A DNA stretch of 64,000 nt from Lysobacterales bacterium (GTDB lineage Bacteria > Pseudomonadota > Gammaproteobacteria > Xanthomonadales > Wenzhouxiangellaceae): the NCBI GenBank assembly GCA_002722315.1, contig PBLG01000052.1, positions 36,288-100,287 of the forward strand, in the 5' to 3' direction. The notes under the pieces were generated by a model that saw nothing but the letters and a program-made list of their open reading frames with translations, had not been told where the DNA came from and did not search any database. Each line of letters starts with the position of its first letter. Position 1 is the stretch's first letter. This document shows positions 1 to 64,000 of this stretch, piece by piece. The translations under genes and the position numbers were made by a program.

Positions 1-1
1 A

Positions 2-1654
2 TTCGCCAAGGTGTTCTTCCCCAACGCGATCTCGGTAGGCGGCACGTCCACGCTGACATTCACGATCGATAATTCCGCCAGCATCGTGGCCGCCGGCGCG
101 CTTGCGTTCATCGACAACCTGCCGGCAGGACTGGCCGTCGCCACACCTGCCAACACCGCCAGCACCTGCGGCGGCATCGTGAGTGCGACGGCCGGCGCGG
201 GTTCTGTCGGATTCAGCGGCGGCAGCGTCGCGGCCGGCGGCACATGCACGGTCCAGGTCGACGTTACCGGCACCGCCGAGGGCAACTTCGTCAACGTCAC
301 CGACCCGCTCACCTCGACTTCCGGAAGCAGCGGTACCGCATCCGACGCGATCGAGGTCATTTCCGGCGAGTTCGTCGTGACCAAGTCGTTCCGCACCGAA
401 CCGGTGCTGCCCGGCGGAGCGGTGGAGCTCGAGCTTTCCATCGTCAACGGCTCGACCTTCCCGCTGACCGACGTATCGCTGACCGATGATCTCAACGCGG
501 CGCTCGCCGGCCTGGTCGCCGAGGGGCTGCCGCTGGCCGACGTCTGCGGTGCCGGCTCGCAGGTGACCGGCACATCCGTGGTGACCCTGACCGGCGGCAA
601 CCTGGCCGCCGGCGCGTCCTGCACGATCGTCGTTCCCGTCCGGGTGTCGGCCGGCACGGCCGCCGGCACCTACGTCAACACGACCAACACGGCAACAGGC
701 ACCCGCGAAGGCCTGCCGGTCCAGGCCGACGCCGACAGCGCCGACCTGGTCGTCGAGCCGCTGAGCTTCGGCAAGTCATTCAGCCCGGCCCTCGTACCCG
801 TCGGCGGCACGACTACGGCAGTCTTCGAGATCACCAATCCGGACCCGGCCAATCCCGTGAGCGGACTGACGTTCTCCGACGACCTGGACGCGTTCGTTCC
901 GGGCATGACCGCAGCGAATACGCCCCTGGCCGATGCCTGTGGCGCCGGCTCGCTGGTCGAAGGCACCTCGACGATTACACTGACCGACGGCGCAATCGGA
1001 GCGGGCGGATCATGCACGATCCAGGTCGTTCTGAACGTCCCTGCCGGCACGGCGCCCGGCGACTTCACCAACACGACAAGTGCGCTGGCCGGCGCGACCG
1101 GCAGCACCCAGACCGATGCAGCCGCTGCAAGTGCGGTACTGGGAGTCCAGCCCCTGCCGACGTTCACCAAGGCCTTCTCGCCTGACGTCGTATTGCCGCG
1201 CGAGTCGGCCACCCTGACATTCGTGATCGACAACAGCGGCAGCCAGCTTCCCGCCGATTCGCTGGCATTCGACGACAACCTGCCGGCGGGCATGACCGTC
1301 GCCGCGCTCCCGGCCATCGCCAACACCTGCGGCGGGACGCTTTTGGCGGTATCCGGCAGCGGCCTGGTCCAGTTGACCGGCGGCTCGGTCCCGGCCGGCG
1401 CGGTCTGCCAGGTCCAGGTCAACGTTACGGTTGGCAGCAGCGGCACCTTCACCAACGTCACCGATGACCTGACCTCCAGCCTGGGCAACAGCGGGAATGC
1501 CACGGCCGAACTCAGGGCCGAGCAGGCAGTGCCCGTGCCGTTGTTCGACGGCCGCTGGCTGGCGCTGTTCACCCTGTTGCTGGCGGCCCTGGGCCTGCAC
1601 GCAATGAATTCACGACAGACTGCAGTGGCGGCACCCGAGCCACGAGAAAAATGA
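2..1654 (+). CDS. Repeat-rich surface protein (DUF11/DUF7933-like repeats), 5' end missing
   Basis: The reading frame is open to the window edge, so the gene starts upstream; the GTG at 11 in the ORF track lies inside a repeat and is not a start. The visible part holds four repeats of about 125 residues. Each begins with a K-x-F-x-P-like segment, continues with a GG-x-(S/T)-TLTF-I-N beta strand, and has paired cysteines (TCGG or CGAGS, then a C-T-hydrophobic motif). This is the pattern of DUF11-like bacterial surface repeats with an Ig-like fold. The C terminus has a VPVPLFDGRW stretch, one hydrophobic helix and a basic end, which resembles an exosortase-type (IPTL/PEP-CTERM-like) sorting tail. 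Probably an exported adhesin-like or structural surface protein; ligand unknown. Confidence 0.8.
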   Translation, partial: FAKVFFPNAISVGGTSTLTFTIDNSASIVAAGALAFIDNLPAGLAVATPANTASTCGGIVSATAGAGSVGFSGGSVAAGGTCTVQVDVTGTAEGNFVNVTDPLTSTSGSSGTASDAIEVISGEFVVTKSFRTEPVLPGGAVELELSIVNGSTFPLTDVSLTDDLNAALAGLVAEGLPLADVCGAGSQVTGTSVVTLTGGNLAAGASCTIVVPVRVSAGTAAGTYVNTTNTATGTREGLPVQADADSADLVVEPLSFGKSFSPALVPVGGTTTAVFEITNPDPANPVSGLTFSDDLDAFVPGMTAANTPLADACGAGSLVEGTSTITLTDGAIGAGGSCTIQVVLNVPAGTAPGDFTNTTSALAGATGSTQTDAAAASAVLGVQPLPTFTKAFSPDVVLPRESATLTFVIDNSGSQLPADSLAFDDNLPAGMTVAALPAIANTCGGTLLAVSGSGLVQLTGGSVPAGAVCQVQVNVTVGSSGTFTNVTDDLTSSLGNSGNATAELRAEQAVPVPLFDGRWLALFTLLLAALGLHAMNSRQTAVAAPEPREK

Positions 1655-1777
1655 GTTCCGACCACGACGTTGGAATGGCGCCAAGTAGTAGAGGGGAGCC
1701 CGGCCCGAAAGCCGCCGCGCCCAAAAGTACGATTACCGGCACCTGAGCCGAGCATGCATATCACGAGGAGCAGAAGA

Positions 1778-3343
1778 ATGAAAATCCGCAATCCGATTCG
1801 AAAGACCGCCCTGGCTGTCGCCATCGCCAGCGTCTCAATCCTGGCCAACGCGCAGGACGTGACGCTATATGAGAGTCACGTCCTGCCCGATGCCCTGGTT
1901 TTCGAGCCCAACAGCACGATCGGCATGAACACCGACATCGATATCGTCGTCAAGGGCCCCGACGGGCTCATCATCCGGCAGAGCTTCCAGGCCGGCGAAG
2001 CGATAGAATTCAATCCCGCTGCGATGTCTGCGGGCGGACTGCCCGACGGCAACTATCGCTACGAGCTGCAGATTACCGATATCAAGGGCGTTTCCGCGCG
2101 GCGCGGCGCCGACGGCACCGCAGATGCCGTCCAGGCGATTCCGCAGCCCGGATTCGGAAGCTTCTCCATCCTGAACGGAAAGCTCGTTTCACCGGGTGCC
2201 GAAGAAGCACCGTACACCGGGGCCGACGCCGGCACTTCGGTTCAGAGTTCCATCCAGCCTGCCGCAAGCGACAGCGACGAACAGACCCGCGCCCAGACCA
2301 TCGCCCAGGATCTCAACGTCCAGGGAAGTCTCTGTGTCGGGCAGGACTGCACCAGCAGCGAGTCCTTCGGCTTCGACACCATCCGGATGAAGGAAAACAA
2401 CACCCGGATCAAGTTCGACGACACCAGCAACTCCGGCAGCTTCCCCAACAACGACTGGCAGCTGACCGCGAACGAATCGGGCAACGGCGGGCTGAACAAG
2501 TTCTCGATAGAAAACACGACTGTCGGCCGCATCCCGTTCACCATCGAAGGCCCGGCGCCGAGCAACTCGCTTTATGTGGACGACGCGGGCAACATCGGCA
2601 TCGGCACAAGCGCACCGGTTGTCGAAACCCACATCGTGGACGGTGACAGCCCGACAGTTCGTCTTCAGCAGGACGGCAGCTCCGGCTTCACACCACAGGT
2701 GTTCGACATCGCGGCCAACGAAGCCAACTTCTTCGTGCGCGACGTGACCAACGGCAGCCAGCTCCCGTTCCGCATAAAGCCAGGCGCCGATAGCGACAGC
2801 CTGTTCATCGCGGCAAACAACAATATCGGGATGGGCACCGCCAACCCCTCCTCCCAACTGCATGTCTCGAACGCTCAATCGGCCGGCGGCATGACGTTCA
2901 AGATGACCGAAACCGGTAATTCCGCGGGGACCGGCCCCGGTGCCAACCAGGACTGGGAACTGACCATACGAGACGCCGACGGCGGGCTGGGATTCAACGA
3001 CCCGGACACCGGTGGGGCCGAAATGTTTCTGACCACCGACGGGAATCTGACGATCAAGGGAACCCTGACGACAGCGACGCAGACCATCCCCGATTACGTC
3101 TTCGAAGATAGCTATGTGCTTCGCCCCCTCGAGGAAGTGAGCTCGTTCATAGACGCGTTCGGCCACCTTCCCGGGATTCCGTCAGCGAAGGAATATGCGA
3201 AGCGAGGAGGAGTAAACCTGAGTGAACTCCAGATTCTGCTGCTCGAGAAAGTCGAGGAATTGACGCTCTACACCCTGCAGCAGCAAGACACGATCAAGCG
3301 GCTCGAGAGCGAGGTCAACGCTCTCAGGACCTCCCGCGACTAG
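1778..3343 (+). CDS. Secreted surface protein with C-terminal coiled-coil/chaperone-like module
   Basis: I chose the ATG at 1778 over the upstream ORF start (1670) because it follows a GAGGAG-like ribosome site and begins a clear signal peptide (basic start, hydrophobic core, ANA cleavage site near residue 25). The middle is beta-rich, with repeated 'GIGT/GMGT' segments like those of tail-fibre and S74-type proteins. The last ~75 residues (LPGIPSAKEY, then LLEKVEELTLYTLQQQ) match a widespread C-terminal module ending in a coiled coil, usually at the end of trimeric fibre-like secreted proteins. It lies 123 bp downstream of the repeat surface protein in the same direction and may be co-expressed with it. 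The module is recognised; the overall function is not. Confidence 0.75.
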   Translation: MKIRNPIRKTALAVAIASVSILANAQDVTLYESHVLPDALVFEPNSTIGMNTDIDIVVKGPDGLIIRQSFQAGEAIEFNPAAMSAGGLPDGNYRYELQITDIKGVSARRGADGTADAVQAIPQPGFGSFSILNGKLVSPGAEEAPYTGADAGTSVQSSIQPAASDSDEQTRAQTIAQDLNVQGSLCVGQDCTSSESFGFDTIRMKENNTRIKFDDTSNSGSFPNNDWQLTANESGNGGLNKFSIENTTVGRIPFTIEGPAPSNSLYVDDAGNIGIGTSAPVVETHIVDGDSPTVRLQQDGSSGFTPQVFDIAANEANFFVRDVTNGSQLPFRIKPGADSDSLFIAANNNIGMGTANPSSQLHVSNAQSAGGMTFKMTETGNSAGTGPGANQDWELTIRDADGGLGFNDPDTGGAEMFLTTDGNLTIKGTLTTATQTIPDYVFEDSYVLRPLEEVSSFIDAFGHLPGIPSAKEYAKRGGVNLSELQILLLEKVEELTLYTLQQQDTIKRLESEVNALRTSRD

Positions 3344-3358
3344 CAGGAAGGAAAATGG

Positions 3359-3388
3359 CGCGGAGCCGGCCCATCAGGTCGGCTCCGC
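3359..3388. terminator. Possible bidirectional hairpin between convergent genes
   Basis: GCGGAGCCG and CGGCTCCGC form a stem around a short loop between the convergent genes ending at 3343 and 3374. It covers the stop codon of the minus-strand gene. There is no U-tract, so the terminator role is weakly supported. Confidence 0.35.
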
Positions 3389-4102
3389 CTCAAAGGTGTA
3401 GCCGAAAGCATCGATATCGGATTTATAGACTTGCCCCACCAGCTCGGCATCGCACTCGCTGAAATAGACGGAATAGTGTCGCCTTTCGGTTTTCTTCAGG
3501 TGCGGTAGTTCCAACCCGTCGAATCGGATGACCGAACAGAATTCGGCAAAATCGGCAGCAAGCCGCTCGAACCGCAAAAGCCTGTCTACAAGCAACCTGC
3601 CCGTGTCATCGCACAACCAGTAAGTCTGCGGCGCGAGCATGAGCGGATTCTTGACATAAAACGGATCCCGCTTTCGCAAGCACAGGTCCAGCCAGTCGGC
3701 GAAAGGAATTGGCGAATCGGCCAACCCGGTCTGGTTGGTGCGGACTCGCCAGTGATACATCGAGACAAGGCGATCCCACGGATTCCTGATCGTGGAAAAA
3801 GTTTCCAGCCTGGACCACCTGCGTTCACCCAACCAGGCCGCGACCTCGGCTGCCCTGACGTGCTGATAACCTGAAATACCCAATGCAGTGCGTATGCTGC
3901 TACCACCGGTCTTGTTGATGTGGATGAAAACGAACCCCCTGTCCGCCATTTCCTCCACTGCCTGCCTCCAGACAGGTTCGGTGCTATGCATATCGTTCAT
4001 GACTGTCTCCCACTCCGCACTTGCTCCGCAACGATCAACACCTATCGATGCCGCATCCTTGAAGCCCGGCCGGGTTCCAGAACTTGACGACTTTTTTATC
4101 AA
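3374..4102 (-). CDS. Sulfotransferase family protein (family 2-like)
   Basis: Probably transfers sulfate from PAPS to a sugar hydroxyl. The 5'-phosphosulfate loop is visible as FIHINKTGGSS near residue 60 and the 3'-phosphate site as TIRNPWDRLVS, the arrangement of the sulfotransfer_2/heparan O-sulfotransferase-like family. It has no signal peptide, so it should act in the cytoplasm before export of the glycan. The start is uncertain: the first ~34 residues are low in similarity signal, and an internal ATG at 4000 gives a more typical ~208-residue protein. It is the first of six sulfotransferase domains in the locus and converges on the surface-protein gene ending at 3343. Confidence 0.8.
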   Translation of the reverse strand: MIKKSSSSGTRPGFKDAASIGVDRCGASAEWETVMNDMHSTEPVWRQAVEEMADRGFVFIHINKTGGSSIRTALGISGYQHVRAAEVAAWLGERRWSRLETFSTIRNPWDRLVSMYHWRVRTNQTGLADSPIPFADWLDLCLRKRDPFYVKNPLMLAPQTYWLCDDTGRLLVDRLLRFERLAADFAEFCSVIRFDGLELPHLKKTERRHYSVYFSECDAELVGQVYKSDIDAFGYTFEAEPT

Positions 4103-4132
4103 TGATGATGAACTCCACGGCCGGCAGGCTGG

Positions 4133-4681
4133 CTAATCTGACTCGGCAGCCATCGATCTTGGTCTGACATGGGGAAACGGGACATCCGGCATCGGTCTGC
4201 CGATGAACCGGCACAATTCCGGCCAGGCATCACCTTCCAGGACATTCATTCGCAAAAGGCGGGACGGGTTCTCGGCAAAGTGAGCTTCCACCTCCGCTTG
4301 ATGTCGACGGTAGCGTGCAAGATAGCGCTCGAGCTGCCCGTCCGGGGAACCGCGCCCGTAAATCAACTTTCTCATTTCGGTCGATCGATTTCCAAAAAAA
4401 ACCTCGACACTTTCAATCCAGTCCAACGGATCTCGCCAGGTCAGCACGAACTTCGCTTCCGGCACATGGTTGTCGATTTCACGAAACAGAATTGGCCAAG
4501 GGTTGTCCTGAAAGGCGTCGTACCTGTCGATCAGCGGACGTGCAAGCGACCATAGCTGCGAGTGGATTCGTGGGTCTTGAACGAAGTTGGGCCCGGTAAC
4601 GCGGAAGCCCAGGTGCGCAAGCGCCCTGCCAATGCTGCTGGTGCCCGTCTTGTGAAATCCAATGCAGAAAACCTTGGCCAC
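4133..4681 (-). CDS. Small sulfotransferase (P-loop, sulfotransfer_4-like)
   Basis: The long ORF start (4951) runs back into the divergent gene and is unlikely. A GTG at 4681 has GGAGG four bases upstream and starts directly before the first strand (AKVFCIGFHKTGTSS), giving 182 residues. GFHKTGTSS is the PAPS 5'-phosphosulfate loop and WRDPLDWIES fits the 3'-phosphate site. The family is known from bacterial and eukaryotic PAPS-dependent enzymes of about 200 residues, so the length is normal. It is divergent from the fusion gene at 4751, with 69 bp between the starts, so the promoters must be close or overlapping. Confidence 0.75.
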   Translation of the reverse strand: MAKVFCIGFHKTGTSSIGRALAHLGFRVTGPNFVQDPRIHSQLWSLARPLIDRYDAFQDNPWPILFREIDNHVPEAKFVLTWRDPLDWIESVEVFFGNRSTEMRKLIYGRGSPDGQLERYLARYRRHQAEVEAHFAENPSRLLRMNVLEGDAWPELCRFIGRPMPDVPFPHVRPRSMAAESD

Positions 4682-4750
4682 GAATCCTCCGTTGTACAGC
4701 CAGATGGCGGCGCGCGATACAATTCTAGCCCAATCGGCAACGGTACGAAT

Positions 4751-6478
4751 ATGAGCGACAGCATCCACATTGGATTCGTCTGTCAGGCTGGACGCCTGGA
4801 GGCCCAAAGCTGCCTGCTGGCCGCCTCGATAATTGCACAGCTTGGGAGCCGCGTCAGGATGACTGCCGCACTTGCCGGCGCGGACTCCGACCGGACCGGG
4901 CCCGCGGGGCGAACGCTGGATTTTCTCGAAGCGCTGGGCACGCAGATCCACCCGGTGGAGAATCCGATATCTCCGGACTATCCTATCGGTAACAAGCTGG
5001 CTTGCCTGAGGGTCCTGGAGAATACAGCGGAAGTCTCACTGTTCATGGACACCGACATGATCGTCACCGGCGATTTTCTGTGTCGTCTTGATTCTGATTT
5101 CGAGTTCATGGCCAAGCCCGCGGATGCCGCGACCGCCAGCCTCGACCACAATGCATGGCGGCAGCTCTTTTCCAGTCACGGTGTGCCGATTCCACGGTCA
5201 CGTTATCTTTCAACGCATACTGCGGAGCTCGGGTTTCCCTACTTCAATGCCGGTTTCATTGGTTTGTCGGGCGAAAAAACACTGGCGGACTGCTGGATTC
5301 TGCATGCGAAGCGGCTGGCAGAACAACGAGGCCGACACGATTACCACCTGGACCAGATTTCGCTCACTCTTGCCGTTTACGATCAGGGACTGGTCGTTCG
5401 ACCGGTGTCGGAACTGCTCAACTTCCCTGCCCATCTCCGACCGGTCCCCGAGAACGATTCGACCGCAGTCGTTCATTATCACCAGGCGGATCGAATATCC
5501 GGGAGCCATCGCGTCAGGAATCTGCTTTCAAGACTAGTCAACGATTACCCCATGCTTGGGCCCATTCTCGCCGACGACCCCGAATGGGGCTGGACGACAA
5601 GCGTCGGGCAGCAACGGAAATATTTCGGGTCGGCTTTCCGTAAGGGCCGAAACGCCGGTTCGAATTTCATCATCACCGGAATACCCCGGTCAGGCACGAG
5701 TTTGCTGTCATCGTGCATCGATGGCATGGGCGACACGATCGTGATCAACGAGCCTGCCGAGATTTTCGGCGCGCTCGAGCATCCGGGAGGCTTCGGCCTG
5801 GCGGCTTACCACCAGCAGCTGCGCGGAAGAATCCTTTCGGGACAGGCTGTACCCAACAAGGTCGATGCAGCAGGACGGCTCGTTGAAGACACCCTTGTAT
5901 CGGATGCTCGCTCAGAACTTCGTTACCGCCGCGAGAGCGAGGATTTCCCTCTTGGAACGAAGAACACCCTGGCCTACACGGCCAGGCTGGAGCAGATCGC
6001 CGAGACGATGCCGAGCAGTCCGATACTTTTTTGTATCCGTAACCCAATCAGCACGATCGCTTCATGGACCCGATCATTCGAACATCTACGCACGGCAGTT
6101 ACCGGCAAGGCCCGGATCGGTACATCGAACGATCCTTACCTTGCGGGCCTCGAAAGGCAACAGCTGGAACGCATCGAGGCCGAGGATGATGTCGAGATCA
6201 GACGCGCCTTGTGGTGGAACTTTCTCGCTGGGCGCGCCTTGAAGAACATCAACCGGATCACGGTCGTCAGGTACGAAGATTTTGCCGCAGATCCGGCGGC
6301 CTGTCTGCGTTCGGTCGGCACAAGTCTCGGCGCTTCCAAGAAGGCCATCGACCGTCAGGTCGCCCGAATGAAGCCCTTGACAGCGGTCGACAGGGCCCAG
6401 GAGCTTTCGGACTTCCAGCTTGAGTCCATTCGAGGAATCTGCGCAACCACCGCTGCGCGATTCGGCTACGACGTTTAG
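4751..6478 (+). CDS. Glycosyltransferase-sulfotransferase fusion protein
   Basis: The ATG at 4751 begins MSDSIHIGFV, directly before the first strand of the N-terminal domain; upstream ORF sequence is antisense to the neighbouring sulfotransferase. Residues 1 to ~290 look like a GT-A nucleotide-sugar transferase, with a DTDMIV segment as the DxD metal site. Residues ~300-575 are a PAPS-dependent sulfotransferase: ITGIPRSGTSLLSS is the 5' loop and CIRNPISTIASW the 3'-phosphate site. The simplest reading is one protein that adds a sugar and sulfates it, or that couples the two steps. No signal peptide or membrane segment is seen. The gene is transcribed away from its sulfotransferase neighbour and converges on the methyltransferase gene ending at 6518. 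Confidence 0.75.
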   Translation: MSDSIHIGFVCQAGRLEAQSCLLAASIIAQLGSRVRMTAALAGADSDRTGPAGRTLDFLEALGTQIHPVENPISPDYPIGNKLACLRVLENTAEVSLFMDTDMIVTGDFLCRLDSDFEFMAKPADAATASLDHNAWRQLFSSHGVPIPRSRYLSTHTAELGFPYFNAGFIGLSGEKTLADCWILHAKRLAEQRGRHDYHLDQISLTLAVYDQGLVVRPVSELLNFPAHLRPVPENDSTAVVHYHQADRISGSHRVRNLLSRLVNDYPMLGPILADDPEWGWTTSVGQQRKYFGSAFRKGRNAGSNFIITGIPRSGTSLLSSCIDGMGDTIVINEPAEIFGALEHPGGFGLAAYHQQLRGRILSGQAVPNKVDAAGRLVEDTLVSDARSELRYRRESEDFPLGTKNTLAYTARLEQIAETMPSSPILFCIRNPISTIASWTRSFEHLRTAVTGKARIGTSNDPYLAGLERQQLERIEAEDDVEIRRALWWNFLAGRALKNINRITVVRYEDFAADPAACLRSVGTSLGASKKAIDRQVARMKPLTAVDRAQELSDFQLESIRGICATTAARFGYDV

Positions 6479-6517
6479 AAATTCCGGGCACCCTGAACAG
6501 ACGCGCTCGGCGAGTTC

Positions 6518-7228
6518 TCAGGAGCCGGGCCGGTTCCGAACGCACAGATAGATTGGTCGGCTATCCGATTCGTCGGTCAACTGGGTGATTTCATCGTATC
6601 CCGCCCATCTCATGAGCATTTCGAGACAGGCGGTGGAGGGGATCAGCCTCGGCACTCCCCTCTCGCCACCAGGTTGCTTGACCTTGAAATAAGTGTCACG
6701 ATGATCGGGAACGACGATGGTCTCGAGCAGCAGGCGATCTCCGAGGCTGGCCAGCATCTCGATGCCGGTGATCGGATCGCGCATGTGATAGAAAACCGCC
6801 ATGGCGAACACCAGGTCGAACTTGCCGAGCTTGCGCGCAGAGCTCCGATCGAGCATCTGGACTTTCGCTTCGACGTTTTCCAGGCCGAAATGATCGATCA
6901 CCCAGTTCATCCGCTTGATCGGCTCGGCCGCACCATCCACTGCAAGAATCCTGGACGCGCCCCGCCCGGCCATCTTGATGCTGAAGAATCCGTCGCTGCA
7001 GCCGGCGTCCAGGACACTCATCCCGGTCATGTCCTCGGGTAACGCAGACTTCACCTTTTCCCACCGAGGTTCCGGATGGTTCAGGGGTTGGGGGCCCGGA
7101 GCAGGCGCAATCTCCTTGGTGAATATCCCCGGGGCAACTTCGATGTTGTGGAACCAGGGGCCGAGTCGTCTCACCTGTTCGACCAGCTCGGGCTGCGCGG
7201 GTGCATCTGTCTTGCTTTCTGTGTTCAT
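6518..7228 (-). CDS. Class I SAM-dependent methyltransferase (CmoB/DUF1698-like)
   Basis: VLDAGCSDGFFSIKMA is the SAM-binding motif I, followed by an acidic strand end (LAVDG) and a post-motif region FDLVFAMAVFYHMRDP, as in the DUF1698/CmoB-like Rossmann methyltransferases. The family includes tRNA-modifying CmoB, but paralogues inside glycan clusters probably methylate sugars or a polymer end. At 236 residues it is shorter than CmoB and lacks its N-terminal extension, so the glycan role is the better guess. It follows the sulfotransferase gene ending at 7284 by 55 bp in the same direction. I see no strong ribosome site before the ATG. Confidence 0.75.
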   Translation of the reverse strand: MNTESKTDAPAQPELVEQVRRLGPWFHNIEVAPGIFTKEIAPAPGPQPLNHPEPRWEKVKSALPEDMTGMSVLDAGCSDGFFSIKMAGRGASRILAVDGAAEPIKRMNWVIDHFGLENVEAKVQMLDRSSARKLGKFDLVFAMAVFYHMRDPITGIEMLASLGDRLLLETIVVPDHRDTYFKVKQPGGERGVPRLIPSTACLEMLMRWAGYDEITQLTDESDSRPIYLCVRNRPGS

Positions 7229-7283
7229 TGATCTTTATATATTATCCGTTATCGATATTCTAGCGAGATTTCGGGAGCGCTCG

Positions 7284-8096
7284 TCAGCCTTGCTTCCACG
7301 GAAGAACATCACGATACTCTCGCAGCGCATCGGCTTTTAGCAGCGAGGCGGCGTTGGAAACCAGGGGATAGGGCGAACGCCCGGGCTCTGAAGGAAGTCC
7401 TTTTACGCCTGCAAGATCACGCAGCCTCTGAACGATGCCGCGAGACGGCGCGGTTTCGGTCACTCCGGACCCACGCGGTTTCTCGGACAACATGATGCGA
7501 TCTTTTTCGACGCCGAGAAAACCGCAGATTTCGTTGAGGACCGCCTTTTGATCCGACACAAGTTCTTCGTAGCTGAACTTGATGCAAGAATGTCCGGAAA
7601 ACAGCGCCTGAAGCCATGAAAAGCAGGTCAACTGGTTCCTGCAATCCTGGGCAATCCGGGCAACCTCGGGCGCGACCGGCGCTTCCTTGGAGGCTGCCGT
7701 CATCCGGTGCTGTATTTCCGAAAGTGCGCGCTTGACGAGATCAGTGCGCCATAGAAATACCACCTTCATATCGACGCTGGAAGCGAGTTCATCGATCGCC
7801 TCGGCGAACTGCAATTCGCCGAAGTGGTAATAGAGCGCCTTGAATCCAGAGGCCGATACGCCGGGCCGAGGGGAAAAAATCTGGGATTCCAGAAAACCGC
7901 AAACGGACTCTTCGCGCATCTTGTAAAGCGCCTCGCCGCCTGGAGTCTCCGGCCCCCTGACCAGCCCCAGAATCCGATTTCGGCCCAGAACCTCGCCATG
8001 GCACACGATTTCCGGGTGCCCGTTCAGCGTCGTGCGGAGAACCGTACTCCCGCTCCTGGCCGGGGCCACCAGAAGGAAACGCGTATGTTTGCTCAT
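7284..8096 (-). CDS. Sulfotransferase (Stf0/NodH-like)
   Basis: LLVAPARSGSTVLRTTLNGH at the N terminus is the PAPS 5'-phosphosulfate loop, and VVFLWRTDLVKRALSE fits the 3'-phosphate region. The order and length (270 residues) agree with Stf0- or NodH-type bacterial sulfotransferases, which sulfate trehalose, lipid or oligosaccharide acceptors. Its ATG overlaps the stop codon of the Lnt-like gene (ATGA), so the two are translationally coupled. That coupling suggests the acceptor could be a lipid-linked or lipoprotein-related molecule, but this is inference. Confidence 0.8.
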   Translation of the reverse strand: MSKHTRFLLVAPARSGSTVLRTTLNGHPEIVCHGEVLGRNRILGLVRGPETPGGEALYKMREESVCGFLESQIFSPRPGVSASGFKALYYHFGELQFAEAIDELASSVDMKVVFLWRTDLVKRALSEIQHRMTAASKEAPVAPEVARIAQDCRNQLTCFSWLQALFSGHSCIKFSYEELVSDQKAVLNEICGFLGVEKDRIMLSEKPRGSGVTETAPSRGIVQRLRDLAGVKGLPSEPGRSPYPLVSNAASLLKADALREYRDVLPWKQG

Positions 8097-9706
8097 TTGT
8101 CTAGGCTATCACCGGATTCGCGCGTGCGCTCGGCAGCCCGAGGCCCGCCAACGTCATCACCGCGCAGAGTCCGCCTTGCCGCCCAACCCATTAGCAAGAT
8201 CGCACAGGCAAACACCAGGACGTCTCCGATTTTCCAGTAGAGAGTTCGTTCAGCGAACACGGGCACCACCGCCTGGGTTGAACGCGGCGCGCCGTAGGCG
8301 GTACTGGCCATTATCTCGCCGCCGGGGCCGACCAGCCAGGATGGCCCTGTGTCGGTCGCGAGAACGAAAGCGATGCCGTTCTCGATTGCGCGAAAAACGG
8401 TGGAAGAGTTGTGCTGGACAGCGGCTTTTCGACTTGCGAATATCGAGAGGTTCGAAATATTCACCCCGACAGCGGCACCGGCGGGAACCACCGATCGAAT
8501 ATTCGCGGCGAATATATTCTCCCAGCAGATTGCCGGCACGACGGCAATTTCGGGACTGGATATGGCCAGCGCTTGCGGCGGCCCCGGCGGCACCTCGACC
8601 TGGATAATTTCGGGAACCAGCCAGTCGGGCCAGTCCACCCTGCCGGCCATCGGTATGTATTCGCCGAACGGCACAAGCTTTCGTTTGGCGTATTTCTGCA
8701 GCCCGTCGCGCGCGCCGTCGATGATGACCAGTTCGTTGATCATCTGCCCGGCGGCCTGATCGCTGTTCCGACGAAGGTACTTGCTGCCGGAGCTTGCGCC
8801 GAAAACGATCGGCGCACCCAACTCCTCGCTGAGCTGGAAAATTTCTCCGTAGACGAACGGAAAGCGGTTGATCAGCTTGACGGCGCCTTCCGGCCAGACG
8901 ATCAGGTCGGCCCCTCCGTCTCCATCCCGTTCGATTCGACTCAACGCCGCGAGAGATTCGATTGAATTCTGCCCGGGAGGCCCGGCATCGATCTTGCCGG
9001 CCTGCACGACCCGGACGCTTATTTCATCGACGGGTTCAAGCGTCGCAAGCCGAGCGAATCCGAACGCGAACAAGGACAGGGCGAATGCCAGGGAAACGGA
9101 GACCGCTTTCGCGCTGGGCGCCCATGGCTTTCCCCGACCCAGTTCCGAAATCGCCCGGCCCAGGCTGGCGCTGAAGAAAACGGCAAAGAACGCCAGGCCG
9201 TATTCCCCGAACACAGCCGCGAACTGGCGCAACTCGGCTGCGTCCAGAAAGCCGTGCGCGACGCCCGCCCAGGGCAGCGCCAGAAATCCCACGGTATTGC
9301 GCACGTATTCAAGAACGACCCAAAGCGATGCCAGGATCGCCGGCTGCAAATATGCGCTTTCGGACCGTGTCATTTCTAGACCGATCGACCAGACGCCATA
9401 GGAGACCGACAGGTAGAGCACGATCGGCATCAAGTGCCAGACCTCGAAACCGTGGACATTCAGCGTCCATGACACGGTGCCGAGATAGTAGGCGATGCCC
9501 AGCATCAGCCCGCGAACGAAAGCTTCCAGGGTGCCGCAGGGACGGCCGATGAACATCGGCACCAGAAAGACAAGCGCGAGCGCCACGTTCGGATCCGGCG
9601 TGACCGCAACAGCAAGCAGCCCGCCGGAGAAGGCGGGCAGGATGACCATGCCTAGAAAACGCTGCAGAGATGAGCTGGCGTCTCTTTCGCCAGGATAGGT
9701 CTTCAT
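8093..9706 (-). CDS. lnt: Apolipoprotein N-acyltransferase-like protein (Lnt family)
   Basis: The N-terminal ~210 residues contain several hydrophobic membrane segments. Residues ~225-490 form a nitrilase-type domain in which the three catalytic positions of the family are visible: Glu in LIVWPEGAV, Lys in KRKLVPFGEYIP and Cys in VPAICWENIF. A last hydrophobic helix closes the protein. Lnt normally transfers an acyl chain to the N terminus of lipoproteins in the inner membrane. The genetic setting is unusual: it is coupled to a sulfotransferase inside a glycan cluster, not placed near the ybeX/corC genes as canonical lnt often is. It could be the only Lnt of the cell or a paralogue with a different acceptor; one window cannot decide. 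Confidence 0.8.
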   Translation of the reverse strand: MKTYPGERDASSSLQRFLGMVILPAFSGGLLAVAVTPDPNVALALVFLVPMFIGRPCGTLEAFVRGLMLGIAYYLGTVSWTLNVHGFEVWHLMPIVLYLSVSYGVWSIGLEMTRSESAYLQPAILASLWVVLEYVRNTVGFLALPWAGVAHGFLDAAELRQFAAVFGEYGLAFFAVFFSASLGRAISELGRGKPWAPSAKAVSVSLAFALSLFAFGFARLATLEPVDEISVRVVQAGKIDAGPPGQNSIESLAALSRIERDGDGGADLIVWPEGAVKLINRFPFVYGEIFQLSEELGAPIVFGASSGSKYLRRNSDQAAGQMINELVIIDGARDGLQKYAKRKLVPFGEYIPMAGRVDWPDWLVPEIIQVEVPPGPPQALAISSPEIAVVPAICWENIFAANIRSVVPAGAAVGVNISNLSIFASRKAAVQHNSSTVFRAIENGIAFVLATDTGPSWLVGPGGEIMASTAYGAPRSTQAVVPVFAERTLYWKIGDVLVFACAILLMGWAARRTLRGDDVGGPRAAERTRESGDSLDK

Positions 9707-9784
9707 TGCATCAGCATCGGATGCCCAAAGGATTGCACAAATCGCTGTTCGGGCAAAACCCTCGCTCCACCCGCATCAAACAGA

Positions 9785-9807
9785 TACGGGCCAGGATTTG
9801 GCCCGTA
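9785..9807 (-). terminator. Perfect 9-bp hairpin downstream of the minus-strand pair
   Basis: TACGGGCCA and TGGCCCGTA form a perfect stem with a 5-base loop, about 75 bp past the stop of the gene ending at 9882. On the minus strand it is followed by a short T-rich stretch (ATCTGTTT). A reasonable rho-independent terminator, though the U-tract is poor. Confidence 0.45.
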
Positions 9808-9881
9808 CACGGAGATCCTTGTTTCATTTTGGCCGGGAATGCGGGGCCGAACAGTGTTTTTCGTTGCCGGGTCCGGCCCGA

Positions 9882-10685
9882 TCACGGCTCCGTTTCCAGG
9901 AAATCGATTGCCTCCTCGATATCCATACCCTGGAACGGATCATCGGGCGGCGGCAGGCTGCGCCCCGGTCGAGCCGCGAAAGTCACGTATCGCAATCCGC
10001 CGAGACCATCGTCTTCCAACCAGTGATGCGCCTGGATCGGTCCGTTGGATCCGGATGCAAGGCCGGACAACAGGTCGATCTCGAGTTCCGCCAGTTCCAT
10101 CGAATCGATGCGCCCGTCGGCCGCCGAGGGCAGGTCGAGAACCATCTTGCACATGCTGCTTCTGCAGCTGACGTCTTCGAGGATGGCGCGGTCGCCAATT
10201 CTGTCTTCGAACGTCGTCGCGAGCGTCGATTCCGCTTCCTCGGCCCAGGCATGGTCGATCGGCTCGGCCTCGAACCGCTCGCCGATCTTAGAACGACGTT
10301 TCTCCCTGGAGGCCTGCTGAACTTCGTTGTAACGCGCGATCAGCTTCGGATCAGACTTCGCCTTCTTGAGCATCTCACGCTGTCTTTCACGCTCGGCGAG
10401 CAAATCCTCTTCTTCCGCCTTGTCGCTTTCCAGGTCGGTCAGACGCGCATCCAGCCGCTCAAGTTTGGAGACGATACGCGCATTGGACTCCAGGATCTGC
10501 TCGAGCATCGCCGTCGACTGCGCCGACGCCGCCTCTTCTTCCACAACTGCCTGGGATACGCGGCGCTCGCCAGCGTAGGATTCCGCCTGACCCCTGCCCG
10601 GAGACGAATCCCGGGACTGGAGGGCGAGCACCAGAATGGCGCCCGCCCCCAGGATCATCATTGCGATAAACGGTTTCTTGCCCAT
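9882..10685 (-). CDS. Membrane-anchored coiled-coil protein, unknown function
   Basis: An N-terminal hydrophobic segment (residues ~5-22) is followed by a charged stretch with long heptad-like runs (residues ~50-125, rich in E, L, R and K), then a C-terminal domain of about 120 residues. That domain carries DVSCRSSMCKMVLD, a short segment with two cysteines four residues apart that I associate with uncharacterised conserved domains of myxobacteria and gammaproteobacteria. Probably inner-membrane anchored with a periplasmic coiled coil and globular domain. It starts 10 bp after the stop of the secreted protein gene ending at 10696, so the two form a pair. No function is assigned. Confidence 0.65.
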   Translation of the reverse strand: MGKKPFIAMMILGAGAILVLALQSRDSSPGRGQAESYAGERRVSQAVVEEEAASAQSTAMLEQILESNARIVSKLERLDARLTDLESDKAEEEDLLAERERQREMLKKAKSDPKLIARYNEVQQASREKRRSKIGERFEAEPIDHAWAEEAESTLATTFEDRIGDRAILEDVSCRSSMCKMVLDLPSAADGRIDSMELAELEIDLLSGLASGSNGPIQAHHWLEDDGLGGLRYVTFAARPGRSLPPPDDPFQGMDIEEAIDFLETEP

Positions 10686-10695
10686 GATCGCAGAC

Positions 10696-11250
10696 TCAAG
10701 CGTTTGAGGAGCCCAGCTGCTGGATACCGGTGCCCGGCGGAAGCCTGCAGGAAGCGATTATCGGGACGCCGACCGAAAAGATACCGGACACGTCGGTGAT
10801 CACCTGGGTGCCATCGGGTACGGCCCCGTCGGAAGAAAGCGTTACAACTACGCTATCCCCGCCCGTTGGAGTACCGGAATCGGTGACCGGAATCTCGCGG
10901 ACCGTGCACGTAATGTCGTCAGCCGGGTCGGCATCGGGGCCCCACCAACCGGAAATGAAGACCTGGTCGATCAGGTCGGCAACGCCGCCGTCGATATCGA
11001 CGTAGTTCATGATTGGGCACAGGACGAAACGGTCCGCGGTCGCGCTCTCGTTACGCACCCGGAAACCGTCCCAGATGATCGGTGTATTGATCGCCTGGCT
11101 CAGGTTGTTGCTGACGCACTCGATCCCGCCGGTGGTGATATCGGCCGCGTGCGTGACCGGAGCAACCGTTGCTCCGACCGCAACCAGGGCGATCCCGGAA
11201 ATTAGTGCGGTACGTATCTTCCTGATCTGTCTTTCAGACTTGAGCTTCAT
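10696..11250 (-). CDS. Secreted protein of unknown function
   Basis: The ATG at 11250 has GGAGG eight bases upstream and begins a standard signal peptide (KLKSERQIRKIR, then a hydrophobic core, THA cleavage). This is preferred over the ORF start at 11352. The mature part (~150 residues) is beta-rich, with four well-spaced cysteines and a tryptophan-rich ISGWWGPD segment. I do not recognise a family. It lies 10 bp upstream of the membrane-anchored coiled-coil gene and is probably co-transcribed with it, so the two products may work together in the envelope. Confidence 0.65.
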   Translation of the reverse strand: MKLKSERQIRKIRTALISGIALVAVGATVAPVTHAADITTGGIECVSNNLSQAINTPIIWDGFRVRNESATADRFVLCPIMNYVDIDGGVADLIDQVFISGWWGPDADPADDITCTVREIPVTDSGTPTGGDSVVVTLSSDGAVPDGTQVITDVSGIFSVGVPIIASCRLPPGTGIQQLGSSNA

Positions 11251-11432
11251 CGCTGCTTCCTCCATCCAAATGTATGTTGCAAAAGGTAAATATTTAACCA
11301 GCCGCCGAAGCAACCCGGCACTCGAAAATCTCGCCCGGTTTGCGCTCGTCACGGCCTCCCCTTTTTCCTACTTACATCCATTGTTACGGATTTAGCGGAT
11401 CAAAGACGACACTGTCTACGGAAAAATGTCTA

Positions 11433-12710
11433 CTACCGCAAATTTTGGAGTGAAACCGCAAATTGGATCAAGCGTTCCGCTTTGGCGCGCCAGGAAAACC
11501 GCTCGGCATGGTCCGACTCCAGATCGAGCCCTTGCTCCAGCGAACCGTCCAGCCACCTATCGACCAGCATATCCAGGACTGCATCGCTGGACTCCGCATC
11601 GTCTGCGGCGTTCCAGCCGCGCCGAAATGTGCCGATCAACGCCCGACCCGGGTCCTTTTCGTTGGAATACAGGTGCAGAATGGGCCGCTTCGCCCCGAAA
11701 TACTCGTAGATCTTGCCCGGAATCTGGTCTGCCTGCCGATTGCCCACACTCAGCAATACGTCTGCATTCGCCTGCGCGTCCAGTACCTCGGCGTGCGTGA
11801 GCGGACCCAGGGTACGAATACTTGTGCTGCGGGAAACGGCAGGAAACTCGCCGATCAGGTTTCCGGCAATCCACAGCTGCACGTCCGAACGGCGCGCAAC
11901 CGTCTCGAAAAACGGCGCAGGATTGCGAAAGGACGCGTACAAGGTCCCGGTAAACAGGATATTGAGCCGATCGCTACGAAACGGTACGGCGACATTCGGC
12001 GAAGCGACACGCGTGTGGTCGAATCCCTGAGGAACCACCTCGATGAGACCGTGACGCTGCGCGTGTCTTCGCTCAAGTTCCTGTTTTACGCTTTCAAGTG
12101 TGACCAGAGCGCCGTCGGCCCGCTCGAGGACATACCCTTCGTACCGACGATCCAGTCGGCGCCGCCATCTCGGTGAATAGACGGTGTCCACCGGATCCCC
12201 CAGGTCCGCCAGGAGCGTTGCCCCGAAACGTCGTTTGGCCGCTATGCCCAGCTGCAGGTCCACACCAGGCTCGTGCGAACCGATCACAAGATCCGGCCTG
12301 TACCCGGACCGATCAAGTCTGCGCAGAACCCGAGCGGCGAAAAAATACCACTCGCTCCGAACGTCCGGAAACACGACCTGGTCCAGCACCTTCCTGGCCA
12401 GACGGTAGATTCCTCTCAGGCCACCGTCCGCAGTGCTCGACGGCGCCGCAGCCGCCGACCCGCCCCGACGGCCCGCAGCCAGCCTTTGTTCAAGCCTGTT
12501 CGCCGTCCCCACGAACAGACCCGGAAAGCTCCGGAAGACTTCGACTCGGGAATCCGGCTTTGGCGCAAGTTCCCGGCCCATCCGGAAATCGGTCGTGATC
12601 ACTCTGACGGAGTGCCCCATTGCTGCCAGTTCGGCCGTCAGGTAATGCCATCGCAGGGACTGCGCCGAGCAGATTGGCGGAAACTCGTATGCAATTACCA
12701 GGATCTTCAT
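11433..12710 (-). CDS. Glycosyltransferase family 4 protein
   Basis: The protein starts MKILVIAYEFPPICSAQS, the usual N terminus of WbuB-like GT4 enzymes, so the ATG at 12710 is preferred over the ORF start at 12770. The C-terminal Rossmann half contains LFTGTLYASFRNP and the donor-binding region DQIPGKIYEYFGAKRPIL. These enzymes transfer a sugar from a nucleotide donor with retention of configuration, in the cytoplasm. At 425 residues the length is normal. It follows the sulfotransferase gene (stop at 12780) by 69 bp and belongs to the same minus-strand run that includes the ABC exporter. Confidence 0.85.
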   Translation of the reverse strand: MKILVIAYEFPPICSAQSLRWHYLTAELAAMGHSVRVITTDFRMGRELAPKPDSRVEVFRSFPGLFVGTANRLEQRLAAGRRGGSAAAAPSSTADGGLRGIYRLARKVLDQVVFPDVRSEWYFFAARVLRRLDRSGYRPDLVIGSHEPGVDLQLGIAAKRRFGATLLADLGDPVDTVYSPRWRRRLDRRYEGYVLERADGALVTLESVKQELERRHAQRHGLIEVVPQGFDHTRVASPNVAVPFRSDRLNILFTGTLYASFRNPAPFFETVARRSDVQLWIAGNLIGEFPAVSRSTSIRTLGPLTHAEVLDAQANADVLLSVGNRQADQIPGKIYEYFGAKRPILHLYSNEKDPGRALIGTFRRGWNAADDAESSDAVLDMLVDRWLDGSLEQGLDLESDHAERFSWRAKAERLIQFAVSLQNLR

Positions 12711-12779
12711 CGGCTGACTCGTCAGGCTTGCCGAATCGACCGAGCCGCAAACCACTCCGGTGCCATGCATGGCTCGGAG

Positions 12780-13622
12780 TCAGGCGGTTTCAACGTCGAG
12801 ATCCCGCTGAAGCTGTTCGAAAGAACCCATGCAGTGCTCATAGAGATCCAGGTCCAGCCGCATTCTTTCAGACAGTTCCGAAAAAAGCCCGGACCCCAGC
12901 TGTTCTTCAATCCTTGCAATCTTTTCTTTTTCCGGAAGATCTTCCTCGGCCGAGCGGTTCAGTTCCGCAACCCTGTCGAATTCAAGTTGACGAACAAGGG
13001 GCCGGTAAAGTCGCTCGTAGATTCTCATCGATGCCTCAAAATGTTCGACGATTCCGACGAATGAAAGATCCTGAACATTCTCGATGGCCCGATCGAGGAT
13101 TTCCGGGTGGTTCACGGGCGTTCGCTGATCGTACTGGAACGAAAAAAGAAGCGTCTGCTGGTTAAGCAGCGGCGAACTCCTGCGTTCCTCCAGGTGAAAC
13201 CTGACCCACTCGGGAAACGCCAAGCGCTTCGCAAGCGCGGTCGCAGGATGCGAATCATTTCTGGATCGCTGAAACCGCCACATCGACTGCAATCTCAACT
13301 CCGGACGCCTGACGAATATAATCGGCAGATATTCGATCCGACGATCCCGCGGCAGCGGCAATCGAATCTGGTGTGAAGACAGTGCTTGTACCTGGGCTCG
13401 ATTCCGTATCATCACATTGACTTCGGTCTGATTGATGAAGAACTCGGGCACAGGACCGTCGACCGACATGAACTGGTCGCCGAAACATGCTCTCAGCATG
13501 GCGTCCACACTTGTACCGGCATTCTTGAAGATGTGATAGTGGAGCACCACGTGCCGGCTTTCCGGACCGTTTTCGGAAAGGAAATTGCTTCTATGAAACT
13601 CACCCATTCGACTTTGGCCCAT
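12780..13622 (-). CDS. Sulfotransferase family protein (family 2-like)
   Basis: VLHYHIFKNAGTSVDAML is the PAPS 5'-loop in the form typical of sulfotransfer_2-type enzymes, and FVRRPELRLQSMWRF fits the 3'-phosphate site. The ATG at 13622 overlaps the TGA of the preceding gene as TGATG, which argues for this start over 13664 and for translational coupling; another ATG at 13607 is possible. The C-terminal third is rich in charged helices. Coupling to the sulfotransferase-glycosyltransferase fusion suggests both enzymes act on the same growing glycan. Confidence 0.8.
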   Translation of the reverse strand: MGQSRMGEFHRSNFLSENGPESRHVVLHYHIFKNAGTSVDAMLRACFGDQFMSVDGPVPEFFINQTEVNVMIRNRAQVQALSSHQIRLPLPRDRRIEYLPIIFVRRPELRLQSMWRFQRSRNDSHPATALAKRLAFPEWVRFHLEERRSSPLLNQQTLLFSFQYDQRTPVNHPEILDRAIENVQDLSFVGIVEHFEASMRIYERLYRPLVRQLEFDRVAELNRSAEEDLPEKEKIARIEEQLGSGLFSELSERMRLDLDLYEHCMGSFEQLQRDLDVETA

Positions 13623-16600
13623 CAGCGTTGAACGCGGGGAGAATGCGGCTTCCACTCGCCCCATTTCCTCTCATATACAGCCTTGTTTGCATCGAATATC
13701 TCCTGCTTGCGCTGCTTGCCAAGCTGGTCGAACGATGCCGATAGATGATGATGGACGAATGAGTCTTCGACTATTCCCAGCTTGAAGCCGGCCTCGACCG
13801 CTCTTCGACAATAGTCATCGTCCTCGAAAAATCCGCCCTGAAAGGACTCGTCAAGCAAGCCGATACTATCGATCACCTTTCGGGATATCGCCACGCAGAA
13901 GAAGGCCAGATTCTCGACAGGCAGAACCTCGTCGGCATGCTGCCATGTATAGTCAACTGCCGCGTCGATCATGCCCTCCATGTTGCCGTAGCTGATTTCA
14001 ATTCTGGCTTCGTTTCCGATATTGTTGGTGACCGGACCAGCGAGGTCCAGCCCATCCGGCTCGGCCATTTTTTCGACAAGCGCAAAAAGCCAGCCAGGCG
14101 CAACATAGGTGTCGTTATTCAGCAATATGACAATCTCGCCTGAAGCATTCTCCATGCCGATATTGTTCCCCCCGGCAAAACCAAGGTTTTCCTCATTGCG
14201 GACGAGCTTGAACGAGCGGTGCTCGTCGCATACTTCCTGAAAGTACTCGGCCGACCCATCGGAAGAACCATTGTCCACGATGATGACTTCAAGGTCCGGG
14301 TAATGAGTGTGCTTCAACACACTTCGAATACATGCCCGAGAAAATGCGAGATTGTTATACGCCAGAATGATGACACTTACGCGAGGCAGTGCCTGCACGA
14401 CAGCGGCTTCCAGCGTCTCGGCGCGACTGGCCCAGCTATGATCGCGTGCCCACAGGCTTCGTCGCTCAACCAATTCACGGTCGCCGGTTTCATTCATTGC
14501 AACCTGCAATTTATCGTTCCACTCCGCTTCGTCGCGCGCCAGGTGAATCACGTCTTGCATGATTTCCAGCTCGGGAAGCCTGACGGCGACAACGGGCTTC
14601 CCTGCCGCCAGATACTCGTAGACCTTTACCGGATTCGTCGCCTTGATCAAATCATTCAGCTTGAATGGAATCACGCAGACGTCAAAGTCTTTCAGGTAGT
14701 CAGCGACTTGTGAATACGGGCGTTCGCCTTCGAACACGATATTCGGCACACGCTCGGCTTCGGACGTATCGCAACCGGCAGTGGATCCCACCAGGACGAA
14801 CCTCCAGTCCTTGTATTTACGTGCGCTCTGGATTATCAGCCGAAGATCGAACCATTCGGCAATCGTGCCAATATAGCCGACAACGGGCGTTTCGCGATTC
14901 GCTTTGGCTCCGACGCTCGACAGTGGCAGAAATCTTTCGATCTCGGCCGCATTCCGTATTATTCTCGGACCGTGGTCGGAATGGTGATTCATCAGCCATT
15001 CCGACGTCACCACAACCAGATCGCTGGATTTCAGCAATTGGCGCTCATGGCGACCCACATCAGGCGTATGCGTCGAGAATCCCGCGTGGTGGTCCATGCA
15101 GTCGTAGACCAGGAAATTGGCTGGTATTGCCGTCACTACGTTGCACCATGACGGGTGCTGAACGATGCTGACCGACTCACCGATGCGATGTGCTCGCCAG
15201 AGAGCTTCGAGGGCGCTGCGAATTTCCGCAACGTCTTCGGGCCAGACCTTGCCCCCGTACAGATCGAATTTTTTGGTCCGACGGACCTGCAACTCACAGA
15301 CGAACACCCCCGGCTCAGGCATCTCGAGAAGCCTGAATCCCGGCTCGACGGCCCCACCTCTTGGTGTAACGGTAAGATAGAAGACCCTGTGTCCGCGCTT
15401 TGCCAGTTCACGCGCAAGATGCTGGGGCCGCTGGATTCTGAAGTGCCAATCTATGATCGGAAAGATCACGATATCGAATCGGCCCGACGACGGCATTTCG
15501 TTCAGGATCCGGAGCTGGTCGGTTTCGAGGATGTGATCGGCTTCGTTGTGGGGCGAGACCGCGTTGGGTGCGGAAATCTCGGACAATAGCGTCTTGAGGC
15601 GCGTCAACCCACCATCCATCGCATCCACGGCCAACATCGGCCTGCCTCGCAATAACAGCATCTCCGCCAGCCGTACCGCTGCGTTGCCGATTTTCCAACG
15701 CCAGCTATTCCTGGTCTCCGACAGCAGTTGCTGCAGTTCGCCGGCAGCCTCGTACGCCCGACGGGCTGAATTGGCTGCCGCCTGCTTTTCGCCCTGGACC
15801 GACACGTCCGATGCCAGCTGTTTCTCCATTTCTTCCAGCGCGTAGCGCTGTTCTTCAAGAACCTCCTCCTGCGCCTGCATTCTTCGCTCCACCAAAGCCA
15901 GGCGCGACTCGAAAGATTCGACTTGCTCGCCCGCCCGACCCACCGACTCCAGCAGGCGCTCGGCTTCGGGGAGGAAATCCGCGAACCGCCCAGAAGCTTG
16001 CTCGACGTTTTCTACCCACCCACCTGGGTCATCTCGATCGCCGGTCTCTCGTTCACGACCCTCGCCGGCGGGCAAATCTCCCGACGCCAGAACGCGCTCG
16101 GTTGCACGGAGATCATCGGCAGCGTGCAGCAGGCGGTCAGATTCCTCTGACAGCTTGAAAGACATTTCTCTCAGGTCGCCGGCACCAGCCCGCTCAAGTG
16201 CGGCGACCAGTTCCCGCTGTCTCTCGTTCAAGCAGACACCCAGCTGAGTATCGTCGGGCGACGAGCGCTGGTGGTTGAGATCCGGGTCGATGAACTTCAG
16301 GAGATCGTCCTCGGGAATTGCTGTCAGCATTCCGGGAAAGTACTCCGAGAGCTGCTTTTCCAGCCGCCCGGTCGTTCCGACAGGATCGGAAACTATATCC
16401 TGGTAGTCGACAGTGACCAGCGGTAGCCCGCGCGAATTCTCCAGGGCCTCGACAACGTATTTCTCCCATAGCGCAAGCCCGTATCTGATTGGGAAGTTGT
16501 TTCGAGCCTGGAGCGATCCCGCGACTTCGATCGGATTCCGGTAAACGAACAACACGGCCGGCTCCTGGAGCAACGGACGCCATGCGTCCATGGTCAGACT

Positions 16601-16927
16601 CAGGCGCGGGTCCTTGATGGCCCACGGCGCATCGCCGCGAAGCCTAGAGACGAAGCGGTCCGCAAGGCGGAAAAAGTTGAAGCGCGTTCGCTCGGTCAGG
16701 TTGTCGACCGCGAAGCTGTGAGGATTGTCCCATGTAGCACCCACCGACCGAAGCAGGAAATCATTGAGATTTCGAACCGGCAGCTGTTCCCAGAAGCCTT
16801 TGGGATTGTCGCTCGAGGGCTCTCCCATGCTTTCACTGGGCCCAAGGTTGAACCCGAGCATGTTGACGATCCGCGCCACCGCAGACGTTCCAGACCTGTG
16901 CATGCCGATGATCAGCAGAGTCTTCAT
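13622..16927 (-). CDS. Sulfotransferase + coiled coil + two glycosyltransferases fusion
   Basis: A 1101-residue protein. The ATG at 16927 lies one base after the TGA of the ABC ATPase gene and directly precedes KTLLIIGMHRSGTSAVARI, so it is preferred over 17038. Residues 1-290 are a PAPS-dependent sulfotransferase (5' loop GMHRSGTSAV, 3' site YRNPIEVAGSL). Residues ~300-440 are a helical, partly coiled-coil region. Residues ~470-800 resemble TuaH-like GT-B enzymes (WHFRIQRPQHLARELAKRG; later VKVYEYLAAGKPVVA). Residues ~815-1090 are a GT2 family GT-A domain (VSVIILAYNN, IVDNGSSDGS, LLNNDTY). No membrane segment is seen. One chain thus carries three transferase active sites, likely for polymer elongation and sulfation. 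Confidence 0.85.
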   Translation of the reverse strand: MKTLLIIGMHRSGTSAVARIVNMLGFNLGPSESMGEPSSDNPKGFWEQLPVRNLNDFLLRSVGATWDNPHSFAVDNLTERTRFNFFRLADRFVSRLRGDAPWAIKDPRLSLTMDAWRPLLQEPAVLFVYRNPIEVAGSLQARNNFPIRYGLALWEKYVVEALENSRGLPLVTVDYQDIVSDPVGTTGRLEKQLSEYFPGMLTAIPEDDLLKFIDPDLNHQRSSPDDTQLGVCLNERQRELVAALERAGAGDLREMSFKLSEESDRLLHAADDLRATERVLASGDLPAGEGRERETGDRDDPGGWVENVEQASGRFADFLPEAERLLESVGRAGEQVESFESRLALVERRMQAQEEVLEEQRYALEEMEKQLASDVSVQGEKQAAANSARRAYEAAGELQQLLSETRNSWRWKIGNAAVRLAEMLLLRGRPMLAVDAMDGGLTRLKTLLSEISAPNAVSPHNEADHILETDQLRILNEMPSSGRFDIVIFPIIDWHFRIQRPQHLARELAKRGHRVFYLTVTPRGGAVEPGFRLLEMPEPGVFVCELQVRRTKKFDLYGGKVWPEDVAEIRSALEALWRAHRIGESVSIVQHPSWCNVVTAIPANFLVYDCMDHHAGFSTHTPDVGRHERQLLKSSDLVVVTSEWLMNHHSDHGPRIIRNAAEIERFLPLSSVGAKANRETPVVGYIGTIAEWFDLRLIIQSARKYKDWRFVLVGSTAGCDTSEAERVPNIVFEGERPYSQVADYLKDFDVCVIPFKLNDLIKATNPVKVYEYLAAGKPVVAVRLPELEIMQDVIHLARDEAEWNDKLQVAMNETGDRELVERRSLWARDHSWASRAETLEAAVVQALPRVSVIILAYNNLAFSRACIRSVLKHTHYPDLEVIIVDNGSSDGSAEYFQEVCDEHRSFKLVRNEENLGFAGGNNIGMENASGEIVILLNNDTYVAPGWLFALVEKMAEPDGLDLAGPVTNNIGNEARIEISYGNMEGMIDAAVDYTWQHADEVLPVENLAFFCVAISRKVIDSIGLLDESFQGGFFEDDDYCRRAVEAGFKLGIVEDSFVHHHLSASFDQLGKQRKQEIFDANKAVYERKWGEWKPHSPRVQR

Positions 16928-16928
16928 G

Positions 16929-17654
16929 TCATGCCGCACCGTTCGAGCGTTGAAGATGTTCGCGATATGCGGGCAGAATCTCGCCCGGGTCTCCGCTTCG
17001 ATGCGTCTGCCCGCGCTCGATCCACAGGATTCGATCACACAGGCGCTGCAGTAGCGGCAAACTGTGGGAAACCATTACGATCGTCTTGTCGGACTTCACT
17101 TTTTCTTCCATTACTTTTTGTGACTTCTGTTTGAAATTGGCGTCGCCGACGCCGAAGACCTCATCCACCAGAAGCACGTCGGGATCGAGGTGAAAGGCGA
17201 CCGAGAATCCCAGTCTAGCCTTCATGCCCGTGGAGTAAGTGTGTAGCGGATTATCAATCGCCGACCCGAGTCCCGAAAATTCGATTATCAGGTCCATGAA
17301 GGACTTTACGTATTTCAGGCGAAAACCGAGCAACATGCCGCTCATCAGGATGTTCTGTCGTCCGGAAAGGTTCGGATCGAACCCAAGTTGAAGCGTGAGC
17401 AAGGCAACCGAGCATCCGTGATTGACTACGCAGCCACGGCTTGGCCTCAGGATTCCGGCCAGTATCTTCATCAGGGTACTCTTTCCCGACCCGTTTCGAC
17501 CCACGATACCGAGCGACTCGCCCTCGTGCAATTCGAGCGAAACATCTGTAAGCGCCTCGAATCGCGAAGTGCGAAGAAAACCCGTCCGGCGTCTGTACAC
17601 AAGACCGGCGCGATCGAGCGAAATCAGTTTTCTGCGCTGACCTGGCGACTTCAT
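16929..17654 (-). CDS. ABC transporter ATP-binding protein, polysaccharide exporter (Wzt/TagH type)
   Basis: Walker A is GRNGSGKST, Walker B is DVLLVDEVFGVGD, and the signature region reads YSTGMKARLGFSV, which is the form found in ATPases of O-antigen, capsule and teichoic acid exporters (Wzt, KpsT, TagH). At 241 residues it lacks the C-terminal carbohydrate-binding domain of O9a-type Wzt, so it resembles the short KpsT/TagH type. Its start overlaps the permease stop as ATGA. With the permease it should flip the completed lipid-linked polymer across the inner membrane. Confidence 0.9.
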   Translation of the reverse strand: MKSPGQRRKLISLDRAGLVYRRRTGFLRTSRFEALTDVSLELHEGESLGIVGRNGSGKSTLMKILAGILRPSRGCVVNHGCSVALLTLQLGFDPNLSGRQNILMSGMLLGFRLKYVKSFMDLIIEFSGLGSAIDNPLHTYSTGMKARLGFSVAFHLDPDVLLVDEVFGVGDANFKQKSQKVMEEKVKSDKTIVMVSHSLPLLQRLCDRILWIERGQTHRSGDPGEILPAYREHLQRSNGAA

Positions 17655-18433
17655 GGTTGCAGAACTCTTGGATAGGCGTAGTGGAGCTTCTTGAGCAGCC
17701 CAAGCGAGACCAGAACGCCGAAAAACGATGCGCCGGCGACGATCGCGAGTCTTGCCCAGTCCGGCGATTGTGCTTCAAGTAATACCAATCGATAGGACTC
17801 GATGAGCAGCGCCATCGGGTTCATGAAGAAATAGGGCTGGTACTCGATCGGTATCGACGACGGGTCATAAAAAATTCCCGAGAGAAAGAACGTGAGCTGC
17901 AGCAGCACGGTGACAAGGAACTTTACATCCGGGAAGAACGGAACGGTAGCGGCGATCAGCAAAGTAATCGCGCAAATCAGCATGAACTGAATGCCGAGAA
18001 GAGCAGGTAGCGCCAGGTATTGCGGGTTCACGGGGAAGCCGAAAAGCCAGAGAAACCCCAGGAGGAGAATCAGCACCAGGCCGAACTTGACGACATCCAT
18101 CAGGATCTCTATGACCGGAAAAATCTCCTTTGGAATGTCGACGCTGAGAATGAGCCGGCTATTGTGTTGTATCGCGCTCATGCCGTGGCTGATGGTGTTG
18201 GAAAACCACTGCCAGATCACGAGGCCGACCAGAAGGAATGCGATGAAATCGTCGGTTCTTCGATTGAGCAGGACGCCGAAGACGACATAAAAGACGCTCA
18301 TGGTCATGACCGGTTCCAGAATCCACCAAAGAAAGCTGAGGTAGGTTCGAGAAGCCTCGCTTTTCAGGTTCATGAATACCTTGACGATTATCAACTCAAG
18401 ATATTCGGGTCTGAAGATGCGTAAATTCAACAC
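17651..18433 (-). CDS. ABC-2 type polysaccharide export permease (Wzm/KpsM/TagG type)
   Basis: An ABC-2 permease with about six hydrophobic segments. The early segment SRTYLSFLWWILEPVMTM is characteristic of the Wzm/TagG family, where it precedes the first membrane helix. The ORF starts at 18535 inside the epimerase gene; a GTG at 18433, a few bases after the epimerase stop, gives 260 residues, which is the usual length. An ATG at 18373 is an alternative but would remove part of the conserved N-terminal amphipathic region. Partner of the ATPase encoded immediately downstream. Confidence 0.85.
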   Translation of the reverse strand: MLNLRIFRPEYLELIIVKVFMNLKSEASRTYLSFLWWILEPVMTMSVFYVVFGVLLNRRTDDFIAFLLVGLVIWQWFSNTISHGMSAIQHNSRLILSVDIPKEIFPVIEILMDVVKFGLVLILLLGFLWLFGFPVNPQYLALPALLGIQFMLICAITLLIAATVPFFPDVKFLVTVLLQLTFFLSGIFYDPSSIPIEYQPYFFMNPMALLIESYRLVLLEAQSPDWARLAIVAGASFFGVLVSLGLLKKLHYAYPRVLQP

Positions 18434-18437
18434 GAAG

Positions 18438-19607
18438 CTAACCGGCTTCCGTGGCCAGGGAGGACCTTTGTCTCTCCGGATCGAATCCGGATGTTCGCAG
18501 ATCCTTGAGCGTCTCGACGATTCTCCCGGCCGCATGTCCGTCGCCGTAAGGGTTATGCACCCGCGTCATTTGGCGATAAGCGTCCGCGGACTCGAGCAAG
18601 CGAGTGACTTCGCTTACGATTCTTGCCGACTCGGTACCGATCAGGCGCACCGTCCCGGCCTCGACCGCCTCGGGTCGTTCGGTCGTTTCGCGGGTGACCA
18701 GCACGGGTTTGCCCAGCGAGGGCGCCTCTTCCTGGATGCCGCCGGAGTCGGTGATGATGACGTCCGCCCTGTCCATCAGCGCCACGAACGGCAGGTAGTC
18801 CAATGGCTCCACGAGATGGATGCCGGTCACGTCGCCAAGCCGGCGGTGCACCGGCTCTCGGACCCTCGGATTCAAGTGGACGGGAAAGACGATTTCCACG
18901 TCCGGACGTTCCGCCAGCGCCCTGAGCCCATGACACAACTGCTCGAACCCTCTGCCAAAGCTCTCGCGTCTATGGCCGGTGACCAGCAGGAGGCGGCGCG
19001 CCGGGTCGAGCGTCGCCAATAAATCCCTGGCGACTTCGCTGCGCGCCGCCCGCTCGCGAACGCTCAAAAGCGCATCGATGACCGTGTTCCCGGTCACAAA
19101 AATCGACGGCCCGGACACGCCTTCCGTCAGAAGGTTGTCGCGTGCCCGTAAAGTCGGCGCAAAGTGCAATGTCGCCAGGGAACCCGTCAGCTTCCGATTG
19201 AGTTCTTCCGGCCAGGGAGAGTAGCGGTTGTGGGTGCGCAGGCCGGCTTCAACATGCGCGACCGGAATCTGTCGGTAAAAGGCGGAAAGGGCAGCCGCAA
19301 AAGTAGTCGTCGTATCGCCGTGGACAAGCACCAGATCCGGACGAAGTCGGTCCATCACAGGCCCCAGACCGGAAATGAGCGCCGCGGACAAGTCGTCCAG
19401 AGACTGGCCCGAACGCATGATGTCGAGGTCGACATCGGGACTGATCCCGAATAGCGTGAGCACCTGATCAAGCATCTGACGATGCTGCGCCGTGACGCAG
19501 ACACTGGACTCGAATTCAGGGGCGTCTTCCAGACACTGGACCACCGGGGCCATCTTGATTGCCTCGGGGCGCGTCCCAAAAATCGCAAGCGTCCTTGACT
19601 TTTCCAC
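18438..19607 (-). CDS. wecB: UDP-N-acetylglucosamine 2-epimerase (non-hydrolysing)
   Basis: Interconverts UDP-GlcNAc and UDP-ManNAc in the cytoplasm. The family landmarks are all present: [13 protein letters not shown] at the N terminus, [32 protein letters not shown], and later [19 protein letters not shown]. The length of 389 is normal. The start codon is GTG. It is the first gene of the minus-strand run epimerase-permease-ATPase-fusion-sulfotransferase-GT4, so ManNAc or a derivative is probably a component of the exported polymer. A dehydrogenase (wecC) is not in the window. Confidence 0.93.
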
Positions 19608-19790
19608 GTAAATCCAAGATTAACAAACAGTTATGGTATCGCAAGACTACACCTTGCGTTTTCCCGACGAATTTTATCGTGGGACTTGCCGGCGCGGGTG
19701 GCTGCATTTTGCGCTGCCGCAGTCCGCAGGACCTGAATTGTCGGTTAGTCTCTTCTCAGAAACCACGCCTTGGAGCCGTGTGCGGACCCA

Positions 19791-20981
19791 ATGGAACTGT
19801 TGATCAATGTCGAGTCTCTGTTACCGCCGCGAACCGGCATCGGCACCTATACCGGCGAACTCCTTAGCGAATACAGGCGCCAGGGCGTCCCGGAACGCAT
19901 CCACGCGTATTCGCACCGGCGAATCAAACAGTGGGCGGGTGACGCGGTAGCTTCCCCGGGCCGAGTGGAAAGCCGCCATGCGCTGCGGGCCCGTATCGCA
20001 CCGATGCTGTATCAAGCGGCCTCGTCCTGGGACTGGCCGTATCTGGCCTGGCGAAACCTGGACCGACGCGCGTTCGCACGGCAGGCCCGTGCACTGGCAC
20101 GACGAGCCGTCTACCACGAACCGAATTTCATTCTGAAGCCCTTCGAAGGACCCAGCGTGGTAACGGTTCACGACCTGTCTCATCTCCGGTACCCTGCCTG
20201 CCACCCCAAGGCCAGGGTCGCGTTCCTGGAGAAGCACCTCGCAGCTTCGCTGGAGAGCGCCGGCCACGTTATCACGGTGTCGGAAATCGTTCGCCGGGAA
20301 CTCATCACGACCTTCGCACTCGACCCGTCGAGGGTTTCGAGTATTCCACTCGGCGTAAACGATAGATTCAGACCGGCCGAGGAGTCGGCGCTGGATGCAC
20401 TGGAGTCCGGTTTCGGTCTGCAACCCGGAAACTACCTGCTTTGCGTCGCCACCCGCGAACCCCGCAAGAACCTGGTTGCGCTTTTCCAGGCCTTCGAACT
20501 GCTCCCGGAGTCACTGCGAAAGCGCTTTCCCCTGGTACTGTGCGGCGCACGCGGCTGGCACTCCGAAGAAATCGATGCCCACGCGCGTCGATTGACTCGG
20601 CGAGGCTGGCTGAAGCCACTCGATTACGTTCCCGAGTCCTCACTGCCCGCGCTCTACAGCGGCGCCGCCGTGTTCGCCTTTCCTTCCGTTTACGAGGGTT
20701 TCGGCCTTCCGGTACTCGAGGCCATGGCCTGTGGCACGACCGTGGTCGTCGGCCATGGGACGGCGATGGCAGAATTTGCCGGCGCGTCGGCCGTGACCTG
20801 CGATGCTTCGGATCCCCGCTCGCTGTCGGAGAGCATCAGGCACCTGCTCGAAGATGAATCGACACGCCGGACATACGCCAGGCTGGCCCTGGAGCGGGCC
20901 CGCCGGTATTCATGGACGCGATGCGCCGAAGCGCATCTGGACATTTATCGGCAGCTGGCACCGAGCGACCTCGATCATTGA
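19791..20981 (+). CDS. Glycosyltransferase family 4 protein
   Basis: MELLINVESLLPPRTGIGTY is the usual glycine-rich N terminus of mannosyl/rhamnosyl-type GT4 enzymes, so the ATG at 19791 is preferred over 19770. The donor-binding motif with two glutamates is clear (FPSVYEGFGLPVLEAMACG). The protein is 396 residues, a normal length. The gene is divergent from the epimerase gene, with about 180 bp between the starts that should hold promoters for both directions; that spacer is AT-richer than its surroundings, but I see no strong consensus promoter. Confidence 0.87.
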   Translation: MELLINVESLLPPRTGIGTYTGELLSEYRRQGVPERIHAYSHRRIKQWAGDAVASPGRVESRHALRARIAPMLYQAASSWDWPYLAWRNLDRRAFARQARALARRAVYHEPNFILKPFEGPSVVTVHDLSHLRYPACHPKARVAFLEKHLAASLESAGHVITVSEIVRRELITTFALDPSRVSSIPLGVNDRFRPAEESALDALESGFGLQPGNYLLCVATREPRKNLVALFQAFELLPESLRKRFPLVLCGARGWHSEEIDAHARRLTRRGWLKPLDYVPESSLPALYSGAAVFAFPSVYEGFGLPVLEAMACGTTVVVGHGTAMAEFAGASAVTCDASDPRSLSESIRHLLEDESTRRTYARLALERARRYSWTRCAEAHLDIYRQLAPSDLDH

Positions 20982-21019
20982 GGCGCCGGGGTCGTATCGC
21001 AAGCGGACCGAGGGGCTCC

Positions 21020-21904
21020 CTAGAACGAACGATCGCCCAGCAGGCGGAACAGGTATTCCCCGTAGCCGCTTTTTTCCAGCTCCTCGGCCTGGCGTCGAAC
21101 GTCGGCCTCGCCGATCCAGCCGGCATGGAAGGCGATTTCCTCCGGGCAGGCAATCTTCAGTCCCTGCCGATTCTCGATGGTCTCGATGAACGCGCTGGCC
21201 TGCATCAGGGATTCGTGGGTGCCTGTATCCAGCCACGCAATGCCGCGACCGAGTTTCTCCAGCTGAAGTTCGCCGAGATCGAGGTACATCTTGTTGAGAT
21301 CGGTGATCTCCAGTTCGCCGCGAGCGGACGGTTTCAGCGATGCGGCAAACTCGGGCGCACGTCCATCGTAGAAGTACAGGCCGGTGACTGCGTAGCTTGA
21401 TCGGGGCTTCCTAGGCTTCTCCTCGAGGCCCACAACCCTGCCCTCACCATCGAACTCCGCGACACCGTAACGTTCCGGATCCCGCACCCAGTATCCAAAG
21501 ACGCTGGCGCCTGCTGTCCTCGCATCGGCCCGCCTGAGGCTGTCGGTAAATCCGTGACCGTAGAAAATATTGTCGCCGAGGACCAGGCACGAGGGTGCAC
21601 CGCCGAGCCACCGTTCAGCAATGAGATATGCCTGGGCAAGACCGCCGGGCGTGGGCTGCTCGGCGTAATCGATCCGAATACCCCATTGGGATCCGTCCCC
21701 GAGCTGGCGCTCGAAGAGTGGACGATCATGCGGTGTCGTGATCAGGAGGATCTCGCGGATCCCGCTCAACAACAGCGTGCTGAGCGGGTAGTAGATCATG
21801 GGCTTGTCGTAGACCGGCAGCAGCTGCTTGCTGATCGCCTGGGTCAACGGATAGAGTCGCGTGCCGGATCCGCCGGCCAGGATGATTCCTTTTCTTTTTT
21901 CCAT
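21020..21904 (-). CDS. rmlA: Glucose-1-phosphate thymidylyltransferase
   Basis: Forms dTDP-glucose from dTTP and glucose-1-phosphate, the first step towards dTDP-rhamnose and other dTDP sugars. The nucleotidyltransferase signature [16 protein letters not shown] is at the N terminus, followed by [18 protein letters not shown], and sugar-site segments such as LGDNIFYG and EEKPRKPRS. The length of 294 is typical. rmlB, rmlC and rmlD are absent here and must lie elsewhere if rhamnose is made. It converges on the GT4 gene (38 bp apart). Confidence 0.95.
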
Positions 21905-22089
21905 CAGGTATTTGTAGTCGTCTCGTAACGGGTGGGAATTGGACTCGAAAATTCACAGGTCATCACGCAATCGACCGGCCTGCAAACTGACCGCGGCCTC
22001 GCGTGGAATTGCCGGGTCGCATTCTGGCACGATCCCGGCGCTCGGACTCGCCGAGCGTACCCTCTCCAGCCTCCAGCGGGTAACCGGCG

Positions 22090-23169
22090 TCAAAGCAATG
22101 CATGGACGCGCTCGCGGACCGTGTCCAGGGAGTCGTCACGCCCACCGTCACGGGACAACCCCGAAAGCAGATCAGCGGCTTCGGTCAGCCGCCCGGAAGC
22201 CGCGGCACGGCGGTGCAGTTCGGCCATGTCGCGGGCCGGAATCCACAGGCCCCTGGCAGTGAGCCTGGCCGTCGCGCTTGCCAGCATGGGCGTTGCGGCA
22301 CGGAGCTTCCGGTTCAGTCTCGATCGTGTCCGCTCGTGCAGCTCGAACATCCCGACCGGCTGGCCCGAATGGCACGCCTCCGCCAGCATCGAGGCGCTGT
22401 CGCCGGTCACCACAAACGCGTCGGCAAGCCGCAGCACCGATGCATAAGGATTCGCCGTCTGCCGCGCCCATGGGAGAACGCGTGCCGGAACTTCGAGACG
22501 CCGCGCCAGAAGCTCGATTGCCTCGTGCGGCGTGCGGGGGCTCCCGACGACTACCGCGCTGCCGCCGCGCTCGCCCACGGCTTCATTGACGGCGCGGGCG
22601 AGATTGGCGGCACATTCGGCATCGAATCGATAGCTGCCCGAATCGCCGCCCAGGATCACACCCAACATCGGCCGGGGCAGGTCCTGGAACTCCCTCTGCC
22701 AGTGCGCCAGCACCTCGTCAGAGGCTCGAGGAGGCAGATTCAGCGGAAGATCCAGGGTTATCACGTTTTCGGTCTCGGGGAGCCTGTACTGCGGCGTGGT
22801 GACGACCAGGTCGAACCAGTGCAGCGGCGCCCACGGCCGGCCGAGGCAAATCACCCGTGTCCGGCCGCCGGAAGCGTATCGAATCCGGCGCGCATCGATT
22901 ACCGCTCGGCCCCCGGCGATCAACACCAGATCCGGCCACGGCGGCGCGTAGGCTGAGCGCTTGTCGGACGCAACGGCGCGGGCGCCAAACGCCATCACGC
23001 GATCCCGAAGCACCCTGCTTACCGGATCGACCTGCTCGACCCAACGCGCATCGGCCCCGAGCAGTTCGACCAGCGTTCGAAGCTGCCCGTTGTCGCCGGC
23101 GCCGGGGGCCGCCAGCACCCAGGCAGTCGGTCTCGATCCCGGTTCCGGGCGGCGTTCGTCAGAGGTCAT
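22090..23169 (-). CDS. ELM1/GtrOC1-type protein (DUF1022 family)
   Basis: The sequence follows the mitochondrial fission ELM1-like family of bacteria: an N-terminal AAPGAGDNGQ segment, then LVLIAGGRAV, VICLGRPWAPLHWFDLVVTTPQY, and the second Rossmann half with GVILGGDSGSYRF and VTGDSASMLAEACHSGQPVGMF. The fold is GT-B-like, and bacterial members often sit beside LPS or glycan genes, where a glycosyltransferase role is suspected. The length of 359 is normal. About 185 bp separate its stop from the start of rmlA in the same direction, with nothing recognisable in the gap. Confidence 0.8.
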   Translation of the reverse strand: MTSDERRPEPGSRPTAWVLAAPGAGDNGQLRTLVELLGADARWVEQVDPVSRVLRDRVMAFGARAVASDKRSAYAPPWPDLVLIAGGRAVIDARRIRYASGGRTRVICLGRPWAPLHWFDLVVTTPQYRLPETENVITLDLPLNLPPRASDEVLAHWQREFQDLPRPMLGVILGGDSGSYRFDAECAANLARAVNEAVGERGGSAVVVGSPRTPHEAIELLARRLEVPARVLPWARQTANPYASVLRLADAFVVTGDSASMLAEACHSGQPVGMFELHERTRSRLNRKLRAATPMLASATARLTARGLWIPARDMAELHRRAAASGRLTEAADLLSGLSRDGGRDDSLDTVRERVHALL

Positions 23170-23211
23170 GAAATTCGCGCCACCAGAGAGCAGAAATTAG
23201 CGAGATTATAA

Positions 23212-23240
23212 TTGACACCCAAAATCTTCTGGGATATCAT
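23212..23240 (+). promoter_or_regulatory. Sigma-70 promoter of the tRNA-Ala/tRNA-Glu operon
   Basis: A consensus -35 (TTGACA) and a near-consensus -10 (TATCAT) are separated by exactly 17 bases. The expected start of transcription is about 8-9 bases before the mature tRNA-Ala. The GC-rich stretch after the -10 fits a stringently controlled tRNA promoter. Confidence 0.85.
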
Positions 23241-23255
23241 GCTGGGCTTGTTCTC

Positions 23256-23331
<76 letters not shown>

Positions 23332-23388
23332 AAGGTTTCGAGTAGTACGACAATTCCTGGGCCAAAACGCATTGCTTGACCGCTTTAC

Positions 23389-23464
23389 GTCCCCTTCGTC
23401 TAGAGGCCTAGGACACCGCCCTTTCACGGCGGCGACAGGGGTTCGAATCCCCTAGGGGACGCCA
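23389..23464 (+). tRNA. tRNA-Glu (TTC)
   Basis: A complete cloverleaf of 76 bases. The acceptor stem GTCCCCT pairs with AGGGGAC, the anticodon loop CTTTCAC gives anticodon TTC, the T-arm is AGGGGTTCGAATCCCCT, and CCA is encoded. It lies 57 bases after tRNA-Ala. Its 3' end is the start of the downstream tandem repeat. Confidence 0.97.
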
Positions 23465-23691
23465 TAATAGGAAGGCCCGCCTTGTGCGGGCCTTTTTATT
23501 ATGCGCGTTCCGACGGGGATGAGAACCCGGCCAAGCTACACGCACAACTCACAACCCATCCCAAACGCATAACCCGACTCGAATCCAAACAACCCACCGC
23601 CTATGGGTTCGAACCGAGCGCCAACGGCGCGAGCTCACTGGACCGGCGCAGCCGGCCAGCCCGAAGGGCAAGCGGCCGCAGGCCGCGCAGT
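23446..23691 (+). repeat. Tandem repeat unit 1, starting with the 3' end of tRNA-Glu
   Basis: Unit of 246 bases. It begins with AATCCCCTAGGGGACGCCATAA, which is the last 19 bases of tRNA-Glu plus three more, followed by the terminator hairpin, a conserved block (GTTCCGACGGGGATGAGAAC...), a variable centre of about 60-70 bases, and a long conserved tail ending GGCCGCAGGCCGCGCAGT. The tail includes GGGTTCGAACC, which resembles a tRNA T-arm. The organisation recalls the tyrT/rtT repeats of E. coli, which also start with a copy of the tRNA 3' end. Confidence 0.9.
23472..23500 (+). terminator. Rho-independent terminator of the tRNA operon (repeat copy 1)
   Basis: AAGGCCCGC and GCGGGCCTT form a 9-bp stem around CTTGT, followed by TTTATT. 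It begins 7 bases after the tRNA-Glu CCA end. A homologous hairpin with a changed but still paired stem occurs in the second repeat. Confidence 0.9.
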
Positions 23692-23947
23692 AATCCCCTA
23701 GGGGACGCCATAAAACGGAATGCCCGGCCCTGTGCCGGGCATTTTGTTTTCTGGGGTTCCGACGGGGATGAGAACCCGGCCACACTACACGCACGATCCC
23801 AAACCATCTCCACAGGCCAACCTGGCCCCAGACTCGACGCCCCACCGCCTCTGGGTTCGAACCGAGCGCCACCGGCGCGAGCTCACTGGACCGGCGCAGC
23901 CGGCCAGCCCGAAGGGCAAGCGGCCGCAGGCCGCGCAGTAATCCCCT
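23692..23947 (+). repeat. Tandem repeat unit 2 with the start of a third unit
   Basis: Second unit of about 248 bases, with the same order: tRNA-Glu 3' copy (23692-23713), hairpin, conserved block, variable centre, conserved tail. A third unit begins at 23940 but matches only for AATCCCCT before diverging. Conserved blocks are nearly identical between the two units while the centre is clearly diverged. Confidence 0.9.
23719..23750 (+). terminator. Terminator-like hairpin of repeat copy 2
   Basis: AATGCCCGGC and GCCGGGCATT form a 10-bp stem around CCTGT, followed by TTGTTTT. Compared with copy 1, the stem bases changed on both sides so that pairing is kept. Confidence 0.85.
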
Positions 23948-24087
23948 GTCCAACCGCCGTCCGAGCCGTCATTCCGAACGGCAAGGCCTCTCCGGAATCC
24001 GCCTTCGCGTTAGCCCAGACCCGACCTCGAACCGCCAGGCGGAACGACTAGTGCGGGCGCAAACTGGCTGACAATTACAGTCTCGAG

Positions 24088-24126
24088 ATCCCGGATAACG
24101 CCGCGCTGCGCGCGACGTTTCCGGGA
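24088..24126. repeat. Imperfect inverted repeat in the region without genes
   Basis: ATCCCGGATAACG and CGTTTCCGGGAT, with inner GC arms, form a long imperfect hairpin between the tandem repeats and the end of the kinase-like gene. It looks like a dispersed palindromic element and could also serve as a terminator for the minus-strand gene. Apart from this, 23948-24173 holds nothing I recognise. Confidence 0.5.
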
Positions 24127-24173
24127 TGACGAGGTATGGCGCCGCACGCGACGTCGCCGACGACTTGCCCCGC

Positions 24174-24983
24174 CTACTCCACCACTTCGCGAAGCAGCTC
24201 GATCCGAACGGAGCGATGCTTGCCCTGCAAAAGCTTGCGCTTGGTCCAGCCAACCCGGAAACACAAGTCGACAAACGGCTGTTGGCCGCCCAGAGTGAAA
24301 TCCGAGGCGTCGGAAACGCTTTCGATGAAATCGCCCATTGCCTCGCGCCCCAGCCAGTGGACGCCGGCCTTGGCGATGCCGGTGCCCAGCGGAACGTCCC
24401 GGCGCAGACTCTCGACGTCGATGGCGACAATCGAATCACCGTCCATCACGAAATTCTTCGCGACCGGATCGACGTAATCCAGTCCAACCTGGATATCGAC
24501 GGGTCGGAGCTGGCCGGCGCGCTCGAGAAGAGATGCCTTCAAGCCGGGATCGATCAAGCCCGCGGTGGCCAGGAAGTCGAGATCGATGTTCAGCGCACGC
24601 CATAGATTTCGGGACGATTCGCCGCGCCGGTCGGCGCCGTACAGCGCGCCGAAGAAAGCCGCCAGCGCACCCAGATCCGCCGCGCGCGCGGGGTCAAATT
24701 TCCGGCCTTCGACGAAAGACAGCAAGAGTTCGTTTTCGTGACGATGAATCAGTTGCGGGAAACGCGCCGATGCCGGTGCACTTTCGAGCGCCCGCTCGAC
24801 CAGGCAGGCCTCGTAGCTGTCACCGAGCACCACTCGCTTGAAGCGCGTGCCGTTTATTTCGACGAAGTAGACCGCCTGGCGTTTGGAAAACACCCCGGAC
24901 AGCCTTCTGACGACCGCGAAATACACCCTGCGCAGCGTCGAGTGCGCATTCGTCTGGAAAAACGAGCCGAGCCTGAACGACAT
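24174..24983 (-). CDS. Kinase-like phosphotransferase, probably glycan or LPS related
   Basis: The C-terminal half has the layout of the protein-kinase-like phosphotransferase fold: a catalytic-loop-like segment GLDYVDPVAKNFVMDG and a following IVAIDVESLRRD that fits the metal-binding acidic motif. The N-terminal half contains YFVEINGTRFKRVVLGDSYEACLVERAL, where a nucleotide-binding lysine and glutamate would be expected. The canonical HxD of the catalytic loop is not obvious, so activity is uncertain. Similar proteins modify LPS core sugars (RfaP/WaaP-like). The gene is divergent from the GT2 gene across about 140 bp, in which I see no clear element. Confidence 0.55.
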   Translation of the reverse strand: MSFRLGSFFQTNAHSTLRRVYFAVVRRLSGVFSKRQAVYFVEINGTRFKRVVLGDSYEACLVERALESAPASARFPQLIHRHENELLLSFVEGRKFDPARAADLGALAAFFGALYGADRRGESSRNLWRALNIDLDFLATAGLIDPGLKASLLERAGQLRPVDIQVGLDYVDPVAKNFVMDGDSIVAIDVESLRRDVPLGTGIAKAGVHWLGREAMGDFIESVSDASDFTLGGQQPFVDLCFRVGWTKRKLLQGKHRSVRIELLREVVE

Positions 24984-25125
24984 TGGCGAAAGCGTCCGAT
25001 CCGATGATATTCAATGTTGAAACGCCGCGGCAGGTGCGGCCCGACGACGCGCGTCGCACATGCTCAAACGCGTCGCAATGGTAGCATGCAGGCTCTGATT
25101 CGCCGCTGCTCGAAAACTGGATCCC

Positions 25126-26202
25126 ATGCCGGCCACCGCTCAAGCCAGACCGAAAGTCACGGTATTCATACCGGTGCACAATCGCGAGCTCTACATCCGC
25201 GTTGCGGTCAACAGCATTCTTGCCCAGACCTTCGAGGATTTCGAACTCGTTGTCGTGGACGACGGCTCGACCGACCGAACCGCCGAAGTGCTGGCAGGCT
25301 ATGCCGACCCGCGCCTGCGGGTGTTGCACAATCCGACCAACCTCGGCATTCCCGCCTCGCGAAACCGCGGCCTGGAAGCGGCCCGCGGTGAATATATCGC
25401 GCTGCTGGACAGCGATGACCACGCCTATCCCGACCGCCTCGCGCGACAGGTGAAGTATCTGGATGCCAATCCCGGTATCACCCAGGTGGGCAGCTGGTGC
25501 AGCTTCATGGATTCCGAGGGCAGAATGCTGGACAAGGTACGGCGCCAGCCCTTGAGGCCCGACGACATCCACGCCCACCTGCTGTTTCACTGCCCGGTCA
25601 TCAACCGGACCGTGATGGCGCGCACCGCGGCGCTGCAGGAGATCGGCTACGACACCGACTTCCCGCGCTGCCAGGATTACGACATGCACAGTCGCCTGGT
25701 GGTCGCCGGGCATTCGCTGGCCAACCTGCCCGACATTCTGGTCTGCGGCCGCGAGCATCCCGGCCGGTTCACGGGCCAGACCTCCGACCTGGGGCGGGAC
25801 CGGAAGATCGCGGTCTACCGGAGAATGCTCGCGCGAATCGACATCGAAGCCAACGACGAGGAGCTCGGTCGACACCATGCGCTCCCCCGGCCCGCCGAGA
25901 AGCCGGTGGGCGCGGAGGAATATCTTGAATGGGCCGAAGCCTGGCTGTGGCGAATCAAGCAGGCCAACCGGACTCGGCCGGTCTATCCCGAACCCTCGCT
26001 TTCGCGCGCTCTGGGCGCGGTCTGGACGCTGAACTGCTGGCGCGCGCGGCGGGCGCTGGGGCGGCGCAAGATGCTGGCCAGGCTCGGCGGATCGCCGCTG
26101 GCACGCGGCATTCCGGGCAACTTCAATATTCGCTTCCTGGTGGCCGCGACCACCCAGTCGGCCAGGCGCGCCCGGGTGGACGAGCGGGCGCCCGGCGATT
26201 GA
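25126..26202 (+). CDS. Glycosyltransferase family 2 protein
   Basis: A GT-A fold enzyme with VTVFIPVHNRELYIRVAVNS at the N terminus, VVVDDGSTDRT (nucleotide-binding Asp), PASRNRGLEAARGEYIALLDSDD (metal-binding DxD) and a C-terminal helical part rich in arginine. It inverts configuration in sugar transfer. At 358 residues it is slightly longer than the minimal family domain. No membrane segment is visible. Last gene of the glycan locus on this side; it converges on prpC (24 bp apart). Confidence 0.88.
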   Translation: MPATAQARPKVTVFIPVHNRELYIRVAVNSILAQTFEDFELVVVDDGSTDRTAEVLAGYADPRLRVLHNPTNLGIPASRNRGLEAARGEYIALLDSDDHAYPDRLARQVKYLDANPGITQVGSWCSFMDSEGRMLDKVRRQPLRPDDIHAHLLFHCPVINRTVMARTAALQEIGYDTDFPRCQDYDMHSRLVVAGHSLANLPDILVCGREHPGRFTGQTSDLGRDRKIAVYRRMLARIDIEANDEELGRHHALPRPAEKPVGAEEYLEWAEAWLWRIKQANRTRPVYPEPSLSRALGAVWTLNCWRARRALGRRKMLARLGGSPLARGIPGNFNIRFLVAATTQSARRARVDERAPGD

Positions 26203-26226
26203 AGCAGTCGGGCACGGCGCCCCGAC

Positions 26227-27348
26227 CTACCGTTCTTCGATCGGCGGCACGTCGCGGTCGTCGGGGCCGGTGTAGTCGGCGCCGGGGCGGATGATCCTGT
26301 TGTTCGCGCGTTGCTCCATCACGTGCGCGCACCAGCCGGTCACTCGCGACATGACGAAGATCGGGGTGAACAGCCCCGTCGGAATGCCCATGAAGTGATA
26401 GGCCGAGGCATGGTAGAAATCGGCGTTGGCGAAAAGGTTCTTTTCATCCTGCATGATCTTCTCGACTTCCATGGAAACCGGGAAAAGCACCTTGTCGCCG
26501 ACGTCATCGGCCAGCTTGCGCGACCACTCGCGGATGATCGCGTTGCGCGGGTCCTTCTCGCGGTAGACCGCGTGACCGAATCCCATGATCTTTTCCTTGT
26601 CGGTCAGCTTGCGATGGACGTCCTCGCGGGCCTGCTCGACCGAGTCGTACTGCTCCAGCATGGCCATGGCCATCTCGTTGGCACCGCCGTGCAGCGGGCC
26701 TCTCAGAGAACCAATCGCTCCCGTGACGCAGGAGAACATGTCCGAAAGCGTCGAGGCGCATACGCGCGCGGTGAACGTGGAGGCGTTGAATTCATGCTCG
26801 GCGTACAGGATCAGCGACACGTCCATGACCCGTGCGTGCAGCTCGTTCGGCGACTTGCCGTGCAGCAGCTTCAGGAAATGCGCGCCGATGCCGTCCTCGT
26901 CGGATTCGGTATCGATCCGAACGCCGTCGTGGCTGAAGCGGTACCAGTAGGTGATCATCGAGGGAAATGCGGCCAGCAGCCGGTCGGCGATATCCTGCTG
27001 ACGGCTGAAGTCGCGCTCGGGCTCGATGTTGCCCAGGAACGAGCAGCCCGTTCTGAGCACGTCCATCGGGTGTGCCCCGGCCGGAATGCGTTCCAGCACA
27101 TCCTTGAGCGTGTCCGGCAGGCCGCGCATGCCCTTGAGGCGCGCGGCATAGGCATCCAGCTCGGCCTGGTTCGGCAACTCGCCCTTCAGGATCAGGTAGG
27201 CCACTTCGTTGAAGCTGGCATTCTCGGCCAGGTCGTCGACCGCGTAGCCGCGGTATCTGAGGCTGTTCCCGGCCGCACCTACCGTGCAGATTGCGGTCTG
27301 GCCCGCGGATTGGCCGCGGAGTCCTGCTGCAGCTTTCTTGTCGCTCAT
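26227..27348 (-). CDS. prpC: 2-methylcitrate synthase (citrate synthase family)
   Basis: Condenses propionyl-CoA with oxaloacetate in the methylcitrate cycle. Catalytic-site segments of the family are present: [16 protein letters not shown] with the active-site His, [14 protein letters not shown] with the second His, and the late Asp/Arg region around [16 protein letters not shown]-like sequence. The length of 373 is typical of PrpC and shorter than hexameric GltA. Its ATG overlaps the prpB stop (ATGA), which confirms the start. prpD/acnD are not downstream here; the gene converges on a glycosyltransferase. Confidence 0.93.
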
Positions 27349-28226
27349 GATTCGTCCTCGAAAAGTTCGTCAAGTTTGCGCTCGTAGGCGTAGTAATCGA
27401 GATAGCCGTACATCTCGTCGCGCGTCTGCATGATATCGATCACGTCGCGCTGGTGGCCCTGCTCGAGCAGCGCCTTGTAAACGGTTTCGGCGCCCTTGTT
27501 CATGGCCCGGTAGGCGCCACAGCAATACAGCACGATATCGACTCCGACTTCGCCCAGTTCGGGCGTGGAGAACAGCGGCGTGTGGCCGAACTCGGTGATG
27601 TTTGCGAGAATCGGCACGCCGACGGCGTCGCGGAAGCGGCGGTACTGCTCCAGTTCGCGCATGGCCTCGGGGAAAATCATGTCGGCGCCGGCCTCGACAC
27701 AGGCCACGGCGCGCTCGATCGTGGCTTCCTCGCCCTCGACGGCCAGCGCGTCGGTACGCGCCATGATCACGAAGTCGTCGTCGGTGCGCGAGTCCACGGC
27801 CATCTTGATCCGGTCGACCATTTCCTGCTTCGAGACAATGGCCTTGCCGGGCCGGTGACCGCAGCGCTTGGCCTGCACCTGGTCCTCGATATGGACGCCG
27901 GCCGCGCCGGCCTTTTCGAGCGAGCGAATCGTGCGCTGGATGTTGAATGCGCCGCCGAACCCGGTATCGCCGTCGACCAGCAGCGGCAGGCCGCTGGCAT
28001 CGGTAATCCGGCGCACGTCGATCAGCACGTCTTCCAGCGTGCTGATGCCGAGATCCGGCAGGCCCAGCGAGTTGGCGGCCAGTCCGCCGCCGGACAGGTA
28101 AATGGCCTTGTGGCCGATCTTCTCGGCCATGCGCGCGGTCAACGCATTGATGGTGCCGACGACCTGCAGAGGTGCCTGCTCGGCGACGAGCGCGCGCAGT
28201 CGACGGCCTGGTGAATTAAAGGTCAT
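27345..28226 (-). CDS. prpB: 2-methylisocitrate lyase
   Basis: Cleaves 2-methylisocitrate to pyruvate and succinate. The ICL/PEPM superfamily signs are clear: [53 protein letters not shown] with the metal and catalytic region KRCGH, and [14 protein letters not shown]. The ATG at 28226 begins [13 protein letters not shown] and gives 293 residues, the normal length; the ORF upstream of it is spurious. Coupled to prpC by a 4-base overlap. Divergent from the peptidase gene, with about 240 bp between. Confidence 0.95.
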
Positions 28227-28467
28227 TTTGCGGATGTCACCCTTGTCGGAAAAGCCCTTCAATTTACCATGGCCGGCTTTTTTCGGGGCGGCGGGTTGGC
28301 GGGCATGGCCTTGAATGCGGACGAATCGGCGGAACGCCGGATGACGCCGCGACGCGGTGTTCGGGTTGTGACGGCGGGGACGGCGCCCGAACGCATGCGT
28401 TCGGTTTGCTTTGTTGCGCCGGGCTTTGCACAATAGAGGACTTTCCCGCAATCCCCGGCATACCTCG

Positions 28468-30774
28468 ATGACGATCGCCCGAACCCTGACGCTTGCGCTT
28501 CTGATGTCTTCCGCCGCTCTGGCACAACCCGTCCAGGACGGGGCCACCCTGACGCTGGAGCGGATCTTCGGCGCGCCCCCGCTTTCGGGGCCTTCAATGC
28601 GGCAGGCGAAGCTGTCTCCCGACGGCAGCCGGGTCACGTTTCTGCGCGGACGTCAGGACGACGGCGACACGCTGGACCTGTGGGAATACAACCTGGACCT
28701 GGAACAGACACGACGGCTGATATCGGCCGACGATGTGCTGGCCGAGCCGGTGGCGCTGTCCGATGCCGAGAAGGCACGGCGCGAACGTGCGCGCATTTCA
28801 GCGCTACGGGGCATTGTCGAATACCGGTGGGCAGGCAATGGCCGGCACATCCTGTTTCCGCTCGGCGGCGACATATTTCTCGCCGATATCGAGAGCAGCC
28901 CGATCAAGGTCCGCCAGCTGACCGCCGGCGAGGCGTTCGACCTGGACCCGAAGATTTCGCCGGACGCCGCAAGCGTGGCATTCATCAGGGACCAGGACCT
29001 GTGGGTGGTCGACGTCGAAGCCGGCAACGTTCGGGCGCTGACCGAAGACGGCGAAGGTCCCGTCAAGAACGGCATGGCCGAATTCATTGCCCAGGAAGAA
29101 ATGGGGCGGTCCACGGGCTACTGGTGGTCCCCGGACGGCAGCGCCATCGCATTCCTGCAGGTCGACGAGTCGTCGATCGAACCCAGCGAACGCTACGAAG
29201 TTTCGGGCGAGAAGATCGAGATCATCGAGCAGCGCTACCCGTATGCCGGAACGCCGAACGTGCGCTACCGACTGGGCGTCGTCCAGCTGGAATCCGGCGA
29301 GACGAACTGGATACCGCTGGGCGAAGAGCCGGATATCTACATCCCGCGCGTGGACTGGCTGCCCGACGGCAGCGCACTGACCTTTCAACGACAGTCGCGC
29401 GACCAGCAGCGGCTGGATCTGGTGCTTCACGACCTGGAAAGTGCTCGCCAGCGCGTGCTGGTCAGCGAGCAAAGCGATACCTGGATCAACCTGCACGACG
29501 ATCTGCACTTCCTGGAAGGCATGCCGGCCTTCATCTGGTCATCCGAACGCTCCGGGTTCCGACACCTGTACCTGGTCGGGCTGGACGGCGAAATCATTCG
29601 GCCGCTGACCGAAGGGCGCTGGCCCGTGGGCGCGCTGGCGGCGGTGGACGAAGATCTCGGGCTGGTCTATTTCACGGCAGGCATCGACACCCCGGCCGAG
29701 CAGCATCTTTACCGGCAGTCGCTGGCCACCGCCACCCCGGAGGCCGTGCAACGCGTCTCGCGGCGAGACGGCTGGCACGAAATCACCTTCGACGTCGGCG
29801 CCCGGACCTACCTGGACACGTTTTCCAGCACCTCGCAGCCGCCCCAGCTTTCGCTGCATTCGGCAGACGGCGAACGGCTGGCATGGCTGGTGGAAAACCG
29901 GGTCGATTCCGATCACCCGTATGCGCCCTACATGCCGGGGCACCGTCCGACCGAGTTCGGCGTTATCGCGGTTAACGGCGCAGTTAACGGCGCAGTTAAC
30001 GGCGAAGTTGACGCCGACGACGGCCAGCCGCTGCATTACCGGATGATCAAGCCGGCCGGGTTCGACGAGTCCGAGACCTACCCCGTGTTCCTGCACGTCT
30101 ACGGCGGGCCCACCTCGCGCATGGTCGTCAACGAGTGGGGGCGACGCCACCTCGTCGACCAGTACATGGCGCGCTCCGGCTACATCGTGTTTTCCATCGA
30201 CAATCGAGGCATCGCCGGCCAGGGCGTTGAATTCCAGGCCCCCGCTTACCTCAACCTGGGCCAGGTCGAGGTCGAGGATCAGATGGCGGGGGTCGAGTTC
30301 CTGAAGACGCAGCCGTTCGTCGACGCCGAACGGATCGGCGTGTTCGGCTGGAGCTACGGCGGCTACATGACGCTGATGATGCTGATGCAGCATCCCGGCG
30401 AATTCGCCGCCGGCGCGGCGGTCGCCCCCGTGACCGACTGGGCGCTTTACGACACCCACTACACCGAGCGCTACCTGGGCATGCCCAGAGACGAATCCGG
30501 CGTGCCCACCGACGCCTACAACCGCGCCAACGTGCTCGCATACGCCGAAAACCTTGCCGACCCGCTATTGCTCGTCCACGGCATGGCAGATGACAACGTG
30601 CTGTTCACCCATTCGACGATGCTGATGCAGAAACTGCAGTCGGAGGCGATCGATTTCGAGCTGATGACCTATCCGGGCGAAAAGCACGCCATTTCCGGCC
30701 AAGGCCAGCGGCTGCACGTGTATCGGCAGATCGACCGGTTCTTCCGGCGGGAGTTGATGGACGACGAAAAATAG
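28468..30774 (+). CDS. Dipeptidyl-peptidase IV-like S9 family serine peptidase
   Basis: The ATG at 28468 starts a good signal peptide ([20 protein letters not shown]); the ORF start at 28411 would add 19 residues before it. Residues ~40-500 form the beta-propeller with repeated S-PDG-x-V-type blades. The C-terminal alpha/beta hydrolase has the serine in GWSYGGYM (~627), Asp in HGMADDN (~708) and His in GEKHAI (~740). The conserved [14 protein letters not shown] segment in the propeller fits the glutamate motif that binds the substrate N terminus in DPP-IV. It probably releases dipeptides, often X-Pro, in the periplasm or outside. An unusual VNGA repeat is inserted at residue ~502. Confidence 0.9.
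29971..30018 (+). repeat. 12-bp in-frame tandem repeat inside the S9 peptidase gene
   Basis: Three near-identical copies of GTTAACGGCGCA (the third GTTAACGGCGAA) and a fourth degenerate one (GTTGACGCCGAC). They encode repeated V-N-G-A at the junction of propeller and hydrolase domain. Copy number could vary by slippage without breaking the frame. Confidence 0.9.
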
Positions 30775-30799
30775 GACGGTTTACCGTTTACGTCGAAAG

Positions 30800-30827
30800 C
30801 ATCGCTTGCAAGGCAAGCGCCCACACC
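30800..30827 (-). repeat. REP-like palindrome, left member of an inverted pair
   Basis: Read on the minus strand it is GGTGTGGGCGCTTGCCTTGCAAGCGATG: a GTGTGGG head, a 7-bp hairpin (CGCTTGC/GCAAGCG) and a short tail. This is the layout of bacterial REP sequences. Confidence 0.7.
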
Positions 30828-30873
30828 CGTAGTCGATCGTGGAGACGACCGCGAGCACGTAAATGCGCTACAC

Positions 30874-30901
30874 GTGTGGGAGCCGGCCTTGCCGGCGAAG
30901 G
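30874..30901 (+). repeat. REP-like palindrome, right member of an inverted pair
   Basis: GTGTGGGAGCCGGCCTTGCCGGCGAAGG: the same GTGTGGG head followed by a CCGGC/GCCGG hairpin and CGAAGG tail. With the element at 30800 it forms an inverted pair (BIME-like) in the 203-bp gap between the peptidase and cysNC. Confidence 0.75.
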
Positions 30902-30977
30902 ATTCATGTCCGACCTCCGACCTCCAAAGCCGCCTTCCCGGAAACCCGAAACCGGAAACCCGACCCCGGCGATTTTT

Positions 30978-32966
30978 CTACCCGATCAGGATGCCGCGCC
31001 GCTTGAGGTAGGCCAGCAATTCCTCGACGCACTCGTCGACGCTCAGTTTCGAGGTGTCGACGGTGATTTCGGCGTCTTCAGGCGCTTCGTAGGGCGAGTC
31101 GATCCCGGTGAAGTTGCGGATGACGCCGGCGCGGGCCTTGGCGTAAAGCCCCTTCGGATCGCGGGTCTCGCAAACATCCAGCGGTGCGTCTACGTGGATC
31201 TCGACGAACTCGCCGTCCTCCATCAGCTCACGGACCATCGCCCGGTCGGCACGGAACGGCGAGATGAACGCGGTCAGCACCACCAGCCCGGCGTCGGCCA
31301 TCAGGCGCGCGACCTCGCCGATGCGCCGGATGTTCTCGACCCGGTCGTCGTCGCTGAACCCGAGATCGCGGTTCAACCCGTGGCGTACGTTGTCGCCATC
31401 GAGCAGGTAACTGTGATGCCCGCGCTGGAACAACGCCTTTTCAAGCGCGTTGGCCACCGTGGACTTGCCGGCGCCCGAAAGCCCGGTGAACCACAGCACG
31501 GCCGACTTCTGCGCCTTCTGCTGGGCCCGCGCGCGCTTGTTGACGGTTTGAGCGTGCCAGGTGACGTTGCTGGACTTGTCGGTCAGCTGGTCGGTCACCG
31601 GGCGCACGATCATGCCGGCGCCCACCGTCAGGTTGCTGACCCGGTCGACCAGGATGAAGGCGCCGGTGGCCGGGTTGGAGTCGTAGGCGTCGAACGCCAG
31701 AGCGCGGCTGGCGCGGATGCGGCAATAGCCGATCTCGTTGAGGCCCAGCTGATCGGCCGGGTGATGCTCCAGCGTGTTCACGTCGATCCGGTGGTGAATG
31801 GCCTCGGGGGTGGCCGGGACTTCGCTGGAAGCCAGCTTGAGGTTGTATTGACGGCCCGGGAGTAGCGGGCGATCGTTCATCCAGACGACGCGGGCGTCGA
31901 ACAGCTCGGAGACGCGCGGAAGGCGATCGGCGTGCACCAGCACGTCGCCGCGGCTGATATCGATTTCGTCGGCCAGGGTCAGGGTGATGGCCTGGCCTGC
32001 CCGCGCCTGGTCCATGGTCCCGGCATATTCGACTTCGGTACTTTTCACGGCGCCGGTGTTCCCGACCTGGGCGCGGTGCACCGCGCCGGTGTTTCCAATA
32101 ATCTCTGCAACCCTGCTGCGGCGTCCGGACGGCAGAACCACGACCTCGTCGCCGGGCGCTATGCGACCGCTGACCAACGTGCCGCAGAACCCGCGGAAGT
32201 CCGAACGCGTGCGGTTGACGTATTGCACCGGGAAACGCATCGGGCGCTCCAGGTCATGCTCGTGCACCGGGGTGCTTTCGAGCAGGTCGAGCACGGTCGG
32301 GCCGTCGTACCAGTCCATTTCTTCGGCGTCGCGCGTGACGTTGGCGCCGTTGAGCGCACAGACCGGCACGCACTCGAAGTGCGCGATGCCGAGCTGGTTG
32401 GCAAACGCCTCGTAGTCGCCGCGGATACGGTCGAAGACTCCCCGATCGTAGTCCACCGCATCCATCTTGTTGATCGCCACCACGACATGGCGAATGCCCA
32501 GCATGTGCACAAGGTAGCTGTGCCGGCGCGTCTGCACCTGCAGGCCGTGTCGGGCATCGATCAGGACGATGGCAAGATCGGCCGTCGAAGCGCCCGTGAC
32601 CATGTTGCGCGTGTACTGCTCGTGGCCCGGCGTGTCGGCGATGATGAACTTGCGCTTCTCGGTCGTGAAGTAGCGGTAGGCCACGTCGATGGTGATGCCC
32701 TGCTCGCGTTCGGCCTGCAGGCCGTCGACCAGCAGCGCCAGGTCCGGCGTCTCGCCGGTAGTGCCGTACTTGCGCGAGTCCTTGCCGACGGCCGCGAGCT
32801 GGTCCTCGAAGACCTGCTTGGTGTCGAAAAGCAGGCGGCCGATCAGGGTCGATTTGCCGTCGTCCACGGAGCCGCAGGTGATGAAGCGCAGCAGCTCCTT
32901 GTTGCGGTGCTGCTCGAGGTATTCGCCGATGTCGAAATTGCCGGCGTCGAAATCCGCGTGGAACAT
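30978..32966 (-). CDS. cysNC: Sulfate adenylyltransferase large subunit / adenylylsulfate kinase
   Basis: The N-terminal ~440 residues are the GTPase Cys[16 protein letters not shown] (P-loop), [11 protein letters not shown] (G3), NKMDAVDY (G4). The C-terminal ~200 residues are APS kinase Cys[16 protein letters not shown] (P-loop), [16 protein letters not shown], and [19 protein letters not shown]. Together with CysD it makes APS from sulfate and ATP and phosphorylates it to PAPS, the donor for cysteine synthesis and for sulfotransferases. The ATG at 32966 overlaps the cysD stop as TGATG; the ORF upstream of that is cysD in another frame. The fused form is common in proteobacteria. Confidence 0.96.
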
Positions 32967-33886
32967 CAGAAGTACCCCTGCTGTTTTTTCTGTTCCATGG
33001 ACGCCGAGGCGTCCTTGTCGATCGCCCTGCCCTGGCGTTCGGAGGAGCGCGCCAGCAGCATCTCGCGGATGATCTCCGGCAGCGTGACGGCATCGGATTC
33101 CACCGCGCCGGTCAGCGGGTAGCAGCCCAGGGTACGGAAGCGGATGCGCTTCATCTCGGGCGTCTCGCCGGGCTCCAGCGGCATGCGATCGTCGTCGACC
33201 ATGATCATGAGGCCGTCGCGCTCGACCACCGGGCGTTCCGCGGCGAGATAAAGCGGGACCACTTCGATTCCTTCCAGGTCGATGTACTGCCACACGTCCA
33301 GCTCGGTCCAGTTCGACAGCGGGAACACCCGGATGCTCTCGCCGGCATGGACCCGGCCGTTGTAGATGTTCCACAGCTCCGGGCGCTGGTTCTTGGGATC
33401 CCAGCGATGCTGTCGGTCACGGAAGGAAAACACGCGCTCCTTGGCCCGCGAGCGTTCTTCGTCGCGCCGGGCGCCGCCGAACGCCGCATCGAAGCCGTGC
33501 TCGCTCAGGGCTTGCTTCAGCGCCTGGGTCTTCATGATGTCGGTGTGCACCGCCGACCCATGGCTGAACGGGTTGACATTCTGCGCCACGCCCTCCTCGT
33601 TGACATGCACGATCAGGTCGAGATCCGGATCGGCGGCGATCCTGTCACGGTAGGCATACATGTCCCGGAATTTCCAGGTGGTGTCCACGTGCAGAAGGGG
33701 AAACGGCAGGCGCCCGGGATAAAAGGCCTTTTTCGCCAGGTGCAGCATCACCGCCGAATCCTTGCCCAGCGAGTAGAGCATCACGGGATGCTCGAAAGTC
33801 GCCGCCACCTCGCGGATGATGTGAATGGATTCGGCTTCCAGCGCCTCGAGATGGGTCAGCCGCGTCGCGGCCCGGTCATCGGACAT
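32966..33886 (-). CDS. cysD: Sulfate adenylyltransferase small subunit
   Basis: ATP sulfurylase catalytic subunit. [20 protein letters not shown] is the PP-loop for ATP, followed by [14 protein letters not shown], the [19 protein letters not shown] region and [13 protein letters not shown]. The ATG at 33886 ([20 protein letters not shown]) gives 306 residues, as usual. It overlaps the end of galU by 11 bases and the start of cysNC by one base, so all three are coupled. Confidence 0.96.
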
Positions 33887-34778
33887 TTTCGTTGTTCCTG
33901 TTCGGATTCCGCCGATCCAGGTAGTCGGCGAATGCCGTGCCCAGTTCGGGATGCTTGAGTGCGTATTCGACAGTGGCCTCCAGGTAGCCCAGCTTGTTGC
34001 CGCAGTCGTAGTGCTTGCCGGTGAACTCCCAGGCATCCACCCCCTGCTCGTCGAGCAGCGCGGCGATTGCGTCGGTCAGCTGGATCTCGCCCCTGCGATC
34101 CGGAGCGGTCGTTTCCAGCAACTCGAAGATCCTCGGGGTGAGCAGGTAGCGACCGACGACGGCGAGGTTGGACGGCGCATCGGCCGGATCCGGCTTCTCG
34201 ACGATTGCGCGGATAGGGGCCAGCGGACCCGCCTCGTCGCCGATATCGACCACGCCGTAGCGATCGGTATGTTCCTTCGGCACGCGCTCGACGCTGATCA
34301 CCGAACGGCCGGTGGCCGAAAACCGCTCGGCCAGCTGGCGCATCACCGGCTTGTCGCCGCCGTCGATCAGGTCGTCGGCCAGGATCACGCCGAACGGCTT
34401 CTCGCCAACCAGCGAGCGCGCGCACAGAACCGCGTGGCCGAGCCCCAGGGCCTCGCGCTGGCGCACGTAGACACAGTTGATGCCTTCGGGCAGAACGCCG
34501 CGTACCATATCCAGCAATTCCTGCTTGCCGCGGGCGGCCAACTCGGTTTCAAGCTCGTAGGCCATGTCGAAGTGATCCTCGATGGCTCGCTTGGTGCGCC
34601 CGGTGACGAACACCAGGTTGCGCGCACCGGCGTCGATCGCTTCTTCGACCGCGTACTGGATCAGCGGCTTGTCGACCACGGGCAGCATTTCCTTCGGGCT
34701 GGCCTTGGTGGCCGGAAGAAAGCGCGTGCCGAGACCGGCTACGGGGAAGACCACCGTATCGATGACCGAGGCATTCAT
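33876..34778 (-). CDS. galU: UTP-glucose-1-phosphate uridylyltransferase
   Basis: Makes UDP-glucose. [20 protein letters not shown] is the nucleotidyltransferase signature with the catalytic Arg and Lys; [24 protein letters not shown], and [11 protein letters not shown] follow in family order. The ATG at 34778 is preferred; an upstream GTG/ATG would only add nine residues. The length of 300 is normal. The overlap with cysD is uncommon and links UDP-glucose and PAPS production in one operon, which suits sulfated glycan synthesis. Confidence 0.95.
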
Positions 34779-34911
34779 GGATTGACCTTGATTTTCGTGA
34801 CGCAAGACCGCTCATTTTACTATCATGAGGGCGGGCCTGCCCTGCCATGTACTCCAACAGCGGCTCCGATTGTCCGCGCAGCCGTCACTCACTCCGGAAA
34901 AGGCGTCCGCC

Positions 34912-35232
34912 ATGCTTCGAATCCTCATCATTTCCATCCTGGCCCTGGCGTTGCCGGGGGGTTGTTCGTGGGTCAAGGTCTCGCCCGAGGCGAAATCCGT
35001 CGAGACCGTGGAGGCGGCCGAGGTCGAAGACTGCCGCAAGCTTGGCCAATCGCGCGTCAGCGTCCGCGATCGCGTGGCGGCCATACAGCGCAGTCCCGGC
35101 AAGGTGCAGGAAGAACTGGAGCGCCTGGCCCGCAACGAGGCCGCCAGGCTGGGTGGCAACCGGATCGTGGCGGTGGCGCCCGTGAGCGGCGGTGCCCGGA
35201 CCTACGCCGTCTACGACTGCCGGCCGGACTGA
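34912..35232 (+). CDS. Small lipoprotein-like protein (DUF4156 family)
   Basis: 106 residues. The ATG at 34912 begins a short signal sequence (LRILIISILALALPGG) ending at a cysteine; the lipobox LPGGC is atypical at -3. The mature part has the pattern of DUF4156/YjeI-like lipoproteins: C-x-W-V near the start, V-E-D-C in the middle, L-A-R-N-E-A-A-R-L-G-G-N, and a final YDC. Function unknown; likely lipid-anchored in the envelope. The stop is separated by one base from the ATG of the dehydrogenase gene (TGACATG), so the two are coupled. Confidence 0.75.
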   Translation: MLRILIISILALALPGGCSWVKVSPEAKSVETVEAAEVEDCRKLGQSRVSVRDRVAAIQRSPGKVQEELERLARNEAARLGGNRIVAVAPVSGGARTYAVYDCRPD

Positions 35233-35233
35233 C

Positions 35234-36157
35234 ATGGCGCTGCTGATCGCGACCCCCGACCGCGATGCGGCCGACCTGGCACGGCATATCCGCCAGCGCG
35301 ACCCGGAAATCGACCTGCGACTCTGGCCGGAACTCGGCGACCCGTCGGAAATCACCTTCGTGCTGGCCTGGAGGCCCCCGGACGGGCTTTTCAGGCTATT
35401 GCCGAACCTGGCGGCCGTATCCTCGCTCGGGGCCGGGGTGGATGCGCTGATCGACGACGAGTCGATCCCGGCCGGCGTCGAGATCGGCCGGCTGGCCGGC
35501 CCGCGACTGGCCGCCGACATGGCCGCCTACGTCGTTGCCGTCGTCGTGTCCCACTGGAAACGACTGCCCGGGTTCATCGAAGACCAGAAAAGGCAACGCT
35601 GGAACCCGCGAGCGCCCGGGTCACCGCCAACGGTCGGTTTGCTGGGCACCGGGCAAATGGGGCAACGCAGCGCCGCGGCCTTCGCCGAACTCGGCTTTCC
35701 GGTGCACGGCCACAGTCGGTCGGGCCGTGGACCCGAAGGCGTCGAAATGCATTCCGGAAACGACGGCCTGGCCGAAATCGCCGGAGTATCGGACTACCTG
35801 GTGAACCTGCTGCCGCTGACTCGCCGTACACGCCGGATCCTCGACCGGTCGCTGTTTTCGTGCATGAAGAACGGCAGCACGCTGATCAACGTCGGACGCG
35901 GGGAGCACCTGGTCGAGGCCGATCTGCTGGAGGCACTGGAAACCGGGCGGCCGGCGTGCGCGGTGCTCGACGTGTTCCGCACCGAGCCGCTGCCGCCCAA
36001 CCACCCGTTCTGGCGACATCCGCGAATTCTCGTCACACCGCACTGCGCCAGCATCACGCGGACCGAGGAGGCCGCGGAACTTGCCCTCGAAAGCTATCGC
36101 CGGGTGATGGCAGGGAAATTGCCGCTGGGCCGCGTGGACCGGGAAAGGGGATACTGA
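35234..36157 (+). CDS. NAD(P)-dependent 2-hydroxyacid dehydrogenase (GhrA-like)
   Basis: Likely reduces glyoxylate/hydroxypyruvate or a related 2-keto acid. The Rossmann motif is GLLGTGQMGQRSAAAFAELG, and the catalytic set is visible as Arg in NVGRGEHL, Glu in FRTEPLPPNHPFW and His in VTPHCASIT. The order and the FWRHPRI sequence match the GhrA subgroup. The ATG at 35234 follows the preceding stop by one base and gives 307 residues, as in GhrA. The ORF start at 35192 lies inside the lipoprotein gene. Confidence 0.85.
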   Translation: MALLIATPDRDAADLARHIRQRDPEIDLRLWPELGDPSEITFVLAWRPPDGLFRLLPNLAAVSSLGAGVDALIDDESIPAGVEIGRLAGPRLAADMAAYVVAVVVSHWKRLPGFIEDQKRQRWNPRAPGSPPTVGLLGTGQMGQRSAAAFAELGFPVHGHSRSGRGPEGVEMHSGNDGLAEIAGVSDYLVNLLPLTRRTRRILDRSLFSCMKNGSTLINVGRGEHLVEADLLEALETGRPACAVLDVFRTEPLPPNHPFWRHPRILVTPHCASITRTEEAAELALESYRRVMAGKLPLGRVDRERGY

Positions 36158-36183
36158 ACTGCGTTACCGCCATTGAGGCAAGA

Positions 36184-36224
36184 GCGGCGAAAGGCAAAAG
36201 CCGACTGGCTTTTCCTTTGCGGCT
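36184..36224 (+). terminator. Long hairpin downstream of the GhrA-like gene
   Basis: GCGGCGAAAGGCAAAAGCC and GGCTTTTCCTTTGCGGCT can form a ~18-bp stem with few mismatches around GACT. It lies 27 bases past the stop. It may be a terminator or a dispersed palindromic repeat; the sequence after it (TTAGCGCCTTTGCGAGA) resembles a common intergenic repeat style. Confidence 0.5.
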
Positions 36225-36305
36225 TAGCGCCTTTGCGAGAGCTGGTTTGGTCTTTTTGCCCTGTAAAATCCCTCCCACGATGGAGGGGGGATTCAGATCA
36301 GGGGC

Positions 36306-37115
36306 TTAGCGCTTGACGAACTTCAGCGTCATGCGATCGCTCTCGCCGATGGCCATGCTCGCCTCGCGCTCGTCTTCCGGCACGTTCCTCATTGACGGCG
36401 GCAGGCTCCAGACGCCCTCGGGATGATCGGCGGTGTCGGCCGGGTTGGCGTTGATTTCCGAGGCTTCGACCAGGCGGAATCCGTTGGCCTCGGCCTTGGC
36501 GACGATCCAGCTCTGCTTGACGTAACCGGTGTATTCCTCACCGTCGGCGCTTTCCGGCAGGCGATGCTGGACGATGCCCAGGACACCGCCGCGCTCGAGC
36601 ACGTCGCTGGCCGCCTGCAGCACCGAATCGAACACGCCCGATCGCTTCCAGCCGTGGGCGCTGCGGAAACTGACCACCATGTCGGCCGAACCCGGCTCGC
36701 CCAGTTCCGTCTTGCGCGGCGGGTCGAATTCGACGATCTCGACGTCGCCAAATCGCTCCGCATCCGAAATCCGGTCGGCCCAGGCCGCATAGATGTCGCG
36801 GTAGAAGTCAGGCAGTTCCTCGCTTTCCAGGTCGACGTGAGCGCCGATGTACTGGCCTTCGTCCTTGAGGTACGGCGCCAGTATCTCGGTGTACCAGCCG
36901 CCGCCCGGCGCGAGTTCGACCACGGTCATGTCGGGCGCTATGCCGAAGAAGGCCAGCGTCTCAGAGGGGTGACGGTACTGGTCGCGGGCCTTCTCATCGG
37001 CCGGGCGGGCCGGATCGTCGATGACCGACTTCAGCTTCTCGTCGGCTCCGGCAGGAAGCGCAAGCGCGAAACCCAGCAGGGCGGCGGTCGTGAGCGTAGC
37101 GAACTTCAGACTCAT
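36306..37115 (-). CDS. Secreted protein with class I methyltransferase fold (COG4798-like)
   Basis: The ATG at 37115 has GGAG upstream and starts a clear signal peptide (MSLKFATLTTAALLGFALALPAGA). The mature part reads VVELAPGGGWYTEILAPYL, a SAM-motif-I-like strand and loop, with a downstream DMVVSFRSAHGW and GIVQHRLPES. Such exported methyltransferase-fold proteins are widespread in proteobacteria. Whether SAM is available in the periplasm is unclear, so enzymatic methylation is doubtful and the fold may have another role. It begins 3 bases after the trmB stop. Confidence 0.75.
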   Translation of the reverse strand: MSLKFATLTTAALLGFALALPAGADEKLKSVIDDPARPADEKARDQYRHPSETLAFFGIAPDMTVVELAPGGGWYTEILAPYLKDEGQYIGAHVDLESEELPDFYRDIYAAWADRISDAERFGDVEIVEFDPPRKTELGEPGSADMVVSFRSAHGWKRSGVFDSVLQAASDVLERGGVLGIVQHRLPESADGEEYTGYVKQSWIVAKAEANGFRLVEASEINANPADTADHPEGVWSLPPSMRNVPEDEREASMAIGESDRMTLKFVKR

Positions 37116-37117
37116 TG

Positions 37118-37774
37118 CTATTTCTCCAGATTCAGGCACAGGCGATAAAGTCGATGGCCGCTCTCGGCATACTTGCGTTCGAACGGCGTCAAGGGTGAAT
37201 CAACGCTGAAAGATACCACCGGCGGCGTATCGATGCCGCATGTTCCGGCGGCAATACGGAATTCGTCGGCATAGATTCGCCAGTTGGTCCTGAGCTCCAG
37301 CGACCCGCCCAGCGCAAGCAGGTCGGCAAATACCGGGTGGCCGTGCCAGCGGCGGCGGAGTTGGGCCGCCTTGGGCCAGGGATTGGGATACAGCAGGAAA
37401 TGGCGGGCCGGGCGAATGCCGTCGGCGGCCAGCAGCCGCCAGAAATCTTCGGCGCGCGCCCGAACCCGGCGCATGTTGGGCAGCTCCGGCTCGCGGAACC
37501 GTTCGAGACGGGCGGCCGACTGATCGACGCCTAGAACGATGGCGTCCGGGTAGCGTTCGGCAAGCCGGGCGGTCGACCAGCCGGTCCCACAGCCCGAATC
37601 GAGCACGAGCGGAGAACTGCGGTCCCAGCAGGAAATGAATGATGAATACGCCGATCGGCTGGCCGCATGGATCGGCGCGCGCCAGGCACTGTCGCGGTGC
37701 CGCGCGACGACCTCGACCAGGCGCCTGTGAGGGTCGGACTGGTTCGATCGAACGGCTCGGGACGAAGTATTCAG
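37118..37774 (-). CDS. trmB: tRNA (guanine46-N7)-methyltransferase-like protein, non-canonical start
   Basis: VLDSGCGTGWSTARLAE is SAM motif I, then GVDQSAARLERF and FLLYPNPWPKAAQLRRRWHGHP, the NPWPK motif of TrmB; FERKYAESGHRLYRL is the usual C terminus. The N-terminal NTSSRAVRSNQSDPHRRL fits a known short TrmB subgroup. No ATG, GTG or TTG lies in frame between the tRNA-Lys 3' end and motif I. The coordinates given use CTG at 37774, five bases after the mature tRNA; in-frame GTG and TTG exist only inside the tRNA. The gene should be co-transcribed with tRNA-Lys. The start is therefore uncertain; the reading frame itself is intact. Confidence 0.8.
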   Translation of the reverse strand: MNTSSRAVRSNQSDPHRRLVEVVARHRDSAWRAPIHAASRSAYSSFISCWDRSSPLVLDSGCGTGWSTARLAERYPDAIVLGVDQSAARLERFREPELPNMRRVRARAEDFWRLLAADGIRPARHFLLYPNPWPKAAQLRRRWHGHPVFADLLALGGSLELRTNWRIYADEFRIAAGTCGIDTPPVVSFSVDSPLTPFERKYAESGHRLYRLCLNLEK

Positions 37775-37779
37775 GGGAT

Positions 37780-37855
37780 TGGTGGGCCGTGAAGGACTCG
37801 AACCTTCAACCAACGGGTTAAAAGCCCGGTGCTCTACCACTTGAGCTAACGGCCC
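37780..37855 (-). tRNA. tRNA-Lys (TTT)
   Basis: On the minus strand GGGCCGTTAGCTC opens the acceptor and D-arm, the anticodon loop CTTTTAA gives TTT, the T-arm is GAAGGTTCGAGTCCTTC, and ACGGCCCACCA closes the acceptor stem with encoded CCA. 76 bases. It lies directly upstream of the trmB-like frame. Confidence 0.96.
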
Positions 37856-37874
37856 CGGTTGTGCGAAGCCGCGT

Positions 37875-37880
37875 ATTATA
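37875..37880 (-). promoter_or_regulatory. -10 element of the tRNA-Lys promoter
   Basis: A perfect TATAAT on the minus strand lies 20 bases before the mature tRNA 5' end, followed by a GC-rich discriminator. No good -35 is seen at the expected distance. Confidence 0.65.
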
Positions 37881-37923
37881 CCCAAATCGGCTGGAGCCGG
37901 TCCGGGATTCGTCGGGGTCAGGC

Positions 37924-38754
37924 CTACTCGGCCGACTTGACCTTTTGCCAGAGCGACTCCTGGGCTTCGAGATCGAGGTCTTCGAAACGCTGTCCGGCTA
38001 CCGAGGCCGCTTTCTCCATCGCCCGGAAACGCGTTTCGAACTTCAGGTTGGTCCGGCGCAGCGCGCCATCGGCGTCGATGTCGAGCTTGCGCGCCAGGTT
38101 GGCGACCGCGAACAGCACGTCGCCCAGTTCGTCTTCCATTCGGTCGCAGTCGGCCGACTCGAGCTCGTCCTCGAGCTCCTGCAGTTCTTCGCGGATCTTG
38201 GCCAGAACCGGCCCGATGGTCGGCCAGTCGAAACCCGCCCTGCCCGCGCGCTTCTGCAGCTTCACGGCGCGCCTGAGCGGCGGCAGCGAGGCCAACACGC
38301 CGTCCAGGTGGCCACTCATGCCGGCCGCCTCGCGCTCGGCAGCCTTGATCTCTTCCCAGTTCGCCGTCTGCGTCTCGGCGTCCATCTTCGGGCGACCGTC
38401 GGGTTTGCGGGTCGCAACCTTGTCCGCTTCCGGGCCGAACACATGGGGGTGCCGCCGGATCAGCTTGTCGGCCACGCCCGCCGCTACATCGTCGAAGGAA
38501 AACGCGCCGATCTCGCGCCCGAGACGCGCGTGAAACACGACCTGGAAAAGCAGATCGCCCAGCTCGTCCTGGAGGTGCTCGAGGTCTCCCCGCTCGATCG
38601 CGTCGGCCACCTCGTGGGCCTCCTCGATGGTATACGGCGCAATCGTCCGAAAGGTCTGCTCCAGGTCCCACGGACAGCCGTTTTCCGGGTCGCGCAACCT
38701 GTCCATGACCTCGAGCAGTCGATCCATGGCGGTGCCGGCGGCGTCTTGAGTCAT
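37924..38754 (-). CDS. mazG: Nucleoside triphosphate pyrophosphohydrolase
   Basis: Hydrolyses (d)NTPs to monophosphates and pyrophosphate. NGCPWDLEQTFRTIAPYTIEEAHEV and HLQDELGDLLFQVVFHA carry the first set of metal-binding acidic residues (ExxE...ExxD), and RMEDELGDVLFAVANLAR the second, so both MazG modules are present, as in E. coli MazG. The ATG at 38754 has AAGGA upstream and is preferred over 38787. The length of 276 is typical. It ends 69 bp before the tRNA-Lys gene, on the same strand. Confidence 0.94.
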   Translation of the reverse strand: MTQDAAGTAMDRLLEVMDRLRDPENGCPWDLEQTFRTIAPYTIEEAHEVADAIERGDLEHLQDELGDLLFQVVFHARLGREIGAFSFDDVAAGVADKLIRRHPHVFGPEADKVATRKPDGRPKMDAETQTANWEEIKAAEREAAGMSGHLDGVLASLPPLRRAVKLQKRAGRAGFDWPTIGPVLAKIREELQELEDELESADCDRMEDELGDVLFAVANLARKLDIDADGALRRTNLKFETRFRAMEKAASVAGQRFEDLDLEAQESLWQKVKSAE

Positions 38755-38838
38755 CGGGAAATCCTTGGTCGTGACCGGGAGATGCACAATGGTAAGCCAG
38801 CGGAGGGCGGGAAATTGCCGGCGTTTGGCGCAATGTCG

Positions 38839-40194
38839 TCAGCTCGGCTTGAGCTCCAGCTCGACCCTGAGACCGCCGAGCGGCGAAGCACTCGCCCTGA
38901 TTTCGCCGTGATAGCTCTCGACGATGCGCTGAACGATCGACAGTCCCAACCCCTGCCCTTCGGCGCGTTCATCTCCCCGGACCCCGCGCTGCAGCATCGC
39001 GCGAAACTGCTCGGCGTCCAGGCCCGGGCCGTCGTCGTCGACCGTCAGCTTCAGGCCGCTGCGCCGGGCCGTGGGCGAATGGGAGTCGGCACTGATCCGG
39101 ACCAGGCTGCGGCCATACTTGGCGGCGTTCTCGAGCAGGTTCCCGAGCACTTCAAGCAGGTCGCGTTCGGCCACGTTGGCGTTGAGAGCCGGGGCTACGC
39201 GGGCCTCGAAACGCACGTCCGGATAAAGCTTCCTGAGCGTCCGTGTGACCCGCTCCACCGGGCCGGCCACGGCCAGCGGGGGCAGCATCGTTCGCCGGCC
39301 CGAGCGAGCGGCCCGGTCCAGTTCGACGCGTATCCGGGCCTGCATCTGTCCGATTGCCTCGGCAAGCTCCTCGGCGCCCGGCGGCTTCCCGGCATCGAGC
39401 TGGGAGTTGATCACGGCCAGCGGCGTCTTGAGCGAATGCGCCAGATCGCCGAGCGCTCGGTGGTATTGCTCGACGTTGGCGCGCTCGGTCTTCAGCAGCG
39501 CGTTCAGGTTGTCGGTCAGCGGCGCGAGTTCGCGCGGGTAACGCCCAGAAAGCTGGTCGCGATGACCCGACTCGATCTCCCTGACTTCCGCGGCCACTCG
39601 CCGAAGAATCTGCAGCGGCTGAAAAAGCAGGACGAGCTGGGCGATCAGCAGTACCAGCGCGGCCAGCCCGAGCCAGCGCCACAGGTCGCCGCGAAACGAC
39701 GCCAGGGACTGCTCGATTCTTGCCGGATCTTCGGCCGCCCAGACCGAAAGATCGACGATTTCTCCGTTCGCCGTCTCCCAGCCCAGTCCGATGCGGTAGA
39801 CGTACCAGGGCAACTCGACCGAAGGCGTTTCGAAGCGCTCGCCGCCGCGCGGCACGACGCGTCGGGACACGGGGATCTCGACGCCGATGCTGGACGGGGA
39901 AAACCACGCCTCGTCGCCCGAGAACACGCCCGCGTAGAGTCCGGACTGAGGTTGCGTCAGCCGTGAGTCCGCAGGCGCGCCTTCCCAGGCAAGACGGCCC
40001 GCCGAATCGACCTCGAGCCCGGCCAGCACGGCAAAGACGGCGGCTTCCAGCCGCTCTCGCAGCGCCGTCTGCTCGGCGGCACGGTAAGCACGGTCGACCG
40101 AAAGCCCGATCAGGATCATCGCCAGGAGCACGACCAGCAGCGCCGACAGCGACAGGCGAATCAGCAGCGAGGGTGATTTACGGGCGGTCAGCAT
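38839..40194 (-). CDS. Sensor histidine kinase (PhoQ-like)
   Basis: Two membrane segments (~15-35 and ~175-195) enclose a periplasmic domain of about 140 residues. The cytoplasmic part has HAMP-like linker sequence, the H-box LGDLAHSLKTPLAVIN (phospho-His), the N-box LLGNLLENAAKYG and the G-boxes DDGPGLDAEQF and GQGLGLSIVQRI. The H-box and overall order match PhoQ-type kinases of gammaproteobacteria. The signal sensed is not evident. It lies 130 bp downstream of its response regulator, with a REP-like element in the gap. Confidence 0.87.
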   Translation of the reverse strand: MLTARKSPSLLIRLSLSALLVVLLAMILIGLSVDRAYRAAEQTALRERLEAAVFAVLAGLEVDSAGRLAWEGAPADSRLTQPQSGLYAGVFSGDEAWFSPSSIGVEIPVSRRVVPRGGERFETPSVELPWYVYRIGLGWETANGEIVDLSVWAAEDPARIEQSLASFRGDLWRWLGLAALVLLIAQLVLLFQPLQILRRVAAEVREIESGHRDQLSGRYPRELAPLTDNLNALLKTERANVEQYHRALGDLAHSLKTPLAVINSQLDAGKPPGAEELAEAIGQMQARIRVELDRAARSGRRTMLPPLAVAGPVERVTRTLRKLYPDVRFEARVAPALNANVAERDLLEVLGNLLENAAKYGRSLVRISADSHSPTARRSGLKLTVDDDGPGLDAEQFRAMLQRGVRGDERAEGQGLGLSIVQRIVESYHGEIRASASPLGGLRVELELKPS

Positions 40195-40302
40195 CGATCA
40201 ATCGTAACTGGAAGCCCCGAGCTCCGTGAGCCCGGCGCCCCGCCCCGGGGCTTGGGACTCTGCGCAGGAGGGCGTCTCCGGATGCGGATCAGAATCAAAA
40301 GG

Positions 40303-40324
40303 CTTCGCGGCCTGGAGACCGCTC

Positions 40325-40328
<4 letters not shown>
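40303..40328 (-). repeat. REP-like palindrome overlapping the response-regulator stop
   Basis: On the minus strand GTAGGAGCGGTCTCCAGGCCGCGAAG: GTAGGAG head, CGG/CCG-cored hairpin and CGAA tail. The core is identical over 24 bases to the element at 50324. Its TAG is the stop codon of the response-regulator gene. Confidence 0.8.
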
Positions 40329-41002
<674 letters not shown>

Positions 41003-41005
41003 CGA

Positions 41006-41269
41006 TCAGTCCCGGGCCGGCACGGTAATGGTTCTGACCACGCCGTCGCGCGTCAATATGCGGATGACGTAGAACTTCTGTCCGTTTCGTTCCACCACGC
41101 GCGCCGAAACCACCTTGGCATCGTGCTGGCGTGCGACGCGCTCGGCAACCTCGCGCAGGCTGTCGGCGAATGCTGCGGTCGGCGGAAGGGAAAATGCCAG
41201 CACCAGGCCAAGCAATGTTGCCCGAGCCAGCGTTGCCAGTTTTTGCCGAATGGTGGTTTTTCTCTTCAC
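41006..41269 (-). CDS. Small exported PepSY-like protein
   Basis: 87 residues with a GTG start, a signal peptide (basic start, ATLLGLVLAFSLPPTAAFA) and a mature part of about 50 residues, ARVVERNGQKFYVIRILTRDG followed by a short final strand, which follows the PepSY pattern. Such proteins often precede PhoPQ-type systems, where they may modulate the sensor in the periplasm. Three bases separate it from the response-regulator start, so it is the first gene of a three-gene operon. Confidence 0.75.
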   Translation of the reverse strand: MKRKTTIRQKLATLARATLLGLVLAFSLPPTAAFADSLREVAERVARQHDAKVVSARVVERNGQKFYVIRILTRDGVVRTITVPARD

Positions 41270-41366
41270 GGCACCGATTCTACCCGCGTCGGCTTAATAG
41301 GTGCTGAACCGAAACCGGGCGCCGGAGTGTCCGGTGGATGCTCAGGGCCCGCATGAGGCAAGCATC

Positions 41367-41399
41367 AAAAAAAAAAAGGCCGCCCCGGGGGCGGCCTTT
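41367..41399 (-). terminator. Strong rho-independent terminator of the cohesin/dockerin operon
   Basis: GGCCGCCCC and GGGGCGGCC form a GC-rich stem; read on the minus strand it is followed by eleven T. It lies about 37 bases past the stop of the IPTL-CTERM protein gene. Confidence 0.92.
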
Positions 41400-41435
41400 C
41401 GTGCTTTCAGTCAGTGACCGAAATCAGGCTATGGC

Positions 41436-43397
41436 TCAGGCCATCATGCGGCGGCCGGCAACGCCGGCAACCAGCAGCAGCACCAGACTCATCACCACCA
41501 GGCCCCAACGGCTCATGGTCGGAATGACCAGCGGCCGACCGGCACAGGCGACGGTGAAGTCGAGCGCGGTAGTGCCGCGCGCCGGCGTTGTGCAGCTGAC
41601 GTCGGCGGTGAACGACGAGACGTCGGTCGGGGTGCACTGGAATGCCGCGGACTCGGTGCCGCCGGCCGGGATCGTGAACTGGATCGGGTCCGGCGTGAAG
41701 CTGAAGACGCCAGCCGTGTCGGTAACACTGCAATCCACGTTGATGCTGCCGTCGATCTGGTTGTTGGTGAAGCTGATCAGTCCTTCGCCGGTCGTGGTTC
41801 CTGGGGGAACCGTTCCGAGGTTCAGCGTACCGCCCGCTGCCGGACTGGTCGTCAGCGCGTCACCGGTACCCTCGCAGCTCAGCGGATAGGTGAATCCGCC
41901 GCCGGGCTGGTTCGGGTCGTTGGTCTGGACCGTCAGCGTGCCGTTGATGGTGCCGACACCCGGGGGCGTGCAGGTGACTTCGATGTCATCGGTGCCGTCG
42001 GGGCCGACATTGGCCGGGAAGCTCGAATTGATGACGTTGACGGTGAACACCGGATCGCTGGCGGTTGCAGAGCTGATGGTCAGGTCATTACCCGCCGGGT
42101 TGGTGTTGGCGTTATTGATGTCCAGGCCGTCGGGCGCCGACTGGGTGTTGGCCGCAGTCGCCAGCGAAAGAAGCGAACCCGGTACCGGATCGGAATTGTA
42201 GATCGGGGCGGTGTCGCTGACGGTGCAGTCGACCTGGATGGAGTCGGTGCCCGGGCCAACCGGATCGGTCCATGCAAAGTCGATCGTGCGGCTGAAGTTG
42301 CCTTCGGCGGACGAATCACAGGACACTGCAAAATTGAAGCTTCCGTCCGGCGCAATATTGGTCGGTCCGCCGGTAGTCACGGTGATCTCGGTGTCGCCGG
42401 CGCCGGCCGTTGCGGTCACGCCGTTGGCCGTGCTGGTGAAGCCGTCCTGCGGGTTGGTCACGGTGATGTTTGCGGTCGGATCCGCGCCGGCGACCGTGCT
42501 GCTCAGCGCGACCGGGCCGGCCGGGACCTGCACGTTCGGCGACAGGCCGGTACAGATCGTCGGGTAATCGGCGGTGGTCACGTTGTCGGCGTCGGTCGTT
42601 ATGGTGAACGTGCCGGTGTTGTTCCCACGACCCAGCGGCGTACAGTTCACATCGACGTCCACGCTGCCGGACGCGGCAACAGTGGCGGGAAGTGCCGGCG
42701 AGGTCAGGGAATACGAGCCGCTACCGACGGCGAAATTACCTGCTGCCGCAGTGATGTCGAACGCGGTATCGGTACTCAGGTTGTTCACCGTGACGGTCTC
42801 GTCCGGAGACGTCGGGTTGCCGACGACGGCGCTGCCGAAATCAATCGTCGTACCGGGAACCGGGTTGGAACTGAAGAAGGACTGGCCTGGAGGAACGTTG
42901 ACGGTAATCGAGCCGTCGTTCAGCGCCAGGTCGCCCGCGGTCAGCGCAGCACCGGTATCGGTGGTGGCGGACAGGAACGTCATCTCGACGGGGCTGACGG
43001 TACCGGGCGCAAGTCCGGGCGCCACGTCAAACGTGATCGATCCGACTGATGTTGTGGGAAGGACAGTACCCGAGAACTGGTCGGTGACCGTCAGCGCGAT
43101 AGCGCCGGCCGACGGGTTGTTGCACGCCGTGAAAGCACCGGTATGACTGGCCGGCAGATCCGCGACACAACCATTCACGTTCGGATTGGCAGCCGCGTCG
43201 GTCTGCGGCGTCAACTGCGCCGGGTCGTAGTCGATCCGAACCGAGAAAGAGGCCAGGTCCGTCGCTCCGGCGGTGTAGTTGATCGACACCGCCTGGGTGT
43301 CGGGCGAGCCAGCGGTCTCGTCGCTGATCGTGAGGGTCTGGGCCTGTGCGCCGATCGCGCATCCAGCCAGACAGAGGGCCAGCATAAACTTCTTCAT
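41436..43397 (-). CDS. Cohesin-like/ASH-repeat surface protein with IPTL-CTERM sorting signal
   Basis: The ATG at 43397 begins MKKFMLALCLAGCAIGAQAQ, a good signal peptide with GGAG upstream. Residues ~22-165 look like a cohesin domain: SFSVRIDYDPAQLTP, GSITFDVAPGLAPGTVSPVEM and a closing NDGSITV. Three to four repeats of ~110 residues follow, with the form PVPGTTIDFGSAVVGN...C-x-P, as in choice-of-anchor D/ASH-like domains. The C terminus VIPTMSRWGLVVMSLVLLLVAG plus RR is an IPTL-CTERM signal, normally processed by exosortase XrtH. Predicted to be displayed on the cell surface. Last gene of a three-gene operon with a second cohesin-like and a dockerin protein. No exosortase is in the window. 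Confidence 0.85.
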   Translation of the reverse strand: MKKFMLALCLAGCAIGAQAQTLTISDETAGSPDTQAVSINYTAGATDLASFSVRIDYDPAQLTPQTDAAANPNVNGCVADLPASHTGAFTACNNPSAGAIALTVTDQFSGTVLPTTSVGSITFDVAPGLAPGTVSPVEMTFLSATTDTGAALTAGDLALNDGSITVNVPPGQSFFSSNPVPGTTIDFGSAVVGNPTSPDETVTVNNLSTDTAFDITAAAGNFAVGSGSYSLTSPALPATVAASGSVDVDVNCTPLGRGNNTGTFTITTDADNVTTADYPTICTGLSPNVQVPAGPVALSSTVAGADPTANITVTNPQDGFTSTANGVTATAGAGDTEITVTTGGPTNIAPDGSFNFAVSCDSSAEGNFSRTIDFAWTDPVGPGTDSIQVDCTVSDTAPIYNSDPVPGSLLSLATAANTQSAPDGLDINNANTNPAGNDLTISSATASDPVFTVNVINSSFPANVGPDGTDDIEVTCTPPGVGTINGTLTVQTNDPNQPGGGFTYPLSCEGTGDALTTSPAAGGTLNLGTVPPGTTTGEGLISFTNNQIDGSINVDCSVTDTAGVFSFTPDPIQFTIPAGGTESAAFQCTPTDVSSFTADVSCTTPARGTTALDFTVACAGRPLVIPTMSRWGLVVMSLVLLLVAGVAGRRMMA

Positions 43398-43473
43398 CAG
43401 ATACATCTCCACTCGTTTTGAATTTTATTGAGCCGTGCGGCTCGTATGCCGCACGGCCCGTATTACCGAATCG

Positions 43474-43944
43474 TCAATCGACTTGAAGTTCGACGATCGA
43501 CTCGGAGTTTCCCCTGATTTTATCGCCGTTGGTATCCAGCGCGACAACGTTCTCGATCCGGAAATCGCTGTCACTGGCCAGGCCCGAGTCGAACTCGGCG
43601 AAGCCCAGGATCCCCGGCGCAAGCTGACGAGACATGCCGATATCGCTGATCACGACCAGCAGAACATTCTTTTCAGGGAAGTTCTTGCATGTCGTGAACG
43701 ACTTCTTGTGAGAGTCGGGAATTCCATCCAGGCAGCTCGAAAGATTACCGATCGAAGCACCCTGAGGATAGTGAAGCTCGAACTGAACACCCGAAACATT
43801 GTCCATGGCCAGGTTGAAGGCCACAACGGACGTGTTCTGTCCGATCGCTTCCTTGGACAATCCGATGGAGCCTTCCTGCGCCTGAACCTGGAGCGTCAAC
43901 GCGGACGCGGCAATACCTGCCAGAAGAAGATTTCTGATTTTCAT
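43474..43944 (-). CDS. Small secreted cohesin-like protein
   Basis: 156 residues. A GTG at 43953 would overlap the preceding gene; the ATG at 43944 is better placed relative to AGGGTGA and starts the signal peptide MKIRNLLLAGIAASALTLQVQAQ. The mature part, ~130 residues, follows the cohesin pattern: an early strand pair, SGVQFELHYPQG, a C-containing middle, GILGFAEFDSGL, and FRIENVVALDTNGDKI. It has no C-terminal anchor. Its position between the dockerin gene and the anchored cohesin gene suggests a partner role. The assignment rests on pattern only and is less firm than for the large protein. Confidence 0.6.
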   Translation of the reverse strand: MKIRNLLLAGIAASALTLQVQAQEGSIGLSKEAIGQNTSVVAFNLAMDNVSGVQFELHYPQGASIGNLSSCLDGIPDSHKKSFTTCKNFPEKNVLLVVISDIGMSRQLAPGILGFAEFDSGLASDSDFRIENVVALDTNGDKIRGNSESIVELQVD

Positions 43945-43949
43945 GTCAT

Positions 43950-44795
43950 TCACCCTGGAAATGCCGAGCAGTCGCCTTGCAGCGCCTGAATGAAGCCAAA
44001 GATTACGTTCAGGTCCGGCAAGCCTACGCTGCCGTCTTCGTTCGCGTCGGGCGTTCCCGGCGCAGGCGTTCCACCCAGCGTCTGGAGTTCGGTGAAAAGT
44101 ACCTGAAGGTCATTGATGTCACGCGTGCCGTCGGCGTCCGGGTTGCCACGGCACAGCCGACCGATCTCGGTCGTCCTGCGCGATTCGTAAGCGTCGAACC
44201 CAAGCGTGCCGGCCGCGGAGTTGAGGTTTCCGAGACGGACGGACTGAAGCCCGGCGCCCGCGTTCGCGAGACCGGTCTGTTGAGCGGGCGTCTGACCATT
44301 GACGGACAGAGAAATGAACCCGTCACCGGCACCTTGCGACCAGTCAATTTCTACGGAAGACCAGGCTGTGTTTCCGGCTTGCTGCACCTGGGTGCCCGTA
44401 GCGTTGTCGATCAGCGTGACCGAACCGGCAGAATTCAGAAAGACCGTGAACAGCTGACCGGTTCCGCCGGTGGTGCTGAATCCGCGGTAAATCAGGCTTG
44501 CACCGCTGCTGAGCCCGTTACGAACATAGAACCGGGCCCGAATGCGATCGATGCCGCCCGGGCTGTCGTCCTGAACCCAGGCATTGGCCGCCGATGGCGT
44601 TTCCATCGAGCAGATGCCTGCGTAACGGGCGATTCCGCCGGAATTCGGGCCGCCGGCGGTAACGTTGCCGGAATTGCCGCCGTTCCAGTTGTCGACCGTG
44701 CAGGCCATTGCCGTCTGGGCGCCGAGGAGCAGGCCCAGCGCAAGGGTCGCGGTCGCACGTCTTGCCAGGCGCGAGTTGAGATTGATCATTTTCAT
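43950..44795 (-). CDS. Secreted protein with concanavalin-like domain and type I dockerin-like repeats
   Basis: Signal peptide at the N terminus (RRATATLALGLLLGAQTAMA). The middle (residues ~30-205) is beta-rich with paired cysteines, like a LamG/concanavalin domain. The C-terminal ~65 residues hold two calcium-binding loops in dockerin spacing: NPDADGTRDINDL and DANEDGSVGLPDL, each followed by a hydrophobic helix (QVLFTELQTLGG; NVIFGFIQALQG). Both loops fit D/N-x-D/N-x-D-G-x5-D-L. Dockerins bind cohesins in cellulosomes and in other surface assemblies. First gene of the operon; the next two encode cohesin-like proteins, so a specific pairing is likely. Confidence 0.75.
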   Translation of the reverse strand: MKMINLNSRLARRATATLALGLLLGAQTAMACTVDNWNGGNSGNVTAGGPNSGGIARYAGICSMETPSAANAWVQDDSPGGIDRIRARFYVRNGLSSGASLIYRGFSTTGGTGQLFTVFLNSAGSVTLIDNATGTQVQQAGNTAWSSVEIDWSQGAGDGFISLSVNGQTPAQQTGLANAGAGLQSVRLGNLNSAAGTLGFDAYESRRTTEIGRLCRGNPDADGTRDINDLQVLFTELQTLGGTPAPGTPDANEDGSVGLPDLNVIFGFIQALQGDCSAFPG

Positions 44796-45127
44796 GAGGA
44801 GAAGCTCCTTGAGATTTCAGCTAAACATTGCCCATGGGACGTGCCGGCTGCTCCGCGACGGAGAGCGACTGCCGGTCGAGCCGGCCGGTGCTGGTTCCGT
44901 CACCACCGCTGGATTTCCAGATAATACAGGACAAACTTCGTCAAATCCAGTATTTGCGGACATTCCGGCGACCTCCCGAAAACCGTCGAAGGCCATTTGC
45001 CGACGCTCGGTTTCCATCCTTTCAATAGCATCAACGGCGCAAGGTCCGGAAATCTGTCACCCGGCCGGTCGATTTCGGCCGATTGGCGATTTTCCGGCCG
45101 GCGATCGAGCCTCCAGCGGCGACGGTT
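44796..45127. other. 332-bp region without a gene, upstream of the dockerin operon
   Basis: It should hold the promoter of the minus-strand dockerin/cohesin operon. A TTGACG at 44939-44944 (minus strand) is followed by AT-rich TATTATCTG with poor spacing (12-15 bases), so a sigma-70 promoter is only possible. An AAGGAG lies just before the dockerin ATG. I recognise no RNA gene or repeat here. Confidence 0.4.
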
Positions 45128-46045
45128 TCAGAAGATCTCGCCGATGCAGCACCTCAGCGAACCGCCCGCCTTTTCGATCTCGTCGAGCTCTACGGCATGA
45201 ATGGCGAAGTCCCAGCTCTCCAGCAGCCGCCTCTTTTCCGGCGCCAGCGCCCGCCAGGCCGCGGCGCTGATGAACAGGTCGTTGAAATTGACCGCCAGGC
45301 AGTTGCCGGCAAACGCTTCCTTTTCGACCTGCGTGATTTCGAGCACGTGGCCGGGGAACGCCTCGCCAATGGCGGCGGGCACCTCGGGATCGACGAATGC
45401 ATCCGGGCAGATGACCAGCGCCCTGGAGGCCAGCACCGACATCACGACGTTGGTGTGGTACTCCTCCGGCTTCAGGTCGAAACGGAACGTCAGCGCCAGT
45501 TCGAACGCATCGTGCATGGCCTCGCAGCCACGCACGTCGACACGGCCGGTCAGGCCGCAGAAGCCCAGCCGGCGAGAACGATCCATGACCAAGGCGCCGG
45601 TCAGCTCCGCGACCAGGTCACGACCCGAGAGATCGACTTCCCGGTAGCCCATCAGATCGGTAAAGAACGCGCGGATATCACAGCGCCGGGCCTCCTGCTG
45701 GCGCTCGGGATGCAGCATGGCACCGACGATGAAACGGCCCGGGATGGTGCCGAACACGTTGTTGGGAAAGAGATCGTCGGGGTTTTCGCGACGCCCGGGG
45801 AATCGGATCACCGGCACCCCGCAGGCGGCGATGCGGTCGGTCAGGTCGCGGTGCTGCTCGATCGCCAGCCCGGGGTTGACCCCCACGGTCAGGTCCATGT
45901 AACTGTTGTCGCGCGCCGCCTGGCGTGAAAGGCTGAAATCGGCCGGCTCGACGAGGAATACCGCGCGCGGCACCGCGGCGCTGTCGGCCGTCAGCCAGTC
46001 GTTCCTGAGTTGGGCGCGGAACTGGTCGGGCGTGGTCACGATCAT
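45128..46045 (-). CDS. Arginine deiminase-related / amidinotransferase-fold protein (CtlX-like)
   Basis: Belongs to the guanidino-group-modifying pentein superfamily. The sequence runs in family order: NPGLAIEQHRDLTDRI, NPDDLFPNNVFGTIPG (substrate-binding Asp/Asn region), YREVDLSGRDLVAELTGALVMDR, YHTNVVMSVL with the catalytic His, and a C-terminal FAGNCLAVNFN plus GGSLRCCIGEIF with the catalytic Cys. This matches the citrulline-utilisation hydrolase type (CtlX). The start is ambiguous: ATG at 46057 directly abuts AGGAG, so 46045 is chosen. Length 305, as in the family. Transcribed from the MFS gene side; about 120 bp separate them. Confidence 0.85.
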   Translation of the reverse strand: MIVTTPDQFRAQLRNDWLTADSAAVPRAVFLVEPADFSLSRQAARDNSYMDLTVGVNPGLAIEQHRDLTDRIAACGVPVIRFPGRRENPDDLFPNNVFGTIPGRFIVGAMLHPERQQEARRCDIRAFFTDLMGYREVDLSGRDLVAELTGALVMDRSRRLGFCGLTGRVDVRGCEAMHDAFELALTFRFDLKPEEYHTNVVMSVLASRALVICPDAFVDPEVPAAIGEAFPGHVLEITQVEKEAFAGNCLAVNFNDLFISAAAWRALAPEKRRLLESWDFAIHAVELDEIEKAGGSLRCCIGEIF

Positions 46046-46169
46046 CGGCCGATGCATCTCCTGGTTCGAAAATTGTCGGTTGCCGGCAAGCCGCGTATTG
46101 TCGGGGGCACCGGTCCGGGCGTCAACACGCCGGCGCCCTGCTCGAACCCGGCATATCCCGGCCGTCGGG

Positions 46170-47402
46170 TCACGCCTCCGGCGCCGACCTGTGATGAGGA
46201 ACAATGGCGGGCACGACGATGGTCGGGACCACCAGCGCATAGGCGGTCACTGCAATCCCGATGGCCATCAGGCTGGTGCCCAGATCGAGCAGCCCCCCCA
46301 GGATGATCGGTCCCAGCGCGGTGCTGACGACCATCAGCGCGGCATAGACGCCGCGGATCATGCCGAGCTGGCGGGTGCCGAAAAGCTCGACCCAGATCGC
46401 TGCGCTGATCACGCCGTTGAAGCCGGCGGTCACGCCGAGCCCGAGAAACATCGTCCACAGCGACGCATGCGAGACGAGAAGGCCTAGCGAAAGGACGCCC
46501 AGGGCGGCCGGCAGCAGCTGAAAATAAAGCAGGACGCGCGCACTGAACCGATCGATCAGGCGTCCGGCGAGGAACGCCGCGCCCGCCTGTGCGGCGGCAA
46601 ACAGAATGAACGCCCGCCCGACCTCGATCAGCGTCCAGCCCTGCCGCTCGGCGATCGATCCCTGGTGCAGGAATACCGCCGTGATAAGTACCGGCGGCAC
46701 CAGCACCACCATCAGCACGCGCAGGAACGCACCGTGGGTCAGCATGCGATGCCGTCGCAGCAGCGGCATCGATGCGGCATTGCTCTCCGCCTTGTCCGCC
46801 TCCTCATCGGCCGCCGGATTGCCGGTCAGCGGCCGTGCCAGCCACGCCAGCAAAGGCAGCGCGATCACGACCATGACGAGCGAGGCGGCCAGCCAGACGC
46901 TGCGCCAGTCGTACTGGTCCAGCGCAAGCGCGACCAGCGGCGGAAAGCACGCCTCGCCGAGGATGAAGCCGTAGCTGACCATGGCCAGCGCGCGGCCGCG
47001 CCGTCGAATCGCGTAGCGCCCGGCGGCGACCACGCCGAGATGCCCCATCAAGCCCTGGCCGCAAAGGCGAATCAGGAACAGTCCCGGCAACAGCATCCAG
47101 GCGCTGGATGCGCTGGCCACAAGCCATGCGCCGAACGCCAGCAGCGCCACCACGCCCGCGACGGCCCGCCTGAGACTTAGATGATCGGCCAGTCCGCCCA
47201 GCCAGAACATGCTGATGCCGCTGACCAGCGTGGCGCCGCTGTATAGCGCGCCCAGGCCGGCATCGGACAGCCCGAACTCGCCGCGGAAATCGGCGCCGAA
47301 CAGGCCGATGAAGAAGGTCTGGCCGATGCTGGAAAACAGCGCGGCGAGCAGCGCAAAACGGCCGGCCGGCGGAATGCCGGAGGCTTGAATGGACTGGGTC
47401 AA
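46170..47402 (-). CDS. MFS transporter
   Basis: About twelve hydrophobic segments, an MFS loop 2-3 motif-like FWLGGLADHLSLRRAV, and a long central cytoplasmic loop rich in Glu and Lys. Substrate not predictable from sequence; it could be a metabolite or drug exporter. The start is uncertain: a TTG at 47402 gives 410 residues and begins just before the first membrane segment, whereas the ATG at 47504 would add 34 polar residues that look like intergenic sequence. It precedes the CtlX-like gene on the same strand and may export or import a related compound. Confidence 0.8.
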   Translation of the reverse strand: MTQSIQASGIPPAGRFALLAALFSSIGQTFFIGLFGADFRGEFGLSDAGLGALYSGATLVSGISMFWLGGLADHLSLRRAVAGVVALLAFGAWLVASASSAWMLLPGLFLIRLCGQGLMGHLGVVAAGRYAIRRRGRALAMVSYGFILGEACFPPLVALALDQYDWRSVWLAASLVMVVIALPLLAWLARPLTGNPAADEEADKAESNAASMPLLRRHRMLTHGAFLRVLMVVLVPPVLITAVFLHQGSIAERQGWTLIEVGRAFILFAAAQAGAAFLAGRLIDRFSARVLLYFQLLPAALGVLSLGLLVSHASLWTMFLGLGVTAGFNGVISAAIWVELFGTRQLGMIRGVYAALMVVSTALGPIILGGLLDLGTSLMAIGIAVTAYALVVPTIVVPAIVPHHRSAPEA

Positions 47403-47540
47403 GCAAAATTCCCGCAAGCTTTCGGAGCGGCAAGGGTAATCGATCCCGGAAAAAGGTGGTCGGAAGTCAGCGGTCGGAAGTCGGATGAACCCGCTCGACT
47501 CCAAGCCTCCGCCGTCGAATTCCGAATTCCGACCCCGGCT

Positions 47541-48269
47541 TCAGACCTCCGGCCCACCGCCGATCCACTCGTCGAACGGCTGGTCGCTACCCTGCCGCAT
47601 CCGCTCCAGCGCACGGGTTTCCCTGTCGACAATCGTGTCGACGAAATAGTCGGCATCTGCACCCATTTCGCCGAACGCCTCCAGGCCTTCGCTCAGGAAT
47701 TCCTGAAGTTTGCCGAACCCGGCCGCGACCGCCGGGGCGTGCATCCATCGCACCAGCCGTCGAATCATGGGTTTGGCCACGGTACGCTTGAGCAGGCGAC
47801 CCAGGTCGTCGATCAGCCGGATCTGCTCCTGGCGCGCGTCCCAGACGTCGAGACGACGGTAGGCGCGCGCGTATTCGGCCTGGTCGAGTTCGCCTTCGAG
47901 CGCCTGGGAAAGACGCGCATCAAGGTCCATGCTCATCCATTGGAGGCGCATCGCCTCGCCGACCGCGTGGAGCAGGTGATCCGGCAGCATCCGCGACATC
48001 ACGGGCCGGGCTCGCTCGAGCTGGGCGTCGCGAGCCTGCATGTCGCGGCCGCCGTAAAGCTCCTCGAGGAAGAACACGCAGGCCAGTTCGAAACGCGACT
48101 GGCGCTTGAGGTCGGCATAGGTTTCCTGCAGCCGGGCGCGCTGCCAGTGCTGAAGCTCGGCCAGCCTCGGGTAATCCTCGGCGTGCTTTTCCAGCCGGTC
48201 GAGCAACACCTGGCTTTCCCGGGTATGCAGGGCCAGGTGCTCGGCGCCGGGTTTTTCGTCAGACCCCAC
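47541..48269 (-). CDS. FFLEELY motif protein, unknown function
   Basis: 242 residues, nearly all helical, with the conserved segment ACVFFLEELYGGRDMQARD that names the family in current annotation. No signal peptide, membrane segment or catalytic motif is seen. The start codon is GTG. It follows the peroxiredoxin gene on the same strand after about 185 bp that contain an inverted repeat. The family is widespread in gammaproteobacteria without a known role. Confidence 0.75.
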   Translation of the reverse strand: MGSDEKPGAEHLALHTRESQVLLDRLEKHAEDYPRLAELQHWQRARLQETYADLKRQSRFELACVFFLEELYGGRDMQARDAQLERARPVMSRMLPDHLLHAVGEAMRLQWMSMDLDARLSQALEGELDQAEYARAYRRLDVWDARQEQIRLIDDLGRLLKRTVAKPMIRRLVRWMHAPAVAAGFGKLQEFLSEGLEAFGEMGADADYFVDTIVDRETRALERMRQGSDQPFDEWIGGGPEV

Positions 48270-48316
48270 CTTTATTCACCACCTGTTCGTTGCGAGACAT
48301 CGTCAGGTCGGGTAGA

Positions 48317-48394
48317 TGCGGCGTTTCGCGACCGAGCACACCGCAAGCGTACTCGGCTGTACGGTGAGGATGGGCGATCGAGCGAAACGCCGCA
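48317..48394. repeat. 78-bp element bounded by 13-bp inverted repeats
   Basis: TGCGGCGTTTCGC at 48317-48329 and GCGAAACGCCGCA at 48382-48394 are perfect inverted copies. The 52 bases between contain a smaller stem (CCGAG/CTCGG on the minus strand). It occupies much of the gap between the peroxiredoxin and FFLEELY genes. It could be a structured RNA or a small palindromic insertion. Confidence 0.65.
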
Positions 48395-48453
48395 GATACG
48401 GGGCCTGGCGGCGTCGCAGTAGAGCGGGTGGTGGATAAGGTGGGGCAACATCT

Positions 48454-48900
48454 TTACTGCGCCGCCCGGATCGCTTCGACGAGTTCTTCTCGACTTCTGC
48501 GAAACAGGGCGACGGACTCCACGTGCGCGTAGCGGCAGACCTGGTCGGCGTCCAGCAGAAAAACGCCGCGCTTCATGCCCATCATGCCGCGGCAGCCGAA
48601 CTTCCCGGCCACCGACAGGTCGGGATCGGACAGCAGCCTGAACGGCAGCGAGCGCTTCTGCTTGAACTTGCGGTGCGATTCGGCATCGTCGCCGCTGATG
48701 CCGACGACCTCGACCCCCAGGCCCTCGAATTCCTCGATTCCGTCGCGGTATTCGCACAACTGGCGCGTGCACACCGGCGTATCGTCGCCCGGGTAGAACA
48801 CCAGCAGCAGCCACTGGCCGGCATGATCACGCAAGCGGAACGTATCGCCCTGGTCGTCGGTCAGTTCGAATTCGGGGGCTTTCTCTCCGGTTTTCAGCAT
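48454..48900 (-). CDS. bcp: Thioredoxin-dependent peroxiredoxin (BCP/PrxQ type)
   Basis: Reduces peroxides in the cytoplasm. APEFELTDDQGDTFRLRDHAG at the start and FYPGDDTPVCTRQLCEYRDG with the peroxidatic Cys (~44) and the resolving Cys five residues later, the PrxQ arrangement. GISGDDAESHRKF and LLSDPDLSVAGKFG follow in family order. At 148 residues it is the usual length. The ORF at 48272-48814 is a shadow in another frame. Confidence 0.9.
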   Translation of the reverse strand: MLKTGEKAPEFELTDDQGDTFRLRDHAGQWLLLVFYPGDDTPVCTRQLCEYRDGIEEFEGLGVEVVGISGDDAESHRKFKQKRSLPFRLLSDPDLSVAGKFGCRGMMGMKRGVFLLDADQVCRYAHVESVALFRRSREELVEAIRAAQ

Positions 48901-49047
48901 GCCTGGCCTGCCTTTGATGAGCGTTTCAAGAATCGATGTTAACTGCCCGGCCCACCTTGGGGGTGATTCACGTCACGAACGTTCCGAATCCGGGGCTGTC
49001 GATCCGGCGTTACAATGAATCCATCGTTCGTTTGCCAGGAGCAGCCC

Positions 49048-50280
49048 ATGCTGACGCTGAATCCAGCCTCACGCTACCGTGACGACCGGCCGGTGCCCAG
49101 GATCGGCCTGGCGATCGCCGGCGGCGGACCGCTGGGCGCGATTTACGAACTGGGCGCGCTGCAGGCGCTCAACGAAGGCATCGACGGACTGCGCCTTCAC
49201 CAGCTGGACAACTATGTCGGCGTCAGCGCCGGCGCCTTTCTGGCCACCAGCCTGGCCAACCAGGTCACGACCAGCCAGATGTGCCGCATCTTCATGGGCG
49301 CTCCGGGGGCGGAATTCACTTTCGAACCCGAATCGTTTCTTCGCCCGGCCCTGGGCGAGTTCATGCAGCGCGCCCGCAACCTGCCGAGCGCCCTTTACGC
49401 GCTGATATCGGAAGCGGTCAAGCATCCGTCGCGCCTTGGACGCCTGGAATCGGTCGGCGGTCTGAGCCGGGTGCTGCCCACCGGCATCTTCGACAACGAC
49501 ACCATCGATCAATTCATAAGTCGCGTGCTGGACCGCCCCGGACGGACCAACGATTTCCGCAAGCTCGAGACCTCGCTTCGAATCGTTGCGATGGACCTCG
49601 ACACCGGCGGCGCGGTGCGGTTCGGGGAACCGGGCACCGAAGATGTGCCGATCTCGCGCGCAGTACAGGCATCGGCGGCGCTTCCCGGCCTGTATCCGCC
49701 GGTGCGGATCAAGGGTCGCTACTACGTCGACGGCGCGTTGCGGCGCACCCTGCACGCCTCGGTCGCGCTCAAGGAAGGCGTCGATCTGCTGATCGGCATC
49801 AACCCGCTGGTCCCCTACGACTCGGCCCTGGCGCCGGCCGCGGCACATCCGATGACGGAAAGCCGGATGATCCAGGGCGGGCTGCCGCTGGTGCTTTCTC
49901 AAACGTTCCGCGCGCTGATCCAGTCCCGCATGCAGATCGGTATCGGCAAGTACGCCACCGAATATCCCCAGTCCTCCATCCTGCTGGTCGAACCCAACCG
50001 CAGCGACGAGCGCATGTTCTTTACCAACATGTTCAGCTATTCCAGCCGCAGCGAACTGGCCGAGCATGCCTACCGCACCACCCGCGCGGAACTGCTGGCG
50101 CGCGCAGACGATCTGGAGAAGTTCCTCGCACCCTACGACATGCGGCCCAATCGCGAAGCGCTGTCCGACGAGCGCTCGCTGTTTTCAAGCCTGCGCAGAG
50201 AATCGGCCTACCTTGCGCCGTTGGGCAACAACCTGGCGCGTAGCCTGGATCGACTCGACCGGGCGCTCGAAGAGATCTAG
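49048..50280 (+). CDS. Patatin-like phospholipase
   Basis: The ATG at 49048 has AGGAG upstream; the ORF start at 49015 would lack one. AIAGGGPLGAIYELGALQAL is the oxyanion region, NYVGVSAGAFLA contains the nucleophile Ser in GxSxG, and YYVDGALRRTLHASV contains the catalytic Asp in DG(A). These three define patatins. No signal peptide is seen. Length 410. The long C-terminal part (~150 residues past the DGA motif) is helical and not assigned. It is isolated from neighbours in orientation, flanked by a divergent peroxiredoxin and a convergent gene with a REP-like element. Confidence 0.88.
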   Translation: MLTLNPASRYRDDRPVPRIGLAIAGGGPLGAIYELGALQALNEGIDGLRLHQLDNYVGVSAGAFLATSLANQVTTSQMCRIFMGAPGAEFTFEPESFLRPALGEFMQRARNLPSALYALISEAVKHPSRLGRLESVGGLSRVLPTGIFDNDTIDQFISRVLDRPGRTNDFRKLETSLRIVAMDLDTGGAVRFGEPGTEDVPISRAVQASAALPGLYPPVRIKGRYYVDGALRRTLHASVALKEGVDLLIGINPLVPYDSALAPAAAHPMTESRMIQGGLPLVLSQTFRALIQSRMQIGIGKYATEYPQSSILLVEPNRSDERMFFTNMFSYSSRSELAEHAYRTTRAELLARADDLEKFLAPYDMRPNREALSDERSLFSSLRRESAYLAPLGNNLARSLDRLDRALEEI

Positions 50281-50323
50281 AAACCATTTACGGTCGAATA
50301 CCTTGAGTGTGCAGAGCTGCCAA

Positions 50324-50347
50324 TCGCGGCCTGGAGACCGCTCCTAC
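50324..50347 (-). repeat. REP-like palindrome overlapping the SQS/PSY-like gene stop
   Basis: Minus strand GTAGGAGCGGTCTCCAGGCCGCGA, identical in its 24-base core to the element at 40303. Its TAG is the stop codon of the gene ending at 50344. Confidence 0.8.
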
Positions 50348-51219
50348 GAGTTCTTGATCGCGGCCTTGCGCAGCGTTCGGGCGCGGCGCCATATCGAAAA
50401 GGCGTCGCCGATCCGGCCGGGCGCCACACGCTCTTCGGTGACCCTGGCGGGCTTGCGTAACAGCTTGCGCCCGATGTTGCGATCCAGCTGGACACGCAGC
50501 AGAAAGTGCCGGTTGCGCCAGGCCGCAACGGTCGAGAGTTCGCCGATTTCCCGGTCGATCGCCAGCATTGCGTCGCCTGCCATGTGGCGCACGAGCGCGT
50601 CCAGCCGTCGACCACCCTCGCCGGCGGCAACGTGCTGCCGGGTAAGCTGGAATTCAGCCTGCAGTTCCAGCGGCACCAGCCAACGCTCCCGGCGCGCGTC
50701 CAGCACCAGGTCACGCGTGACCCTGATCCGGTAGCCTGCGGCGGCAAGGCGGACCAGCCGGCCGGCATCGTCGGCGTCCGGTTCGGCGCCATCGTTCACC
50801 AGCCTCGCTTCCAGCAGCGCGCCGGGACCGGCAATGGCCCGGCAGTGCTGTTCCAGCTCACTGGTCTGCTCGAAGCGGGGCGGCGCGATCTCCAGCGCGA
50901 CCGCATCCACCAGCGGATCGAATTCAGGGGCCGGGACGTGCCGCGCCGCACCGCTCGCCAGCCAGGCCTGCACCGCCGGATGCGGCAGACCTTCGGCCAG
51001 CGCCTCGCGCCACCAGCCCAGCTTGCGCCGCGCGACGCCGGGATCGCTGACGTCTCCCGGCACCGATGCGATTTCACCGATAACGGCCGACAGCGCCACC
51101 AGCGCGTCGCGCTTGTCGGCAGGGGCATAGGGCAACGTCAGTGCAAGCGGGTGGCCGGGCACGACCAACCGGCTCCTGCACCAGGCGACCGGGTCGTCAG
51201 TGGACGGTGGCGTTGTCAT
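50344..51219 (-). CDS. Squalene/phytoene synthase-like protein with degenerate first motif
   Basis: 291 residues with the all-helical layout of the SQS/PSY family: LPYAPADKRDALVALSAVIGE in the place of the first Asp-rich motif, RKLGWWREAL, and VTRDLVLDARRERWLVPLEL corresponding to the second motif (RDxxxDA retained). The first DxxxD is not present (GEIAS...), so prenyl transferase activity is unlikely; NDUFAF6-type members share this loss. It overlaps the hslO stop by 23 bases and is the last gene of the efp-to-here run. The stop codon derives from a REP-like element. Confidence 0.75.
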   Translation of the reverse strand: MTTPPSTDDPVAWCRSRLVVPGHPLALTLPYAPADKRDALVALSAVIGEIASVPGDVSDPGVARRKLGWWREALAEGLPHPAVQAWLASGAARHVPAPEFDPLVDAVALEIAPPRFEQTSELEQHCRAIAGPGALLEARLVNDGAEPDADDAGRLVRLAAAGYRIRVTRDLVLDARRERWLVPLELQAEFQLTRQHVAAGEGGRRLDALVRHMAGDAMLAIDREIGELSTVAAWRNRHFLLRVQLDRNIGRKLLRKPARVTEERVAPGRIGDAFSIWRRARTLRKAAIKNS

Positions 51220-52078
51220 CCCCGTCTTCCGGCAGGTCGCTGTGCAGGATCCGGCTGACGTCCAGCGGATCGAATCGGTATTGCTCGTTGCAGAATTCGC
51301 AGCTCACTTCGACTTCCCCCTGCGATTCGACGATCGAATCCAGCTCTTCGGCACCCAGGCCGCGCAGCACCCTGGCGACGCGCTCCCGGCTGCACGGGCA
51401 GAAAAATCTCAGCGGGCGGGCCGGGAACAGCCGCCGGGTCTCCTCGTGAAAAAGGCGATGGAGAAGCGTCTCCGAGTCGGTCGCCAGCAACTCTTTTTCC
51501 TCGACCGTCTCCAGCAGCCGGCAAACGCGGTTCCAGCCGTCGTCGTCCTCGGCCGTGCCGGGCAGGCGCTGCACCAGCAAACCGGCCGCGCGTGTCTCGT
51601 CGACGGCCAGCAGAACACGAGTCGGAAGCTGCTCGGACTGGTCGAAGTAGCCGGCGATCGCCTCGGCCATGGAGTTGCCCTCCAGCGGCACGATGCCCTG
51701 CCACATCCGGCCGTTGCCGGACGGCTCCACGGTCATGGTCAGCACACCGCCCTGTGCGATTTCGGAAAACCCGCGCGCGGCCAGCATCGCGTCGGGATCG
51801 AAGCGCGCCAGGCCACGAAGCCCGCCGTCGTCGGTACAGTCGGCCATCAGCAGCTTGACCGCGCCGCTGGCCCTGAGCTGGAGACTGACCCGGCCCTCGA
51901 ACTTGACCCCGCTGGAACACAGCGCGGCGACCACCAGCGACTCTCCCAGCAATCGCGCGAGCGCGTCCGGGTAGCGGCCACGCCGCAGAACCTCGGCCTG
52001 GACCGAGTCCAGATGGGCCACGACGCAGCGCACGTTGGCCTGTTCCAGCAGCAGGCGCTGAAGGTGGTCGTCGCTCAT
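51197..52078 (-). CDS. hslO: Redox-regulated chaperone Hsp33
   Basis: The zinc/redox switch is clear near the C terminus: FFCPCSRERV and, about 30 residues on, SCEFCNEQYRF (CxC...CxxC). N-terminal and middle segments (LGESLVVAALCSSGVKFEGR, LQLRASGAVKLLMADC, QGIVPLEGNSMAEAI) are in family order. Active as a holdase under oxidative unfolding. The ATG at 52078 overlaps the phosphatase stop as ATGA; the ORF upstream is a shadow. Length 293. Confidence 0.94.
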   Translation of the reverse strand: MSDDHLQRLLLEQANVRCVVAHLDSVQAEVLRRGRYPDALARLLGESLVVAALCSSGVKFEGRVSLQLRASGAVKLLMADCTDDGGLRGLARFDPDAMLAARGFSEIAQGGVLTMTVEPSGNGRMWQGIVPLEGNSMAEAIAGYFDQSEQLPTRVLLAVDETRAAGLLVQRLPGTAEDDDGWNRVCRLLETVEEKELLATDSETLLHRLFHEETRRLFPARPLRFFCPCSRERVARVLRGLGAEELDSIVESQGEVEVSCEFCNEQYRFDPLDVSRILHSDLPEDGDDNATVH

Positions 52079-52758
52079 ACCGCGGCCCTCGGGCAGCGAA
52101 GCTCGAGCAGAGCGGTCAGCACGCCGGGCGCTTCCGCGATTGCATCGGCGCCCCACGCATCCACCCGATCCGGTTCCGCAATGTAGCCCCAGAGCGCTGC
52201 GACGGTCCGGGTACCGGCGGCACGGCCGGCGATCACGTCGCGTTCGTCGTCGCCGATGAATACGGCCCGAGCCGGATCGACGCCCAGCGCGCTGCACGCG
52301 GCCAGAACCGGCTCCGGCGCGGGCTTTGGCTGCGTCACCGTGTCGCCGGCCACGAGGCACCCCATGCGCCCGGACCAGCCGGCCCGCTCCATTACCGGTC
52401 TTGCGAACCGCTCGAGCTTGTTCGTGACGACGCCCCAGGGAATGTTCAGAGATTCCAGGTCGTCGAGGAAATCCGGCATGCCGTCGAACGGACGACTGGC
52501 CTCCCAGCATCGGGCCTGGTAATCGTCCAGGAAGCGCGCGCGGAACGCCTCCCGGTCGGCCGGGCCAAGTTCGGGCAGGCCGCCTTCGAGCACCGCGACC
52601 GCGCCGCGGCCGACACATTCTCTGAGCGGGCCGGTCTCGATCGCCGGCAGCCCGAGCTCCAGTCTCAGCCGCTCCAGCGCGGCAATCAGGTCAGGCGCGG
52701 TATCTGCGAGCGTGCCGTCCAGATCGAACAGCACGGCTTCGGGGATCCGGTCGGTCAT
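52075..52758 (-). CDS. gph: HAD family phosphatase, Gph/MupP type
   Basis: AVLFDLDGTLADTAPDLIAAL is HAD motif I with the nucleophile Asp; VVTNKLERFARPV motif II/III region; VTQPKPAPEPVL with the Lys; FIGDDERDVIAGRAAGTRTVAALWG motif IV. Classed with phosphoglycolate phosphatase. Its place directly after ubiG, with overlapping ATGA, is also the place of mupP in Pseudomonas, where the product removes phosphate from N-acetylmuramate-6-phosphate in cell-wall recycling. Sequence alone does not separate the two; MupP is a serious alternative. Length 227. Confidence 0.88.
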   Translation of the reverse strand: MTDRIPEAVLFDLDGTLADTAPDLIAALERLRLELGLPAIETGPLRECVGRGAVAVLEGGLPELGPADREAFRARFLDDYQARCWEASRPFDGMPDFLDDLESLNIPWGVVTNKLERFARPVMERAGWSGRMGCLVAGDTVTQPKPAPEPVLAACSALGVDPARAVFIGDDERDVIAGRAAGTRTVAALWGYIAEPDRVDAWGADAIAEAPGVLTALLELRCPRAAV

Positions 52759-53501
52759 TCGTCGCCGGCCGATTCTTCGGGCTTGCGGGCCGACAACAGG
52801 TAGTTCACGCGCGGCGCGCCGCCAATGGTTACGGTGCGGGAGAATGGATTGTAGGTCACGCCCTCGATCTTCATCACCCGGCCGCCGGCGGCGCGCACGG
52901 ATGCCGCCAGTTCGGACGGTCGAATCAGTCGATCGTAGCGATGGGTACCGCGCGGCAGCAGGTTGAGCTCGTATTCGGCCCCGACGATGGCCATGCCCCA
53001 GGCCACCGGCGAGCGATTGATGGTCGAGAAGAACAGCTTTCCGCCCGGCCGGGCCAGCTTCACGCAGGCCGTCACAACGCTGGCCGGGTCGGGCACGTGC
53101 TCGAGCATTTCGAGACAACACACCACGTCGAATCGGCCGGGACATTCGTCGGCCAACTGCTCCGCGGTGATCTTCCGGTAGTCGACTTCCAGGCCCGACT
53201 CGATCTGGTGAAGCCTTGCGACGGTCAGCGGCTTTTCGGCCATGTCGATGCCGGTGACTTCTGCGCCGGCGCGCGCCATGGCCTCGGTCAGCAGACCGCC
53301 GCCGCAGCCGATATCGACCAGCTTGCGGCCCTCCACCGGCGCCTGGGCCCGAATCCATTCCACTCTCGGGCCGTTCATGTCGTGCAGCGGGCGGAAGTCG
53401 CCCTGCGGATCCCACCACCGCGAGGCCTGTCGATTGAATGCATCGGCTTCGCGCGGATCGAGATTCAGCTTTTCAGCGGTTGTTTCCGTCGCTTCGGTCA
53501 C
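52755..53501 (-). CDS. ubiG: Ubiquinone biosynthesis O-methyltransferase
   Basis: Carries out both O-methylations in ubiquinone synthesis (and is called bifunctional 3-demethylubiquinol methyltransferase). WWDPQGDFRPLHDMNGPRVEWI, LVDIGCGGGLLTEAMARAGAEVTGIDM (SAM site), and YNPFSRTVTIGGAPRVNYLL are specific to UbiG. GTG start. Length 248. Stop overlaps the phosphatase start. Confidence 0.95.
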   Translation of the reverse strand: MTEATETTAEKLNLDPREADAFNRQASRWWDPQGDFRPLHDMNGPRVEWIRAQAPVEGRKLVDIGCGGGLLTEAMARAGAEVTGIDMAEKPLTVARLHQIESGLEVDYRKITAEQLADECPGRFDVVCCLEMLEHVPDPASVVTACVKLARPGGKLFFSTINRSPVAWGMAIVGAEYELNLLPRGTHRYDRLIRPSELAASVRAAGGRVMKIEGVTYNPFSRTVTIGGAPRVNYLLSARKPEESAGDE

Positions 53502-53558
53502 TGTCGTGGTTTCGTCCTTCTATTTCGTGTACTTTCGTTTCGCGGCGGCTCTTGTATT

Positions 53559-54872
53559 TCAGTCGATGGCCAATGAAATGCGCTCGCGCCACTCGCGACA
53601 GCTTTGCAGTACTTCGGCCTCGTCGAGCGTCGTCAGTTCCCGATCATCGAGAATCCTGCGCCCGGCGACCCAGACATCGCTGACCTGGCTGTCGGGCACG
53701 GCGTAGACGATCTGCGAGATCACGTCGTAGACCGGCTGGGTTTCGATCCGATCGAGCCGGATCGCCGCCAGGTCGGCCTGCTTGCCGACTTCGATGCTGC
53801 CGATCTCGTCTTCCATGCCCAGCGCGCGGGCGCCGTTGATGGTCGCCATGGATAGCGCACGGGCCGCCGGAATCGCTTCCGGATTTCCCGACGAGACCTT
53901 GGCCAGCAAGGCGGTCTGGCGCATCTCGGCCAGCAGGCTGAGGTCGTTGTTGCTCGCCGCCCCGTCGGTGCCTATGCAGACGTTCACGCCGCCGGCGTCG
54001 AGATCGGCGACCGGGCAGATGCCGCTGGCCAGCTTCATGTTCGAATCCGGGCAATGCACCACGTGAACCCCGGCGCGGGCCAGCCTGGGAATGTCGGCCT
54101 GGCCGATCTGGGTCATGTGAACCGCCAGCAGCCTCGGTCCCAGCAGGCCCAGCGTCTCCAGCCGGTCGAGCGGATGCAGGCCGTGCGCTTCGCGACTGGA
54201 TTCGATCTCGCCGGGCGCTTCCAGCAAGTGCAGATGCACGACGATGTCCAGTTCCTCGGCCAGCCTTGCAATTCTGCGGAAGGCCTGGTCGCCGACCGAG
54301 TAAGGCGCATGCGGGACGAAGCTGATGCCCACCATGGGCTCATCGGCGAAGCGTCGATGGACCTCCAGGCCGCGCCGGAAATATTCGTCTTCGGTCTCGG
54401 CCCAGGGCGTGGGAAAACCGATCACGGGCATCCCGATCACGCTGCGCATGCCTGCAGAAACCGCTGCTTCGGCCGTGATGTCAGGAAAGAAATAGTTGTC
54501 GTTGAAGCAGGTGGTGCCGGCACGCAGCATCTCGGCCATGGCCAGCCGGGTACCGGCGCGTACGTAGTCCGGCCCCATGATGATCTTCTCGGCCGGCCAG
54601 ATGTTTTCGTGCAGCCAGCGCATCAGCGGCAGGTCGTCTGCCAGGCCCCTGAGCAGCGCCATCGCCGAGTGGGTGTGCATGTTGATCAGGCCGGGGATCA
54701 GCACGCGCTCGGGCAGCTCTATGCGCTCGGCCCCCGGAAAGCCCGCGTCGAGATCGTCGGCCGGGATCACGGCCGCGATCCGGCCGCTTTCGACCACCAC
54801 CGCGTGGTCTTCCAGCACGCGCCCTTCCGGCACCACCGGGACCACCCAGCGCGGCAGCAGCGCCTGGCTCAT
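53559..54872 (-). CDS. mtaD: 5-methylthioadenosine/S-adenosylhomocysteine deaminase-like amidohydrolase
   Basis: TRZ/ATZ family amidohydrolase. [21 protein letters not shown] is the HxH metal motif and downstream segment; [15 protein letters not shown] and LAVHMTQIG add the metal/catalytic His; [19 protein letters not shown] carries the final Asp. The region matches the MtaD family that deaminates MTA or SAH. The ATG at 54872 overlaps the efp stop as ATGA. Length 437. Followed by ubiG after 57 bp, an order that makes sense because UbiG releases S-adenosylhomocysteine. Confidence 0.9.
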
Positions 54873-55438
54873 TCCTTGACCCGGGAAACGTACTCGCCGG
54901 AGCGGGTATCGATGCGCAGCACCTCGCCCTCGTTGATGAACAGCGGCACGCGAACCGTCGCGCCGGTTTCCATCTCGGCCGGCTTGCCGCCGCCGCCCGA
55001 GGTGTCGCCGCGCACGCCGGGATCGGTGCGCACGACCTTCAGTTCGACGAAGTTGGGCGGCGTGACGCTGATCGGAGCGCCGTTGAACAGCGTGATCTGG
55101 CAGCGATCCTCTTCCTTGAGCCACTTGGCGTCGTCGCCGACCGCGTTGGTATCTGCGGCCAGCTGTTCGAAACTGTCCGGATCCATGAAATGCCAGAACT
55201 CGCCGTCGCTGTAGAGATACTGCACTTCCTTTTCGAATACGTCGGCCGACTCCACCGACTCGTTCGACTTGAAGGTCTTCTCGACCACGCGCCCGGTCTT
55301 GAGGTTGCGCACCCGGACGCGGGTGAACGCCTGGCCCTTGCCGGGCTTGACGAATTCGGTGTCCACAATATTATGCGGCTCACCGTCCAGCAGGACCTTG
55401 AGTCCGTTCTTCAGTTCGTTTGCGCTGTAATTGGCCAT
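54869..55438 (-). CDS. efp: Translation elongation factor P
   Basis: Relieves ribosome stalling at polyproline stretches. [20 protein letters not shown], then [21 protein letters not shown] with the modified lysine in PGKGQ (residue ~34). Three domains follow in order, with IGLF-like end [19 protein letters not shown]. Length 189, normal. The lysine and the divergent epmB gene indicate beta-lysylation. The gene is the first of the minus-strand run efp-mtaD-ubiG-gph-hslO-SQS/PSY. Confidence 0.96.
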
Positions 55439-55505
55439 GATTCTCGGCAGTCCTCTGTGCGACAGACATAAAATAAGGGCACTCCCCGCAACCGGCGCGA
55501 AGGCC

Positions 55506-56537
55506 ATGATGGCAGGAAACGCAATTCAGCCCGATATGATACCTGCCGACACGGGGGTAAAGGTCGATTCGCGCTGGCAGGTGCAGTTGCAGCGCGCCTG
55601 GCGCGATCCGACCGCGCTGCTGCACCACCTGGGGCACGATCCGCGGCGCTTCGGCCTGGCGCGCGCCGGCGCGTTTCCGTTCCTGGTCACCAGGGCGTTC
55701 GCGGACCGCATGAGGCCCGGCGATCCGGACGATCCGCTGCTTCGGCAGGTGCTCCCGCTGGCCGATGAGGACCTCGAGACGCCGGGCTTCGGGCCCGATC
55801 CTGTCGGCGACGCCGCCAGCCGCGCCACGCAGGGCGTACTGCACAAGTACCGTGGCCGCGCGCTGCTGGTCACCACCGGGGCGTGCCCGATTCACTGTCG
55901 CTACTGTTTCCGACGCGAATTCGACTATACCGGCGACGGCCTGAACGGCGCTGCCCTGGCCGGGGCCGTCGACTACATCGCCGCCACACCCGACGTCGAG
56001 GAGGTGATCCTGTCCGGCGGCGACCCGCTGATGCTCGCCAATCACAAACTCGCACGACTGACCGACGCACTGGCCGCCGTTCCGCATTACAGGCGCCTGC
56101 GCATTCACAGCCGCATGCCGGTAACGCTGCCGGCACGCATCGACAACGCGTTCGTCGACTGGCTGCGGGGCCTGGATCGCCAGGTAGTGGTCGTGGTGCA
56201 TGCCAACCACGCGAATGAATTCGACCGGCATGTCTCAGGCGCGCTGTCGCGAATACGCGAAACCGGCGCGACGATCCTGAATCAGACCGTATTGCTTGCC
56301 GGGGTCAACGATTCCGCGGGCGCCCTGGCGCGCTTGATGGAAACCGCCTTCGAGTCCGGCGCCCTGCCGTATTACCTGCACTTGCTGGACCGGGTGTCGG
56401 GAAGCGCGCACTTCGAAGTCGAACGCGACCGGGCCGTGGCCCTGACCGGGGCGCTGCGCGAACGACTTCCGGGGTACCTGGTGCCGAGACTGGTCGAAGA
56501 ACGCGCCGGCGCGCCCTGCAAGTTACCGGTGTTCTGA
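55506..56537 (+). CDS. epmB: EF-P beta-lysylation protein EpmB (radical SAM, KamA family)
   Basis: Isomerises alpha-lysine to beta-lysine for attachment to EF-P by Epm[18 protein letters not shown] is the radical-SAM CxxxCxxC motif; [19 protein letters not shown] and [13 protein letters not shown] follow. The first residues up to 55506 in the ORF overlap the promoter of efp; the ATG pair at 55506/55509 starts the protein, 343 residues. Lysine 2,3-aminomutases are longer, which supports EpmB. epmA is not in the window. Confidence 0.93.
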
Positions 56538-56620
56538 CGAATGCGTGTACTGGTCTTGCACACCGGTTGCACGTACCATACGAAGAGCAAGGGGACTCAA
56601 GGCAAATCCAAGGAAGCCAG

Positions 56621-58672
56621 ATGACCGAAGAAGTCGACCCGCTGAACATACTGGCCGTAGACGACGATCCGGGAACGGTGCGCGAGATCGAGTCGTTGCT
56701 GAGTGATGCCAGGCTGCGGTTTCATTTTGCCGACACGTCCAACGCCTTCAGTCGCATCCTGGAAGCCGAGCCGGTCGATCTGGCCATCGTTCACGTTCAC
56801 TCCGGCAGTGAGTCGCTGCTGGATCCGCTTTCGCGTCAACTGCGTTCCAGCGAGCCGCCGATCGCGCTGATCGCGATGGTTTCTCCAGATGCCGAAGCCG
56901 CGCTGGCGGCAGCCCACCTCGGGGTCAACGGCTGCATGCGAATAGACGACCAGCGCTCGGTGGCGCGGGTCATCCAGGAGCGCGTCGCCCTGATCAGGGA
57001 AAATCGAAGCCAGCGCGATGCGCTGCGCCAGTCCAGCGACATTCATGAGCGCTATAACCTGCTGCTGGAATCTTCGCGCGAGGCGATCGCGTACCTGCAC
57101 GAGGGCCTGCACATCTACGCCAATCCCAGCTACCTCGAGCTGTTCGGCTATGCCGATTTCGAGGAACTGGAAGGCTTTTCTATTCTCGATCTGCTGTCGG
57201 CCGCCGACGGCACCACCGATCTCAAGCAACTATTGAAGTCGCTGTCGCGCGGCGAACTTCCCGAAGAGGCCATGGAGCTCAAGGCCCACCGCGCCGACGG
57301 CGACGAGTTCATCGCCAGCGTCGAGTTCTCGCCGGCGCGCTACGACGGCGAGGCCTGCACGCAGATCATGATTCGCGAACGTGTCGAGGCCGGCGACAAC
57401 GCCGAACTCCAGCAGGAAATCGAGAAACTCCGCTCGCACGACATCCTGACCGGCCTGCTCAACCGCCAGGCCTTCATCCGCCAGCTCCAGGACGAATTGG
57501 CAAGTCCCCCGGAGGGCCGCCACATGGCGGTGCTCCTGGTGGCCCTGGACGAACATTCGAGGCTGCAGGAAAAGATCGGCGCCGCCGCAACCGACCTGCT
57601 GATCCGCCAGACCGCGGGGGTATTCGGTGAGGCGATCGACGACGCGATGCTGCCGTCCCGTCTGTCCGACCACGTACTGGCCGCCCGCATCTGGTTCGAG
57701 GAGCGCTCGGAAGCCGAATCGCTGGCCACGCGCATCATCGAGACATTCTCCGGTCGGGTGCTGGAAATTCGCGACAAATCGCCGACGGTCACCGCAAGTG
57801 TCGGACTCGCAGTCGGCGGGAGCCAGTTGTTCACCGCCGACGAACTGCTGGCGCAATCGGAAAGCGCGCTGCGCGAAGCCCAGCGTACCGGCGGAAACAG
57901 CTACATGCGTTATCGCCCGAGCACCGGGGCCGCGGACGCCGGCGACGCCGCGCAATGGACGGAGACGCTGCGGCACGCGCTGAACAACGAGGATTTTCGC
58001 CTGGTCCGCCTCCCGATCACCAGCATGGAAGACGATGATTTCCTGATCAGCGAATTCGAGACGCGCATGCGCGTTGAAGGCAGCGACGAGATCATCATGC
58101 CGGCGACTTTCAGGCCCGCGGCGGCCCAGTCGGGACTGGCCACCGAACTGGACCGGGACCTGATACAGAACCTGATTCGATGGCTGGGCAATCACCATGA
58201 GGAAAAGGAGGACATGCTGGTTCCGCTGAGCGGCCAGAGCCTGGTCGACGATGAATTCGTCGTCGAGCTCCAGAACCTGATCGATGACGAAACCATCGAC
58301 GGCCGCCGACTGATACTCGGTTTCCAGGAACCCGACGTTCGCGAAAGCGTTCGCGAGTTGCAGCGGCTGATCAGCCGGCTCGGCGCTCGCGGCGTTCGCT
58401 TCGCGCTGCTCGACGTCACACCCGACGCAAAGGTCGACCTGGTGCTGAAGAACGTCGACATCGATTTCATCAAGCTCGGCGGGGACGTATCGGCAGCGCT
58501 GCGCAACAACGAAGTGGCCAGGCAGGCGCTGGAGTCGCTGGCCGCGGCAGCGGCGAGCCACAAGATCCAGGTCATCGCGCCCCAGGTCGAGAACACGACC
58601 GACCTGGCAACGCTCTGGCAGTTCGGCATTACCCTGGTGCAGGACGACTTTGTGCGCGACGAGGAAGAGTGA
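56621..58672 (+). CDS. FimX-like REC-PAS-GGDEF-EAL protein with degenerate catalytic motifs
   Basis: The ATG at 56621 has AAGGAAG upstream. Domains in order: receiver-like (~5-120; NILAVDDDPGT present, phospho-acceptor position reads AIVHVHSG, lacking the Asp), PAS (~135-250), GGDEF (~265-425; motif replaced by LSDHVLAARIW), EAL (~435-683; EAL-position SEFETRMR instead of EVLLR-type, and later acidic catalytic residues not obvious). FimX of Pseudomonas and Xanthomonas has the same architecture with lost motifs and serves as a c-di-GMP sensor for type IV pili. Binding rather than turnover is likely. No pilus gene is nearby. 683 residues. Confidence 0.82.
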   Translation: MTEEVDPLNILAVDDDPGTVREIESLLSDARLRFHFADTSNAFSRILEAEPVDLAIVHVHSGSESLLDPLSRQLRSSEPPIALIAMVSPDAEAALAAAHLGVNGCMRIDDQRSVARVIQERVALIRENRSQRDALRQSSDIHERYNLLLESSREAIAYLHEGLHIYANPSYLELFGYADFEELEGFSILDLLSAADGTTDLKQLLKSLSRGELPEEAMELKAHRADGDEFIASVEFSPARYDGEACTQIMIRERVEAGDNAELQQEIEKLRSHDILTGLLNRQAFIRQLQDELASPPEGRHMAVLLVALDEHSRLQEKIGAAATDLLIRQTAGVFGEAIDDAMLPSRLSDHVLAARIWFEERSEAESLATRIIETFSGRVLEIRDKSPTVTASVGLAVGGSQLFTADELLAQSESALREAQRTGGNSYMRYRPSTGAADAGDAAQWTETLRHALNNEDFRLVRLPITSMEDDDFLISEFETRMRVEGSDEIIMPATFRPAAAQSGLATELDRDLIQNLIRWLGNHHEEKEDMLVPLSGQSLVDDEFVVELQNLIDDETIDGRRLILGFQEPDVRESVRELQRLISRLGARGVRFALLDVTPDAKVDLVLKNVDIDFIKLGGDVSAALRNNEVARQALESLAAAAASHKIQVIAPQVENTTDLATLWQFGITLVQDDFVRDEEE

Positions 58673-58686
58673 GCGGCTCCCCCGCA

Positions 58687-58708
58687 CGCCGGCGGCGCAC
58701 CGCCGGCG
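58687..58708. terminator. GC-rich hairpin between convergent genes
   Basis: CGCCGGCGG and CCGCCGGCG form a 9-bp stem around CGCA between the FimX-like gene (stop 58672) and htpX (stop 58767). No U-tract, so a terminator role is only possible. Confidence 0.4.
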
Positions 58709-58766
58709 ATGCCGGACGCCGGTCTCGGCCCGGGTTGTTCATGACCCGGTCGACAATGATCCGGGC

Positions 58767-59648
58767 TCAGCGCGCGCCCTGCTCCAGGGCCGCGATACGC
58801 TCTTCCAGCGGCGGGGGACTCATGAACAGTCGCCTGAACCCCATGCCGACCCGACCGCGGATGCCGAAAGCCTCTACCGATTCGGGCAACTGACCCGGCT
58901 GCTGGCTGCGGCGGAGCTTTTCCAGCGCGGCGATCATCTTGCCGCGTCCCGCCAGCCGGGCGCCGCCGGCGTCCGCCCTGAATTCGCGCCAGCGCGAGAA
59001 CGCCATGACGATGATGCTGGCCAGGATTCCAAGGACGATCTGCAGCACGATCACGCTGATGAAGTAGCCCGGCCCGTAGCCCCGCTCGCTGCGAAAGACG
59101 GCCCGGTCGATTACCTGACCGAGCACCCGCGACAGCAACAGGACAAAGGTATTGAGCACACCCTGAAGCAGGGTCATGGTGATCATGTCGCCGTTGGCCA
59201 CGTGAGAGACCTCGTGCGCCAGCACCGCCTCGACCTCGCCTTCGTTCATGTGCCGCAGCAAGCCGGTGCTTACGGCCACCAGGGCCTTGTTGCGCGAGGC
59301 CCCGGTCGCGAATGCATTGGGCTCGGCGGCTTCGAAGATCGCCACGTCGGGCATGCCGATGCCCGCCTCGCGGGCCTGACGCTCGACGGTGGCCACCAAC
59401 CAGCGCTCGACCTGGCTGGTCGGTTGCTCGATGATTCGTGCATGCGTCGACATCAGTGCAATCTTCTTGCTCAGCAGCAGCGAGACCAGCGCGCCGCCCA
59501 TGCCGAAGATCAGCGCGAACAGCAACATTCCCGCCTGGTTGACGTCGATGCCCTGGGCTCGAAGCCAGGGCTCCAGAAGATTCATGACGAAGCCGAATAC
59601 CACCAGCACCGCCAGATTGGTCATCACGAAAAGCGCTACACGCCGCAT
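58767..59648 (-). CDS. htpX: Membrane protease HtpX
   Basis: Zinc metalloprotease of the inner membrane that degrades misfolded membrane proteins. AVLAHEVSHVANGDMIT holds the HExxH site; further helices and REFRADAGGARLAG give the third ligand region. Two membrane segments precede the site and two follow. The ATG at 59648 has GAGGAAA upstream; the ORF start at 59786 is in the divergent gene. Length 293, as in E. coli. Divergent from gluQRS, with 45 bp between starts. Confidence 0.95.
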   Translation of the reverse strand: MRRVALFVMTNLAVLVVFGFVMNLLEPWLRAQGIDVNQAGMLLFALIFGMGGALVSLLLSKKIALMSTHARIIEQPTSQVERWLVATVERQAREAGIGMPDVAIFEAAEPNAFATGASRNKALVAVSTGLLRHMNEGEVEAVLAHEVSHVANGDMITMTLLQGVLNTFVLLLSRVLGQVIDRAVFRSERGYGPGYFISVIVLQIVLGILASIIVMAFSRWREFRADAGGARLAGRGKMIAALEKLRRSQQPGQLPESVEAFGIRGRVGMGFRRLFMSPPPLEERIAALEQGAR

Positions 59649-59693
59649 GGTCTGTTTCCTCGATTGATCCGCACCGAACGCGTTTGATCCCAT

Positions 59694-60596
59694 ATGGATG
59701 CCCGACACAACCAAAACAAGCGCGATCCAGGCCGACCCGGCACCTACCGCGGTCGATTCGCCCCGTCGCCGACCGGACCGCTTCATTTTGGTTCATTGCT
59801 GGCGGCGACGGGAAGCTTTCTGCAGGCCAGGTCGAACCGCGGTGCATGGCTGGTCCGGGTCGAAGACATCGATCCGCCGCGTGAAGTCCCCGGGGCTGCG
59901 AAAAACCAGCTCGAGACGCTGGCAAGCTTCGGCATGTTTTCCGACGAACCGGTCGTTTACCAGTCGCGCTCGTCGGCCCTGCACGAATCGGCACTGGAGC
60001 GCCTGCGGGCCTGCGGTCTTGCGTTCGACTGCGCCTGCAGTCGCCGCGACCTGCCTGATTCCGGCATCTATCCGGGCACATGCCGCGACTCCATCCCGCC
60101 CGGCAAGACCGCCAGGAGCGTGCGTTTCCGAGTACCGTCGGCGCCCGTCGAACTGGTCGATCGAGTCTTCGGCGCCTCCAGCCACTCCCTGATGGAAAGC
60201 TGCGGCGATTTCGTCATTCGGCGGGCCGACGGGCTCTTCGCCTACCAGTTGGCAGTGGTCGCCGACGACATCGCCGCCGGTATCACCGAGATCGTTCGCG
60301 GCCACGACCTGCTCGACTCCAGCCCGCGCCAGCAGCTGCTGTTCCAAGCGCTGGATGCGCCGGTGCCGCGCTGGTTGCACCTTCCGCTGGTCGTCGACAC
60401 CGGCGGCAACAAGTTGTCCAAGTCCAGCGGCGCCGATCCGGTGCAGCGAGCCCGGCCGGCAGGCGCGCTTGCCGTTGTACTCCAGGCGCTGGGCCACCGT
60501 CCGCCTGCCGGTCTGCGCTCGCTGGAATCTCTCTGGTCCTGGGCGATAGACCACTGGAATCCGGAGCGCATTCCCACCGAGCCGTTCGAAATCTGA
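59694..60596 (+). CDS. gluQRS: Glutamyl-Q tRNA(Asp) synthetase
   Basis: Attaches glutamate to the queuosine base of tRNA-Asp. [20 protein letters not shown] is the HIGH-type motif, [18 protein letters not shown] contains the zinc cysteines, and NKLSKSSGA is the KMSKS-type loop. It lacks the C-terminal anticodon-binding domain of GluRS, as expected at 300 residues. Followed by accA on the same strand after 86 bp. Confidence 0.94.
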
Positions 60597-60682
60597 GCCG
60601 GGCCCGTCGAACCCGACAAGGCGAGACAGCCCGCTACACGGACGATATACTCGGGACTGAGCCTTGGGATCAATGCAACCGA

Positions 60683-61642
60683 ATGAGCAGCACCTATCTT
60701 GACTTCGAGCAACCGATCGCGGAGATGGAGGCCAAGCTGGCCGAACTCCGCAACGTCGGGAGCAGCCACGAACTGAACCTTGACGACGAGATCCGCCGCC
60801 TTGAGACGCGCTGCCGCGAACAGATGGAATCGATTTTCTCGGAATTGACCGACTGGCAGATTTCGCAGCTCGCGCGGCACCCGGAGCGGCCACACACGCT
60901 CGACTACATCCCGCTGATCTTCGACCGCTTCGAAGAACTCCACGGAGACCGGCACTTCGGCGACGACCACGCCATCGTCGGGGGGCTGGCCGCACTGGAT
61001 GGACGTGCCGTCATGGTCATCGGACACCAGAAAGGGCGCGATACCAAGCAGAAGATTCACCGCAACTTCGGCATGCCCAGGCCCGAAGGCTACCGCAAGG
61101 CCCAGCGACTGATGGAAATGGCCGAGCGCTTCGGGCTGCCGATCATCACGCTGATCGATACTCCCGGCGCCTACCCGGGGGTTGGCGCCGAAGAACGCGG
61201 CCAGTCCGAGGCCATCGCGATGAACCTCAAGGTCATGTCGCGACTCAGGGTACCGATTCTTTGCACCGTCATCGGCGAAGGCGGTTCCGGCGGCGCCCTG
61301 GCGATCGGCGTCGGCGATCGCACCAACATGCTGCAGTTCTCCATCTATTCGGTAATCTCTCCCGAAGGCTGCGCATCCATCCTCTACAAGTCCGCCGACA
61401 AGGCCGAGACCGCGGCAGGCGCACTGGGGCTCACGGCACGGCGCCTGAAGCAGCTTGGCCTGATCGACCAGATCATCCGCGAGCCGCTCGGCGGCGCCCA
61501 CCGAAACCCGCAGGAAGTCGCGTCCCGCCTCAAGGAGCACCTGCTCAGCCAGCTCAAGGTGCTCGACGAAATGCCCGCCGACGAACTGATCCAGGCGCGC
61601 TACGATCGGCTCATGGCGATGGGCGCAATCGAACGCGAGTGA
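60683..61642 (+). CDS. accA: Acetyl-CoA carboxylase carboxyltransferase subunit alpha
   Basis: Part of the heterotetramer with AccD that carboxylates acetyl-CoA to malonyl-CoA. [19 protein letters not shown], the [20 protein letters not shown] region, [39 protein letters not shown] and [16 protein letters not shown] are all typical. The ATG at 60683 gives 319 residues, exactly the E. coli length; the longer ORF enters gluQRS in another frame. Confidence 0.97.
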
Positions 61643-61689
61643 CCGACACGGGCGGCGGCGATGCGGCACCGGAACACGGAACCCGACCG

Positions 61690-63003
61690 ATGCCGGACAT
61701 CGACACCCACGCAATTTCGTCGACCGGCACCAACTGGGTAGCGTTCAGCGGCGGCCCCGATTCGGTCTGCCTGCTGCACCTGCTGATCGCGGCCGGCCTG
61801 AGCCGGCGGATTCACGTGGTCCACGTCGACCACGGCCTCGACGACCAAAGCGCCGCCAGGGCCGAGCGGGCGGTCGAAATCGCTGCCGACATGGGAATGG
61901 ACTGCAGCGTGGAGCGGCTCGACCCGTTGCAGCCGCGCGGCGCAGGCGGGCCCGAGGCCGTCGCCCGCCACGCACGCTACGCGCGATTGCAGACCCTGAT
62001 CCAGCCCGGAGACCACGTGCTCACCGCTCATCATGCCGACGATCAGGTCGAGACCGTGCTGCTCAGACTGCTGCGCGGCGCCGGCCCCGACGGGCTGAGG
62101 GGAATGCAGCCGCTGCGCCGCCTGGCGCCGGGCTGGCTGGGCCGGCCGCTGCTGGCATGGACGCGCGGGGAAATCCTGGAATACCTGCGCCGCAATGAGC
62201 TCGATTACCTGCACGACCCGACCAACCGGGATCTCTCGCTGGATCGCAATTACCTTCGTCATCGCGTCCTTCCCGAGATCGCGCGCCGCTGGCCGGGTTA
62301 CCGGTCCTCCATCCTGCAGTCTTGCCGCTGGCAGGGCGCCGCCGCCCGCTCGATGAACGTCGAGGCCAGGCGGACGTTCGAACAGCTTGCGCGGACCCGG
62401 GGTCATTCCGGCGAGACCACGCTCGACGCCGCGGACTGGCTGGCGCTGGAAGCCGAACAGGGATTCGCCGTGATCCGGGCCTGGTGCGCCGACGAGGCCA
62501 TAGGCGCGCCGCCCACTCGACCGCTTTCAGAATTCCGCGCGCAGTGCGCCTCCGCCCGCCCCGACCGACAGCCTGTCCTTGACTGGCCGGATGCCCGCCT
62601 GCATGCCTGGGGCGGACATCTGTGGCTGGATCACAAACCCGTCGTTCCAGGCGGGTGGCAATGCGCCTGGCCCGACGGGAATCGATGTCGGCTGCCGGTC
62701 GGCGGCAGCCTGGCCTGGTCCGGCGTCGCGCGCGGCGAAATCGGGAGGCACTGGCACCTTTCGAACCCGCCCCGGGGCGCCCGACTGCGCCTTCATGCCG
62801 ACGGACCGGCCAGGGAAGTATCCGAGCTGATGCGCGAAGCCGGCATCCCGCCCTGGCGCCGTCATGCATACCCGGCGCTTTCGATCGACGGCAGATTGTG
62901 CGCCGTCGGTGTCGATTGGATGGACGCCCGCTTCGCCGAACGACTGGCCCGAAGCGGCAGTCGCCTGGAATGGCGACAGCGACCGACGGCGCTGCTACCA
63001 TGA
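61690..63003 (+). CDS. tilS: tRNA(Ile)-lysidine synthase
   Basis: Converts C34 of the CAU-anticodon tRNA-Ile to lysidine. WVAFSGGPDSVCLLHLL is the PP-loop (SGGxDS), VVHVDHGLDDQS and TAHHADDQVETVLLRLLRGAG follow, and DPTNRDLSLDRNYLRHRVLP is diagnostic. The C-terminal domain is present but divergent. The ATG at 61690 gives 437 residues. An in-frame GTG at 61639 overlaps the accA stop (GTGA) and would add 17 residues; it could equally be the true start. Confidence 0.93.
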   Translation: MPDIDTHAISSTGTNWVAFSGGPDSVCLLHLLIAAGLSRRIHVVHVDHGLDDQSAARAERAVEIAADMGMDCSVERLDPLQPRGAGGPEAVARHARYARLQTLIQPGDHVLTAHHADDQVETVLLRLLRGAGPDGLRGMQPLRRLAPGWLGRPLLAWTRGEILEYLRRNELDYLHDPTNRDLSLDRNYLRHRVLPEIARRWPGYRSSILQSCRWQGAAARSMNVEARRTFEQLARTRGHSGETTLDAADWLALEAEQGFAVIRAWCADEAIGAPPTRPLSEFRAQCASARPDRQPVLDWPDARLHAWGGHLWLDHKPVVPGGWQCAWPDGNRCRLPVGGSLAWSGVARGEIGRHWHLSNPPRGARLRLHADGPAREVSELMREAGIPPWRRHAYPALSIDGRLCAVGVDWMDARFAERLARSGSRLEWRQRPTALLP

Positions 63004-63028
63004 AAGCATCGTATCCGGGGAATCAGAC

Positions 63029-63274
63029 GTGCCCAGCAGCCAGAAGAAAAGCCAGCCTTCTTTCGAGAAAACCCTTGCAGAGTTGGAAACGCTGGTCGAG
63101 CAACTTGAATCGGGCGAACTCGAGCTCGCCGACTCGCTGGACAAGTTCAAACGCGGGATCGAGCTCAGCAAGCAGTGCCGGGCGATGCTCGACCAGGCTC
63201 AACAGACCATAGACGACGTCATGGCGTCCGACGCACCGCCCGATTCGGCGGACGAACAATCCGCCGAAACGTAA
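63029..63274 (+). CDS. xseB: Exodeoxyribonuclease VII small subunit
   Basis: 81 residues with the family pattern SFEKTLAELETLVEQLESGELELADSL-like helix, then FKRGIELSKQCRAMLDQAQQ. It acts with XseA on single-stranded DNA. The start is a GTG at 63029 (GTGCCCAGC) preceded by GGGGAA; the ORF ATG at 62864 lies inside tilS. Its last 56 bases overlap the end of the convergent alkB-like gene. Confidence 0.9.
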   Translation: MPSSQKKSQPSFEKTLAELETLVEQLESGELELADSLDKFKRGIELSKQCRAMLDQAQQTIDDVMASDAPPDSADEQSAET

Positions 63275-63860
63275 GATTGATTCTGGGCTGCACGTCAAGT
63301 GCGGTTCTGGGCAGTGCGTGCTGCCAGTGATGCTGAGTGTCTCCACGCATGATCATCAGGCTGCCGTGCGCCGGCCTGATCTCCAGCTTCGTTGTCTTGT
63401 CTTCCTTGCTTCGCAGCACGAATCTTCTCACCGCACCGAGACTGATCGACGCGATGGTCGGGCATGATCCAAGTTCCGCTTCGTCGTCCGAATGCCATCC
63501 CATCGAGTCGCGGCCGTCTCGATAGAGGTTGAGCAGTGCGCAGTTGAATTCACACCCGGCTTCCCGCTCGATCTCCGTCCGCAGCGCGACCAGGGCTTCG
63601 TGCCACGGCTCGGCATGATGTACATCTCCCGAGTAGGCATAGCTGACGCCGGAATCGCCCTGGAACGCTATCTTGCGCGGCTGCATCACTTTCCTGCCGA
63701 ACATGTTGATTGTTCGCGATCGCCAGAACGGTTCCCGTAACAGTGTCGAGAATATTCGATCGGCGCGCGAACGGTCGATGAACTCGCGGATGTAAACAAG
63801 CTCACCGCCTGGGGGCAGCGCGTTGACATGAACCTCACCCGGAATTGACTCGGCCTTCAT
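63219..63860 (-). CDS. AlkB-like Fe(II)/2-oxoglutarate-dependent dioxygenase
   Basis: Members repair alkylated nucleic acids by oxidative dealkylation. SMGWHSDDEAELG holds the HxD iron ligands, TQHHWQHALPRT the distal His, and PRINLTFRRI the arginines for 2-oxoglutarate and substrate. FALLNLYRDG-like CALLNLYRDGRDS precedes them, in the AlkBH2/3-like order. 213 residues, normal. The 3' end overlaps xseB by 56 bases in convergent orientation. Confidence 0.9.
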   Translation of the reverse strand: MKAESIPGEVHVNALPPGGELVYIREFIDRSRADRIFSTLLREPFWRSRTINMFGRKVMQPRKIAFQGDSGVSYAYSGDVHHAEPWHEALVALRTEIEREAGCEFNCALLNLYRDGRDSMGWHSDDEAELGSCPTIASISLGAVRRFVLRSKEDKTTKLEIRPAHGSLMIMRGDTQHHWQHALPRTALDVQPRINLTFRRIVRPPNRAVRRTP

Positions 63861-63937
63861 TTGAATTTGACTTTGCGTCGATGTCCAGCGCGCATTCTAG
63901 CCTGAAGTTCTGATCGAAAAAACGGCTGTTTATTGGC

Positions 63938-63963
63938 AAACCCCTTGATCTTTCAAGGGGTTT
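63938..63963. terminator. Perfect hairpin near the window end
   Basis: AAACCCCTTGA and TCAAGGGGTTT form an 11-bp stem with a 4-base loop, followed by CGTCGTTTT on the plus strand. It probably terminates a gene outside the window or one reading from the right. Confidence 0.65.
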
Positions 63964-64000
63964 CGTCGTTTTGAGCGGGGAGGTTGTCAATAATGTAGCC

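Follow-up and report, generated by a model that had tools for sequence, protein, structure and literature searches.

The cohesin-dockerin couple is a snap-together system familiar from cellulose-degrading bacteria. What would such a couple do in a gammaproteobacterium, encoded by three adjacent genes of which one ends in an exosortase-type sorting signal? Here we address this question for a locus of the family Wenzhouxiangellaceae, found in a 64,000-nucleotide stretch of DNA (the window) for which a preliminary description, made from the letters alone, had proposed a scaffold at the cell surface that, away from the usual cellulosome setting, captures a concanavalin-like protein with a dockerin. 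Our analysis makes it probable that the three genes form a dedicated, non-cellulosomal cohesin-dockerin display module, in which the first product, P0003, is held by the anchored third product, P0001.

The three genes and their domains

All three genes lie on the minus strand, and a signal-peptide-like segment was found at each N-terminus, just as the preliminary description had read them. In order of transcription they encode P0003 (43950-44795; 281 residues), a LamG/concanavalin-like protein, predicted to be secreted, with a C-terminal type I dockerin, described from its open reading frame, AlphaFold2 model and homologs; P0002 (43474-43944; 156 residues), a lone cohesin, likewise predicted to be secreted and carrying no anchor, described from its reading frame, hhalign and predicted fold; and P0001 (41436-43397; 653 residues from the ATG), in which profile matches delimit a cohesin, ASH/choice-of-anchor-D repeats and an IPTL-CTERM tail after the signal peptide. 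The ATG was taken as the start of P0001, with a GTG at 43412 as a possible alternative. Directly past the last stop codon of the set, on the same strand, lies a G+C-rich, intrinsic terminator-like hairpin of 12 pairs followed by a T run (41400-41374), the longest stem of the region. This hairpin corresponds to the single strong terminator claimed earlier; terminator-like sites in general occur in the region at chance level. The three-gene set itself is more than chance, because the same gene order is found in dozens of genomes.

The LamG/concanavalin-like jelly roll of P0003 spans residues 30-211 (44163-44708, minus strand), with C32, W37, C62 and D201 invariant in the A6 alignment. Homologs of P0003 are present in 28 of the 43 family genomes, and a few of 30 homologs match Laminin_G_2/_3. 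In the AlphaFold2 model (pLDDT 87.7) the jelly roll is accompanied by two loop-helix repeats, with helices at 227-238 and 259-270. Foldseek returned general jelly-roll matches only for this model (E about 1e-6, TM to query 0.27-0.43), to PL7 lyases, pentraxins, the thrombospondin N-domain, neurexin and botulinum NTNH/HC domains, none of them specific; the botulinum matches were read as a common fold only.

Residues 212-281 (43953-44162, minus strand) form the dockerin module. A type I dockerin is recognized by two F-hand loops with D/N at positions 1, 3, 5, 9 and 12, a helix after each loop and a length of about 60-70 residues. P0003 has both loops, NPDADGTRDIND at residues 218-229 (44109-44144, minus strand) and DANEDGSVGLPD at residues 250-261 (44013-44048, minus strand), spaced 32 residues and each continued by one of the two modelled helices, with Gly instead of Asn/Asp at position 9 of loop 2. 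D229 in loop 1 and D250, G255 and D261 in loop 2 are invariant across 53 homologs, and a flanking Cys pair (LC ... GDC) is either present or absent as a pair in 56 of 58 relatives. The sequence of P0003 itself gave no Pfam match, PF00404 included, and a PDB search with it alone found no dockerin, both hits being designed proteins. At the family level PF00404 is matched in 9 of the 30 homologs (up to 7.4e-10); the dockerins of loci L095 and L110 exceed its cut-off, and PDB dockerins are matched as well. The A7 dockerin profile, which counts this sequence among its members, reaches P0003 at 1.2e-18 as its sole match in the genome. The two dockerin-type loops noted from the letters alone are thus borne out, and the proposed search for further dockerin proteins in the genome found that of P0003 alone.

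PDB and Pfam searches with single window proteins found no cohesin or dockerin: P0002 has no Pfam match, and the N-terminal cohesin domain of P0001 (42885-43343, minus strand) scores 18.0 bits against PF00963, under the cut-off of 24.1. We assign the window proteins as predicted cohesins and a predicted dockerin on family profiles and fold prediction. PF00963 is matched in 15 of 27 P0001 homologs (best 6.9e-11), and the family cohesin profile reaches PDB cohesins at 4.7e-11 (6kg8); in scans of genome contigs, P0001 found no loci and the A4 profile 10. The P0002 family, with signal peptides removed, aligns with the P0001-type cohesins in hhalign at a probability of 97-98, controls staying at or below 0.3. 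Its profile gave no match to PDB sequences, and fold prediction was therefore used instead: the model of P0002 (pLDDT 77.6) has a cohesin jelly roll, and at E<0.001 it has 23 PDB matches, every one a cohesin (TM to query 0.48-0.59), with 2xdh at the top. Invariant cysteines occur in both proteins, C78/C93 in the P0001 cohesin and C71/C86 in P0002. Both proteins had been called cohesin-like at the outset, and these comparisons agree.

The remainder of P0001 is also as first proposed. Its ASH/choice-of-anchor-D repeats (41541-42866, minus strand) match PF15780 at 1.5e-7, PF22544 at 7.5e-7 and NF012200 (choice_anch_D) at 3.5e-19 in four stretches. The tail '..VIPTMSRWGLVVMSLVLLLVAGVAGRRMMA' (41448-41525, minus strand) is an IPTL-CTERM sorting signal of the exosortase XrtH type, scoring 20.9 bits against TIGR04174 (cut-off 20.5) and 16.4 bits against PF18203, under its cut-off of 20.8; it is the best IPTL-CTERM site of the genome, and an IPTL-type tail is found on 40 of the 43 complete cassette cohesin proteins. 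A search for xrtH, suggested with the first reading, did not find the gene in the genome itself, a MAG of 85% completeness, but did find it in each of the five further genomes of the genus and in every other cassette genome that was tested. XrtH occurs in nearly all searched genomes of the order, and in family f2 three genomes have neither XrtH nor cassette cohesin, while XrtH is present in the sole f2 genome that carries the cassette. At locus L072 (genome G019) 'VAIPLAAAWSLLAMALALWLSTVFGRARGR', an IPTL-like tail by eye, stands in place of the dockerin, and no cassette cohesin was detected in that genome; we read this swap as suggestive only, because the IPTL models give the tail no score.

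Contact residues and the partner of the dockerin

Do these domains still bind one another? They might instead have become structural beta-sandwich or calcium-stabilised pieces of one surface layer or matrix that no longer bind, a reading to which the scores of the window proteins under the Pfam cut-offs, the low repeat symmetry of the P0003 dockerin and the degenerate first calcium loop ('RGLTDPDR...') of many members of genus g6 would all lend themselves. The dockerins of the family, taken together, argue against it. Across 58 of them the two repeats match at 5.43 vs 1.73 of 10 cohesin-contact positions (0 of 20000 shuffles), although P0003 itself matches at just 3 of the 10; and the two repeats change jointly between species in such a way that the contact residues keep matching. 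Codon identity between the repeats is near chance (0.469 vs 0.439), which rules out DNA homogenisation as the source of the symmetry. Joint change of this kind is the signature of dual-mode cohesin binding, and the comparison indicates that the symmetry is under selection at the protein level. The dockerin contact residues also covary with both cohesins: given LamG distance, the partial correlation is 0.39 with the anchored and 0.45 with the free cohesin (0 of 2000 permutations), values that common ancestry beyond what LamG distance captures may inflate. Dockerin and cohesin are, moreover, found together in nearly every genome, and at nearly all family loci the dockerin protein adjoins, or is fused with, the cohesin protein. 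We accordingly regard a loss of binding as unlikely.

Less likely again is that the free P0002 is the main partner of the dockerin, the cohesin of P0001 serving for self-association, matrix binding or the like. Covariation of the dockerin is as strong with P0002 as with P0001, and the P0002 gene directly follows the dockerin gene. However, the module can do without the small cohesin, which is missing in g6 and in some other families, and in g6 as well as at the f6 locus and the f8 loci, where no small cohesin was detected, the dockerin and the anchored cohesin are kept, which makes the anchored cohesin the constant partner.

Proposed display at the cell surface and known systems

The cassette recurs throughout the Wenzhouxiangellaceae and in at least eight further families of the order. 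Among the family genomes that have such a dockerin, most, the present one included, hold just one by the A7 profile, and the dockerin protein carries no enzyme domain, glycoside hydrolase included (Pfam; P0003 and homologs), which points to a dedicated pair. A true cellulosome-like scaffold gathering many dockerin-bearing enzymes, although built from the same kinds of domain, is barely credible given this one enzyme-less dockerin and a single cohesin domain per cassette protein, and a multi-cohesin scaffoldin with many dockerin enzymes is refuted at the sensitivity used. The word 'scaffold' was too strong, because the anchored protein has one cohesin and most dockerin-holding family genomes one dockerin; the idea of surface capture fared better, as profiles, folds, gene order, repeat symmetry and covariation agree in suggesting that a dockerin-bearing, concanavalin-like protein is captured outside a cellulosome.

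In the dedicated display module that we favor, P0001 would be exported by Sec and then anchored at the surface by XrtH through its IPTL-CTERM tail, its ASH repeats holding the N-terminal cohesin outward from the cell. P0003 would be secreted without an anchor and plug its C-terminal dockerin, presumably in a calcium-dependent manner, into that cohesin. The LamG/concanavalin-like domain of P0003 would in this way be presented at the cell surface, where it probably binds an extracellular polymer or glycan. P0002, as a free cohesin, would most likely be the soluble partner or competitor of the same dockerin, acting as a chaperone, cap or release factor. More tentatively, and with doubts of our own, surface retention of the lectin might be tuned by calcium and by the balance between anchored and free cohesin, in an ancient, coevolving Gram-negative plug-and-socket display.

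The clostridial type I cellulosome pairs (C. thermocellum CipA/Xyn10B, 1ohz; CaCohA2/CaDoc0917, 6kgc) have in common with the cassette the cohesin fold, the two F-hand loops, a symmetry between the internal repeats like that of the dual binding mode (PMC4728124) and the combination of an anchored cohesin protein with a free dockerin protein. The cassette differs from them in having one cohesin per protein and a single dockerin client that bears no enzyme domain, in its exosortase-type anchor and Gram-negative host, and in its extra free cohesin and invariant cohesin Cys pair. Non-cellulosomal modules (Archaeoglobus fulgidus cohesin 2xdh; the cohesin-like module 2jh2 of Clostridium perfringens NagJ; ANME archaea, PMC5244752) likewise lie outside cellulose degradation, whereas the cassette encodes both partners side by side, in an operon conserved across the order and with an IPTL-CTERM anchor. 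With the IPTL-CTERM/XrtH substrates (TIGR04174/TIGR04177) it shares the C-terminal [IV]P[TA]..(W)-TM-RR tail. Our literature search found no paper in which a cohesin-dockerin pair is linked to XrtH or to IPTL-CTERM proteins and none on exosortase with XrtH or PEP-CTERM with cohesin; the sole IPTL-CTERM paper found deals with Methylomirabilis, and the cassette proteins go unmentioned in the paper on Wenzhouxiangella AB-CW3.

According to a review of anaerobic methanotrophs (PMC5244752, citing Peer et al. 2009), every domain of life has cohesins and dockerins, whose function away from the cellulosome is not known. The cassette makes this question tractable by small experiments, since it encodes both partners together, with mostly one client per family genome, in a family with cultured Wenzhouxiangella; it also brings an exosortase tail, and its dozens of naturally diverged pairs could serve as orthogonal protein couplers. 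For the bacteria themselves, the set is kept across a whole order of Gammaproteobacteria, and the cohesin-dockerin system therefore seems to serve an unrelated job at the cell surface here.

Gene arrangement and identity of the encoded domains

The three genes lie next to each other on the minus strand, 5 bases apart between P0003 and P0002 and about 75 between P0002 and P0001, which confirms the adjacency reported in the preliminary description; the terminator reported there corresponds to a terminator-like hairpin of 12 pairs and a T run 3′ of the set. P0003 (43950-44795; 281 aa) joins a LamG/concanavalin-like domain to a dockerin at its C-terminus, P0002 (43474-43944; 156 aa) is a lone cohesin, and P0001 (41436-43397; 653 aa from the ATG) combines a cohesin with ASH/choice-of-anchor-D repeats and an IPTL-CTERM sorting tail. 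The signal-peptide-like N-termini of P0003 and P0002 suggest that both are secreted. Searched singly, P0002 and P0003 matched no relevant Pfam family, and the N-terminus of P0001 scored under the cohesin (PF00963) cut-off; since these sequences alone were insufficient, homologous loci were gathered from the family Wenzhouxiangellaceae and from the order.

With these homologs the domain identities are established at family level, and the cohesin-like character first noticed in the second and third products holds. PF00963 matches 15 of 27 single P0001-type N-termini (best 6.9e-11), and a profile of the 27 finds PDB cohesins, among them 6kg8 (4.7e-11), 2vn5 (2.5e-9) and 1g1k (2.8e-9). Once signal peptides were removed, hhalign aligned the P0002-type with the P0001-type cohesin at a probability of 97-98, against at most 0.3 for unrelated or column-shuffled controls, and the cohesin profile directly matches the small proteins of the order-level loci. 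The AlphaFold2 model of P0002 (pLDDT 77.6) gave 23 PDB matches at E<0.001, all of them cohesins and the top one a non-cellulosomal cohesin of Archaeoglobus. A cysteine pair, presumably a disulfide, is invariant in both groups (C78/C93 in P0001, C71/C86 in P0002). For the first product, the dockerin family PF00404 matches 9 of 30 homologs (best 7.4e-10), the P0003-family profile finds PDB dockerins solely through its last 60 residues, and the model (pLDDT 87.7) consists of a jelly roll and then two loop-helix repeats, in agreement with the dockerin ending originally described.

Conservation of the cassette and the cellulosome question

A P0003 homolog occurs in 28 of 43 family genomes and in 23 of the 25 of good quality. 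The linkage is established: in nearly all family loci not cut by a contig end, a cohesin protein adjoins this homolog or is fused to it. Outside the family, the three-gene form, made up of genes for the LamG-dockerin protein, the small cohesin and the tailed cohesin, is found at loci L095, L097-L100, L102-L108, L113-L115, L122 and L124-L126, while at L096, L109, L110, L112 and L120 there is a two-gene form in which the small cohesin was not detected; in all, the cassette reaches eight or more additional families (f2, f4-f9, f11). The small cohesin, missing from these two-gene loci and from the genus g6, is thus accessory. Downstream lies a PhoP/PhoQ-type response regulator/histidine kinase in the genus of our genome and a NarL-type kinase/regulator pair in g6, and since these neighbours vary, the cassette coheres by itself. 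No cassette was found beyond the order at the thresholds used among 369 class-wide and 399 phylum-wide genomes, a weak negative given the few candidates scored per genome. One contig labelled 'PVC group bacterium' (L081), whose LamG protein is 50% identical to a Wenzhouxiangella one, is probably misbinned. In genome G012 the cohesin-IPTL gene is duplicated in tandem behind the dockerin gene (L050:1500-5625).

A cellulosome is ruled out at the sensitivity used, because a single dockerin module of this kind, that of P0003, is detected by the profile in our genome, and likewise one in most family genomes having any, and because the client P0003 is without an enzyme domain; the proposed setting outside the usual cellulosome therefore stands. 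Cohesins and dockerins are known to occur outside cellulosomes, where their function is described as unknown (PMC5244752). Three loci (L057, L073, L074) encode fusions of about 2000 residues, in which cohesin, ASH, LamG, dockerin and a second cohesin-like domain, recognised by eye, are followed by ASH and FG-GAP-like repeats. Cohesin and dockerin also share one protein at L101 and L121, and G002, of the same genus as our genome, encodes a different 419-aa protein (L001:1486-2745) with a cohesin-like N-terminus and a C-terminal dockerin (PF00404 4.7e-14).

Dockerin symmetry and covariation with the cohesins

When repeats 1 and 2 of 58 dockerins were compared at ten positions surrounding the final Asp of the loop, agreement was 5.43/10 within the same protein and 1.73/10 for randomly paired repeats (z 22.7; reached by 0 of 20,000 shuffles), which establishes the symmetry. 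The mirrored motifs differ by species (NSGD/NSGD, NVFD/NVFD, NIID/NIID, TSGDVT/TSGDVT and others), and the dockerin of P0003 is among the less symmetric, at 3/10. Recent conversion between repeats is ruled out as the source, as the codons are not alike: codon identity over 305 residue pairs is 0.469, and 0.439 is expected from gene codon usage. It is protein-level selection that keeps both faces alike, as would be expected if both bind one cohesin; duplicated F-hands with mirrored residues characterise the dual binding mode (PMC4728124). A Cys before loop 1 and a Cys after helix 2 occur together in 29 of the 58 and are jointly missing from 27, with 2 exceptions, and are probably a disulfide clasp gained or lost as a unit.

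The dockerin also covaries with its neighbours. Given LamG distance, its contact-residue distances correlate with anchored-cohesin distances (partial r 0.39, n=50) and with free-cohesin distances (partial r 0.45, n=29), with 0 of 2000 permutations in each case, and the LamG domain, on the same polypeptide as the dockerin, correlates less (0.27-0.31). This established covariation is suggestive of coevolution, short of proof because shared ancestry was removed only in part.

Anchor, exosortase and proposed working

The IPTL-type tail noted at the end of the third product recurs in other cassettes: of the 43 cassette cohesin proteins that are complete, 40 close with an [IV]P[TAS]-type motif, then a hydrophobic stretch and finally Arg/Lys, and at L107, one of the three exceptions, the protein scored is a paralog from next door, the locus having its IPTL protein as well. 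The expected exosortase, XrtH (TIGR04177), was not found in our MAG (3.5 Mb, 85%-complete), which encodes at least five IPTL-CTERM proteins above cut-off, so that the miss is probably due to incompleteness; each of the five remaining genomes of the genus has it, as does every other cassette genome tested. Within family f2, XrtH occurs in the sole genome with a cassette, and it is lacking from three in which the cassette cohesin is absent too.

Other endings were seen. In G019 (1.8 Mb, xrtH present), where the cassette cohesin was not found, the dockerin of the LamG protein (L072:6228-7028) is gone, and the chain finishes with a hydrophobic, IPTL-like tail to which the IPTL models give no score. 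Non-cassette cohesin-domain proteins of the order end, at their 3′ ORF ends, in '..IFxDGFE' / 'FADSFE' and not IPTL (L116-L119, L127, L130, L131), and in L068, L069 and L071 a motif resembling it stands ahead of the LamG domain; it is possibly a separate C-terminal signal or a domain start.

A literature search of open-licence papers found none on an exosortase-linked cohesin-dockerin pair, which given that coverage is weak evidence. In the working that we consider most likely, P0001 would be processed and anchored at the surface by XrtH, and P0003 would dock, perhaps calcium-dependently, on the P0001 cohesin, displaying at the surface its LamG domain, which may bind a ligand there, and P0002 would be an unanchored cohesin that engages the P0003 dockerin too.
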